From: Bacteroidota bacterium
GTDB taxonomy: Bacteria; Bacteroidota; Bacteroidia; Flavobacteriales_D; Sanyastnellaceae
DNA: 42,976 nucleotides
Assembly: GCA_002746975.1 (NCBI GenBank)
Contig: NVXE01000002.1
Span: 77,100-120,075, forward strand
Direction of reading: 5' to 3'
Notes under the pieces: generated by a model
What the model was told of the DNA's origin: nothing
The model's database searches: none
Seen by the model: only the letters and a program-made list of their open reading frames with translations
Position numbers and translations under genes: made by a program
In this document: positions 1 to 42,976 of the stretch, one piece after another
Numbering within the stretch: the stretch's first letter is position 1
Layout: the number at the start of each line of letters is the position of its first letter

Positions 1-1
1 T

Positions 2-1948
2 CAAGCAGAAATAGATGGTGAAATAGGTGGTAATGGAGATAAACCGCTAAATTTTCTCATTCACACAGACAAAATAGATTCTAACCGCACGAAATTATGG
101 TTTAATGTTCCTATAAGTGCTGATAATATTTCAATTTTTGGGTCATTTGGAGGAACACTAATAAGCCCATCACTTACTTTTTCTGGTATAAGTGAAGGTC
201 TTTCTTATGCAGGAGAAACTATACCTAATAGTGTATTTAAAATCACGTATTTGGAAGATGAATTACTAGTCGACTTTAATTTTTCAGGGTTTGGTGATGA
301 AGGGAGTGGGAAAATCATCACTCGTGGAACGATTAAAAACATTACTTCTGGCGACTACAACTTGGACATGATGTCTTCTTTAACTAATTTTCCTTTAAGT
401 TGGACAAATGCCATTTTAGACAAAAAAACAGCAAAACTAGGAGGTCAACTTGATGCCGACTTAACGATAAATGGTAAACTTACCTCCCCTACTCTATTAG
501 GTAGCGGAACACTAAAAAACGCCCTAGTGGGTATAGCTTACCTAGGTACAGAGTATAATGTGACTGGAGGTTTTGGGGTAACGCCTTACGGAATAGAGTT
601 GAATGGGCTTCAGGTGAAAGATGGGAAAGGTGGAGAGGGGTTTTTGGTCGGAACTGCTCTTCATGAAAACTTTAATAAATGGAACTTAGACATTTCCTTA
701 AGTTTTGAAAATGAGGATTCTCCACTTGAATTGATGAACATTTCCAAATCCCCAGATGCTTATTTCTATGGTACTGGCAATGCGTGGGGAGATGTTAACA
801 TCTTCGGTTATGATGACCAAATCACGATTGAAGCTAGAGTTCAAACAACTAAAGGAACAGAATTCGTTCTACCTATGGGTGCTGCTTCAAACTCTACTTG
901 GTCGAGCTTTGTTGATATTGTAAACCATGACGATGACGTTAATGACCATTCTAATTTGGACTCCTCTGAAAATGACACAAAGACCTCAATAAAGCTCGAC
1001 CTAATTATTGACGTTACAGATGAGAGTATAGCTAAGATAGTCTTCGACGAGGTGGTAGGAGATGAAATTATCGGAAGATGCAATGGTGTAATGCATATTG
1101 CAATAGACGATTTCGAACGGCTTGCGATGTTCGGTTCACTTGAAGTAGTTGAAGGTGAATATCTCTTCACTCTTTCGAATTTTATCAATAAAAAATTCAT
1201 TGCTGAACCCGGAGGAACTATAAAATGGTTTGGTGATCCATACAAGGCAGAAATAGATTTAAAAACATACTATTCAACACGTACATCACTGCGACCTATT
1301 TCTCCTGAAATATCGGATAACACGAAACAGCGAGTTGACCTTATTTTAGAAATGGATGGAGACCTCCTAAGGCCAGGCATAAAATTTGACATTATATTAC
1401 CCGAAGGTGATGCTCGTACGCGCGCTACACTAGCCTCCCTTATAGCCAACGAGGAAGAAATGAATCGACAGGCAATATCATTACTTGTACTCCAACAATT
1501 CCTACCTGCACAATGGCAAGCGTCAGCAATAGGATCAACAGGCCTTCAAGAAAATAGTACTGAACTTATATCAGCACAGCTCGGAAATTGGCTTTCTGGA
1601 ATAAGTGATGATGTAAATATCGGAATAGACTATGATGCTAGTAATAATATTGGTAACGAAGCTGCACTTGCTGTAGCTCTTTCTACTCAACTTTTAAACG
1701 ACAGGCTACATGTTGAGGGAGAGGTAGGAACCCAACACCTAAATTCAGGCTCTATCCAAGATTTGCAAGTCCGAGATTTCAGACTTCGTTATGACATCAA
1801 AGATGATGGATCTCTGCAATTGACAGGATACTCTACTCAGAGAGCAACAATCCCTGGGCTTGAAGGCGAAAGCGTACAAGGAGTGGGAATTGTTTTTCGT
1901 CGAGATTTTGAAAGTATAAAAGACCTTTTCAAAAGGCAAGAAAAGTGA
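2..1948 (+). CDS. tamB: TamB-like translocation/assembly module protein, C-terminal part (5' truncated by window edge)
   Basis: The reading frame is open from base 2 and has no start in the window, so the gene begins upstream; 648 codons remain. The visible protein is a long run of short alternating hydrophobic/polar beta-strand segments, as expected of the periplasm-spanning beta-solenoid of TamB/YtfN (AsmA-like superfamily). The last 200 residues match the C-terminal TamB (DUF490) region: a RATLASLIANEEEMNRQ segment, then LLVLQQF and an ISDDVNIGIDYD-like barrel segment. Family members sit in the inner membrane, cross the periplasm and contact a BamA/TamA-type outer-membrane protein, helping outer-membrane protein or lipid transport. 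The internal TTG at 251 is not the start, because coding continues upstream of it. The next gene starts 39 bp downstream on the same strand. Function is from family knowledge; the domain assignment is by eye. Confidence 0.85.
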   Translation, partial: QAEIDGEIGGNGDKPLNFLIHTDKIDSNRTKLWFNVPISADNISIFGSFGGTLISPSLTFSGISEGLSYAGETIPNSVFKITYLEDELLVDFNFSGFGDEGSGKIITRGTIKNITSGDYNLDMMSSLTNFPLSWTNAILDKKTAKLGGQLDADLTINGKLTSPTLLGSGTLKNALVGIAYLGTEYNVTGGFGVTPYGIELNGLQVKDGKGGEGFLVGTALHENFNKWNLDISLSFENEDSPLELMNISKSPDAYFYGTGNAWGDVNIFGYDDQITIEARVQTTKGTEFVLPMGAASNSTWSSFVDIVNHDDDVNDHSNLDSSENDTKTSIKLDLIIDVTDESIAKIVFDEVVGDEIIGRCNGVMHIAIDDFERLAMFGSLEVVEGEYLFTLSNFINKKFIAEPGGTIKWFGDPYKAEIDLKTYYSTRTSLRPISPEISDNTKQRVDLILEMDGDLLRPGIKFDIILPEGDARTRATLASLIANEEEMNRQAISLLVLQQFLPAQWQASAIGSTGLQENSTELISAQLGNWLSGISDDVNIGIDYDASNNIGNEAALAVALSTQLLNDRLHVEGEVGTQHLNSGSIQDLQVRDFRLRYDIKDDGSLQLTGYSTQRATIPGLEGESVQGVGIVFRRDFESIKDLFKRQEK

Positions 1949-1987
1949 AAATACTAAATATTTGCCTAAATTCCCGTAAATTGCGGT

Positions 1988-3085
1988 ATGAATAAATTGT
2001 CAATCCTTTCTTTAGCTATTTTAATCACTTGCGAATCTGCATCTTCTTTTGCACAAACAATAGTAACTTCAGATAACCTTCCACAGCCTGGCAGTAGTTA
2101 CTTGATACAAACTTCAACAGCAGATATTACCGGTGACTACGTAAGTACAGGAGCCGATTATTTATGGGATTTCTCTATGCTAGATTCTAATTCTGAAACA
2201 TTAGTTGAGTTCGGATCCTTAAATGATGCACCAAACATTGCGCAATTATCATTCAATAACTCTTGGACAAATCCAGATTATTTCTGCGATGTCTTTGGGC
2301 CGGGTGAGTTCGACCTAGAATTCTTAACGGAACTCGGAATAGATCTTCCCGTTTCAATATCTAATATGTTGAGTTACTACCAGACTTCTTCTAGTTCTTT
2401 CAATCTTGCAGGTATATCAATCAACATCGAGGGGTTTGACGTACCTGTACAATACAGTGACATTGATGAAATACACCCTCTACCTTTGCATTTCGATGAT
2501 ATTATATCATCGACCTCTGCCTATGAACTAGACGTTCCTAATACTTTTAATTATACCACTTCGTCAACACGAGAGGGTTCAGTTGATGGCTGGGGGACAT
2601 TATTACTACCAAATGGTGCTACACATGATGTACTTAGAATAAACACAACCATTACAACCCACGACATCTTTACCCAAGAAGGTTCTGATCCTTTCGAAAT
2701 AGACAGAATTCATACAGTTTATACTTGGGTAGGAGACGGTGGTCTTCCTTATCTTAAAGTAAAAACAATTTTTGGAGTTACTTTTAGCGTAGAGTACCAA
2801 GGTGAAGCTCCTTCAGTGGATACTTCAAACACCGATGGAATTACAGCTATTACTCCGAATACTTTCCGTCCATTTCCTAACCCTGCAGCTATTGGAGAAG
2901 ATATCCGTTTAGGGGGTGCTGATTCAAATAGCAAATGGGAAGTACGTGATTCAGCAGGACGAATAATTAAAACAGGTTCTGGAACAACAATTTCTAGTGA
3001 TGGCCTTAAGCCCGGAACTTACCTTATCTCAAACACTTCAATAAAGGGTAAACTTTCAAAACCAGTAGTATTTGTTATTATATAG
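1988..3085 (+). CDS. Secreted protein with T9SS type A sorting domain
   Basis: This 365-residue protein starts at an ATG and opens with a Sec signal peptide (about residues 1-23, ending SSFAQ). The body has no recognised enzymatic motif; it is rich in Ser, Thr and Asp, with a YLWDFS-type segment often seen at the N-terminus of Bacteroidota secreted proteins. The last 75 residues form a type A C-terminal sorting domain: FRPFPNPA, then WEVRDSAGRIIKTGSG, then GLKPGTYLIS and a short basic tail. Such domains direct proteins through the outer membrane by the type IX system, usually to the cell surface. It lies 39 bp after the tamB-like gene and could be co-transcribed. The sorting tail is clear; the function of the body is unknown. 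Confidence 0.85.
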   Translation: MNKLSILSLAILITCESASSFAQTIVTSDNLPQPGSSYLIQTSTADITGDYVSTGADYLWDFSMLDSNSETLVEFGSLNDAPNIAQLSFNNSWTNPDYFCDVFGPGEFDLEFLTELGIDLPVSISNMLSYYQTSSSSFNLAGISINIEGFDVPVQYSDIDEIHPLPLHFDDIISSTSAYELDVPNTFNYTTSSTREGSVDGWGTLLLPNGATHDVLRINTTITTHDIFTQEGSDPFEIDRIHTVYTWVGDGGLPYLKVKTIFGVTFSVEYQGEAPSVDTSNTDGITAITPNTFRPFPNPAAIGEDIRLGGADSNSKWEVRDSAGRIIKTGSGTTISSDGLKPGTYLISNTSIKGKLSKPVVFVII

Positions 3086-3097
3086 TGTGATTTTTAT

Positions 3098-3526
3098 CTA
3101 ATCCCTACGTGATATTCTTGCTTTTTCTTTAGCAAGTTCTTCATACCAAACATCGATTAACCATCCCTTTGCAACTTGTGGATTTCGAAAAATTCGAAAA
3201 GGCACTGATTGGCGGAATAGAACCCAGCGAATTTTATCTTGTAATACAGCAAGATTTGATGGAACGACTATGGCTCTGGCAACTACATTTTGCATTGCGT
3301 CATCGGAGCCTAGCCAAGTTAGAGCTTCTTGCTCAACAAGAGGAGAGTCAGAGGGGATGATATGAAGAACTGGTCCGGAATTGGAAAGCTCCCTCCTCTC
3401 ATCCTCAACACGCATTACACAACCCAAATCTATCATAGTACTAGCGTGATAGTTAATAACACACATGCCCATTGTCACCTCTATATCGGCGAGCTTATTT
3501 TTCGAAATTAGTGAGTGTTCATTCAT
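3098..3526 (-). CDS. Small cytoplasmic protein, possibly DUF7793/STAS-like
   Basis: This 142-residue protein has no signal peptide or membrane segment. Its layout (beta-rich N-terminal part, then a DAMQNVVARAIVVPSNLAV-like segment and a VPFRIFRNPQVAKGWL end) resembles small Bacteroidota proteins with a SpoIIAA/STAS-like fold, where an 'ARAVV..' strand and a 'K.F.....A..WL' helix are recurrent. No catalytic motif is visible. Its ATG at 3524-3526 directly abuts the stop codon of the upstream lipoprotein gene (3527-3529), so the two are very likely translated from one message. The family assignment is a resemblance only. It ends 12 bp from the convergent T9SS-cargo gene. Confidence 0.65.
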   Translation of the reverse strand: MNEHSLISKNKLADIEVTMGMCVINYHASTMIDLGCVMRVEDERRELSNSGPVLHIIPSDSPLVEQEALTWLGSDDAMQNVVARAIVVPSNLAVLQDKIRWVLFRQSVPFRIFRNPQVAKGWLIDVWYEELAKEKARISRRD

Positions 3527-4657
3527 TTAATTACAAGTATAATCCGAAAAAGGGTTCGGCGTACAAAAATTCAACTCTGCTGTTTCATCTCCTTCCTGCA
3601 AGTGCTCAATTGTGTCTGTCGTATATCCTATACCAAATACCCCTTGAGTAGTCCTAGAAGCCCACAGCCCTAATCCTCCATTGATATTAGTGTACTCTGG
3701 GCGTTCTTGAATAATTCCTGTAACTGGAGAATTAATATCTAGATATATTGCTAATTGTTCATTTGCGACAATTAGCACAAAATCAAATGCTCTAGCTATC
3801 TGAGAATCTTCATCCCAAACTCCAAGTTCGCGAGTTATTCTAGGGCTTTTAATAAGACGTGTACTTAAATTAGAAAAGAAGGTGTAACCTCCAAATATTT
3901 TCTTGATTAACTCTCCTCCGTCATCATTGTTAGGATCCTCTGAGCCAACGGGTATTTCAATCATTCTAGTTCGTGAGCTATCTAGAATGGTTTGGTAGTC
4001 ATCAGCCCAATAATGCTCAATAAAATGAACTCTAACTATAGCATCGTAACGAGAGGCTCCAGGGGTTGAGTACCATTTAAATGTATAATTAGGGTAGGTA
4101 ACGTTAGAGCTACCAACACTAGCGAATCCAAACCTAATGTTATCTATTCCCATGGGAGGGCGAGTAATATTGCCTATAGTGACTGCAATCATATTCGTGA
4201 GTGCTTCAACTTCAGTAGTATCGTCAATTACAAGTTCAAGCCTGTACTGAGCGTCCGGATTTAAGTTCATTTCGTCAGTTACTCGTGTAGGGGCGAAATA
4301 TGCTTTGTGCTCTGGCGCAAAAAACACACCATCTTCACTCTTGTTTTGTAATAAAGTATCCTGTAGGGTAAATACTCTACCGTCAACGCCATTGATCACT
4401 TCTACAAACTGTGCTTCTAATCTTGAACTTGAGTATTCTGAAGAGTCCGCAATAAGTGCGGCATCGGTTTGGTCTCCTTCACCAAGCCAAGTGCGATTAA
4501 TCCGTACCCACTGAGTGTCAGCCTCAGCGTCTAAAAGTCCAAAAACAACAGGTATAGACATGTAAGGAGCAGTAAGATCCACGTCTGTATTACAACGTGA
4601 AAAAAATGCGATAGCCATACTACCCAAAATTACAACCGTCTTAAAATTTGCTTGCAT
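3527..4657 (-). CDS. Putative lipoprotein, possibly DUF4249-like
   Basis: This 376-residue protein opens with a short hydrophobic segment ending FFSRC-N at about residue 22. Position and context suggest a lipoprotein signal, though Arg before the Cys is an imperfect lipobox. The mature start (CNTDVDLTAPY), followed by VVFGLLDAEADTQWVRINRTWLG, resembles Bacteroidota outer-membrane lipoproteins that carry an N-terminal beta-sandwich and a later region of predicted strands. The middle has a YRLELVIDD-like strand and a T-x-T-x-E segment. No catalytic residues are recognised. It is followed with no gap by the small protein at 3098-3526. The envelope location is inferred; the function is unknown. 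Confidence 0.7.
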   Translation of the reverse strand: MQANFKTVVILGSMAIAFFSRCNTDVDLTAPYMSIPVVFGLLDAEADTQWVRINRTWLGEGDQTDAALIADSSEYSSSRLEAQFVEVINGVDGRVFTLQDTLLQNKSEDGVFFAPEHKAYFAPTRVTDEMNLNPDAQYRLELVIDDTTEVEALTNMIAVTIGNITRPPMGIDNIRFGFASVGSSNVTYPNYTFKWYSTPGASRYDAIVRVHFIEHYWADDYQTILDSSRTRMIEIPVGSEDPNNDDGGELIKKIFGGYTFFSNLSTRLIKSPRITRELGVWDEDSQIARAFDFVLIVANEQLAIYLDINSPVTGIIQERPEYTNINGGLGLWASRTTQGVFGIGYTTDTIEHLQEGDETAELNFCTPNPFSDYTCN

Positions 4658-4684
4658 TATGCGAAGGTAACCTAAGTACGATTA

Positions 4685-5746
4685 TTACAATGAGAGTAAA
4701 AACTCAATAGAATCGACTCCATCAGCGTAGTCCTTTAATGAAGGACACTGAGCATCCCCTAAATGTTTTTGCGAAATCTCAGGAGCTGCTTTAGAAAGCT
4801 TTTTAGTGAAATCCACTGCCCCAACTCTAGAGGTAACTAATTGTAATCCGTCCCTGTAGTCGGCAATTTTATTTACCACATTTGCCATGTCGTCATATCT
4901 CTCAATATATAATGTGCCTACTGGAGACACCCAAGCCTCGTCTTCCTTTACTAATAAAAATCCATTTTCAATTAATTCGTCTCTATTTAAAAGCCAAATA
5001 GCTTTGTGATAGTCATAATTATTTGCAAATTTATTATTATTCCCCAGATGTCCCCAAGAAACCCAAGCTTCGAAACATCTATCCAAATCAAAATCTCTAG
5101 GAAGAAATACTTTGGTCGTACTCCGACATCCTAATCCGAAATGAGTGAACATATCGTCTCCTAATCCCTTCAATTCATCGAGAGTTTCTTGACCGTCTAG
5201 GAATGCAACGCCTGTTCTTTGAGATCTGAAAATATGTGGGATGTGTCCAAAATATGAGTCGAAATACCTCATAGAATTTGTACTTCCAGTTGCAATAACC
5301 GCATCCACTTTACCTAGCTTGCCCTCTACAAATTCTACTCTCCCCTTTAATTCTGGGGCAATTCGCTCTATCTCTTGCACTACTCGTTGAGGAAGTACTA
5401 CATCATCCCGTGATGCTTTAACAGCGACATCACAACCTGCTACAAGTCCACACAAAATATCGTGAAGACCTACTAAAGGAAGATTTCCCGCCATAATAAG
5501 ACCTAATCTCTTATTTGGTCTTGTTCCTGGAGAATGATTAACGTGCTGTAAATCGTATGAATTAAGCCACTCCTCAATATTAATATCGGTTAAAGACTCA
5601 CCATGAGATGAAAATGCTTTCAAAACGCTATCCTCTGTAAACCAGCCATTATGAGCTTCTGCCAATCTAATTAACTCACTTTCGTTGGGAGCAATTTCGC
5701 GAAACCAAATTCCGAGTTCTTTTAATATGGTATGAAGATTGTTCAC
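4685..5746 (-). CDS. luxC: Acyl-CoA reductase, LuxC family
   Basis: This 353-residue protein belongs to the LuxC/aldehyde-dehydrogenase superfamily, which reduces acyl-CoA or acyl-thioesters to aldehydes with NAD(P)H. Visible family features are LGLIMAGNLPLVGLHDILCGLVAG (residues 81-104), the VIATGSTNSMRYF cofactor-binding segment (150-162), and the catalytic Cys in FGLGCRST (Cys207). The start is a GTG at 5744-5746: there is no in-frame ATG between it and the upstream stop at 5768-5770, and the next Met is residue 86. The protein is shorter than luminous-bacterial LuxC (about 480 aa) but typical of the Bacteroidota version. It is divergent from the ferredoxin gene across 37 bp. No luxAB or luxE is present, so bioluminescence is not implied; the substrate is unknown. 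Confidence 0.85.
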   Translation of the reverse strand: MNNLHTILKELGIWFREIAPNESELIRLAEAHNGWFTEDSVLKAFSSHGESLTDINIEEWLNSYDLQHVNHSPGTRPNKRLGLIMAGNLPLVGLHDILCGLVAGCDVAVKASRDDVVLPQRVVQEIERIAPELKGRVEFVEGKLGKVDAVIATGSTNSMRYFDSYFGHIPHIFRSQRTGVAFLDGQETLDELKGLGDDMFTHFGLGCRSTTKVFLPRDFDLDRCFEAWVSWGHLGNNNKFANNYDYHKAIWLLNRDELIENGFLLVKEDEAWVSPVGTLYIERYDDMANVVNKIADYRDGLQLVTSRVGAVDFTKKLSKAAPEISQKHLGDAQCPSLKDYADGVDSIEFLLSL

Positions 5747-5754
5747 TGTATATT

Positions 5755-5762
5755 TACATTTG
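5755..5762 (+). promoter_or_regulatory. -7 box (TAnnTTTG type) for the ferredoxin gene
   Basis: TACATTTG matches the Bacteroidota sigma-ABfr -7 consensus TAnnTTTG and lies 21 bp before the ferredoxin ATG at 5784. No well-spaced -33 TTG was found (nearest TTG at 5739-5741, too close). Position and match are observed; promoter activity is inferred. Confidence 0.45.
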
Positions 5763-5774
5763 AATAATTAAAGG

Positions 5775-5782
5775 CAAAAGTA
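5775..5782 (-). promoter_or_regulatory. -7 box (TAnnTTTG type) for the luxC-like gene
   Basis: On the minus strand this reads TACTTTTG, matching TAnnTTTG, 28 bp before the luxC-like GTG at 5746. It sits beside the oppositely oriented box for the ferredoxin gene, so the two promoters would be compressed into about 30 bp and could interfere with each other. A good -33 element was not seen. Confidence 0.4.
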
Positions 5783-5783
5783 C

Positions 5784-6131
5784 ATGGCAATCATTATTAC
5801 TGACGAATGCATTAATTGCGGGGCTTGCGAGCCCGAATGCCCTAATACAGCTATCTATGAAGGGGCTGCAAAATGGCGTTTTTCTGATGGAACCGGCTTT
5901 AAAGGCAAAGGTACTCACCCTACTGCTGGAGATATTGAAGCAGATAAAGATAATGACGCGGTAAGCATGGATCTATATTACATAGCTCCTGAAAAGTGTA
6001 CCGAATGTGTTGGTTTTCACGACGAACCACAATGCGCTGCCGTTTGTCCTGTTGACTGTTGCGTAGATGATGAAGACGTCCGTGAGAGTGAAGAGCTTCT
6101 ACTCTCAAAAAAGGCTTTTTTGCACGTATAA
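5784..6131 (+). CDS. 2[4Fe-4S] ferredoxin, Allochromatium (Alvin) type
   Basis: This 115-residue electron carrier has two cluster-binding motifs. The first is [12 protein letters not shown] (C-x2-C-x2-C-x3-C-P, residues 9-20). The second is [18 protein letters not shown], i.e. C-x2-C-x8-C-x3-C. The x8 spacing and the C-terminal extension are typical of Alvin-type ferredoxins with two low-potential 4Fe-4S clusters. About 45 residues separate the motifs, longer than the minimal clostridial form. It is divergently paired with the luxC-like reductase, which suggests that the two may share a redox pathway; this is inference from neighbourhood only. It starts at an ATG with a -7 box 21 bp upstream. 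Confidence 0.9.
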
Positions 6132-6161
6132 TATTATTTTAACTTGAAGCGTTTTAGGTAT

Positions 6162-7064
6162 ATGAACATAACTTTTAAGTCACTATTACCTTTATTTCTT
6201 CTATCCATAATAATAATTAGTCCTTTTTCAAGCTTTTCAGCCCAAACCTCACTCTCTTCACAACTTACTTCTAAATTTACTGCTCTACGAACTGCTGTAA
6301 ATGACGTAGAGCGAGAAATTGCTCATCGCGATCTAAAAATATTTGTAAGAAATATTCTTACAGACTTCGATTCTTCTGAAATGTTATTCGATTTATTCGA
6401 AAACTGGCCAGCTGGAATTGCTTCGGCAGGGAAAGGTGACGAATTAGTTACAGTAATTTCATGGAATTACGAGCGTCAGGATAGGACTGAAGATTACGGG
6501 GGATTTGTAATTTATGGATTCGAGGGAGCTGATTTATACGATAGTTTTAAATGGACTGAACTCGTTCACAATAGAAATGAAGACCCTACAGATGAATCTC
6601 GAAGCTACAGGGTTGATGACTGGCCAGGAGCTATATATTATGAACTCGTACTTACTCACGACGGGAAAACTCCGATTTACACTCTTTTAGGATGGGATGG
6701 CGCTAATGCTCAAGTTACTCGTAAGATTATGGAGACGATGATTATTACGAACGATAGAGTTCGAATTGGAGTTCCTTACTTAAATCGCCCAGATGGAATT
6801 CGAAAACGTCACGTATTAGAATACTCAGACGCTCTGCAAGCGACCCTCAGATACGATGCAGAAAACGGCAGAATCGTTTTCGACAAACTTGCTCCTAGCG
6901 ACCCATCACTTGCGGGTGCGACTGCTTTTTACGGTCCAACATTAGAATATGACGCCTATGTTTGGACTAAAGGGAAATGGGAATTATTGCAAAATGTTGA
7001 TGTCAATAATTCAAGAGATAAAGAGCGACACAGACCGTATAACGATCCACGAGAATCCAATTAA
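6162..7064 (+). CDS. Exported protein of unknown function
   Basis: The ATG at 6162 is chosen because it opens a clear signal peptide (MNITFKSLLPLFLLSIIIIS, cleavage near SFSAQ), while the upstream in-frame TTG at 6144 would only add six basic/aromatic residues. The mature protein (about 270 residues) is acidic and aromatic-rich, with no cysteine motif or catalytic signature that I recognise. Repeated aromatic patterns such as GGFVIYGFEG, GAIYYELVLTHDGKTPIYTLLGWDG and ATAFYGPTLEYDAYVW suggest an antiparallel beta fold. It is followed after one base by another exported protein gene, so the pair is probably an operon. Periplasmic or surface location is inferred. Confidence 0.7.
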   Translation: MNITFKSLLPLFLLSIIIISPFSSFSAQTSLSSQLTSKFTALRTAVNDVEREIAHRDLKIFVRNILTDFDSSEMLFDLFENWPAGIASAGKGDELVTVISWNYERQDRTEDYGGFVIYGFEGADLYDSFKWTELVHNRNEDPTDESRSYRVDDWPGAIYYELVLTHDGKTPIYTLLGWDGANAQVTRKIMETMIITNDRVRIGVPYLNRPDGIRKRHVLEYSDALQATLRYDAENGRIVFDKLAPSDPSLAGATAFYGPTLEYDAYVWTKGKWELLQNVDVNNSRDKERHRPYNDPRESN

Positions 7065-7065
7065 A

Positions 7066-7914
7066 ATGGCCAATTCACTTAAATTAAAGCTTTATATTAT
7101 AGCCACAACTGCCTGTATGTCTGTGACATTGACTACTGATACACTAGCTCAAGTGGAAGAAACAAAACGTCTTCCTTCTATGGCTGATGAAATAGCTAAC
7201 CTCACTAGGACTCAACTAGGTGAGGGCACAATTAATTTTGAGAACTGGATACAGTTTACTGTTGAAGAGAGAGGAAGGAAAAGATCTGGCAAACTTTTTA
7301 TGTCAGACGAAACAGATGCCTTTGTTTGGCTCGATAACATTAATAATGACAAGTCATACTTTTTTAAGGCTTCTGATGATTCACCCATTTTAACCTTAAT
7401 TCCATCTATTAAACAAGGAACAGAATTGTCTCCCGCAATGATGGTCGCTTTAGGTTATTCAAATAGTGAAAGTACTCCTGTACATTATTCATTTGTTAAA
7501 GGAGCGCCTACGGAAACCATTAATGATATTATTTGTCATAAAGCTTCAACTCTGTTTGATGGAGAAGAATATCTCATGTTTGTAGGAGATGAGACTGATG
7601 TAAAACGATCTGAAAGAGAAATGCTTTTGAAGGGATTAACGTTTTGGCTAAGAAACCAACCGCATGTACCCGCTCTTTCTTCTGCAGTAATAAAAGAAGC
7701 TTGGCTTCCATTAGGCTTAAAATACGAGGGCTATGAGTTTAGAGTCCTAGACTGGGGGAAAGACAGTGAATTCACGATTATACAAGATGAATATATGATC
7801 AATGTACCTGGGTTAAGTCTACATCAAGTTGCAAAAGAGTACGTTAAAAACTTAGAGCAGGAGAAGGAGAAGGAGAAGGAAGTCAAGACTGAGAAAGGTC
7901 AAAACGAAGACTGA
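7066..7914 (+). CDS. Exported protein of unknown function with charged C-terminal tail
   Basis: The start is placed at the ATG at 7066, which gives a signal peptide (MANSLKLKLYIIATTACMSV, cleavage near TLAQ) and begins one base after the preceding stop; the longer in-frame extension back to 6949 overlaps the previous gene and is not credible. The 282-residue product has a beta-rich body and ends in a highly charged tail made largely of Glu and Lys, encoded by a GAGAAG triplet-type repeat at 7860-7880. The N-terminal half weakly resembles periplasmic proteins of the DUF4412/LolA-like type, but I cannot confirm this. Its last 16 bp overlap the convergent Smr-domain gene. Confidence 0.65.
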   Translation: MANSLKLKLYIIATTACMSVTLTTDTLAQVEETKRLPSMADEIANLTRTQLGEGTINFENWIQFTVEERGRKRSGKLFMSDETDAFVWLDNINNDKSYFFKASDDSPILTLIPSIKQGTELSPAMMVALGYSNSESTPVHYSFVKGAPTETINDIICHKASTLFDGEEYLMFVGDETDVKRSEREMLLKGLTFWLRNQPHVPALSSAVIKEAWLPLGLKYEGYEFRVLDWGKDSEFTIIQDEYMINVPGLSLHQVAKEYVKNLEQEKEKEKEVKTEKGQNED

Positions 7915-8504
7915 CCCAGCAGCACTTCTGTGGCGCCAGAGCCGTAGTCTCTAGGATTTGCTTGGCGTACTGTACAATCAGGATAATACATTTCTAGGCG
8001 TGAATGGATTTGATGTCTTAGAACCCCTTGCCCTATTCCATGTATGAAAATGACACGCCTGATTCTTTGTTCTCCCGCAATTCGCATCATTCGCTCGAAA
8101 TGATTAAGCTGAATATCGAGCTTAGTTCTGTCTCGTAAGCCCGACATATCATCGACGAGTTCGTGGATATGAAGGTCGATAATCATATGCTCGTCACGAC
8201 GTTGCATATTTGTTGCCCTCGCATTCGCATACTTCACATCGAATTCATTTTGAATCTCCTTTTGCCTATGCTCATCAACATCTTGCGCAAGAATTGATGC
8301 CAAATCTGGAAGTTTATTATTATAGGCTTCGTTCTCCTTATCGCGATTCTCTACTAGCATGAGTTCTTTAAGGTCGTATGCCTTATCGAATCCATCCTCG
8401 CCCTCTACACTTGCAGTACCATTACTAAATACAGCAATCACTATCCCACCCCCCACTTCATTGAGGAACTTCACTTCATCTCCCTTCTTAATCTCAAGTG
8501 ACAT
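7899..8504 (-). CDS. Smr/MutS2-type domain protein (DUF2027-like N-terminus)
   Basis: This 201-residue soluble protein has two parts. Residues 1-50 form a small beta-barrel-like domain (KGDEVKFLNEVGGGIVIAVFSNG), as in Bacteroidota proteins labelled DUF2027. Residues 107-201 form an Smr domain, with the signature DLHIHEL, the amphipathic LDIQLNHFERMM helix and HGIGQGVLR, the conserved HGxGxG loop. Smr domains of MutS2 and related proteins bind or nick nucleic acids; the free-standing Bacteroidota form has no settled role. The ATG overlaps the stop codon of the threonine aldolase gene by one base (TAATG), so translation is probably coupled. The 3' end overlaps the convergent gene. Confidence 0.8.
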   Translation of the reverse strand: MSLEIKKGDEVKFLNEVGGGIVIAVFSNGTASVEGEDGFDKAYDLKELMLVENRDKENEAYNNKLPDLASILAQDVDEHRQKEIQNEFDVKYANARATNMQRRDEHMIIDLHIHELVDDMSGLRDRTKLDIQLNHFERMMRIAGEQRIRRVIFIHGIGQGVLRHQIHSRLEMYYPDCTVRQANPRDYGSGATEVLLGQSSF

Positions 8505-9547
8505 TATAATTTGGTATTAGACATCAATAATTCACATGCCTCCTCAACCTGTTCGTCAGTATTATCCATGTGAGTAACAAATCTAACACTTGTAGGGCTG
8601 AATGGGAAGCAGTGGATGCCTAATTTGCCCCATTCTGACACGAGGGATTCGGCATCTACTCCATCTTTAAGTTCTATAATTACTATATTAGTTATTACTT
8701 CATCACACGATTTAACACTTGGGTGATATAGTGCTGCTTCACCTAATTTCTTAGCTCTATCATGATCTATCACAAGCCTATCTATATTGTGATCTAACGC
8801 GTAAATCCCCGCTGCTGCTACAAATCCCGCCTGACGCATCCCCCCTCCAAATACTTTTCTTACTCGATGTGCACGCGAAATAAAATCCTTCGAGCCGATC
8901 AACACTGAGCCTACAGGACATCCAAGGCCTTTTGAAAAACACAGCGAAATTGAATCAAATAAAGAACCGTACTCTATGAGAGCATCTGTATTGTTTTGCA
9001 CGCCACGAGCGACAAGCGCATTCCACAATCTTGCACCGTCAAGATGAACAGCAAGTCCAGATTTTCTAGCCTCATGTGACACCTCCCTCAACATAGTCAT
9101 ATCCCAAACGCTCCCCCCTCCCTTATTACAAGTATCCTCTAAACTTACTAAGGTTGTTTTTGCGAAGTGACTTGCTAAAGGGTTAATTGATGACTTCATT
9201 TGTGATGAAGTAAATCGCCCCCTATCGCCATCGACTAAATGAACCGACGCTCCACTTAAACGGGCAATCCCACCTCCCTCGTAATTATAAATGTGGGATA
9301 GTTTATCGCATATCACCTCATCTCCAGGAGAAGTATGGACAGAAATCGCTATTTGGTTTGTCATGGTGCCTGAAGGACAAAACAAACCTGCCTCCATCCC
9401 AAACATCATTGCACACCTGTCCTGTAAAGTATTTATCTCTGGATCTTCAGCGAAAACATCATCACCAGTAATTGCAGAATTCATTGTCGAACGCATAGCC
9501 TCAGTCGGGCGGGTTACCGTATCGCTTCGAAGATCTATATTTAGCAT
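8504..9547 (-). CDS. ltaE: Low-specificity L-threonine aldolase (GntG/LtaE family, PLP enzyme)
   Basis: This 347-residue fold-type I PLP enzyme cleaves L-threonine or L-allo-threonine to glycine and acetaldehyde. Family marks are the start IDLRSDTVTRPTEAMR, the GDDVFAEDPEIN segment (28-39), the cofactor region FCPSGTMTNQIA (56-67), HLDGARLWNA (168-177) and the Schiff-base lysine in CFSKGLGCPVGSVL (Lys206). Length is typical. It overlaps the Smr-domain gene by one base and follows a large secreted-protein gene after 96 bp, so it may have its own promoter: a minus-strand TAGTTTTG box lies at 9552-9559, although very close to the ATG. Confidence 0.93.
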   Translation of the reverse strand: MLNIDLRSDTVTRPTEAMRSTMNSAITGDDVFAEDPEINTLQDRCAMMFGMEAGLFCPSGTMTNQIAISVHTSPGDEVICDKLSHIYNYEGGGIARLSGASVHLVDGDRGRFTSSQMKSSINPLASHFAKTTLVSLEDTCNKGGGSVWDMTMLREVSHEARKSGLAVHLDGARLWNALVARGVQNNTDALIEYGSLFDSISLCFSKGLGCPVGSVLIGSKDFISRAHRVRKVFGGGMRQAGFVAAAGIYALDHNIDRLVIDHDRAKKLGEAALYHPSVKSCDEVITNIVIIELKDGVDAESLVSEWGKLGIHCFPFSPTSVRFVTHMDNTDEQVEEACELLMSNTKL

Positions 9548-9643
9548 GCTTCAAAACTACAGCTATTTCAGTATTAAATCATATACCTCACTAGTAATTA
9601 CAACTCTCGTTGCATCTACTATTTATGAAAATACTTAATCTGA

Positions 9644-11233
9644 CTATGGACAAATTGATCCGAAACCAGCTAACAACATTAATAAATCTGACGTGCCTGC
9701 CAAGTTATCTCCATCTACATCGCCCAAACAAGTCGAGGTTACTGGGAAAATACACGATCCATCATCATCGTTTGCTGATGCATTGTAGTTTGTCGCATTT
9801 GAATACATACATCCTAAAACTATTCCCGCACAAGCTCCACACTGACCAAATACGTCTGATGGGTCAGCTGATCCTAATACCCAAGATCTACGGGCATAGG
9901 TTGTCAAATCTGTAATTGGAGCACAAGTTCCACCAGCTATTGCTTCATTGAGTAGGTCTTCCTGAATACCATCAACTATCCATAAGTAATCCATATCAGC
10001 TGTAGGAGCTGGGTCGAAAGTAACAGACCAAGTTCCATCTCCGTTATCTGTTGCTAAAGGACCTAGAGTTAAGTCCCAGTTCCAAAGTGCACCCGTAAGT
10101 CTTACTTCTGTTGCTGAAGCTCCACATAGGTCTACTGTAAAAACTAGAACAGGCTGAATAAGAGCACATGCAACACAGCTATTGAAACAAACTGCTGGAG
10201 TTGATTCATCTAAACCTGATCTTGTAAAAGACCTATTTGACCCTCCTACTCCATTATCAACTCCACAACCAAACCCCAAGAAGTCTGCTCCTTCTTCTCC
10301 TGTATAATCAGCTACTCCCATTGGGAAAGGGTCTCCATTATTAAATTTATACTGTATATCTGCAGGACCTGAAACCATAGTCGTTACAGTGTAAATACCA
10401 TCTCCATTTAAATCAAGCATGGGAATTGCTCCTGCTTGCCAAGCTGGAGTCGTAAAAGACCCCAATAAGAATATCCCAGTAGAATCAACTGTAATTTGGG
10501 ATGCATCAACAGAGAAAGTAATAGCCGCTGGTGTAGGGTCTACCACACAAACATCGCTACATTGACCGAAACAACCTACTACTGAAAAGGCCGGATCATT
10601 TTCAAGGAAGGTGAAAGATCTATTTCCTCCACAAGCGAGCTCCTCCCATCCATTTGCTCCATTTTGGAATTTAAAATCATAAGAAGTTGCCGCAAGGGCC
10701 TTAGTAATCGACCATGAGCCATCTCCATTATCTACCATGGGCTCCCCTGTCCAACCGTTCAATGAACCGGCAAGGAACATTCCGTCAACTGCCACAGTAA
10801 TGTTAGATGTAAGAACTGTGAGAGTTACATCGGTAGTAATCGCGATAGTTCCACAAGCCTGACACGAGCCGTAACAAACTGGAGGTATAACTACATCTAA
10901 AATCCCTACGTCAAGTGACCTATTGTTATTATCGAGTGGATTACCACACGCAGGAGGAACAGTCTCCTCCATGCCCCATGATGCTCCATTAAGATACTTC
11001 CACTGAATAGTTGTATTTGTATCTACAATAGCTGTGTAGGTGAATATCCCATCTCCATCAGGGTCTAACATTTGTGAAGCACCTGGGGTCCATCCTTGGA
11101 ATGATCCAGCAATAAAAACTCCCATGGGATTAGCACCTTCGACAGACATATCGACTTGGAAAGTAACTGAGGATTGGGCAGATATGCTAACGCATAATAC
11201 TAAAGAAAAAAGGGTTGAGAAAAATAACTTCAT
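9644..11233 (-). CDS. Secreted protein with four Ig-like/CBM20-like repeats and dockerin-like C-terminal tail
   Basis: The start at 11233 is preferred because it opens the signal peptide MKLFFSTLFSLVLCVSISAQ; in-frame codons at 11248 and 11260 lie on or next to a -7 box. The mature protein has four repeats of roughly 105-125 residues (about residues 22-127, 131-232, 235-360 and 362-472). Repeats 1-3 carry a G-x-F/L-x-W-type strand (FIAGSFQGW, FLAGSLNGW, FLLGSFTTPAW), then DGDG and a strand with WKY or YKF, as in starch-binding CBM20 or CBM48/E-set modules. Each repeat ends in a paired-cysteine linker (CYGSCQAC, CFGQCSDVC, CFNSCVAC, FGQCGAC). The C-terminus has one NYNASANDDDGSC unit and a dockerin-like tail, GDVDGDNLAGTSDLLMLLAGFG. 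Carbohydrate binding is possible but unproven; no catalytic domain is seen. Confidence 0.8.
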   Translation of the reverse strand: MKLFFSTLFSLVLCVSISAQSSVTFQVDMSVEGANPMGVFIAGSFQGWTPGASQMLDPDGDGIFTYTAIVDTNTTIQWKYLNGASWGMEETVPPACGNPLDNNNRSLDVGILDVVIPPVCYGSCQACGTIAITTDVTLTVLTSNITVAVDGMFLAGSLNGWTGEPMVDNGDGSWSITKALAATSYDFKFQNGANGWEELACGGNRSFTFLENDPAFSVVGCFGQCSDVCVVDPTPAAITFSVDASQITVDSTGIFLLGSFTTPAWQAGAIPMLDLNGDGIYTVTTMVSGPADIQYKFNNGDPFPMGVADYTGEEGADFLGFGCGVDNGVGGSNRSFTRSGLDESTPAVCFNSCVACALIQPVLVFTVDLCGASATEVRLTGALWNWDLTLGPLATDNGDGTWSVTFDPAPTADMDYLWIVDGIQEDLLNEAIAGGTCAPITDLTTYARRSWVLGSADPSDVFGQCGACAGIVLGCMYSNATNYNASANDDDGSCIFPVTSTCLGDVDGDNLAGTSDLLMLLAGFGSICP

Positions 11234-11257
11234 CGGGCGAAAATTCATGTTTGTAGC

Positions 11258-11265
11258 CAAATATA
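11258..11265 (-). promoter_or_regulatory. -7 box (TAnnTTTG type) for the secreted repeat protein gene
   Basis: On the minus strand this reads TATATTTG, a perfect match to TAnnTTTG. It overlaps the upstream alternative start codon of the secreted repeat protein, which supports translation starting at 11233. A short inverted repeat GTGTAT-AAA-ATACAC at 11274-11288 lies just upstream and might be an operator. Function is inferred. Confidence 0.45.
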
Positions 11266-11379
11266 GGTACTTCGTGTATAAAATACACTATCGGCACTAA
11301 TAAAAATGACACTTATTTTCGTAGCTTTTCGAACTTAAATTCACTTATCGTTTACAAAAGACATCATTCGCTCAGTAAT

Positions 11380-13005
11380 ATGACAAAACAAGAAACTAAT
11401 TATAGCGCACTTGCCACTTTGACAACGGTATTTTTCTTTTGGGGGTTCATCGCAGCTGGGAATAGCATATTCATTCCTTTTTGTAAAAATTATTTCTCTC
11501 TAGATCAATTCCAATCACAGCTGATAGATTTTGCATTTTATCTAGCATATTTTCTGGGTGCACTAGGACTGTTTGCGGCGGGGTCTTCTAGGGGAAAAGA
11601 TATTGTAGGTAGTTGGGGATATAAGAAAAGCATAGTTTACGGCTTGATTTTTTCAGCTATGGGAGCTGGCGCTATGATAATTTCTGTTTATTTAGACAAC
11701 TTCATAGGGATGTTGTTAGGTCTATTTATTGTAGCTCTCGGATTCTCTTTACAACAAACTTCTACAAACCCATTTATGATAGCCTTAGGCGATCCGAAAA
11801 CGGGAAGTAATAGGATCAATCTTGGAGGTGCTGTTAATTCCTTAGGCACAACTCTAGGCCCTCTTGTAGTTGCGCTCGCTCTTTTCGGCTCTGCTACAGC
11901 AGTTGACGACAGCATGATTGCATCTCTCAGCTTGTCTAAAGTCATTATCCTATATGCGGGAGTAGGAGCTTTATTCTTAGCTGTAGCCTTGATTCTCGGA
12001 TATTCTAAAAGTGTTCCCGATGGAATAAATAATGAAATTCCAGAAAAAGCGTCTAAATCACTAAATACTCTTTTAGTAATGACAGGACTCCTTATTCTTT
12101 GTTTTGCACCAGTGTTCAACAGCTACAGGGGTGAGACAGATGGGGTAGACAAAGCATCTATAGAGATAACTAGAATGTTGTGGCTCACTAGCGGACTATG
12201 TGTGGTCATTATAGGGATTTTATTTGCACACTTTAAATCGGCAATAAATCCTAAAGGCTGGGGAGCTATGCAATTCCCTCAACTTACACTGGGGATGTTA
12301 GCCATTTTCGTGTACGTAGGAGTAGAAGTAGCTATAGGTTCTAATCTCGGAGAATTCCTTAAACAGCCTTTATTCGGTGGTTACGAAGCATCTGAAATAA
12401 CTCCATTTGTCGCTATGTTTTGGGGAAGCCTGATGATAGGAAGATGGGTGGGAGCCGTAAATGTTTTTCCAGTCACTGAAAAGCAAAAGTTATTACTGAA
12501 GTTTACTGTTCCCTTCGTTGCTTTCGGAGTAATTATGGGATCTACATATCTAGCTGGGTATGAAGTTTCAGTCCTGAAGTGGTATTTTATTTGCATTTTA
12601 GCCCAAATCGCAGCTTTTATTCTCACCAAAGACAAGCCAGCACTTACCCTAGGAGTTTTCGGATCTTTAGGCGTCCTAGCTATAGCAGTAGCTCTAAGCA
12701 CGGACGGAATCATCGCTGTATATGCACTACTAAGCTGCGGACTTGCATGCTCTATAATGTGGCCGTGTATCTTTTCTCTCGCAACAGCAGGACTAGGTAA
12801 ATACACAAGCCAAGGCGCAGGTTTTCTTGTAATGATGATACTCGGAGGGGCGATAATTCCGCCTATTCAAGGAAAATTAGCTGACCTCGAGTCTGTGGGG
12901 ATTCAAAGCTCCTTCCTTATCGGGGGACTATGTTTTGCATACCTCGTATACTACGCTTGGAACTCAAAGCAATCACTTAATAAACAAGGCTTAAATTTCG
13001 AATAA
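11380..13005 (+). CDS. Sugar MFS transporter, FucP/GluP (fucose/glucose-galactose:H+ symporter) family
   Basis: This 541-residue integral inner-membrane protein has about 12-14 hydrophobic segments. The N-terminus TTVFFFWGFIAAGNSIFIPFCKNYF and the following QSQLIDFAFYLAYFLGAL are characteristic of the FucP branch of the major facilitator superfamily, as is LGFSLQQTSTNPFM and the NLGGAVNSLGTTLGP segment around residues 147-161. It is longer than E. coli FucP (438 aa), with an insertion around residues 210-270 containing a soluble loop and extra hydrophobic stretches, as in many Bacteroidota relatives. Likely role: proton-coupled sugar uptake; the sugar cannot be told. It is a single gene divergent from the secreted repeat protein, and an AT-rich inverted repeat follows its stop. 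Confidence 0.88.
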   Translation: MTKQETNYSALATLTTVFFFWGFIAAGNSIFIPFCKNYFSLDQFQSQLIDFAFYLAYFLGALGLFAAGSSRGKDIVGSWGYKKSIVYGLIFSAMGAGAMIISVYLDNFIGMLLGLFIVALGFSLQQTSTNPFMIALGDPKTGSNRINLGGAVNSLGTTLGPLVVALALFGSATAVDDSMIASLSLSKVIILYAGVGALFLAVALILGYSKSVPDGINNEIPEKASKSLNTLLVMTGLLILCFAPVFNSYRGETDGVDKASIEITRMLWLTSGLCVVIIGILFAHFKSAINPKGWGAMQFPQLTLGMLAIFVYVGVEVAIGSNLGEFLKQPLFGGYEASEITPFVAMFWGSLMIGRWVGAVNVFPVTEKQKLLLKFTVPFVAFGVIMGSTYLAGYEVSVLKWYFICILAQIAAFILTKDKPALTLGVFGSLGVLAIAVALSTDGIIAVYALLSCGLACSIMWPCIFSLATAGLGKYTSQGAGFLVMMILGGAIIPPIQGKLADLESVGIQSSFLIGGLCFAYLVYYAWNSKQSLNKQGLNFE

Positions 13006-13011
13006 CCAATA

Positions 13012-13036
13012 GTTTAATTACAATTTATAATTAAAC
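13012..13036. terminator. AT-rich inverted repeat after the sugar transporter gene
   Basis: GTTTAATTA and TAATTAAAC form a perfect 9-bp stem around a 7-nt loop, 6 bp after the transporter stop and just before the convergent small ORF. There is no strong U tract and the stem is all A/T except the closing pair, so it is a weak terminator candidate only. Confidence 0.35.
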
Positions 13037-13042
13037 AACGGG

Positions 13043-13216
13043 CTAATTTAGAACTTTCTTTTTGATTCTTTTAATAGCGTTTTTTGCAGCATTAAACATT
13101 GGGTCTTTCCCTTTTTCAAGGGTAGAAATATGATGATTTATTGCGTCAATACCCTCGCTCCTTTCTGATTCGTTAGAGAGAAATCGGTATATGTTCAATT
13201 TGTTTTCCCCCTCCAT
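13043..13216 (-). CDS. Small hypothetical protein downstream of the intradiol dioxygenase gene
   Basis: An ATG at 13214-13216 gives a 57-residue lysine-rich, helix-prone product (MEGENKLNIYRF to IKRIKKKVLN); a 63-residue form would need a TTG start. No signal peptide, membrane segment or motif is seen. It follows the dioxygenase stop by about 20 bp on the same strand, which is the main reason to keep it. The composition resembles real short proteins, but coding is not certain. Confidence 0.4.
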   Translation of the reverse strand: MEGENKLNIYRFLSNESERSEGIDAINHHISTLEKGKDPMFNAAKNAIKRIKKKVLN

Positions 13217-13237
13217 AAAGCTTAAATAGAACAATAA

Positions 13238-14248
13238 TCAAGAAATGACGAATCGTCTTAAATCATGGTGTGTCCTACCATTTGACGTTATGTCTAGTTG
13301 AAGAACATAAGAACCTGAACTAAGGTTTAGATTGTCAAAATCTAGATTTAATAAGTGATCTCCTTCGCTGAGACTACCTAAACTTCTTTTGTTAATTTTC
13401 GCTCCAGAAATAGAATGTATCGATAATTGCACATCTGAAGGAACAAGAAGATTGAGACTGAGAGTAGATGAAGAAGAAACAGGGTTAGGAGTGATTTGGC
13501 CTAAAGAGAACACTTTAGACGCTTCATTCTCAAGATACCCTACCCCACTTACGCCAGCTCCTTCGACTACCACCTCTAAAACAGAAACATAGGCCTGAGC
13601 CTCCTCACTCCATTCACAAGTAGCGAGCTGATTTTCGTATCCGTCAGTAAATGCGAAGTCTGATTCAGGAACCATAGGGTCTGGACCATGAGTATAGTCT
13701 GTAGGGTTTGCATTAGCTATTTCTACAGCTGCAGCATGGGGCCAAGTATACTGTGAAACCGCTGAGTACGAAGTGCTAACAAATACTTGAAAATGCATAT
13801 GAACAACACGACCTGGGTACCATCCTGGAAATATCATTGTAAAATCAACCTCGCCATTATCATCTGTGATTTGATATCCCCTCATATAGGTTTGGCCTTC
13901 CTCTCCTCCATATCCTGAGTAATTACCATCGTTATCGCAACACCAAATATTTACCCTCACATCAGGCATAGGTTGGCAGTTTTCTAAACCTACAATTCTA
14001 ATCTTCTGAAACATTAACGTTCCTTGCCTGTCTTCTCTAATATCTTGCCTGAAAAAGAACGAATTTTCCGATAGATCTAATGGAAATGGACCAGGAGATT
14101 CTGATGGAATTAAAACACAACCTCCTCTAGCTCTATTTAATGAGTTATAACTTTTTGGATTTAACGAATTTGTAGCAGCTAACAACGGTGCTGACACAAC
14201 TGCTCCACTAGCAATTCCTATTGAACGCAAAAATGATTTCCTTTTCAT
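13238..14248 (-). CDS. Exported intradiol ring-cleavage dioxygenase-like protein with T9SS type A tail
   Basis: This 336-residue protein combines three parts. Residues 1-25 are a Tat-like signal (MKRKSFLRSIGIASGAVVSA; K-R-K-S-F-L in place of a strict twin Arg). Residues 40-230 form a dioxygenase domain of the protocatechuate 3,4-dioxygenase type, with DVRVNIWCCDNDGNYSGYGG (candidate Fe ligand Tyr110) and FPGWYPGRVVHMHFQV (candidate ligands Tyr144, His150, His152). The last 85 residues are a sorting tail (ITPNPVSSSS ... SSGSYVLQLDI ... RRFVIS). All four expected Fe(III) ligands appear present, so an active extracellular enzyme on catechol-like substrates is plausible. It sits between two MFS transporters, which may or may not be linked. 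Confidence 0.85.
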   Translation of the reverse strand: MKRKSFLRSIGIASGAVVSAPLLAATNSLNPKSYNSLNRARGGCVLIPSESPGPFPLDLSENSFFFRQDIREDRQGTLMFQKIRIVGLENCQPMPDVRVNIWCCDNDGNYSGYGGEEGQTYMRGYQITDDNGEVDFTMIFPGWYPGRVVHMHFQVFVSTSYSAVSQYTWPHAAAVEIANANPTDYTHGPDPMVPESDFAFTDGYENQLATCEWSEEAQAYVSVLEVVVEGAGVSGVGYLENEASKVFSLGQITPNPVSSSSTLSLNLLVPSDVQLSIHSISGAKINKRSLGSLSEGDHLLNLDFDNLNLSSGSYVLQLDITSNGRTHHDLRRFVIS

Positions 14249-14411
14249 GTCGTGAAGATGATAAATTCTTACATCAAATCAAAATATTCAATCTCTTGCA
14301 ATCAAAGAAGAACGTAAACTATAACTTTTAAAATTTTATCTTCAATAAAACATATAATATTACTACCTTGACCTAATAAGAAAAGAAGTGTTTTGAAATA
14401 AAAGAGTTAGC

Positions 14412-15620
14412 ATGAGCAACGTTAAATTAGGATTAAAGGAAAACTGGAAACAGTTTATTTTGCTTGTTATCGTTAATGCTTTTGTTGGAGGAATGGTGGG
14501 ACTAGAGCGATCCATATTACCTCAAATTGCTGAGACTGATTTTAATATGGTCGCTAAAACTGCGATTCTTTCTTTTATTATTGTTTTCGGAATAACAAAA
14601 GCTATTACAAACTACTTCACTGGCGCACTTGCGAATAGAGTGGGGCGGAAAAAACTACTTGTAATCGGGTGGATATTCGCTATTCCTATTCCGTTTATTC
14701 TAATCTATGCTTCAGATTGGAATTGGATCATTTTCGCGAACATCTTACTCGGAATAAACCAAGGGCTAACTTGGTCTAGTACTGTTGTAATGAAAGTAGA
14801 TCTCGTAGGAGAAAAAGATCGAGGCTTCGCAATGGGACTTAACGAATCTGCAGGATACTTAGCAATAGGAGGTGTTGCTTTCCTTACTAGCTGGATAGCC
14901 AGTGAATATGGACTTCGCCCCTACCCTTTTTACTTAGGGATTGGTTTTGCAGTCATAGGGCTTTTGACTTCCATTTTCTTTGTAAAAGACACCATTCATC
15001 ACGTGACAAAAGAGGTTGTAAACAGCTCTATTCGCAAACTTAAAAACATTTTTGTAGAAACCAGTTGGACAGACAGAAATTTAGGTTCTATCTCTCAAGC
15101 AGGTCTAGTAAATAACCTTAATGACGGAATGATTTGGGGTATTTTTCCAATCCTCCTGGCATCCAGAAACTTTTCAATAGAAGATATAGGTATAATTGTG
15201 GCAATCTATCCTGGAGTTTGGGGAATCGGTCAGCTAGTCACAGGTAAATTAGCAGACTTAGTCAATAAAAAATATTTACTTTTCATAGGTATGTTGGCAC
15301 AAGGTCTTTCTTTATTGTGTTTCATTTATGCCCAAACCTTTGTCGATTTCATAGTCCTGTCTTCAATTCTAGGCCTCGGCACAGCACTCGTTTACCCCAC
15401 TTTTATGGCAGGTATTGCCGACTTCACACATCCCGCACAAAGAGCGCAAAGCATAGGTGTTTTCAGACTTTGGCGTGACCTAGGTTATGCATTCGGAGCG
15501 ATATTAACTGGAATAATAGCTGATTCATGGGGTATTATGTCTGCAATTGTTGCAATAGGAGTGCTAACTTTAATTTCATCATTGATTATCTTAGCTAGAA
15601 TGAGGATAGCACCTCGATGA
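14412..15620 (+). CDS. MFS transporter, substrate unknown
   Basis: This 402-residue integral membrane protein has about 12 hydrophobic segments and starts at an ATG. The loop ANRVGRKKLLVIGW (around residues 74-87) is the MFS loop 2-3 signature (G-x3-D/N-R-x-G-R-R/K), and GKLADLVNKKYLLFIG repeats the pattern in the second half. The segment GLTWSSTVVMKVDLVGEKDRGFAMGLNESAGY fits drug/metabolite MFS efflux or uptake proteins. Length is typical. It is divergent from the dioxygenase gene with a 163-bp spacer and ends in a convergent arrangement with the giant secreted protein. Substrate cannot be assigned. Confidence 0.85.
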   Translation: MSNVKLGLKENWKQFILLVIVNAFVGGMVGLERSILPQIAETDFNMVAKTAILSFIIVFGITKAITNYFTGALANRVGRKKLLVIGWIFAIPIPFILIYASDWNWIIFANILLGINQGLTWSSTVVMKVDLVGEKDRGFAMGLNESAGYLAIGGVAFLTSWIASEYGLRPYPFYLGIGFAVIGLLTSIFFVKDTIHHVTKEVVNSSIRKLKNIFVETSWTDRNLGSISQAGLVNNLNDGMIWGIFPILLASRNFSIEDIGIIVAIYPGVWGIGQLVTGKLADLVNKKYLLFIGMLAQGLSLLCFIYAQTFVDFIVLSSILGLGTALVYPTFMAGIADFTHPAQRAQSIGVFRLWRDLGYAFGAILTGIIADSWGIMSAIVAIGVLTLISSLIILARMRIAPR

Positions 15621-15701
15621 TGGGTATGTCAAGCTGAATTTTACATATTCTCAATCGATGATTGGTGAGCATCGCATAAGACATTTGTTATTTTTGAGCG
15701 A

Positions 15702-15736
15702 TAGATAACTTTTGTTTAAAACTTCGAAGTTATCTA
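15702..15736. terminator. Inverted repeat between convergent genes (possible bidirectional terminator)
   Basis: TAGATAACTT and AAGTTATCTA form a perfect 10-bp stem with a 15-nt loop, midway between the MFS transporter stop (15620) and the giant protein stop (15801). Short A/T-rich runs flank both sides. It could end transcription in both directions. Confidence 0.5.
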
Positions 15737-15800
15737 AATTTGAAACGTATTCAAAAATAAACACCTAATTATTATATTTTTAATCTTCCATCAACTTAGG

Positions 15801-18800
15801 TTAAGGACAGCTTCCTCCGAACAATACTAAAAAGCCCAAAAGATCTGCTGTGTTTATCATCATGTCTTGGTTTAAATCTCCTTGACAATTTGAAGAATTT
15901 AAACTGCACGTACCATCATCAATAGTTGCCAACGGGTCATATTCTGGTGAATTATGATACGTACAACCTGAACAAGAAGTGTAGTCACAACTACCGTCAT
16001 CCAGAAGTGCTACAGAACTGTAATTACAAGCAATTATACTCGTACAGCCTTGGCAGATAAAATAGTCACAACTTCCATCATCGCAACCAGCAGCAAAGTT
16101 GTAATTACAAGCAACAGGATCTGTACACCCAGGATACACACACAATCCATCATCGCAATGAGCATATATGTCGAAGTTGCATGCTAAAGGGTCCACACAT
16201 CCCTCAGTAGTCACGCCAAAACAAACCCCATTACAATTCAGATCCTCTGGAGGACAACAGTTACCTTCAACATCGGTTACATATGTGCCATCACACTCGC
16301 CGTTGCAATCAACAACCCCAGGCCCAAAACAAACGCCGTAACAATTCAGGTCTGAAGCTTGACAACATGTTCCATCAATATCTGTTACAGCATCTCCGAA
16401 ACAAACACCGTTGCAATCTAGGTCTGACACATCACAACAACTACCAAAAATGTCTGTCACCGCAGTACCGGAACAAACACCTAAGCAATCAATTTGCTCT
16501 GGTAAACAACAAGTACCTTCTATATCAAAAACTCCGTTCTCAAGTCCACAAAGCTCAGCTATTGGGGGGATATAGAAACACACGGTATTATCAAAACATG
16601 CTGCAAAAGAGTCATAATTACCTGCCTCTGGATCATTGCAACCAGGGAATGTACATGAGCCGTCTTCAATCACAGCACCTGTGAAGTTGCACGCATTTAT
16701 ATCCGTGCAACCTGTGCAACTAGCATCACCAACTACCAAAGTTGCTATTGTCACAGGTCCTTCTGCAACAGACCTGTAACCTGGGAAAACTGAGGTAGTG
16801 ACTTGACAATCATATTGCCACGAGAAGGCAGTATTCATGTAATACACACCAGAACTGAGAGGCGCATTAAAAGAATCACTAAAATTGAAGAGTCCATCCG
16901 CTTCTGTTATACATGCAGAATAGAGACCATCAAAACGAGCATAAGACTGAGTTAAGCAATTAGGACAGTCTGTGTAATTGTTGACACGACTCCCAGAGAT
17001 AATTACTGAAATATTTGCTCCAGGTTCAACATAAGCGACACTTCCTTGACCATTCAGATTCACCACATCGAAGGTCATTGTGCGACCCCATCCAGTTGCA
17101 AATATTGGGAAGTCTGTATTTGAAACATCGCTGATAAAACATCCTCCATAACTGTCACACGAAGGCAGGGAGCAGGAACCGTCATCGCAACCGGCATCCG
17201 GATTATAGTTGCATGCACTTGTATCAGTGCACCCCCCATATATGCAAGAGCCAACACTGCATCCAACCATGCCATCATAGTTGCAAGCCTCGGGATCATT
17301 GCAGCCGCCATTTTCGAAAAAACAAACGCCATCTTCACATCCTGCTAGAGAGTTGTAGTTGCAAGCAGTACAATCTGTGCATCCTGGATATATACAAGAG
17401 TCGTCTGAACATTCTGCAAGAGGATTAAAATTACAAGCTGTGCCGTCCACACACCCCCTTGGAATACAAGTTCCATCCTCACACCCAGCATTCTGATTAT
17501 AATTACATGCTGAATAGTCGGTGCAACCTGGATAATTACATGACCCATCGTCAAAATCAACTTCATTATTGTAATTACAAGCAATCTGATCGATGCACCC
17601 ACAGTCCTCGTCAACCACACCGTTCGCATTGTTATCAATACCATCACAAATATCAGGAAGACAGCCAATTATGTTGAGTGGAATAGGGGCAGGTAAACTC
17701 CCACCATAATTTCCAAAACAATTGAAAATAATTCCAGAATTGGATATCTGAAAATTGTTAACGATCGTGCCTTTGTTGTCCAACATACCACCAAAATGAT
17801 TTGATATTATAGCGCCACCATAGTTAATAATATCCCCTTCATTATCCAATATTCCACCAATTAAATTGTGAAACTGATAATAGTTATCCAAAAGTCCTCC
17901 TCCAAAAAAAATTTCAAAATTTCCAGAATTGTTGGTCGTCGCTCCTATCCCGTTGATATAATTATCGTAATTATATAAGGTACCTTGATTGTTGATGAAA
18001 TTAGAATTATTAATAATATCATTATTAGTTATGACACCGCCAACATTATTCTCTATGACCCCGTTTCCAACATTACGAATTGAGTTATTATTAACTATGG
18101 TTCCTCCATCCTTATTGTTCATTGTGGATCTATTTTTGATTACACCGAAAGTTCCAATAGTGACACTTCCAAAGTTGTCAAGAGTACCAAAATTATCAAG
18201 TATATCATAAACATATATGAATCCATAATTAGTGATACTAAAATGGCTTGATACATAGGAATTAATATATACAGAAAATTCGGCTGGTATAATCGCATTC
18301 TTGCCGTTTGTCGGAAGACCACAACTCCAGTTGCCAGAATTATTCCACAACGAGTCTTCAGCTCCTGTCCAGGTTGTTGTTTGGGAAAAAACACATGAAT
18401 TATCTCCACACAAAGCTAAGGGGTTGAAATTGCATGCGATTGCAATCGTACATCCATCTGACTCGTTGCAAGAACCGTCTTCGCATGTCGCTATAGAATT
18501 ATAGTTGCAGGCAGTCTCGCTCATGCAACCTTTCAATCCGGTACAAGAGCCATCATCACAAAGAGCTAATAAGTTAAAATTGCATGCGGAATCATCAGTA
18601 CAACCTAGATCTCCGTTGCAAGAACCATCATCGCAAACGGCATTAAAATTATAGTTGCATGCCAAGGGGTTGGTACAACCATCAGGAAGAATGCATGAGC
18701 CATCATCACAAGTGGCGCTAACATCATAATTACATGCTACAGGGTCAGTGCACGCAGAAATCCCAAATAAACAGGACAGGTCGTCACATCCAGCAGATAT

Positions 18801-20546
18801 GTCATAATTACATGCTGCTGGATCAGTGCATCCCTGAAATGCACATGAGCCATCATCAATAGTTACTAAAGAGTTATAATTACAAGCCAATTCATCAATA
18901 CATCCACAACCCTCATCAATTTCTCCATTTTCATTATTGTCCAAACCATCACAAATTTCTGGAAGGCAAGAAATGACATCCAGGGGAATGTTAAAGGGAA
19001 GTACTCCTTGATAGGAACCAAAGCAATTGTAAATAGTTCCATAATTATTTATTGTGGAACTGACTAAATTCATTATAAGTCCGGAATTATTAATGATTCC
19101 ATTGACTTGATTATCCAAGGATGAGCTATTCCATATTTTAAAAGTTCCAGATATAACATCAATGTTTCCATTATTGAATAAGATCCCTCCTAGGGATATT
19201 TCAAAATATAATTCGGTGGATATTGAACCTTCATTGTTGAAGATAGCACCATATTTAGTATAAGTTCTTCCCGCTGACAGATTACTATATGTTCCGTAAT
19301 TATCAAAGGTACTTTCTCCTCCAAAATTATCTATTACTCCATAATTAGTTATGTTTCCATTACTGTAAATACTGCCGCCAAAATTATTTATTTCAGCAAT
19401 ATAATTATTATTGATGTTACCAGTTGCCGAGTTTGTAATACCTCCCCCAGTGCCATTGAAAATTTCTGTTAGACCAATAATTCCGTTGGTAATGACACCA
19501 TCATTGATCAAATCACCTTGAGAATTATCAATTATAGTTACATCATAATCTGAATAAATGTTTATGATTTCGCCACTTATATTATTAGTAATAATTCCAT
19601 TCACATTAGTGATCGATTCATAATTTGAGATGATTCCCGAGTTTGATAAATTTCCTGAGTTACTAATAGAACCTTCAGAGTTATTATTAATTTGTCCATC
19701 AACATCATTGACAATGTTTCCATTATCGTTATGGATGAGTCCATAGTTGCTAAAGATTCCGGTGCTTTTATTATGAAGTATACCGCCATATACTATTCCA
19801 AAAACACCTAGATTATTTGTGTTTGCAAAGTTATTGAATATACCAATGTTGTTAACTGTGAAGGTTCCTTCAATTTGGTTGTAAAAAGTAGCCCCAATTT
19901 GATTATTAAATATACCATTATTAGTAATTACGCCTCCAAGTTCGTTGTTGAAGACACCTCCAAGTTCGTTGTTGAAGACACCACTATATGGGAATGATGG
20001 GGCGCCCTGCCCTACGAGAAGAATATTCCCATAATTTGATATAATCCCACTATTATTAATCCCGGTCATTCCATTATTAGCGAATATACTTCCATCATAA
20101 TTATGAATCTCCCCTGAATTGTGATTAACAATTATGCCTCCAACATTATTGGTGATTTCCCCCCAATTCCTAATATGATTGAAGTTGTCTAATACACCGT
20201 TGGATTTATTGATAATTGTCCCACCGTCATTATATATATATCCATTGTTTAAAATGAGCCCTTCGTTATAAATAGTTACATTAATTATACTGGAATTAAT
20301 CGTTCCCATATTGTTAAAGGTTCCAAAATTTTGAATATTGTAACTAATTGTGAGAGTATCATTAAGAACAACAGTAAGTCCGTATGGAATGGTCGCATCA
20401 TTGCCATTTGCTGGCAATCCATAGTCCCAGTTCATAGGATCATACCAATCTTCGCTATTAAGACCTGTGAAAGTTGTTTGAGACAGTACGTAGCTTGAAG
20501 TAAGACAAAGCAATGCAAGCAGAATTAAAAAGTTTAGATTTTTCAT
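15801..20546 (-). CDS. Giant secreted Asn/Cys-rich repeat protein with internal duplication and dockerin-like tail
   Basis: The ATG at 20546 opens a signal peptide (MKNLNFLILLALLCLTSSYVLSQ); 1581 residues in all. Order of parts: a W-x-N-W / GLP.NG.DATIP entry module; a long Asn-Gly-rich tract (about residues 50-510) with NNxGxIxN periodicity, likely a beta-solenoid; a MopE-like ICDGLDNNENGEIDEGCGC unit (near 535); then GC-x-D-x-ACNY-x5-CDDGSC repeats to about 720. A second copy of the whole set follows (TTWTGAEDSLWNNSGNW at about 722, Asn-rich tract, ICDGIDNNANGVVDEDCGC near 970, more ACNY repeats). Next come a unique beta-rich domain (about 1135-1270), LDCNGVCFG repeats (about 1350-1450), further ACNY units and the dockerin-like tail CQGDLNQDMMINTADLLGFLVLFGG. 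Likely a surface adhesin or structural protein; there is no classical T9SS A/B tail. Confidence 0.85.
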   Translation of the reverse strand: MKNLNFLILLALLCLTSSYVLSQTTFTGLNSEDWYDPMNWDYGLPANGNDATIPYGLTVVLNDTLTISYNIQNFGTFNNMGTINSSIINVTIYNEGLILNNGYIYNDGGTIINKSNGVLDNFNHIRNWGEITNNVGGIIVNHNSGEIHNYDGSIFANNGMTGINNSGIISNYGNILLVGQGAPSFPYSGVFNNELGGVFNNELGGVITNNGIFNNQIGATFYNQIEGTFTVNNIGIFNNFANTNNLGVFGIVYGGILHNKSTGIFSNYGLIHNDNGNIVNDVDGQINNNSEGSISNSGNLSNSGIISNYESITNVNGIITNNISGEIINIYSDYDVTIIDNSQGDLINDGVITNGIIGLTEIFNGTGGGITNSATGNINNNYIAEINNFGGSIYSNGNITNYGVIDNFGGESTFDNYGTYSNLSAGRTYTKYGAIFNNEGSISTELYFEISLGGILFNNGNIDVISGTFKIWNSSSLDNQVNGIINNSGLIMNLVSSTINNYGTIYNCFGSYQGVLPFNIPLDVISCLPEICDGLDNNENGEIDEGCGCIDELACNYNSLVTIDDGSCAFQGCTDPAACNYDISAGCDDLSCLFGISACTDPVACNYDVSATCDDGSCILPDGCTNPLACNYNFNAVCDDGSCNGDLGCTDDSACNFNLLALCDDGSCTGLKGCMSETACNYNSIATCEDGSCNESDGCTIAIACNFNPLALCGDNSCVFSQTTTWTGAEDSLWNNSGNWSCGLPTNGKNAIIPAEFSVYINSYVSSHFSITNYGFIYVYDILDNFGTLDNFGSVTIGTFGVIKNRSTMNNKDGGTIVNNNSIRNVGNGVIENNVGGVITNNDIINNSNFINNQGTLYNYDNYINGIGATTNNSGNFEIFFGGGLLDNYYQFHNLIGGILDNEGDIINYGGAIISNHFGGMLDNKGTIVNNFQISNSGIIFNCFGNYGGSLPAPIPLNIIGCLPDICDGIDNNANGVVDEDCGCIDQIACNYNNEVDFDDGSCNYPGCTDYSACNYNQNAGCEDGTCIPRGCVDGTACNFNPLAECSDDSCIYPGCTDCTACNYNSLAGCEDGVCFFENGGCNDPEACNYDGMVGCSVGSCIYGGCTDTSACNYNPDAGCDDGSCSLPSCDSYGGCFISDVSNTDFPIFATGWGRTMTFDVVNLNGQGSVAYVEPGANISVIISGSRVNNYTDCPNCLTQSYARFDGLYSACITEADGLFNFSDSFNAPLSSGVYYMNTAFSWQYDCQVTTSVFPGYRSVAEGPVTIATLVVGDASCTGCTDINACNFTGAVIEDGSCTFPGCNDPEAGNYDSFAACFDNTVCFYIPPIAELCGLENGVFDIEGTCCLPEQIDCLGVCSGTAVTDIFGSCCDVSDLDCNGVCFGDAVTDIDGTCCQASDLNCYGVCFGPGVVDCNGECDGTYVTDVEGNCCPPEDLNCNGVCFGVTTEGCVDPLACNFDIYAHCDDGLCVYPGCTDPVACNYNFAAGCDDGSCDYFICQGCTSIIACNYSSVALLDDGSCDYTSCSGCTYHNSPEYDPLATIDDGTCSLNSSNCQGDLNQDMMINTADLLGFLVLFGGSCP

Positions 20547-20552
20547 TATCAA

Positions 20553-20957
20553 TTAAGTGATTTTCCCTGGAGTTAATAATATTAAAGGTTTGAGTCAAAG
20601 GAACCAATAAATTGTATCCATTTTTAGAAATAAATTAATTCATCTCATGGAAACCTAATTATATCGGCTTATAAATCAGGCTAATATAAACAAAAAAAAT
20701 GATCTCCCGTAAGTAATTTATATTATCAGGTTGTAAGTCGTAAGCGAAAGTTTGACTAAGATTAATGGACTCTTTTTACATTAGAGTGGCACATGTAAAT
20801 TGCTGGCGGGGTTACTCGCACTGCAGAGCAGTGCACGTGATCGGCGGGCGGGCCTTAACAACTTGAAAAGCTAACTGACTGATTCAAATGCTCTAAACTG
20901 CCGTTCTATTCTTCTCCACATTTCCTCAAAATCAGGAAGTCGACTTGCAATAAAAAA
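20553..20957. other. Gene-free stretch between the giant protein and the IS element
   Basis: About 400 bp hold no credible gene. The first 150 bp are AT-rich and should contain the promoter of the giant protein gene (minus strand), although no clear TAnnTTTG box was found. The part from about 20790 to 20860 is distinctly G+C-richer and contains a perfect hairpin (20818-20834). Bases 20870-20950 on the minus strand read as an open 25-codon tail ending in TAG (LPDFEEMWRRIERQF within it), perhaps the remnant of a gene cut by the neighbouring IS. Confidence 0.5.
20818..20834. repeat. Perfect hairpin in a local GC-rich patch
   Basis: GCACTGC-AGA-GCAGTGC is a perfect 7-bp stem with a 3-nt loop, followed by CACGTG and a GGCGGGCGGGCC run, unlike the AT-rich surroundings. 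It may be the end of a lost mobile element or a structured RNA remnant. No U tract follows on either strand, so it is not a standard terminator. Confidence 0.5.
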
Positions 20958-20975
20958 ATGGACACTGAGTTAAGA

Positions 20976-21819
20976 TCATGCGGCTATTGTTTTGTAATTA
21001 ATTTCTAATTCGAGCTCATTGATTGTTTTGTGATTTAAGGCGGAATGTCTTCGGTTTCTATTATACCAGGTTTCTATCCACTTAAAAATCGATATTTCGG
21101 CATCAGAATACACCTCGTAATGCTTTTTATAGACCCATTCTGCCTTCAGGCTTTTGAAAAAACTTTCTGCAACAGCATTGTCCCAACAATTACCTTTTCT
21201 TGACATACTTTGTTTCACATACTTCTTGTGGCTTTTTAGAATCTTCCTGAAAGCTAAGCTTGCGTACTGCGAACCTCTGTCAGAGTGGAAAGTAAAAGCC
21301 TTGCAGATGGGCCTATTGTCTACGGCCGCATTCCAAGCTTTAATTATCGTGTTTTCAGTAGTTAAATCTTCACTCAAAGACCACCCAATAACCTTGCTGT
21401 CAAATAAGTCAATGATTACTGTTAGATAAACCCATCCTCTTGTGGTTTCTATGTATGTGATGTCTGAAACCCAAACCTGATTGAGACTATCTACTGAGAA
21501 ATTTTGATTTAATAGGTTGGGTGATATTGGATAATTATGATTGGAATCTGCCTGTGTTCTTGAACTTCCGCTTTCATTATTCTAGCCGTTCGGGGTCTAG
21601 AAACCTTGTATCCACGTTTTTCCAGTTCTACCTTCATTCTAGGTGAGCCATAACTTTGATGGCTTTCTTCGAAAATATTCTCGATAAGATTAATGACTTT
21701 TCTAGTCTCTAACATCGATTTGATGGGCCAGAACGTAACCAATTATAGTAACCACTTTTACTCACTTCGAGCACTTTTGACATCAACTCAACAGGATATT
21801 TTAATTTATGTTGTTTCAT
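20976..21819 (-). pseudogene. IS3-family transposase OrfB (rve/DDE integrase domain), frameshifted
   Basis: Reading from the ATG at 21819, the product begins MKQHKLKYPVELMSKVLEV and SGYYNWLRSGPS, then hits a break near 21715. It resumes in another frame as IFEESHQSYGSPRMKVELEKRGYKVSRPRTARIMK (21742 to about 21573), then shifts at least twice between 21580 and 21550. It continues as DSNHNYPISPNLL, VWVSDITYIETTRGWVYLTVIIDLF and the C-terminal part with FHSDRGSQYAS and NAVAESFFKSLK, ending at 20976. The DDE residues (Asp in VSDITY, Asp in HSDRG, Glu in VAESF) are all still encoded, but the gene cannot give one protein without several corrections. In an intact element it would be made by -1 frameshifting from orfA. 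Confidence 0.85.
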
Positions 21820-21830
21820 AAATTAGAATT

Positions 21831-22129
21831 TTAGCTGTCGTTCGCGGAGAAGATGCCTATCGCTTTTTTTAATATCTACGTTCCAAGTTTTGCCTCTCGT
21901 AACTCTTTCTTTAATCTAGCTATCTCACGACCTTCATCGGTAAGTTTAGCTTTTCCATGACCTGGAAAGCTATTATGCTTAAACTCGTCCTGTTCTTTTT
22001 TCCAGCGATGGATCAATTGCGAGCCAATACACAGCTCCCTGGCTACTTTTGCTACATTACCTTTTCTGCAGACAACTTCACAGCATTGCGTTTATAGTCA
22101 GCAGAGTAAATTCTTTTCTTTTTTGACAT
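21831..22129 (-). pseudogene. IS3-family OrfA (helix-turn-helix), frameshifted
   Basis: From the ATG at 22129 the product reads MSKKKRIYSADYKRNAVKLSAEK, then a frameshift near 22065. It resumes as VAKVARELCIGSQLIHRWKKEQ (the HTH region) and EGREIARLKKELREAKL (leucine-zipper-like), with a second frameshift before ILKKAIGIFSAND and a TAA at 21831-21833. This is the usual OrfA layout of IS3/IS150 elements (HTH_Tnp_1), about 98 residues before decay. The stop lies just before the orfB start. Confidence 0.8.
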
Positions 22130-22284
22130 ATTGATAAGTTCATTCTTAGCAACAATATATTAACTCACTGTCCATTCTAGTGTAGCATGTCCACGACTAG
22201 TTAAAAGGCAAAGTTCGAACCCATAGAATAAATTCATTATTTGCTCCAATCCCAGAGCTAATAAGGTTTTTGAAGAGCATAAAA

Positions 22285-22320
22285 AAAGGAGAAATCATCA
22301 ATTTTGACGATTTCTCCTTT
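22285..22320 (-). terminator. Rho-independent terminator of tRNA-Arg
   Basis: AAAGGAGAAATC and GATTTCTCCTTT form a perfect 12-bp stem with a 12-nt loop. On the minus strand it begins 5 nt after the tRNA 3' end, and its descending arm runs into seven U residues (top-strand A run at 22281-22287). It is a textbook terminator for the tRNA transcript. Confidence 0.85.
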
Positions 22321-22324
22321 AGTG

Positions 22325-22398
22325 TGACCCTGTAGGGATTCGAACCCCAAACCTTCGCATCCGTAATGCGATGCTCTATCCAGTTGAGCTACAAGGCC
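22325..22398 (-). tRNA. tRNA-Arg, anticodon ACG
   Basis: A full 74-nt cloverleaf folds on the minus strand. The acceptor arms GGCCTTG and CAGGGTC pair with G-U wobbles; the D arm is GCTC...GAGC. The anticodon stem TCGCA/TGCGA is perfect around loop TTACGGA, giving anticodon ACG (read as ICG for CGU/CGC/CGA arginine codons). The T arm has GGTTCGAAT. CCA is not encoded: CAC follows the discriminator A. A strong terminator follows at once, and the gene appears monocistronic. It lies between a decayed IS and a 1.25-kb gene-free stretch, consistent with tRNA genes being integration hot spots. Confidence 0.95.
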
Positions 22399-22520
22399 AT
22401 TTCAATCCATTTGTAAATTAAACTAGGCACAAACGGACGGCAAAGATACTCAGGTTCTTGCGAGCAGCAAGTTTTGATAGAGTTTTTTCTTTATTATTCG
22501 GATTTACTACAAATAAGAAA

Positions 22521-22898
22521 TCCGCACCGGTGGCTAGGAGTAAAAGTAGAAACTTTATACCTAAACAATCACCGATGCGGATCCTCCAGGCTCCTATACC
22601 TGAACCGGTTAGGAGCGCCTTCGAGGGGCCAGGGCATAAAGCCCTAGCTACTCTCCGGTCCGATCAATTTTGATGTAATCTTAATCGAACGGCTGGCATC
22701 CTTAGGGATTTAATTCCATGTGTCTTGCGACTCAGCTGTATCCTCAAGCACTTTCGTTATGTTGAGGGAACCTCTACAAAACGATGGCATATCGGAGCCG
22801 TTACCATGCAACATTGTTGCGGATACACGGGATCAATACCCTACGGAAAACTGAGGCTTGCCTTATTTAGCTTCTCTCAGTGTTTGCGAAGCTTTCGC
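22521..22898. ncRNA. Candidate structured RNA or degenerate mobile-element core (strand unknown)
   Basis: A run of consecutive hairpins is visible by eye. (1) TCCGCACCGGTG (22521-22532) pairs with CACCGATGCGGA (22570-22581), 11 of 12, enclosing GTAAAAGT/ACTTTATAC (22540-22560, one bulge). (2) CTCCTA (22591-22596) pairs with TAGGAG (22610-22615), extended by ACC/GGT inside. (3) GCGCCTTCGAGGGGC at 22615-22629. (4) AGGGC-ATAAA-GCCCT at 22631-22645. (5) GCAAC-ATT-GTTGC near 22808-22820. (6) ACTGAG (22850-22855) with CTCAGT (22876-22881). (7) GCGAA-GCT-TTCGC at 22886-22898. Such density in non-coding sequence suggests a large structured RNA, but no known family was recognised and covariation cannot be tested here. 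Confidence 0.35.
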
Positions 22899-23589
22899 TT
22901 GCGCTATTCGGACGATAGTTTGCTTAGAACTCGGTGAAGAAAATAGAATCTAAATAATATAAATCCTTCTTTGCTTTCCTAAGTTTTACTGATGATGAGA
23001 CAAGCTCTTCTTCAGCGCATACTCTGCTTTCGTCATGTTAAATCTAATAAACTCGATTGAAAACAATTAAACACGCTAGGCGTTTATTTGCTAACTCGCT
23101 ACTTATTTGACAACTTTGATGATGGCAATGCCTTCACGTTAGTTGTAAACGATGATTAAGAATCTTACAAGACTAAATCTTCATCCATTCAACACGCTTC
23201 TCAATTAGTTAAAACTATTTGGTCCTAAAACCTCAAAGTTTGATTCCTTTCGAAATCTGACCATTCTCAGGCCCTAACGCATATCAAAACCGAACTCCCA
23301 TCTGCCTTTGCAGAAGGGTTAGCAATCTAAACCTCAATCGGTCTAGGGTCGGGGTTAAAGATTCATTTCTGAAACTCTTTCCTTTTTGTAACTTCTGTTT
23401 TTTCCTCTCGAAATCAACTCCCTTTCGGGACCCCTTTCACCTTTCGGATACCTTTTAAACAATCAGAATCAATAAATTGAACCTTCATAATTTAAATCGC
23501 TTTGGGGGTTTAGTCGCATTGCTTGAAGCAAATAAGCAACTATTTTCATATGCAAGTCAAATAAAAAAGTACAAAGGAGTTAACAAGAG

Positions 23590-23618
23590 ACTAACAATCA
23601 TTATTCACAATTGTTAGT
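23590..23618. repeat. Inverted repeat with a DnaA-box-like loop, downstream of the methyltransferase gene
   Basis: ACTAACAAT and ATTGTTAGT form a perfect 9-bp stem; the loop includes TTATTCACA (23601-23609), matching the DnaA-box consensus TTATnCACA. It is 37 bp after the methyltransferase stop on the minus strand, so a terminator-like role without a strong U tract is the simplest reading. A single box does not make an origin. Confidence 0.45.
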
Positions 23619-23654
23619 CCAACATCTCAACACACTTATTTGACAATGAAAGGA

Positions 23655-25217
23655 TTACGCTTTAAAGTAACGAATACTGACTGTAGCGGGCAGTTCGCTG
23701 GGAAAAGTTCGCGAACATGACTCTTCTATAGTTAGACCTGCTTCTGCAGCCATTGCATCAAAGACGGGTATCTCGACAATGTATTGATCTGCAAATCCGT
23801 GGGTAGCGTCGTAGGCTGTTGCTGGCATAATACCTTGGCGCTCCGCAGCTTCTTCTGGAGAAATGGTGTGTAGTTCTACAACTAATAGTCCGTGTTGTGC
23901 TACATAAGGAGACCATCTTAAAAAGTGCTCCTTTAAGCTTTGTTCTACATTCCGCAATTTTAAGCGTTCACCCCGAAAAGCAAAAGCACCAGTTGAAGTA
24001 GCTCGTTCAGGTCTGTCTATAATAGGTCTATTATACACTCGATTATGATCTAAGAATGAACGAACGCTCATAAGATCTCCTAATCTAATCTTGTGGTGTG
24101 TCCACAAATCAAGAGCCAACTGATCTGGATCACCTATATCACCCCAAATAAAATGCCCATCAACTCCCTCCTGCCTGAAATGATCAGCCGTTGCTACAAG
24201 AGCTTCGTGATTAAAGTCAGCTCCTACTAGCTCTAGTGGATGAGTATCTAGGTGTTTACCTCTAAGAGTAGATGATTTTATCACTTCAAACAAATGAAGT
24301 AATAAGGCTCCGTTACCACATCCCATATCACATATTCCTACTGGCTGTTCTTCTAAAGGTGCATTGAACACAGTCTTTATGACCTCGTCTAAGTGACTGA
24401 AGTATGCTTGGTGAGCCCCACCAGAACCCCATACATTTAGAGTTCTATCAACATGTACTTCTGGCTCGCCGGGTTCTGTACGCCATAGATATGAACCGTC
24501 GCCAAAGATGAGTTCACGCGTCCAAATAAAAGTTCTTGTATAAGAAGTTGTTACGCCATAAGCCGAAGATCTCTTTAAAAAGAAAGCTCCCTCTTCTGTT
24601 CTATCCCACCCAAGTAGTTGTAAAACTTTACCCCACGACTCTTGCTTGGACTCATCCATTTTTAAAACCGCAATATCATGTTCTTCCCAAGTTGAAATAG
24701 GCTTGTTTCCGTGAATTGTTCCTAGAGCGACTAACCAGGGAGAGACTAGCGCTCCTTCTAGATGGTTCTTTATTCTGCCCATAATACCTTCATTTGGCAT
24801 ATCAGACCAAGCATCCATTAAAACCTCCATGGCCATAATAGCCTCTGAAGTAATAGGCGCCTCGGGAGTATTCCACGAATTTACTGAAAGCTCTAACCAA
24901 GCTCTACCAGGTGCATATGCAGTACTATGCCTATACCAATCTGTAGGCGTCTTACCTACTGCAGGTCTGTAATTAATTCTATCTTCTGCCCTTACAGCTT
25001 CTAATAAACCTTGAGAACACAGCATCCTAAGAGCAACATTCAAATAACCTGAATTAGCTCGGTATTCTCCTGCTAATTCATCTACATCACCCGAAGTTCT
25101 GAAAACTCTTTCAAGAAGTCCCCACTCTTCAAGAACAGGAATGACCCCACACATAGCAAGTCCATCAAGATGATGAAAGAGTCTTTTTCTTAAAATACGT
25201 TTTTCAGATTTATCCAT
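23655..25217 (-). CDS. Class I SAM-dependent methyltransferase, possibly AprA-type (winged-helix + MT)
   Basis: This 520-residue soluble protein has an N-terminal region (1-90) with HHLDGLAMCGVIPVLEEWGLLERVF and a winged-helix-like SGYLNVALRMLCSQGLLEAV, a linker and middle domain (about 90-280), and a Rossmann methyltransferase domain whose motif I is GICDMGCGNGALLLHLFE (DMGCGNG at residues 297-303). VGADFNHEAL gives the motif II acidic residue, and HFIWGDIGDPDQL gives motif III. The order (winged helix first) resembles O-methyltransferases and polyketide-associated AprA-like methyltransferases. No PKS/NRPS genes are near. It lies 14 bp downstream of the C1 peptidase gene, likely an operon. 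Substrate unknown. Confidence 0.75.
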   Translation of the reverse strand: MDKSEKRILRKRLFHHLDGLAMCGVIPVLEEWGLLERVFRTSGDVDELAGEYRANSGYLNVALRMLCSQGLLEAVRAEDRINYRPAVGKTPTDWYRHSTAYAPGRAWLELSVNSWNTPEAPITSEAIMAMEVLMDAWSDMPNEGIMGRIKNHLEGALVSPWLVALGTIHGNKPISTWEEHDIAVLKMDESKQESWGKVLQLLGWDRTEEGAFFLKRSSAYGVTTSYTRTFIWTRELIFGDGSYLWRTEPGEPEVHVDRTLNVWGSGGAHQAYFSHLDEVIKTVFNAPLEEQPVGICDMGCGNGALLLHLFEVIKSSTLRGKHLDTHPLELVGADFNHEALVATADHFRQEGVDGHFIWGDIGDPDQLALDLWTHHKIRLGDLMSVRSFLDHNRVYNRPIIDRPERATSTGAFAFRGERLKLRNVEQSLKEHFLRWSPYVAQHGLLVVELHTISPEEAAERQGIMPATAYDATHGFADQYIVEIPVFDAMAAEAGLTIEESCSRTFPSELPATVSIRYFKA

Positions 25218-25231
25218 TTGTAATTTATTAA

Positions 25232-26371
25232 TTATCTAAGAACTCGTTTTACCGCATCACGGTGTACTAGAATAGCAATAGTCTTCGCTCTGAAATAAGG
25301 CATAGAAATATACTGACGTCCTCCGTATTTATTTCCTTGGCCCCAACTATTTTTAATTACGAAATACTTAGCGCCAGATTGGTCTGTTGCAAGTCCAACA
25401 ATATGCATTAAATGGTCGTCCGTGGTGGTTTGATTATCAAATCCTTTCTGACGAGACTCCTGTGTAACATTTGCTTCTGTTATTTCTTCCTTCCAAAGCT
25501 TAGACTCTTCACCTTCAGCAGGCCACAGCGCCATTCCATTCCTAAAACTAAATCCCTGTTCGCTAACATCAGCATCCCAAGCGACAGTAAAACCAGCTTC
25601 TAGAGCTGCTTCAACCGCTCGTTGTAGATCATCTATGGGAACATTGAAGAATTCACCACGGCTGAAATTGTCAGGCACCTCTAATATGAAGCTCTTCCCG
25701 AATGGATGATGAGTAAATGAAGTAATGTTTATATAAGCCTCTGGATCTATTCCTAGAAAATCACGGAATGACTTAGGTGTATATGATTTACCTTCGAAAT
25801 CAAAAGAGGTAGGAAGTTCACCTAGATAAGTGTCGAGAATCCCCTCGACGGTTTCCCTCCATCTTGGATCTAATTTACCACTAGGCTTTTTTACAAGAGT
25901 TTCCATTGTAGCGAGTAAAGCGGCATCCATGTCACCATGATTGTGAACTGTTTCCCCCTCCTGCAATCCCGTGTAAGCTTCTTGAGGAGCTAATCCCCAA
26001 CCTGCTGCTGCATTTAATACGTCATGAGCTAGTGAACCAGGGCCAAACTGATATTTCCCTTGCATACGAAGGTACATTTGGGCTTTTAAAGGGTAGGTAT
26101 AACGGACAGTAGCCATCTCACTTAAATCTACAATATTACCAGAAATTCTTGCAGCTTCAGACTCTAAAAAACTAGACGTTGAATAGCTCCAACAAGTACC
26201 TGTTCTACATTGATTTTTTATAGACGTAGCAGTGTTATCGACTAAAGGCTTGAAAGTGTATGAGAAAGCTATGCTCTCCGAATCTTGAGAAAATGCAGTC
26301 GAGGTTGAAAAAATAACAAGTGCTAGAAATGTTAAATTTCCAAGGTATTTAAGGCGGTTTTGAAATTTCAT
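25232..26371 (-). CDS. Exported C1B (bleomycin hydrolase/aminopeptidase C-like) cysteine peptidase
   Basis: This 379-residue protein has a signal peptide (to about residue 29, STAFSQ) and a papain-fold catalytic set: Gln54 and Cys60 in NQCRTGTCWSYS, candidate His320 in DDHLMHIVG, and Asn341 in FVIKNSWGQG. The N-terminal SYTFKPLVDNTATSIKNQ and VDLSEMATVRYTYPLKAQMYLRMQG match Bacteroidota C1B peptidases. Length is near the family norm (cytoplasmic PepC is about 440 aa), and the exported form suggests peptide degradation in the periplasm. It is upstream of the methyltransferase (14 bp) and divergent from the M1 peptidase, with only 26 bp between the start codons. Confidence 0.88.
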   Translation of the reverse strand: MKFQNRLKYLGNLTFLALVIFSTSTAFSQDSESIAFSYTFKPLVDNTATSIKNQCRTGTCWSYSTSSFLESEAARISGNIVDLSEMATVRYTYPLKAQMYLRMQGKYQFGPGSLAHDVLNAAAGWGLAPQEAYTGLQEGETVHNHGDMDAALLATMETLVKKPSGKLDPRWRETVEGILDTYLGELPTSFDFEGKSYTPKSFRDFLGIDPEAYINITSFTHHPFGKSFILEVPDNFSRGEFFNVPIDDLQRAVEAALEAGFTVAWDADVSEQGFSFRNGMALWPAEGEESKLWKEEITEANVTQESRQKGFDNQTTTDDHLMHIVGLATDQSGAKYFVIKNSWGQGNKYGGRQYISMPYFRAKTIAILVHRDAVKRVLR

Positions 26372-26397
26372 GGCTTAAAAATACGAACTTGTGGCCC

Positions 26398-29300
26398 ATG
26401 AATAAAGCTTTGCTGATTTTACCTGCTATTTTTTCGCTATCCCTCACCCTCATTTCAGGGTTTTCTTTAGCCCAAACCACTCCTTACTTTCAACAAACAG
26501 TGAATCACGTCATCAACGTGCAACTGAATGATGTAGATGACGAACTCGATGCCGATATCGTTACTACATACTTAAATAACAGTCCTGACGAACTAGATTT
26601 TATATGGATGCATGTTTGGCCTAATGCATATAGTAGTTCTAAGACAGCACTTGCCAAACAACAATTCAGAGGAGGTGATTTGTTCCTGTTTTATGCAATA
26701 GCAAAAGATATGGGAGGTATTGACGGGTTAGATTTTAAAATAGATGGTTCAAAAGCAAATTGGGAATTCCACCCACAACACCCTGACATAGTTAAGGTTT
26801 ATCTAAACAAGCCATTAGCTTCAGGGGAGAGTATTGAAATTTCTACTCCATTTTCTGTAAGAATCCCATCAGGTAAAATTTCTAGACTGGGCCATATTGG
26901 AGAATCGTATCAAATCACACAGTGGTACCCTAAACCAGCCGTATACGATAGGGATGGGTGGCATGAAATGCCGTATCTAGACCAAGGCGAATTCTACTCA
27001 GAATACGGAACCTTTGATGTTTTCATAACTCTTCCCGATAACTATACAGTAGGGGCTACTGGAGACTTACTGTCAGGTGGAAGCAATGACAATGATGCTG
27101 AAATATATCGACTCGAAAAGTTAAATAATGAAACTCGATTATATTTTAAACGCTTAGACGAAGGGGGAGCTAAAGAAAATCCTGAAGGAGAATTTCCAGA
27201 ATCCTCTAATAAATTAAAAACATTGCATTACCATCAGGAAAACGTTCACGATTTCGCCTGGTTCGCAGATAAAAGATTTAAAGTTTTAAAAGACTCTATA
27301 AAACTCCCACACTCGGGAAGAGAAGTAACAACCTGGGTAATGTTTACACCCAACGAAGAAGACCTCTGGAGAGATGCTTCTAAGTATATTGGAAATGCAA
27401 CTTATTATTACTCACTTTGGAACGGAGATTATCCTTATAATCAAGTCACAGCAATTGACGGAACTATTAGTGCAGGAGGTGGAATGGAATACCCTAACGT
27501 TACTGTTATAGGAGAATCCCGAAGCGCTTTCTCACTTGATGTAGTAATTGCTCACGAAGTAGGTCACAACTGGTTCTACGGAATTCTAGGATCAAATGAA
27601 CGAACTAATGCCTGGATGGATGAAGGACTCAATTCATTAAATGAAACACGATACTTACTACAATCATACGAAGACAGGGGGCCTGACTTAGGGCTTATCT
27701 CAAGTCGATTGTCAGATAAATGGATGAAGCGTTTAGATATAGAGGACTTCGAGTACCGTTGGGTAGATGAACTCGCATATATCTTACCTGCTCGCTTTGG
27801 TACAGATCAAGCTTTACAATGTCACAGTGATGCATTCTCGCCTGCGAATTACGGTGCTATCGTGTATAAAAAAACGGCTGCTATTTTCGCATTCCTACAT
27901 CATTACTTAGGGACAGAGCGTTTCGATTTAGCTATGCAGAAGTATTTCGAGGATTGGAAATTTAAACACCCCTCTCCTAGTGATTTACAGAAGTCTATGG
28001 AGAACTCTTGTGGTGAAGATCTCAGTTGGTTTTTCGGCGGATGGATTAATACTACGCACAAGAACGATTGGAAGATAGTTAGTTCGAAAGCTATCAATGG
28101 CGGTACAGAAGTAATCGTAAAAAACTCCGGAGAACTTACCTCACCTGTCGAAATTGTCGTTTTCAATAACGAAACTAAAATAGGTCGTAAATGGGTTAGT
28201 CCATCTGAACCGGGTTCTAAACAAATCGTATTTTTTGATATCGACCAGGCTACACTTGTCGTGTTAGATCCTAACAGATATGACCTAGACTACGATAGAA
28301 AGAATAACAACTCAAAGACAAAGGGAATACTTAAAAAAGTGGAGCCTCTTAAAATAAGCTTACTCACTCGACTAGAGGATGGAACTAAAACTCAATTGTT
28401 CTACTCTCCTGCTATGGCGTGGAATGCCCATAACGGTCTTATGCTAGGCGCAACATTTCATAATACAACTATCCCACTGAGGGACTTTGAGTGGATGTTC
28501 ACTCCTCTTCTAAGTAATAAAAGTTCTTTCGGTAATTCGAATTTACAATTAGCAGGTGTCAGTCGAATAACATACCACACAGGACCATTTTCATTTGCAT
28601 TAAAAATGAAACGTTTTTCATCTCCAGAACGAATAGATTACACCATTGAAGTAGATATCCCACAGTCACCTAACAGTAGAATTAGCTTCAATGCCGGGGT
28701 TAAATTAAATAAAATCACCAATTCTAACTGGTCCTCGAAAGTGAAATTTGAATATGCGTTTTTAAATGGATTCGCAGATAGCGATTTTTATTCATCTGCT
28801 CCTAAGCGAACTTCACTAAGCTTGAAATTTGATGCCCTGAAAAGCAGAGGTAATATTATAGGGCTTTCCCAAAATATGGGGGTTGAGTTAAGGCAATTCA
28901 ATTTTGATGTTCCTACAACAAACCTTCCTATTTGGCAGAATGAAACTTATAGTTATGATTTTCTCCAAGCTACAACATACTATTCCCTCAATAAGGAGAT
29001 TGGAAACAGTGGTCATAATATAAATCTTCAGCTACTAGGAAAAGCTAATTTATCAAATAGCTACTCGCATCAAAGCAACATAGCGACGGCTGGATACGGA
29101 GCCGATTTCGACCCTATGGCAGACAACTTCATTTTTGACAGAAATTCAGTAGATGGTTTAATGTCAAACCAGGTATCACTTGAGTACGGTGCTCTACCAT
29201 TGCGGCATTACGCAAAAAACTGGATGACTAGTGCTCGGTTAGGAATAGACCTGTCTGATAATTTCGAGCTGTTCGGAGGAGTACTATTTTACGACACTAA

Positions 29301-29499
29301 CATTGATGAAACTGCTTCAGATGCTGTTGCGGGGTTAACATATTCACTAGGACCAATAAAAATAACTATGCCTCTAATTAGTAGCTCTATGATGTCCGAG
29401 ATAAATCTTGGTCAATCGTATGCTCCACAAGATTACTTTCTCTTCACTTTAGACTTAAGGAGCATAAATCCATGGGAACTAGTCCGCAGGGACTTGTAA
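26398..29499 (+). CDS. Exported M1-family zinc metallopeptidase (aminopeptidase N-like)
   Basis: The ATG at 26398 gives a signal peptide (MNKALLILPAIFSLSLTLIS, cleavage near SLAQ); an upstream in-frame TTG adds only three residues. The product has 1033 residues. The exopeptidase motif appears as GGGMEYPN (about 364-371, variant of GAMEN), and zinc binding as HEVGHNWFYG (His386, catalytic Glu387, His390) with the third ligand in NAWMDEGLNS (Glu409). That is HExxH-x18-E, the M1 pattern. After the catalytic part (to about 540) there is a beta-sandwich and then about 330 residues of beta-rich sequence reminiscent of an outer-membrane barrel. Its 3' end overlaps the convergent CDF gene by 21 bp. 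Confidence 0.9.
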   Translation: MNKALLILPAIFSLSLTLISGFSLAQTTPYFQQTVNHVINVQLNDVDDELDADIVTTYLNNSPDELDFIWMHVWPNAYSSSKTALAKQQFRGGDLFLFYAIAKDMGGIDGLDFKIDGSKANWEFHPQHPDIVKVYLNKPLASGESIEISTPFSVRIPSGKISRLGHIGESYQITQWYPKPAVYDRDGWHEMPYLDQGEFYSEYGTFDVFITLPDNYTVGATGDLLSGGSNDNDAEIYRLEKLNNETRLYFKRLDEGGAKENPEGEFPESSNKLKTLHYHQENVHDFAWFADKRFKVLKDSIKLPHSGREVTTWVMFTPNEEDLWRDASKYIGNATYYYSLWNGDYPYNQVTAIDGTISAGGGMEYPNVTVIGESRSAFSLDVVIAHEVGHNWFYGILGSNERTNAWMDEGLNSLNETRYLLQSYEDRGPDLGLISSRLSDKWMKRLDIEDFEYRWVDELAYILPARFGTDQALQCHSDAFSPANYGAIVYKKTAAIFAFLHHYLGTERFDLAMQKYFEDWKFKHPSPSDLQKSMENSCGEDLSWFFGGWINTTHKNDWKIVSSKAINGGTEVIVKNSGELTSPVEIVVFNNETKIGRKWVSPSEPGSKQIVFFDIDQATLVVLDPNRYDLDYDRKNNNSKTKGILKKVEPLKISLLTRLEDGTKTQLFYSPAMAWNAHNGLMLGATFHNTTIPLRDFEWMFTPLLSNKSSFGNSNLQLAGVSRITYHTGPFSFALKMKRFSSPERIDYTIEVDIPQSPNSRISFNAGVKLNKITNSNWSSKVKFEYAFLNGFADSDFYSSAPKRTSLSLKFDALKSRGNIIGLSQNMGVELRQFNFDVPTTNLPIWQNETYSYDFLQATTYYSLNKEIGNSGHNINLQLLGKANLSNSYSHQSNIATAGYGADFDPMADNFIFDRNSVDGLMSNQVSLEYGALPLRHYAKNWMTSARLGIDLSDNFELFGGVLFYDTNIDETASDAVAGLTYSLGPIKITMPLISSSMMSEINLGQSYAPQDYFLFTLDLRSINPWELVRRDL

Positions 29500-30372
29500 A
29501 CTATCCTCTTTATAGAGTTCTATTTCTATTGTTGAATGTTCTATTGAGTAATCGTTTAGAACTTCTCTAACTTTTCGTTTTGCAAAGATCATTTCGTTAG
29601 AGGTTTTCACGTCGTTAATAACTACATGTATAGTCATCACAGTTGAAGCCCCATCTAAAGACCAAACATGAACTCTATGAACAGACTTAACCTCTTTTAG
29701 GTTTATAATCGCACTTTCAATAGCCATATAATCAATATCTGACGGAACTCCCTGAAGGAATACCAAGAATGTTTCTTTTAAATTCTTTATCACATTATAA
29801 AGAACATAAGAGATAATACCTAATGACAATAAGGGGTCCAAAATAGGAACATCGTAGAACATAAGGACGATACTAACTATAAATACTGCTACCCATCCTA
29901 TTACATCTTCAATAAGATGCCATCTTACCATTTTTTCGTTCAAGGTCTTTCCGCTAGAAAGTTTAATTACAGAAAAACCGTTAACTAAAATTCCGACAAT
30001 TGCAAACCAAAGCATGCCCTCAGCGTCTGCATGTTCAGGGTATATCAGCCTTGGAATAGTCTTAATCAAGATAAAAGCAGAACCAATCACCAAAACTAGC
30101 CCATTAATTAAAGCACCTAGAAGAGAAAACCTTTTATAGCCAAAAGTGAATTTATTATCACGTTGCTGCTTAGATTTTTTATCTAAATTCCATGACAGCC
30201 CCAGAGCAATGCTATCTCCCAAATCGTGCACAGCATCAGCCATGATAGCAACGCTATTAGTATAGTAACCTCCTATAAACTCAAATATGGTAAAGGTGAG
30301 GTTAAGAAAGAAAGCAACCCTAATATTCTTAGTGCTATCATATTTATCAATTGAACCGTTATTTTCTTTCAT
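29479..30372 (-). CDS. Cation diffusion facilitator (CDF) metal transporter, CzcD/ZitB-like
   Basis: The ATG at 30370-30372 is chosen over the upstream TTG at 30378; it starts 2 bp after the stop of the preceding gene. The 297-residue protein has about six membrane helices. The metal site is visible as MADAVHDLGDSIALGLSW (His49 and Asp53 in TM2) and RWHLIEDVIGW in TM5 (His...Asp), with a C-terminal cytoplasmic domain (VKSVHRVHVWSLDGASTVMTIHVVI). CDF proteins export Zn2+, Cd2+ or Co2+ by proton antiport; metal specificity cannot be read. It probably forms an operon with the upstream outer-membrane-type protein. Confidence 0.9.
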   Translation of the reverse strand: MKENNGSIDKYDSTKNIRVAFFLNLTFTIFEFIGGYYTNSVAIMADAVHDLGDSIALGLSWNLDKKSKQQRDNKFTFGYKRFSLLGALINGLVLVIGSAFILIKTIPRLIYPEHADAEGMLWFAIVGILVNGFSVIKLSSGKTLNEKMVRWHLIEDVIGWVAVFIVSIVLMFYDVPILDPLLSLGIISYVLYNVIKNLKETFLVFLQGVPSDIDYMAIESAIINLKEVKSVHRVHVWSLDGASTVMTIHVVINDVKTSNEMIFAKRKVREVLNDYSIEHSTIEIELYKEDSLQVPAD

Positions 30373-30374
30373 CT

Positions 30375-31292
30375 TCAAAATGATGCTCTAACAAAATCTC
30401 CAATATGTGGAGGAATTAACCAAGTCACGTAAACAGCAAAATTCCACAATTTTTCCTCGTAATTACCAAGTCTTATATTATCACGACTTACCCTAAAGTT
30501 TGCCTCTAAATTACCTCCTTCCTCAAACATCGCCTCCAGCCCTATTACTCCATAGAAGCCAAACCCTATTGATGTTAGGTTACTCGCTGCTCCACTAAAT
30601 TGACCGTTGCCATTATAAAACGTAATCAAGTCATAGGAATTGTTTTCGACCATAATAAAGTTACGCTTTATTTGCACACCCGTTGCTGTACCTCCTATTT
30701 CGAAAATCCACGATGCTTCATCGATAATGTAAGCTGCCGTTCTGTAACCTAAAGTACCGAGCATTCTACGCTCCTGACCAAAAATCCCGTACACATGAAT
30801 GTCGTCACTCCCCTGACCCTGTCCTGGCAATAGATCTGTCTGCAATGTCCAGGGCCCAGCAGCTTTAAGATTGACGGCGTCAAAACTCATCACTAGCGCA
30901 CTTTCTGGATTCCAGAAATAAAGCATCTTGAGCCCCATCATAAGGCCAGGATCATAAGGCATGACTAATGGTGAAGAATCATACGGAAGCCAGAAACTTC
31001 CTCCACCTAGATTAAGAACGTTATTTATTTGGTCTTCTGTATTACCTAGAAATAGCCTATCCTCAATAGAATATAAAGTAGCCAGGTTATCGCCTAGCTC
31101 ATACCATCCAGCTCCGTTATAAAAAACTGTAGAATTTGGATGTGCCCTATAAACACCAATATTTACACCAAACTCAACCCCTTGCCTACTCGGAATATAT
31201 GAATCTTCATCATCCCAGCTTTGTGCAGTTGAGATGAGCGGAGTGATGAACAATAAGAATGTGAGAAATGATAAAAAGATCTTCTGATTCAT
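30375..31292 (-). CDS. Exported, beta-barrel-like outer-membrane protein
   Basis: This 305-residue protein has a signal peptide (MNQKIFLSFLTFLLFITPLIS, cleavage near STAQ). The body shows alternating aromatic/polar strands (GVEFGVNIGVYRAHP, GLMMGLKMLYFWNPESALVMSF, SIGFGFYGVIGLEAMFE) and an aromatic end (RASF), as in small outer-membrane barrels. No family name is recognised. The stop (30375-30377) is 2 bp from the start of the CDF gene, so the pair may act in metal export or its sensing. The function is unknown. Confidence 0.7.
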   Translation of the reverse strand: MNQKIFLSFLTFLLFITPLISTAQSWDDEDSYIPSRQGVEFGVNIGVYRAHPNSTVFYNGAGWYELGDNLATLYSIEDRLFLGNTEDQINNVLNLGGGSFWLPYDSSPLVMPYDPGLMMGLKMLYFWNPESALVMSFDAVNLKAAGPWTLQTDLLPGQGQGSDDIHVYGIFGQERRMLGTLGYRTAAYIIDEASWIFEIGGTATGVQIKRNFIMVENNSYDLITFYNGNGQFSGAASNLTSIGFGFYGVIGLEAMFEEGGNLEANFRVSRDNIRLGNYEEKLWNFAVYVTWLIPPHIGDFVRASF

Positions 31293-31397
31293 AAATGCAA
31301 GATACTCGAAACAATTCTTGCTAATGAAGTCATAGATGTGTTTTCACAAGTAATAACTATTACATTAAGATTAGTCATAAATTTATATTTTTGCTTA

Positions 31398-32210
31398 ATG
31401 CCAAACAAATTCATTATTTTCATTATTACTATCCTGTTTGGTTGTAACTCAAAAAATTCCAGCCCCTCTAATTTAGATGGAGCTAATGGCGTGAGTGAAT
31501 TAATTAATCATGTCGAAGATACTGAAATGCAGGCAAGAGTTAGAGCTATGCTTGGAATAGGACTACCCACTTTAGATAACGACAATGCCGAGGAGTTTCT
31601 TTTAGATTGGGTGTCCGATATTGATGAACAATACGTTACAATTTCTACGAAATATGGAGATATTGTGCTTGAACTGTTTAATGATGTTCCCCTACATCGA
31701 GCGAACTTTCTTTATAAAATATTCAGACAGTACTACAACTCTAGTGAATTTACTAGAGTCGTCCCGAACTTTGTCATTCAGGGTGGTAACAGCGAAGAGG
31801 AGAAGCCCCAACAAATGAGATTTCTCATAGGGAAGTTTACTCTTTCTCCTGAAATACGCAATGACCACATTCATATTCGAGGAGCTATTGCTATGTCTAG
31901 ATCCTACACTAATAATCCAGAAAAGAAATCGTCATCATATGACTTTTATATCGTTACTGGTCGTAAATATTCGAATATGGAAATAGCGTCTGTTGAAATT
32001 GAATCTGGAATCAAGTACTCGGATGAACAAAAACGCCTATATAAAAAAAACGGTGGAACCCCTCATCTAGATAGGGAACACACCGTTTTCGGTAGAGTTA
32101 TTGAAGGGATGGATATCGTCGACAAACTAGCCTCAACTCCTACAGATGAGAGTGACTGGCCTTTAGAACGACTTGAACTAACCATGAGGTCTCACGTAAG
32201 TCTTGATTGA
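31398..32210 (+). CDS. Lipoprotein peptidyl-prolyl cis-trans isomerase (cyclophilin type)
   Basis: The ATG at 31398 is chosen because it opens a lipoprotein signal (MPNKFIIFIITILFGC, lipobox LFGC, lipidated Cys at residue 16). Upstream in-frame codons only add residues before it. The 270-residue product carries a cyclophilin domain from about residue 75: TKYGDIVLELFNDVPLHRANFLY, then FTRVVPNFVIQGGNSEEE (F-x-R-V-x-P-x-F-V-I-Q-G-G core) and a C-terminal HTVFGRVIEGMDIVDKLAS. The role is proline isomerisation in folding of exported proteins, anchored to the envelope. A TATTTTTG box at 31386-31393 sits almost on the ATG, so it may be chance in AT-rich DNA. A palindrome 46 bp after the stop is the likely terminator. 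Confidence 0.9.
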   Translation: MPNKFIIFIITILFGCNSKNSSPSNLDGANGVSELINHVEDTEMQARVRAMLGIGLPTLDNDNAEEFLLDWVSDIDEQYVTISTKYGDIVLELFNDVPLHRANFLYKIFRQYYNSSEFTRVVPNFVIQGGNSEEEKPQQMRFLIGKFTLSPEIRNDHIHIRGAIAMSRSYTNNPEKKSSSYDFYIVTGRKYSNMEIASVEIESGIKYSDEQKRLYKKNGGTPHLDREHTVFGRVIEGMDIVDKLASTPTDESDWPLERLELTMRSHVSLD

Positions 32211-32512
32211 CAAACCGTACTTGAGATGTCCCCGTATAACTATTGTTAGTTACATATAATATGCAGATTCATCTGCATATTATCATCCTACTTTTAATTT
32301 AAAAATAAAGTGTGAATTAATTTATTCGCCTCGCCTGTTTTCACAATCGACGTAGATTGGGAGTAAGCCAAAATATTTCGGATTGAAGACAATGAAGGGG
32401 AAGAAAAAGGAAGTTGTCTTGCGACTTTTAAAGTAAAGTGCTTCATGCATTTCAGGGTTTATATTTACCACAAAAACGCTTATTAACTTAATATATTGCA
32501 TCATGAAAGATA
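32211..32512. other. 302-bp gene-free spacer between convergent genes
   Basis: This AT-rich spacer holds the palindrome at 32256-32283 close to the cyclophilin stop. The remainder shows no credible gene: a 60-codon minus-strand ORF at 32322-32504 has a poor composition and no family. Nothing else could be recognised. Confidence 0.6.
32256..32283. terminator. Perfect 13-bp palindrome after the cyclophilin gene
   Basis: ATAATATGCAGAT-TC-ATCTGCATATTAT is a perfect 13-bp inverted repeat with a 2-nt centre, 46 bp beyond the cyclophilin stop. T-rich sequence follows on the plus side (TACTTTTAATTT). It can serve as a terminator hairpin in either direction, or, with so small a centre, as a dimeric protein-binding site. 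Confidence 0.5.
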
Positions 32513-33109
32513 TTAATATGGAGTTAATTGAATTTTATTATCGTCTATCAGACGTTTGAGATTTAAAACAGCATATCTCATTCTTCCTAAAGCTGTGTTA
32601 ATACTGACATTCGTTGATTCAGATATTTCCTTAAAACTTAAGTTCTGGTATATACGCATTCTCACAACTTCTTGCTGTTCTATAGGTAGATGATCTATTA
32701 AATCACGCACATCCGAATGGATTTGGTCTTGAATGAGTTTATCCTCAATATTAGTTTCTCCAGTATTGATAATATTAAATATATCGAAGTCATCATTTCC
32801 ACGGACGAGGGGCATTTTCTTATTGCGCCTGAAGTGATCAATAGCAATATTGTGCGCGATTCTAAGAATCCAAGGAAGGAATTTCCCCTCTTCAACATAT
32901 TTACCTGCTCGGAGTAATCCGACAACTTTAATAAAAGTATCTTGAAATAAGTCATTTGCCAAATCTGTATCTCGCACGATAAACATAATTTTCGTGAAGA
33001 CACGGTCTTGGTGTCTAGATAATAAAATTTCGAAGGCTTGCTCGTCTCCACCGCGATAAGCACGGATTAACTCGCTATCAGAAAAAGATGCACGCATGAT
33101 TCTACACAT
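32513..33109 (-). CDS. ECF-type RNA polymerase sigma factor
   Basis: This 198-residue protein has region 2 (DRVFTKIMFIVRDTDLANDLFQDTFIKV, then LPWILRIAHNIAIDHFRR) and region 4 (LPIEQQEVVRMRIYQNLSFKEISESTNVSINTALGRMRYAVLNLKRL), typical of extracytoplasmic-function sigma-70 factors. An ATG at 33109 and one at 33097 (MRASFSDSEL, the usual family start) are both possible. No anti-sigma factor gene is adjacent: the region downstream has no gene, and upstream lies the divergent uvrA. It would direct core polymerase to a specific promoter set, possibly in response to envelope stress; the signal is unknown. Confidence 0.9.
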   Translation of the reverse strand: MCRIMRASFSDSELIRAYRGGDEQAFEILLSRHQDRVFTKIMFIVRDTDLANDLFQDTFIKVVGLLRAGKYVEEGKFLPWILRIAHNIAIDHFRRNKKMPLVRGNDDFDIFNIINTGETNIEDKLIQDQIHSDVRDLIDHLPIEQQEVVRMRIYQNLSFKEISESTNVSINTALGRMRYAVLNLKRLIDDNKIQLTPY

Positions 33110-33277
33110 TTAAGTTCACATGTGCCAGGTTTACTGGCTCAAAAGAAGGATTAATTAGAGTAGAAGTGTTTCTATGCGTTGTTGTTTTTATTTAACTCAC
33201 CTCAATATACGATTTAATTTCATATAAGCAAATCCCTAAGTAACTTTCGTGTGTTAAAAAGTACTAATGTAATCTTG

Positions 33278-36070
33278 ATGTCGATAATAATCCGAGGGGC
33301 TCGTATGCATAATTTGAAGGATATCGACGTTTCGATTCCCAAGAAAAAACTCACTGTAATCACAGGACTAAGCGGCTCGGGCAAAAGCTCTTTGGCCTTT
33401 GACACTCTTTATGCTGAAGGTCAAAGACGCTATGTTGAATCACTATCTTCATACGCAAGACAATTTTTAGGAAGACTAGATAAGCCAGATGTTGATTCAA
33501 TTCATGGCCTCTCTCCTGCTATTGCGATAGAGCAACGCTCATCTTCAGGAGGACCTAGAAGTACTGTAGGTACAAGGACTGAAATACACGATTACTTGCG
33601 AATGATGTATGCTAGGATAGGAAAGACTTATAGTCCTATTTCTGGCGATATCGTAAAATGTGATAGACCTTCTGATGTGGTATTTTCAATATTAGAAAAT
33701 AGCGATGATATCAGGTTTATGATAGTATCTCCTCTTTCTGAAAAAAAAGGTCTAAGTAAAGAAAAACACCTTGAGTTACTACGACAACAGGGGTTTTCGA
33801 GGATTTTACTCAATAATCAAGCTCTTCTTATTGATGAAGTCTTAAGTAATGACTCAAAAAAAGACCTTAATGGTAGAGATTTAAGTCTAGTGATCGATAG
33901 GATGTCCGTCTCAGCTGCTAGAGAAGAGACGTCTAGACTTAGCGACTCTATTGAAACTGCGTTTTTTGAAGGCGACGGAGCTTGTTCAGTAGTTTATCCA
34001 GTGAATAATAAAGTTGATGACTTTGACAATAGATTTGAGAAAGACGGAATTATCTTTTTAGAACCTACTCCAGATCTTTTTAGTTTTAATAGTCCTGTAG
34101 GAGCCTGTCCCACATGTGAAGGATACGGCAACACCTTGGGAATCGATAAAGAAAAAGTTATTTCAGATGCTTCTAAAAGTATCTACGAAGATGCTATCAC
34201 TCCTTGGAGAAGTGATAGAATGAAAAAATGGAAGGATAATCTTATTTTGGGTGCCAGTGAGTCAGGAGTCGATATTCACGCTCCATGGCATGAGTTGAGC
34301 AGAGAAGAAGTGGATAAGGTTTGGTCTGGAACAAAAAGTTTCAAGGGAATAAACAAATTTTTCGAATACGTAGAAAAGAAAAGCTACAAAATACAATATC
34401 GCGTTTTGCTCAGCAGATATAGAGGAAGGGCTGTATGTGAAGAATGTAAAGGAGCGCGAATTCGAAAAGAAGCAGCTTTTGTTAAAATTGACGGCATTAC
34501 TTTACCTGAATTGTTAAAATGGCCATTAACTAAGGTATTGAAGCACGTTCGCAATATTAATTTAAGCAAAAATGATGCTATCGTTGCAAAAAGAATTCTT
34601 AACGAAATAACCGAACGCCTTGAATGTTTAGAAAATCTAGGACTAGGGTATCTTACTCTTTTACGCTCTAGCCCCACTCTCAGTGGGGGGGAAAGCCAAA
34701 GAATAGGTTTGAGTACTTGTCTAGGGAGCTCATTAGTAGGAAGTACTTACGTACTTGATGAACCTAGTATAGGACTTCATCCATACGACACTAAGAGGTT
34801 GATTTCTGTACTCCATGGTCTAAGAAATCAAGGAAATACAGTTGTCGTAGTAGAACATGACGATGATATCATGGCTTCTGCAGATCATTTGATAGATATG
34901 GGGCCTCTCGCTGGCACGTTTGGAGGAGAGGTGGTATTCTCAGGTGGACATAAAAGTCTTGAGGAGTTGCCGGATGACCACCCTTCATTAACTGCGGCTT
35001 ATTTAAGTGGACGAATGAGCATAACTGTTCCTTCGAAAAGAAGAAATTCTCATGACAAAATAAAGTTGCTAGGTGCTCGAGCTAATAACCTAAAAGGATT
35101 TGATGTCGAAATCCCATTGCTATCACTAGTTGCAGTCACTGGTGTAAGCGGATCTGGGAAAAGTACTTTAATTACCGATATTTTAGTCCCAGCTATTCGT
35201 TCTGCACTAGACAACTCTCCTCCTTTCACTAAGGGTTTCTCTGGTTTAGAAGGTGATATAGGCATCATCAATTCTCTGGAATTTATAGACCAAAATCCAA
35301 TAGGCAAATCTTCTCGTTCCTGTCCCGTAACATACGTAAAAGCATTCGATGAAATCCGAGGCTTACTCAGTGAGACTACTCATTCTAAAGCAAAGGGATT
35401 TAAACCTTCTCATTTCAGCTTTAATGTTGCTGGAGGACGTTGTGAAGTTTGTGAAGGAGAAGGAGTTATTACAGTGGGAATGCAGTTTATGGCAGACCTG
35501 AAACTCAAATGTGAATCTTGTGATGGGAAGAGATATAGCTCTGAAGTACTAGAAGTAAAATGGCATGGGAAAAATATTCATGAAATTCTTTCAATGACGG
35601 TGGAAGATGCTCTGTTATTCTTTGCACCATCAGATGTGAGATCAGCTTCCGCTTCAGAAAATCGACTTATAACGAAACTTCAACCCTTATATGATGTGGG
35701 GCTAGGGTACGTAGCTCTAGGTCAGGGGTCTAATACTCTGAGCGGCGGTGAAGCTCAACGTATCAAGCTCGCCACTTTTCTATCTCGAGGAGCCAAACAA
35801 GGACACACGCTTTTCGTCTTTGATGAGCCTACAACTGGCCTTCATGTCCATGATGTAGCAAAACTATTAGAATCGTTTACACGTCTCCTAGATCAAGGAC
35901 ACTCCATTATAGTTATCGAGCACCAAATGGACGTTATTAAGTCCTCTGATTACGTAATAGACCTAGGACCCAAAGGCGGTGAAGAAGGTGGGGATTTAAT
36001 ATTTACAGGCACACCCGAAGATCTCGTGAAATGCACGGATTCTATTACAGGTAAACACCTAAATTTATAG
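33278..36070 (+). CDS. uvrA: Excinuclease ABC subunit A (UvrA)
   Basis: The ATG at 33278 (MSIIIRGARMHNLKDIDV) is chosen; the 9-residue extension from a GTG at 33251 lacks family similarity. The 930-residue protein is the damage-recognition ATPase of nucleotide excision repair and works with UvrB and UvrC in the cytoplasm. First ABC half: Walker A GLSGSGKSSLAF, signature TLSGGESQRIGL, Walker B STYVLDEPSIGLH, zinc pairs CPTC and CEEC. Second half: GVSGSGKSTLITDIL, zinc motif CEVCEGEG...CESCDGKRY, signature TLSGGEAQRIKLATFLS and LFVFDEPTTGLH. Length and order are standard. It is divergent from the ECF sigma gene. Confidence 0.97.
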   Translation: MSIIIRGARMHNLKDIDVSIPKKKLTVITGLSGSGKSSLAFDTLYAEGQRRYVESLSSYARQFLGRLDKPDVDSIHGLSPAIAIEQRSSSGGPRSTVGTRTEIHDYLRMMYARIGKTYSPISGDIVKCDRPSDVVFSILENSDDIRFMIVSPLSEKKGLSKEKHLELLRQQGFSRILLNNQALLIDEVLSNDSKKDLNGRDLSLVIDRMSVSAAREETSRLSDSIETAFFEGDGACSVVYPVNNKVDDFDNRFEKDGIIFLEPTPDLFSFNSPVGACPTCEGYGNTLGIDKEKVISDASKSIYEDAITPWRSDRMKKWKDNLILGASESGVDIHAPWHELSREEVDKVWSGTKSFKGINKFFEYVEKKSYKIQYRVLLSRYRGRAVCEECKGARIRKEAAFVKIDGITLPELLKWPLTKVLKHVRNINLSKNDAIVAKRILNEITERLECLENLGLGYLTLLRSSPTLSGGESQRIGLSTCLGSSLVGSTYVLDEPSIGLHPYDTKRLISVLHGLRNQGNTVVVVEHDDDIMASADHLIDMGPLAGTFGGEVVFSGGHKSLEELPDDHPSLTAAYLSGRMSITVPSKRRNSHDKIKLLGARANNLKGFDVEIPLLSLVAVTGVSGSGKSTLITDILVPAIRSALDNSPPFTKGFSGLEGDIGIINSLEFIDQNPIGKSSRSCPVTYVKAFDEIRGLLSETTHSKAKGFKPSHFSFNVAGGRCEVCEGEGVITVGMQFMADLKLKCESCDGKRYSSEVLEVKWHGKNIHEILSMTVEDALLFFAPSDVRSASASENRLITKLQPLYDVGLGYVALGQGSNTLSGGEAQRIKLATFLSRGAKQGHTLFVFDEPTTGLHVHDVAKLLESFTRLLDQGHSIIVIEHQMDVIKSSDYVIDLGPKGGEEGGDLIFTGTPEDLVKCTDSITGKHLNL

Positions 36071-36105
36071 CAACCACACAAACTACGCACACTATATAAA
36101 ACGAA

Positions 36106-36139
36106 AAAAGCTAGATAAACCTATGTTCATCTAGCTTTT
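36106..36139. terminator. Terminator hairpin after uvrA (likely bidirectional)
   Basis: AAAAGCTAGAT and ATCTAGCTTTT form a perfect 11-bp stem with a 12-nt loop, 36 bp after the uvrA stop. A-rich sequence precedes and T-rich sequence follows the stem, so U tracts exist on both strands. It suits uvrA (plus) and the convergent exported-protein cluster (minus). Confidence 0.7.
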
Positions 36140-36149
36140 CAAATTTTCG

Positions 36150-36191
36150 TACTTAGTAAAACGATAAGTAAAAGAATCTTTCTACTAAGTA
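36150..36191. repeat. Second inverted repeat between uvrA and the convergent gene
   Basis: TACTTAGTA and TACTAAGTA form a perfect 9-bp stem with a 24-nt A/T-rich loop. It lies directly beside the uvrA terminator and 15 bp beyond the stop of the convergent gene. It could be a second weak terminator. Confidence 0.35.
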
Positions 36192-36205
36192 TGTGCTAAG
36201 AATAT

Positions 36206-36823
36206 TTACTTTGCAACAAAAGAAATTCCTTCAGCTTTAATTTGCTCTCCTCCTCCCACTTGTACCTCATTTTCCAAAATAGCTTTAGTGCGGCCGTGAA
36301 GGTTGATTAATCCGGTAATTTCTCCCTCTGAAGTTAATTGCATTAGAAGTATTCGTTTAGATTCACCAGCCATACTCTGACGTTTGTCTGGAGTAACAAA
36401 CCAAGCTCCATTATTAGTCACTAGCTCACCTCCTGATGTCTCAAATTCACCGAATTCCATAATAAATCCAGATAACGCATTCATATAATTATCTTCAGAT
36501 CCTATCGTAACCCAACTATCATAAGCTAATTCAGGGTTCACAGACATATCATACCTCTGTATATCTGTAGAAAGGGGGCCGCCCTTTGGGTGTTGGTAGA
36601 ATGGCTTAGTTGAAGTTATTGAAAGTGGTGCTGAGGCTTCGCCGTAGACAGCATCAAGAATATCACCTTCACTTTGAAAAACAGCATACACCCGAAAAGT
36701 TTTTCCAGGAACCATACCGTGGTTGTCAATTTCATCTACATCAAGTCTAATGAATTGTGCATTCATAGGAGTAACCATTAATCCCATAATCACAGCAGTG
36801 AGTAGTAAAGTTATACGGTTCAT
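36206..36823 (-). CDS. Small exported protein made of one beta-rich domain shared with the upstream T9SS cargo
   Basis: This 205-residue protein has a signal peptide (MNRITLLLTAVIMGLMVTPMNAQ). The mature part aligns by eye with the first 200 residues of the T9SS type B protein in the same cluster: RVYAVFQSEGDILDAVYGEASAPLSI versus QVYAEFTNPTDVISAIYSDVASLGTI; then a conserved W-x-TVG/TIG segment (DSWVTIGSEDN versus DTYWTVGMPSSD), a NGAWFVT/DGSVFVA strand and AGESKRILLMQLT versus AGDDLRILVAQVT. The domain is not one I can name. It has no sorting tail, so it is probably periplasmic. It follows PorP/SprF after 79 bp and could be part of the same transcript. Confidence 0.75.
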   Translation of the reverse strand: MNRITLLLTAVIMGLMVTPMNAQFIRLDVDEIDNHGMVPGKTFRVYAVFQSEGDILDAVYGEASAPLSITSTKPFYQHPKGGPLSTDIQRYDMSVNPELAYDSWVTIGSEDNYMNALSGFIMEFGEFETSGGELVTNNGAWFVTPDKRQSMAGESKRILLMQLTSEGEITGLINLHGRTKAILENEVQVGGGEQIKAEGISFVAK

Positions 36824-36902
36824 ATCGATTTATTTATTATTAAAGTCTGTTTATTGTTAAAGTCACAGTAAGATAATCAAATGTGGTGCCAAAGGTCAAA
36901 TT

Positions 36903-37859
36903 CTATTTAACTAATCTGTTTTTGTCCAAAATTCTTCTCGTTCCTAGAGATGCTTGACCAAATCCTTTTTTATGAGGTAATAAGTAGGTCAAATTTATCT
37001 CATGTGAATAGTTACTTAATAAATTATTTCCCGTTGTTATATCGTAAGAGTATGCAAATCCTATGCTTGCAAATTCTACACCTGCACTAAATGTAACAGC
37101 ATCTCCCATACGTAAGCCTACCCCACCCCAGTATAACCCTTGGTAGTATTTATAAATAGCTCGAGTGTAAATATCTATCTGAGCTGGCGTAACCTCAGTG
37201 AGCCTTATCATACCTGAGGTTTGGAAAGAAACTTTATTCGAAATATCTGCTGTGTAACTCCCCATAAATCTATAATGGCGTATGTGTTGATTGAGATCCA
37301 ACATAACTCCTGTGAGACCAAGTTTATCTTGAAATAAATTTGAAACAGCAAGGCCAAATGAATAATCCGATCCAAAAATCATCATACCAGTAGAAGCATC
37401 AATTCCGAAAGTAGTTTCCATTCCTCCCGTGAGAGCAGGATCATCTTGATCCCAAACATTTAAATTACTACTATCGAAACCGAATTGAGTCCCCTGAAGA
37501 CTTATTCCAAATGAGACGGCATCCGTATTAGGTAATCGTAACTGGTAAGACCCCGTAATCTCCACCCCTGTTTGAGATACAGCCCCACCCATATCGTCCT
37601 TATAAACAATTAAGCCGGCGCCAATTTGGCTTGGTGTAGAACTATGAGCACTAAACACTGTAGTTGTAGGTGCACCATCAAACCCCGCCCATTGATGACG
37701 GTATGATGAACCGAATACAGTGACGGGTTCAGTTCCTGCGACAGCAGGATTTATCAGAAATGAGTTAACTGGGAAAGCAGTTCTCCTAAAGCGCTGTTGA
37801 GCTTGTAAAGGAGCTGATAGGATTAAAATCCATATTGAGGTGATGACTATTCTATACAT
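36903..37859 (-). CDS. PorP/SprF family type IX secretion-associated membrane protein
   Basis: This 318-residue protein has a signal peptide (to about residue 20, APLQAQ) and the PorP/SprF family start: FRRTAFPVNSFLINPAVAGTEP followed by YRHQWAGFDGAPTT. The rest is beta-barrel-like (alternating SFGISLQGTQFGF, YSFGLAVSNLF, FSAGVEFASIGFAYSYDI). These outer-membrane proteins help T9SS substrates with type B tails to be exported and anchored, and often sit next to their cargo gene. It starts 4 bp after the stop of the type B cargo gene, supporting such pairing. Confidence 0.93.
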   Translation of the reverse strand: MYRIVITSIWILILSAPLQAQQRFRRTAFPVNSFLINPAVAGTEPVTVFGSSYRHQWAGFDGAPTTTVFSAHSSTPSQIGAGLIVYKDDMGGAVSQTGVEITGSYQLRLPNTDAVSFGISLQGTQFGFDSSNLNVWDQDDPALTGGMETTFGIDASTGMMIFGSDYSFGLAVSNLFQDKLGLTGVMLDLNQHIRHYRFMGSYTADISNKVSFQTSGMIRLTEVTPAQIDIYTRAIYKYYQGLYWGGVGLRMGDAVTFSAGVEFASIGFAYSYDITTGNNLLSNYSHEINLTYLLPHKKGFGQASLGTRRILDKNRLVK

Positions 37860-37863
37860 TGTT

Positions 37864-40263
37864 TCAGTATTTAAGAGATACTGTACCTGTTATAGGCGGA
37901 TCATATGGACTTAATAAAATTGTATAATAATAGTCGGCTACGGGAAGTCTTTGATTGTTAAACCTTCCATCCCAATGAACGTCACCACCGTTAGAGAAAA
38001 ACAACAACTGACCGTATCTATTATAAACGCTAACCTCTGAAAGAGGGAAGTCTAATAGCCCACCTACTATCCATTCATCGTTATATCCATCTCCATTTGG
38101 AGTAATTGCATCTGCTATAAAAAGACATCCCTCGATATGATCCACATATTGAGAAGTTGAAATATTACATCCAATAGCATCCGTTACAGTAACTGTATAA
38201 ACATCCTCCGTAAGACCTACTGCTGTTGACGATGTTTGGGAAAAAGGATCACTCCACAAGTAAGAAAATGGAGAATCACCACCATCTACAGAGACTGTAA
38301 TAGTTCCATCCTCTGCATTCCAACAAGTAACGGGAGAATAGAAAGTAGTAAGTGCCATATCAGTAATTATAGATAACCCTATAGAGAACGTATCTGTAAG
38401 TTGACATCCAAGTACATCTGTCACAATAGCTGTATAGGTCATCTCACTAAGATTATTTAGGTTAGCAATATTACCTAAAGTGTCAAGTACTGACCAAGTT
38501 AGCTCTCCCGTTCCGCCTGCTGGAAAAATGTCAGCAGAACCGTTACTCATGCCTGTGCAGGTAGCAGGAGAAGTTGAAATCAAAAATTCTAGTGGTGGTG
38601 GAGCATCAATTAAAAAAGGAGTTTGTGTTTCACACGAATTAATATCAGTTACAATTGCTACGTATTCTGAAGCACAAAGACTATCAAGAGTAGGAGAAAA
38701 TTCACCACTTAAGACGTCTAAAATTTCGACACCTAACTCCCCGGTCCCACCGAAATATATCAAATCTACAGCTCCATTACAATCACTTCCACAGCTAATT
38801 GGAGCAGCAGATTGTATTTGTACCGTTATATCATTTGGCTCAATTATTTCTATCGCTTCAATGCCAGGAGAGCATCCGAATTCATCTATTATTTGAACAT
38901 TGTAATTACCTGGAACTAGCCCCGTGGCAGAGTCAGGCAAAACAAGAGTATCAGAGTTGACAACAAGAAATAGAATTCCTGACCCACCAGAAGCTACACC
39001 GTTAATCTGTCCATTTGCATTGCCCTGACAGTCTATATCGCTACTCGAAATTAAACCTTCAATAGGCATAGGACAGTTTACTACAATAGTGGTATCAAAA
39101 GAACAACCTTCAGTATCTTGAATCGAAAACTTAAACGCCCCGTCTCCGTCTTGACATACCAAACTGGTCCAACACTCATTAGCTCCATCTATGGAAGAAA
39201 CGAAATTACCACTAGGGTCTTCCGCAGAAATTGACAGTACTCCCGTACCTCCCACAGCCCCAGGCGCTAACATACAAATTGTAGCACTTCCTTCACCGAA
39301 ACAGTCATTATCTACAGTTAGATCAAATTCAGCAACTATTGGATCAGGAGCTGTTACCTGAAAAATTGTTGAATCAATACAAGAAAATTCATCAATGAGG
39401 AACATTGTATAAAATCCTGGGGATAATGCATCAAATGATGACGAATTTTGACCTTCGACCAAAACGTTCCCCCCTTGGTCTAACAGGCCATATGTTGCTA
39501 ATGCAGGATCTCCAAGACCTAGAAATTCAACTTGAACAGTCGAAGACCCACCGGCGCATGGTTGTACAGCACCAGAAATCACAGCTTCTTGAGATAAATA
39601 GGGTTCACAAGGATTTACGACACAAGTAGATTCTGTAGGTTCGAAATTTTGTACTTGAGTTTGAACTCCTTCAATAAATATTTGAAAACTCGCTCCGAAA
39701 CACCAATCCCCACACGTTGTAACCTGAGCGACTAAAATCCTCAAATCGTCACCTGCAATAGCATTAATCGGAGAGCCTGCAACGAAAACAGAACCGTCAA
39801 CAATTGCAGCAGAACATATCTGATTACCTGGAGGTAAGCCGATAGCCTGAGGAATAATACCCGGAGCATCACTACTAGGCATACCCACTGTCCAATAAGT
39901 ATCATATTGCCACATAGGAAATGCTCCCCAAAATAGAGAAGAGTTTGACCCATCCATAGCAACGCTAATATCTACAGGATTATGACATCCACATGGAGCG
40001 TCTATTTCCATAGGGATGGTCCCAAGTGATGCTACATCCGAATAAATAGCGCTTATGACATCGGTAGGGTTAGTGAATTCTGCATAAACTTGATACGTAA
40101 CCATACCATCCATAGAACCTGTGGGATCAAATGTGTCATCGATAGTTGGAGTGTTAGGTCCGTAGAATGCTGTATCAACTTCAATTGTGATACCCAGCAT
40201 TTGTGCTTGTGTCGTTGAGACCAAACAGAGAGCAAACACTAAAATTAATAGACGAGATTTCAT
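37864..40263 (-). CDS. T9SS type B sorting-domain protein with SprB-like repeats
   Basis: The ATG at 40263 gives a signal peptide (MKSRLLILVFALCLVSTTQAQ); the 7-residue upstream extension is not used. The protein has 799 residues. The N-terminal domain (about 20-215) is shared with the small exported protein downstream. It is followed by about seven SprB-like repeats of 65-90 residues (patterns such as CFGEGSATICM, CQGNANGQINGVASGGSG, CGSDCNGAVDLIYFGGTGEL, CTGMSNGSADIFPAGGTGEL, CWNAEDGTITVSVDGGDSPFSYLWS). It ends in a gliding-type C-terminal domain (FIADAITPNGDGYNDEW, VYNRYGQLLF, ADYYYTILL). It should be a surface adhesin exported by T9SS with its PorP/SprF partner, and may contribute to gliding or attachment. 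Confidence 0.92.
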   Translation of the reverse strand: MKSRLLILVFALCLVSTTQAQMLGITIEVDTAFYGPNTPTIDDTFDPTGSMDGMVTYQVYAEFTNPTDVISAIYSDVASLGTIPMEIDAPCGCHNPVDISVAMDGSNSSLFWGAFPMWQYDTYWTVGMPSSDAPGIIPQAIGLPPGNQICSAAIVDGSVFVAGSPINAIAGDDLRILVAQVTTCGDWCFGASFQIFIEGVQTQVQNFEPTESTCVVNPCEPYLSQEAVISGAVQPCAGGSSTVQVEFLGLGDPALATYGLLDQGGNVLVEGQNSSSFDALSPGFYTMFLIDEFSCIDSTIFQVTAPDPIVAEFDLTVDNDCFGEGSATICMLAPGAVGGTGVLSISAEDPSGNFVSSIDGANECWTSLVCQDGDGAFKFSIQDTEGCSFDTTIVVNCPMPIEGLISSSDIDCQGNANGQINGVASGGSGILFLVVNSDTLVLPDSATGLVPGNYNVQIIDEFGCSPGIEAIEIIEPNDITVQIQSAAPISCGSDCNGAVDLIYFGGTGELGVEILDVLSGEFSPTLDSLCASEYVAIVTDINSCETQTPFLIDAPPPLEFLISTSPATCTGMSNGSADIFPAGGTGELTWSVLDTLGNIANLNNLSEMTYTAIVTDVLGCQLTDTFSIGLSIITDMALTTFYSPVTCWNAEDGTITVSVDGGDSPFSYLWSDPFSQTSSTAVGLTEDVYTVTVTDAIGCNISTSQYVDHIEGCLFIADAITPNGDGYNDEWIVGGLLDFPLSEVSVYNRYGQLLFFSNGGDVHWDGRFNNQRLPVADYYYTILLSPYDPPITGTVSLKY

Positions 40264-40413
40264 GCAAATAGTTGAAGTATCCAATGTGAAAAGGGGTTCA
40301 ATTCAAGAGCGCAAAATAACGATTTTCACCTAATTACATACTAAAAGAGTCAACCTAATTTTATTCAGTGAAACATTTGTGATAAAAACTGCGTATTAAT
40401 TGGGTAAGACATC

Positions 40414-41403
40414 ATGTTTAGAAAAGACGAAAAAGACAAGTATCACGTTCCTTTCGAATTCTCGAAAGGTGCAAGGTTACGGCCTTTACCTCCGTGTTTA
40501 CCTGATGCATGGGCAGTACATCCTGAACATCGGCCTCTCAACTTCGTGCCTAAAGGAGCAGAAAAAGGAGTAGGAAATAAGTGTAATATCTTTTTTATTC
40601 ATCCAACAACATTTAGAGGACTTGGCGAGAATTGGAATGCTGATTGGAATAATGATTCAGTAAACGAAATAACTGATACTTGGGCTATAAAGCATCAAGC
40701 TTCGGTTTTTGTAGGTATGGGGGCGATATATGCACCCCGATATAGACAAGCTCATTTGAGAAGTTTTTATATAGACTCTGCAGATTCAGAAAAATCACTA
40801 AACCTCGCATATTCTGATATAAAAGCAGCATTTCATTGGTTTTTAGAGAGAGAAGATGACGGTAAGCCTATAATTCTAGCTGGACATAGCCAAGGTAGTT
40901 ATCACCTAATTAGATTAATGAAGGAATTTTTTGATGGCACCCCTTTACAAAATAGACTTATAGCAGCTTATATACCTGGAATGGAATTAGATCCTGAATA
41001 TTTTACTAACATTCCTCCGCTATTATGTCCTAATTCGACTGGAGGATATGTGAGATGGATGACTGTAACGGAAGGACATTTCCCTAAATATTATAAGCAA
41101 ACGATGTCTAATAATATTGTTGTAAACCCTATTCATTTTAAAGCAAATTTGACCGAATACTCTGATTATAACTTACATAAGGGTACTTTGACTCGAAAAT
41201 TTAAGTTTCGTTATCCTAAATCCTTATCCGCACGTCCTCACGAGGGGTTGTTATGGATCAAACCTCTCCATCCTCCATTAGGTGCGCTAATTAGACTAAA
41301 AGACTGGCATGTAGCAGATTACAATCTATTTTGGCCTAATATTAGAGAAAATATTGCCTTGAGAATAAATTCATTTTATAGTAATATCACACCCAGTGGG
41401 TGA
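40414..41403 (+). CDS. DUF3089 alpha/beta-hydrolase-like protein
   Basis: This 329-residue soluble protein has no signal peptide. The DUF3089 family marks are an early IFFIHPTTF strand, the VGMGAIYAPRYRQAHLRSFY segment and the nucleophile elbow ILAGHSQGSYHLIRLM (G-x-S-x-G with candidate Ser in GHSQGS, about residue 157). Hydrolase activity on an ester or amide is likely, but the substrate is unknown. It starts 150 bp divergent from the T9SS cargo gene and ends 41 bp before the mutase gene on the same strand, so a joint transcript with the mutase is possible. Confidence 0.88.
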   Translation: MFRKDEKDKYHVPFEFSKGARLRPLPPCLPDAWAVHPEHRPLNFVPKGAEKGVGNKCNIFFIHPTTFRGLGENWNADWNNDSVNEITDTWAIKHQASVFVGMGAIYAPRYRQAHLRSFYIDSADSEKSLNLAYSDIKAAFHWFLEREDDGKPIILAGHSQGSYHLIRLMKEFFDGTPLQNRLIAAYIPGMELDPEYFTNIPPLLCPNSTGGYVRWMTVTEGHFPKYYKQTMSNNIVVNPIHFKANLTEYSDYNLHKGTLTRKFKFRYPKSLSARPHEGLLWIKPLHPPLGALIRLKDWHVADYNLFWPNIRENIALRINSFYSNITPSG

Positions 41404-41444
41404 CCTGTCGGCTATGGCTTAATTTCGCGATTGAAAATAATATC

Positions 41445-42976
41445 ATGGAAGCTCAGCAGCCTTATAGACCTAAAAACAAAGTCCGAATTGTATCAGCCGC
41501 AAGTCTATTTGATGGGCATGATGCCGCCATAAATATTATGAGGCGTATTATTCAGAGGACAGGATGTGAGGTAATTCATTTGGGACACGATAGAAGTGTT
41601 GATGAGGTTGTGAATACAGCAATTCAGGAAGACGCACAGGCAATTGCAATGACATCTTACCAAGGTGGTCATAATGAGTACTTTAAATACATGAAAGACC
41701 TTCTTGAAGAAAGAGGGTCTGGTCATATTAAAATTTTCGGAGGCGGTGGTGGAACTATCCTTCCAGAGGAAATTGCTGATCTTCAGGATTATGGAATAGA
41801 GCGTATTTACCATCCTGATGATGGTCGTGAGATGGGCCTTCAAGGCATGATTAATGACTTAGTAAAAAGGTCTGACTTTGAAACTGTGTCTTCTATGTCA
41901 GCTCTTGATGGAGCATTAGAGAGGTTAGGTAAGCGAAATATTAGAGATATCGCTCGCTCAATTACTGCCGCTGAAAATGACGCAGAGGAATTTTCCAAAG
42001 AGTTCAAAAAATTATATAAAAAACTTCCTGAAGTTCCCGTTCTCGGTATTACAGGAACTGGAGGGTCGGGGAAATCTTCAATGGTTGATGAATTAGTTAG
42101 AAGGTTTCTATCTGACTTCCCAGACAAGCGAATCGCACTTGTTTCTGTTGATCCATCGAAACGCAAAACTGGAGGAGCCCTTTTAGGTGATAGAATTCGT
42201 ATGAATTCAATTCACAACGAGAGAGTATATATGAGATCTTTAGCTACTAGACAATCGAATTTAGCATTGTCTAAGCACGTAGCAGAAGCATTAAATGTCT
42301 TACGTGCCGCTGAATTTGATTTAATCATCTTAGAGACTAGTGGTATAGGCCAAAGTGATACTGAGATAATGGAGCATAGCGACGTAGCTCTTTATATTAT
42401 GACTCCTGAATTTGGAGCAGCTACTCAGCTTGAAAAAATCGACATGCTTGATTTTGCTGATGTCGTAGCTATTAACAAGTCCGATAAAAGGGGAGCACAA
42501 GATGCTTTGCGCGATGTTAGGAAGCAGTTTAAACGAAATCACGATTTATGGGATGCAAAAGACGAAGATCTACCCGTGATAGGTACGATTGCAAGCCAAT
42601 TTAACGATCCTGGCACCAACGTTTTATACTCTAGTTTAATGTTAAAATTAACTGATAAAACTGGGGCAGATTTGAAACCCGGAATAATTATTACAGAACC
42701 TGATGAAACGAGCGAAAAGGTCTTTATTATACCTCCTTCTAGAGTAAGATATTTAAGCGAAATTGCTGAAAGTAACCGTTCTTATGATAAGTGGGCTGAA
42801 AGACAATCTATCGTAGCCGGAAGGTTAGAGGCACTTCTTAAATCTACAGAGGAGTTTAAAGATAACGATGATGTAAGATCAGTAATTGAAGAAAAGACGA
42901 ACGAAGTTAAACTGGAACTCGATGCGAAAATGCTAGCGTGGCTTGAAGAATGGCCGTCGTTAAAAGCACGATATAG
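41445..42976 (+). CDS. icmF: IcmF-type fused acyl-CoA mutase, 5' part (runs off window)
   Basis: The frame opens at the ATG at 41445 and is free of stops to the window end (510 codons). The N-terminal B12-binding domain has ASLFDGHDAAINIMRRI (candidate Co-ligand His25), HLGHDRSVDEVV and TSYQGGHNEYF, then the FGGGGGTIL loop. A G-protein chaperone domain follows (P-loop GTGGSGKSS at about 204-212, SVDPSKRKTGGALLGDR, LETSGIGQSD, NKSDKRGAQDA with N-K-x-D). This order, B12 domain then MeaB-like GTPase, is typical of IcmF, whose mutase half should lie beyond the window. IcmF isomerises isobutyryl-CoA and n-butyryl-CoA (or a related pair) using adenosylcobalamin, with self-loading of the cofactor. 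Confidence 0.93.
   Translation, partial: MEAQQPYRPKNKVRIVSAASLFDGHDAAINIMRRIIQRTGCEVIHLGHDRSVDEVVNTAIQEDAQAIAMTSYQGGHNEYFKYMKDLLEERGSGHIKIFGGGGGTILPEEIADLQDYGIERIYHPDDGREMGLQGMINDLVKRSDFETVSSMSALDGALERLGKRNIRDIARSITAAENDAEEFSKEFKKLYKKLPEVPVLGITGTGGSGKSSMVDELVRRFLSDFPDKRIALVSVDPSKRKTGGALLGDRIRMNSIHNERVYMRSLATRQSNLALSKHVAEALNVLRAAEFDLIILETSGIGQSDTEIMEHSDVALYIMTPEFGAATQLEKIDMLDFADVVAINKSDKRGAQDALRDVRKQFKRNHDLWDAKDEDLPVIGTIASQFNDPGTNVLYSSLMLKLTDKTGADLKPGIIITEPDETSEKVFIIPPSRVRYLSEIAESNRSYDKWAERQSIVAGRLEALLKSTEEFKDNDDVRSVIEEKTNEVKLELDAKMLAWLEEWPSLKARY

Follow-up and report, generated by a model that had tools for sequence, protein, structure and literature searches.

A probable large ornate RNA gene, preceded by a DnaA-box-like array, on chromosomal contigs of marine Bacteroidota

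What lies in 1.25 kb of DNA that adjoins a tRNA and appears to hold no gene? The question is posed by positions 22399-23654 of the window, that is, of the whole 42,976-nt stretch of bacterial DNA that was analyzed, where an initial annotation had described a gene desert with a cluster of hairpins and proposed a large structured RNA. The absence of a credible gene is borne out: the longest stop-to-stop piece has 87 codons, a length reached by 37% of 300 shuffles, and a Pfam scan of the six longest of the eight such pieces in the interval gave a best E of 0.14, under the cut-off of the family concerned. The adjoining tRNA is a tRNA-Arg (anticodon ACG) at 22324-22398 on the minus strand. The G+C content, suspected to be higher than in the flanks, is 0.46-0.50 in 200-base windows within 22500-22900 vs about 0.36-0.41 in the closest flanking windows. 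Inverted repeats are dense, with 14 pairs over the whole interval, and the nested stem that had been noticed is present at 22520-22532/22570-22582 (13 nt, 92% complementary, with a second stem inside). The original observation is thus real and understated: the element is longer than 22520-22900, and its functional strand is likely the minus strand.

The answer that we hold with good confidence is that the minus strand of 22511-23522 encodes, as a gene in its own right with a promoter and a terminator, a long noncoding RNA that is highly structured and belongs to a new large ornate family. Comparison of sequences shows conservation in one genus and three further genera, a secondary structure maintained through compensatory changes, no protein signal, no match to a known RNA family, and a conserved array of DnaA-box-like repeats upstream. 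The parts of the locus are as follows, all on the minus strand.

22511..23522, read from 23522 to 22511: predicted long structured noncoding RNA gene, ~1,012 nt (11-copy genus alignment, covariation and alifold; 5' end placed from promoter spacing)
22511..22914: 3' portion of the RNA, richer in G+C, which the initial annotation saw (G+C and fold; query positions 67-470 matched in G001, G002 and G011)
22511..22584: long 3'-terminal hairpin and T-rich tail, probable intrinsic terminator (helix 28: 14 pairs, 3 with double changes)
22591..22615: hairpin whose stem covaries (CTCC/GGAG, CTTC/GAAG, CCCC/GGGG), with a constant core, CCGGTTCAGGT, in 11/11 copies of the window's genus (g1)
23257..23273: CCTGA(G/A)AATGG hairpin (motif 23261-23271), exact in 10/11 g1 copies and 7/10 aligned copies of genus g11
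23525..23538: -7-like promoter box TTATTTG, from its sequence against the Bacteroidota consensus TAnnTTTG
23552..23564: possible -33 region, TTTGAC/TTTGAT or CTTGAC in g1 copies
23582..23614: array of three DnaA-box-like repeats, ACAATTGT-N12-GT-N8-TGT, upstream of the promoter and separated from it by a nearly constant spacing
22434..22451: putative separate promoter of the downstream tRNA-Arg, with a TATCTTTG box in 12/12 aligned copies
22324..22398: tRNA-Arg (ACG), downstream neighbour of the RNA

Where does this gene begin and end? In the 11 g1 copies the entire intergenic region is conserved (1 kb upstream was aligned); it stretches from where the AprA-like methyltransferase gene ends as far as the terminal hairpin. 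That hairpin, at 22511..22584, is the most conserved part of the RNA family. Copy length is 793-1,036 nt in g1 and 726-736 nt in the aligned g11 copies. The CCTGA(G/A)AATGG hairpin is also present in g5 copies and was not found in those of g3; its loop fits the T-loop pattern, a motif commonly engaged in tertiary contacts. A scan for promoters and terminators gave nothing relevant, one site of each kind and no more than in shuffles. Bacteroidota promoters do not follow the sigma-70 pattern used in the scan. The terminal hairpin, which the scan did not report, has a loop above its 8-base limit. The flavobacterial -7 consensus is TAnnTTTG in the consulted part of PMC9723704.

Does the region fold as an RNA would? 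The stretch 22500-22920 folds better than chance on both strands (z -6.7 for minus, -4.5 for plus; 0/100 shuffles as good on either). The initial annotation had placed the structure in the first 400 bp (22520-22900); folding there is confirmed, but it is not confined to that part, since 22920-23522 also folds (minus strand z -3.3; 0/20 shuffles as good) and has conserved covarying helices. Two full-length alignments were used for covariation: A3, with the 11 g1 copies, and A2, with 10 of the 13 g11 copies, omitting one cut by a contig end (L063) and two that are very divergent (L126 and L127). With RNAalifold, A3 gives 125 consensus pairs, 45 of them with double compensatory changes vs 23.3 expected by shuffling, and A2 gives 180, 88 of them with such changes vs 50.7 expected. 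Paired cells amount to 96.3% in A3 (88.1% shuffled, 33-51% slid) and 95.0% in A2 (84.0% shuffled, 32-45% slid), and the covariation score is 0.323 (shuffled 0.169) and 0.418 (shuffled 0.205), respectively. All of these values are reached by 0/500 shuffles; the weakest of the five measures, further pair types, is reached by 3/500 for A3 and 4/500 for A2. RNAalifold derived the structures from the very alignments used for the pair counts, a bias in their favour, and relatedness is not preserved in the shuffles; even so, the structures exceed the slid and shuffled controls by a very large margin. Across an RNA of about 0.7-1.0 kb there are 28-38 consensus helices.

The strand can be read from the same data. 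Against 40 column-shuffled alignments each, A3 has an alifold z of -15.2 for the predicted and -10.5 for the opposite strand, and A2 of -18.1 and -13.9; the opposite strand, too, thus folds much better than chance. In A3, 125 pairs are obtained on the predicted strand, with 158 G-U vs 10 A-C cells, and 84 pairs on the opposite strand. The corresponding values for A2 are 180 pairs, 129 G-U vs 30 A-C cells, and 182 pairs. Because the opposite strand of A2 gives equally many pairs, the strand preference is clear for A3 and modest for A2.

Who carries this RNA? A BLAST search with 22480-22980 against 60 genomes, own included, found matches with E<1e-10 in 11 of the 59 others: 10 of the 13 same-genus relatives, and one genome (G034) of another genus. 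A covariance model of the 3' 120 nt of the RNA (R1), built from 12 copies with that of the window among them, matched 37/114 genomes of the family at E<=0.1, own included; one (G021) was judged false, leaving 36, namely 11 in g1, 8 in g3, 4 in g5 and 13 in g11. Six further g5 genomes missed by R1 (G093, G096, G098, G099, G104 and G110) have the array and then, 241-332 bases on, the CCTGAGAATGG motif, so that the family total counted by array and motif as well is at least 42/114. The RNA is not universal in the family as far as seen, because R1 shows no copy in 3/14 g1 genomes (63-82% complete) and in most other genera. Homologues beyond the genome itself and strong covariation in full-length alignments with shuffle controls, both named by the initial annotation as tests of a large structured RNA, are therefore found, with no sign of a protein and no Rfam family, and the proposal is upheld.

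A number of candidate matches were discarded. In a 299-genome draw of the order, R1 matched G037, G041, G222 and G240, all judged false: in the first three, as in G021, the 3' hairpin is missing, and in G240 the hairpin and T-run are present and the remainder is missing. An exact pattern of the terminal hairpin matched 37 stretches in named genomes, 26 of them Flavobacteriales, Crocinitomicaceae or Bacteroidetes and one labelled Euryarchaeota. Ten matches outside the order were rejected, nine of them scoring E>1 or absent on rescoring with R1. In Prevotella koreensis (L076), an R1 match with E 1e-5, on both strands and without the array in 8 kb, was judged to be a terminator stem alone. The pattern had no match in viral contigs. 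The carriers are related marine bacteria, and the RNA lies on their chromosomal contigs.

Another question concerns the surroundings of the gene. In all 11 g1 copies it is flanked by the methyltransferase-like gene and tRNA-Arg(ACG), with the RNA upstream of the tRNA, and in the 12 copies found by BLAST, window included, the tRNA-Arg follows directly downstream on the same strand. In g3, the tRNA-Arg is downstream in 5/7 copies with enough flank; in the other two (L053 and L056, from G115 and G119) there is no tRNA-Arg in the 1.5 kb downstream flank, and the RNA occupies another site than in the rest of the g3 copies, so that the surroundings vary within one genus. ARAGORN found no tRNA in the flanks of eleven g5/g11 loci, where the flanking genes, judged by eye, look different from those of g1. 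As the flanking genes change between and within genera, a cis-acting leader is unlikely, and the locus is best read as encoding a folded RNA that acts in trans.

Some observations were made on the neighbours themselves. The gene at 23655-25217 (minus strand) encodes an AprA-like methyltransferase with AprA_N, WH_AprA and AprA MT2-like domains, and several g3 loci also appear by eye to have a gene with a similar ending upstream of the RNA. Beyond the tRNA-Arg is a decayed IS3-type transposase at 20976-22130 (rve domain in a 133-aa ORF at 20976-21377, the rest by eye), which seems unrelated to the RNA. The ORF at 15801-20552 (minus strand, 1,583 aa) has no Pfam match at E<=0.001.

What, then, is the array upstream of the promoter? 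The DnaA box has the consensus TGTGGATAA, and each of the three repeats resembles it. A shorter exact form of the array occurs once in the genome itself. In 31/37 R1 genomes the exact array is on the same contig as the R1 match, 567-1071 bases away (within 1.3 kb); of the remaining ones, G112 and G132 have it on another contig, G008, G103 and G128 are without an exact match, and G021 is the false match. Across the order, the array is found in 58/399 genomes, 47 in the family of the window and 11 in other families, and it occurs exactly once in 57 of these 58, the exception being G126 with two. A reversed control pattern gave zero matches in the same 399 genomes. A class-wide draw had it in 9/395 genomes, namely the genome itself and eight that do not belong to the order. 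By itself the array does not prove that the RNA is present, because the background of 8/380 is not far below the 11/285 in the other families of the order. The layout of array, promoter and RNA is similar across the tabulated copies.

Arrays were also seen elsewhere. Four loci from other orders of the class (L186, L190, L191 and L193) have single DnaA-box-like triple arrays. In genera g16, g9 and g13 (L147-L150), the array lies by eye some 250-500 bases before a queE-like gene; in g9 the spacer between the two is 325 nt long, ends in GGATTTTTTATTT and folds with z -4.9, and the g9 pair has no compensatory change.

What follows the array in the 11 loci of other families? In eight it is an ORF-poor region (L141-L145 in family f3, L138 and L139 in f4, L140 in f5); in L135 and L136 reading frames follow, and in L137 a frame starts and is then truncated by the contig end. 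The f3 and f4 loci with a visible end have a common TACTGTTT end motif after a hairpin. With 30 shuffles in each case, the three f3 copies of genus g42 give alifold z -8.6 (predicted strand) and -3.7 (opposite strand), and 29/120 of their pairs are compensatory; two f4 copies give -7.3 and -6.6, with 32/96; and the five f3 and f4 copies together have 41/80 pairs compensatory and no strand preference, because z is -8.6 vs -8.4. To judge from their sequences, the f3 and f4 regions resemble structured RNAs preceded by a promoter of the same type. No sequence match between the regions of other families and the RNA of the window was seen, except for the array and its spacing. The f5 locus (L140, in G051) has two tandem, clearly similar ORF-poor copies, the first alone being directly behind an exact array. 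Two sets of g5 sequences were set aside: g5a comprises three distinct genomes (L061 and L158 are both from G108, L068 and L156 both from G101) and is not counted as evidence, and g5b has one sequence with an end and was left unfolded.

Could the region be something else? The main alternative of the initial annotation, a decayed mobile element, or else a broken protein gene beside the tRNA, has in its favour the decayed IS3-type transposase just beyond the tRNA (20976 to about 22130); against it, the region is without coding signal and has no match in phage and plasmid records. Moreover, conservation over the whole length at the same site in 11 genus copies, together with compensatory changes, is the opposite of decay, so that this alternative finds no support and is almost certainly wrong. 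Another possibility is that the region acts as DNA, either as a replication origin or as a protein-binding site whose hairpins form in single-stranded DNA. The resemblance of the array to three DnaA boxes, occurring exactly once in 57/58 array-bearing genomes of the order, speaks for this, as does the opposite strand of A2, which folds nearly as well. However, the covariation extends about 1 kb past the array, A3 favours one strand (G-U vs A-C cells 158 to 10), and promoter-like and terminator-like sequences flank the region. An origin in particular, as suggested by the array, was rejected: GC skew keeps its sign at the site in the contig of the window (C11) and around the array of the near-complete G090, and dnaA is on another contig; with no switch in skew, an origin is unlikely. 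Altogether, a role as DNA is highly improbable.

If the product is an RNA, is it one that is already known in another guise? Among the small ones, 6S RNA, which binds RNA polymerase, might exist here in a much enlarged form: the Rfam model finds no 6S RNA in the genome itself, and a promoter driven by the array could make the RNA growth-regulated. The missing match says little, because the model finds 6S RNA in 5/14 control genomes and misses the Bacteroides control. 6S RNA is about 180 nt and consists of one long bulged hairpin, whereas the RNA of the window has about 0.7-1.0 kb and 28-38 consensus helices, and we regard an enlarged 6S-type RNA as very unlikely. A slightly better, though still poor, prospect is a highly diverged GOLLD, ROOL, OLE, raiA or universal RNA that the Rfam models miss. 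Size and complexity are similar, and GOLLD and ROOL are often near tRNA islands in the consulted part of PMC12286853. Yet Rfam scans show no such family at the gathering score or at permissive E, the RNase P, tmRNA and SRP RNAs are found elsewhere in the genome, phages and plasmids give no match, and viral contigs lack the terminal-hairpin pattern.

The preferred reading, a stand-alone gene for a new structured RNA, suggests a sequence of events. Transcription would start at about 23522 and end after the terminal hairpin. The RNA may act in trans, given that the flanking genes change between and within genera, and its folded form could serve as a scaffold, by itself as an oligomer or together with proteins. 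Its level might be set by a factor that binds the upstream array, DnaA or a look-alike. Overall, its probable mode of action is in trans and through its fold, as for OLE, GOLLD and ROOL, and it is not detectably a member of any of these classes. A bolder and more doubtful idea is that one array-marked RNA gene extends across several Flavobacteriales families, its RNA changed almost beyond recognition, that DnaA or the cell cycle is coupled to its expression, and that its product is a large RNA or RNA-protein particle with a general job in the cell. The RNA behind the array has a length of 386-1,036 nt in the copies measured, and terminal hairpins differ between families. If this idea were true, the giant RNA would be evolving fast and coupled to replication, and no class described so far would resemble it.

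How does this RNA relate to those that are known? At the gathering score, tRNA alone matches in the locus and its relatives, and at permissive E no large-RNA family appears in the locus of the window (E<=5) or in 30 other loci (E<=1). Matches below threshold to mir-3931, mascRNA-menRNA, snoR110 and ST7-OT4_2 were put down to chance, as hairpin or tRNA look-alikes. The Rfam covariance models of GOLLD, ROOL and OLE do not match the RNA. No raiA match appeared in these scans either, which bears on raiA only if the Rfam set used holds a model of it. RNase P RNA, tmRNA and SRP RNA have copies of their own, over the cut-off, on other contigs of the genome. Literature searches and Rfam 15 yielded no description of the RNA, and annotation based on Rfam is blind to it.

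Its features are those of a large ornate RNA: over 500 nt, many covarying helices, and no ORF. The comparison with GOLLD and ROOL made by the initial annotation therefore holds for the kind of RNA, but not for membership. GOLLD, in the consulted part of PMC12286853, is often over 800 nt, very elaborate, and near tRNA genes, with a conserved 3' and a less conserved 5' region. The RNA described here is similarly large and elaborate, with a 3' part more conserved than the 5' part and a tRNA nearby. In contrast, GOLLD is carried by phages and prophages near tRNA islands, whereas this RNA lies on chromosomal contigs, with one tRNA in the window; its g1 copies are at one site with one tRNA-Arg, and it has no phage, plasmid or Rfam match. 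ROOL, from the same part of PMC12286853, is also large, ornate, without known protein partner and often near tRNAs, but it is a phage and prophage RNA, and its Rfam model does not find the RNA of the window. OLE is likewise a large structured bacterial RNA, of about 600 nt in the consulted part of PMC9723947, and differs in being a membrane-associated RNP of Gram-positive extremophiles or anaerobes, again with no Rfam match to the present RNA. The raiA-motif RNA (ModT) is likewise a structured RNA, widely conserved in bacteria; it is reported from Clostridioides difficile, Bacillota and others in the consulted part of PMC11706538.

Few bacterial RNA classes of such size and complexity are known, and the three large ones with recently solved structures are RNA-only assemblies, according to the consulted part of PMC12286853. 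The RNA of the window is a further candidate class, from marine bacteria, on chromosomal contigs instead of phages, and with a recognisable control element. This setting and this element make the role of giant bacterial RNAs testable, by deletion and through the link to DnaA-like control. On the sequence evidence, it would represent a new family of large ornate bacterial RNA whose chromosomal, array-marked setting sets it apart from the phage-borne ones.
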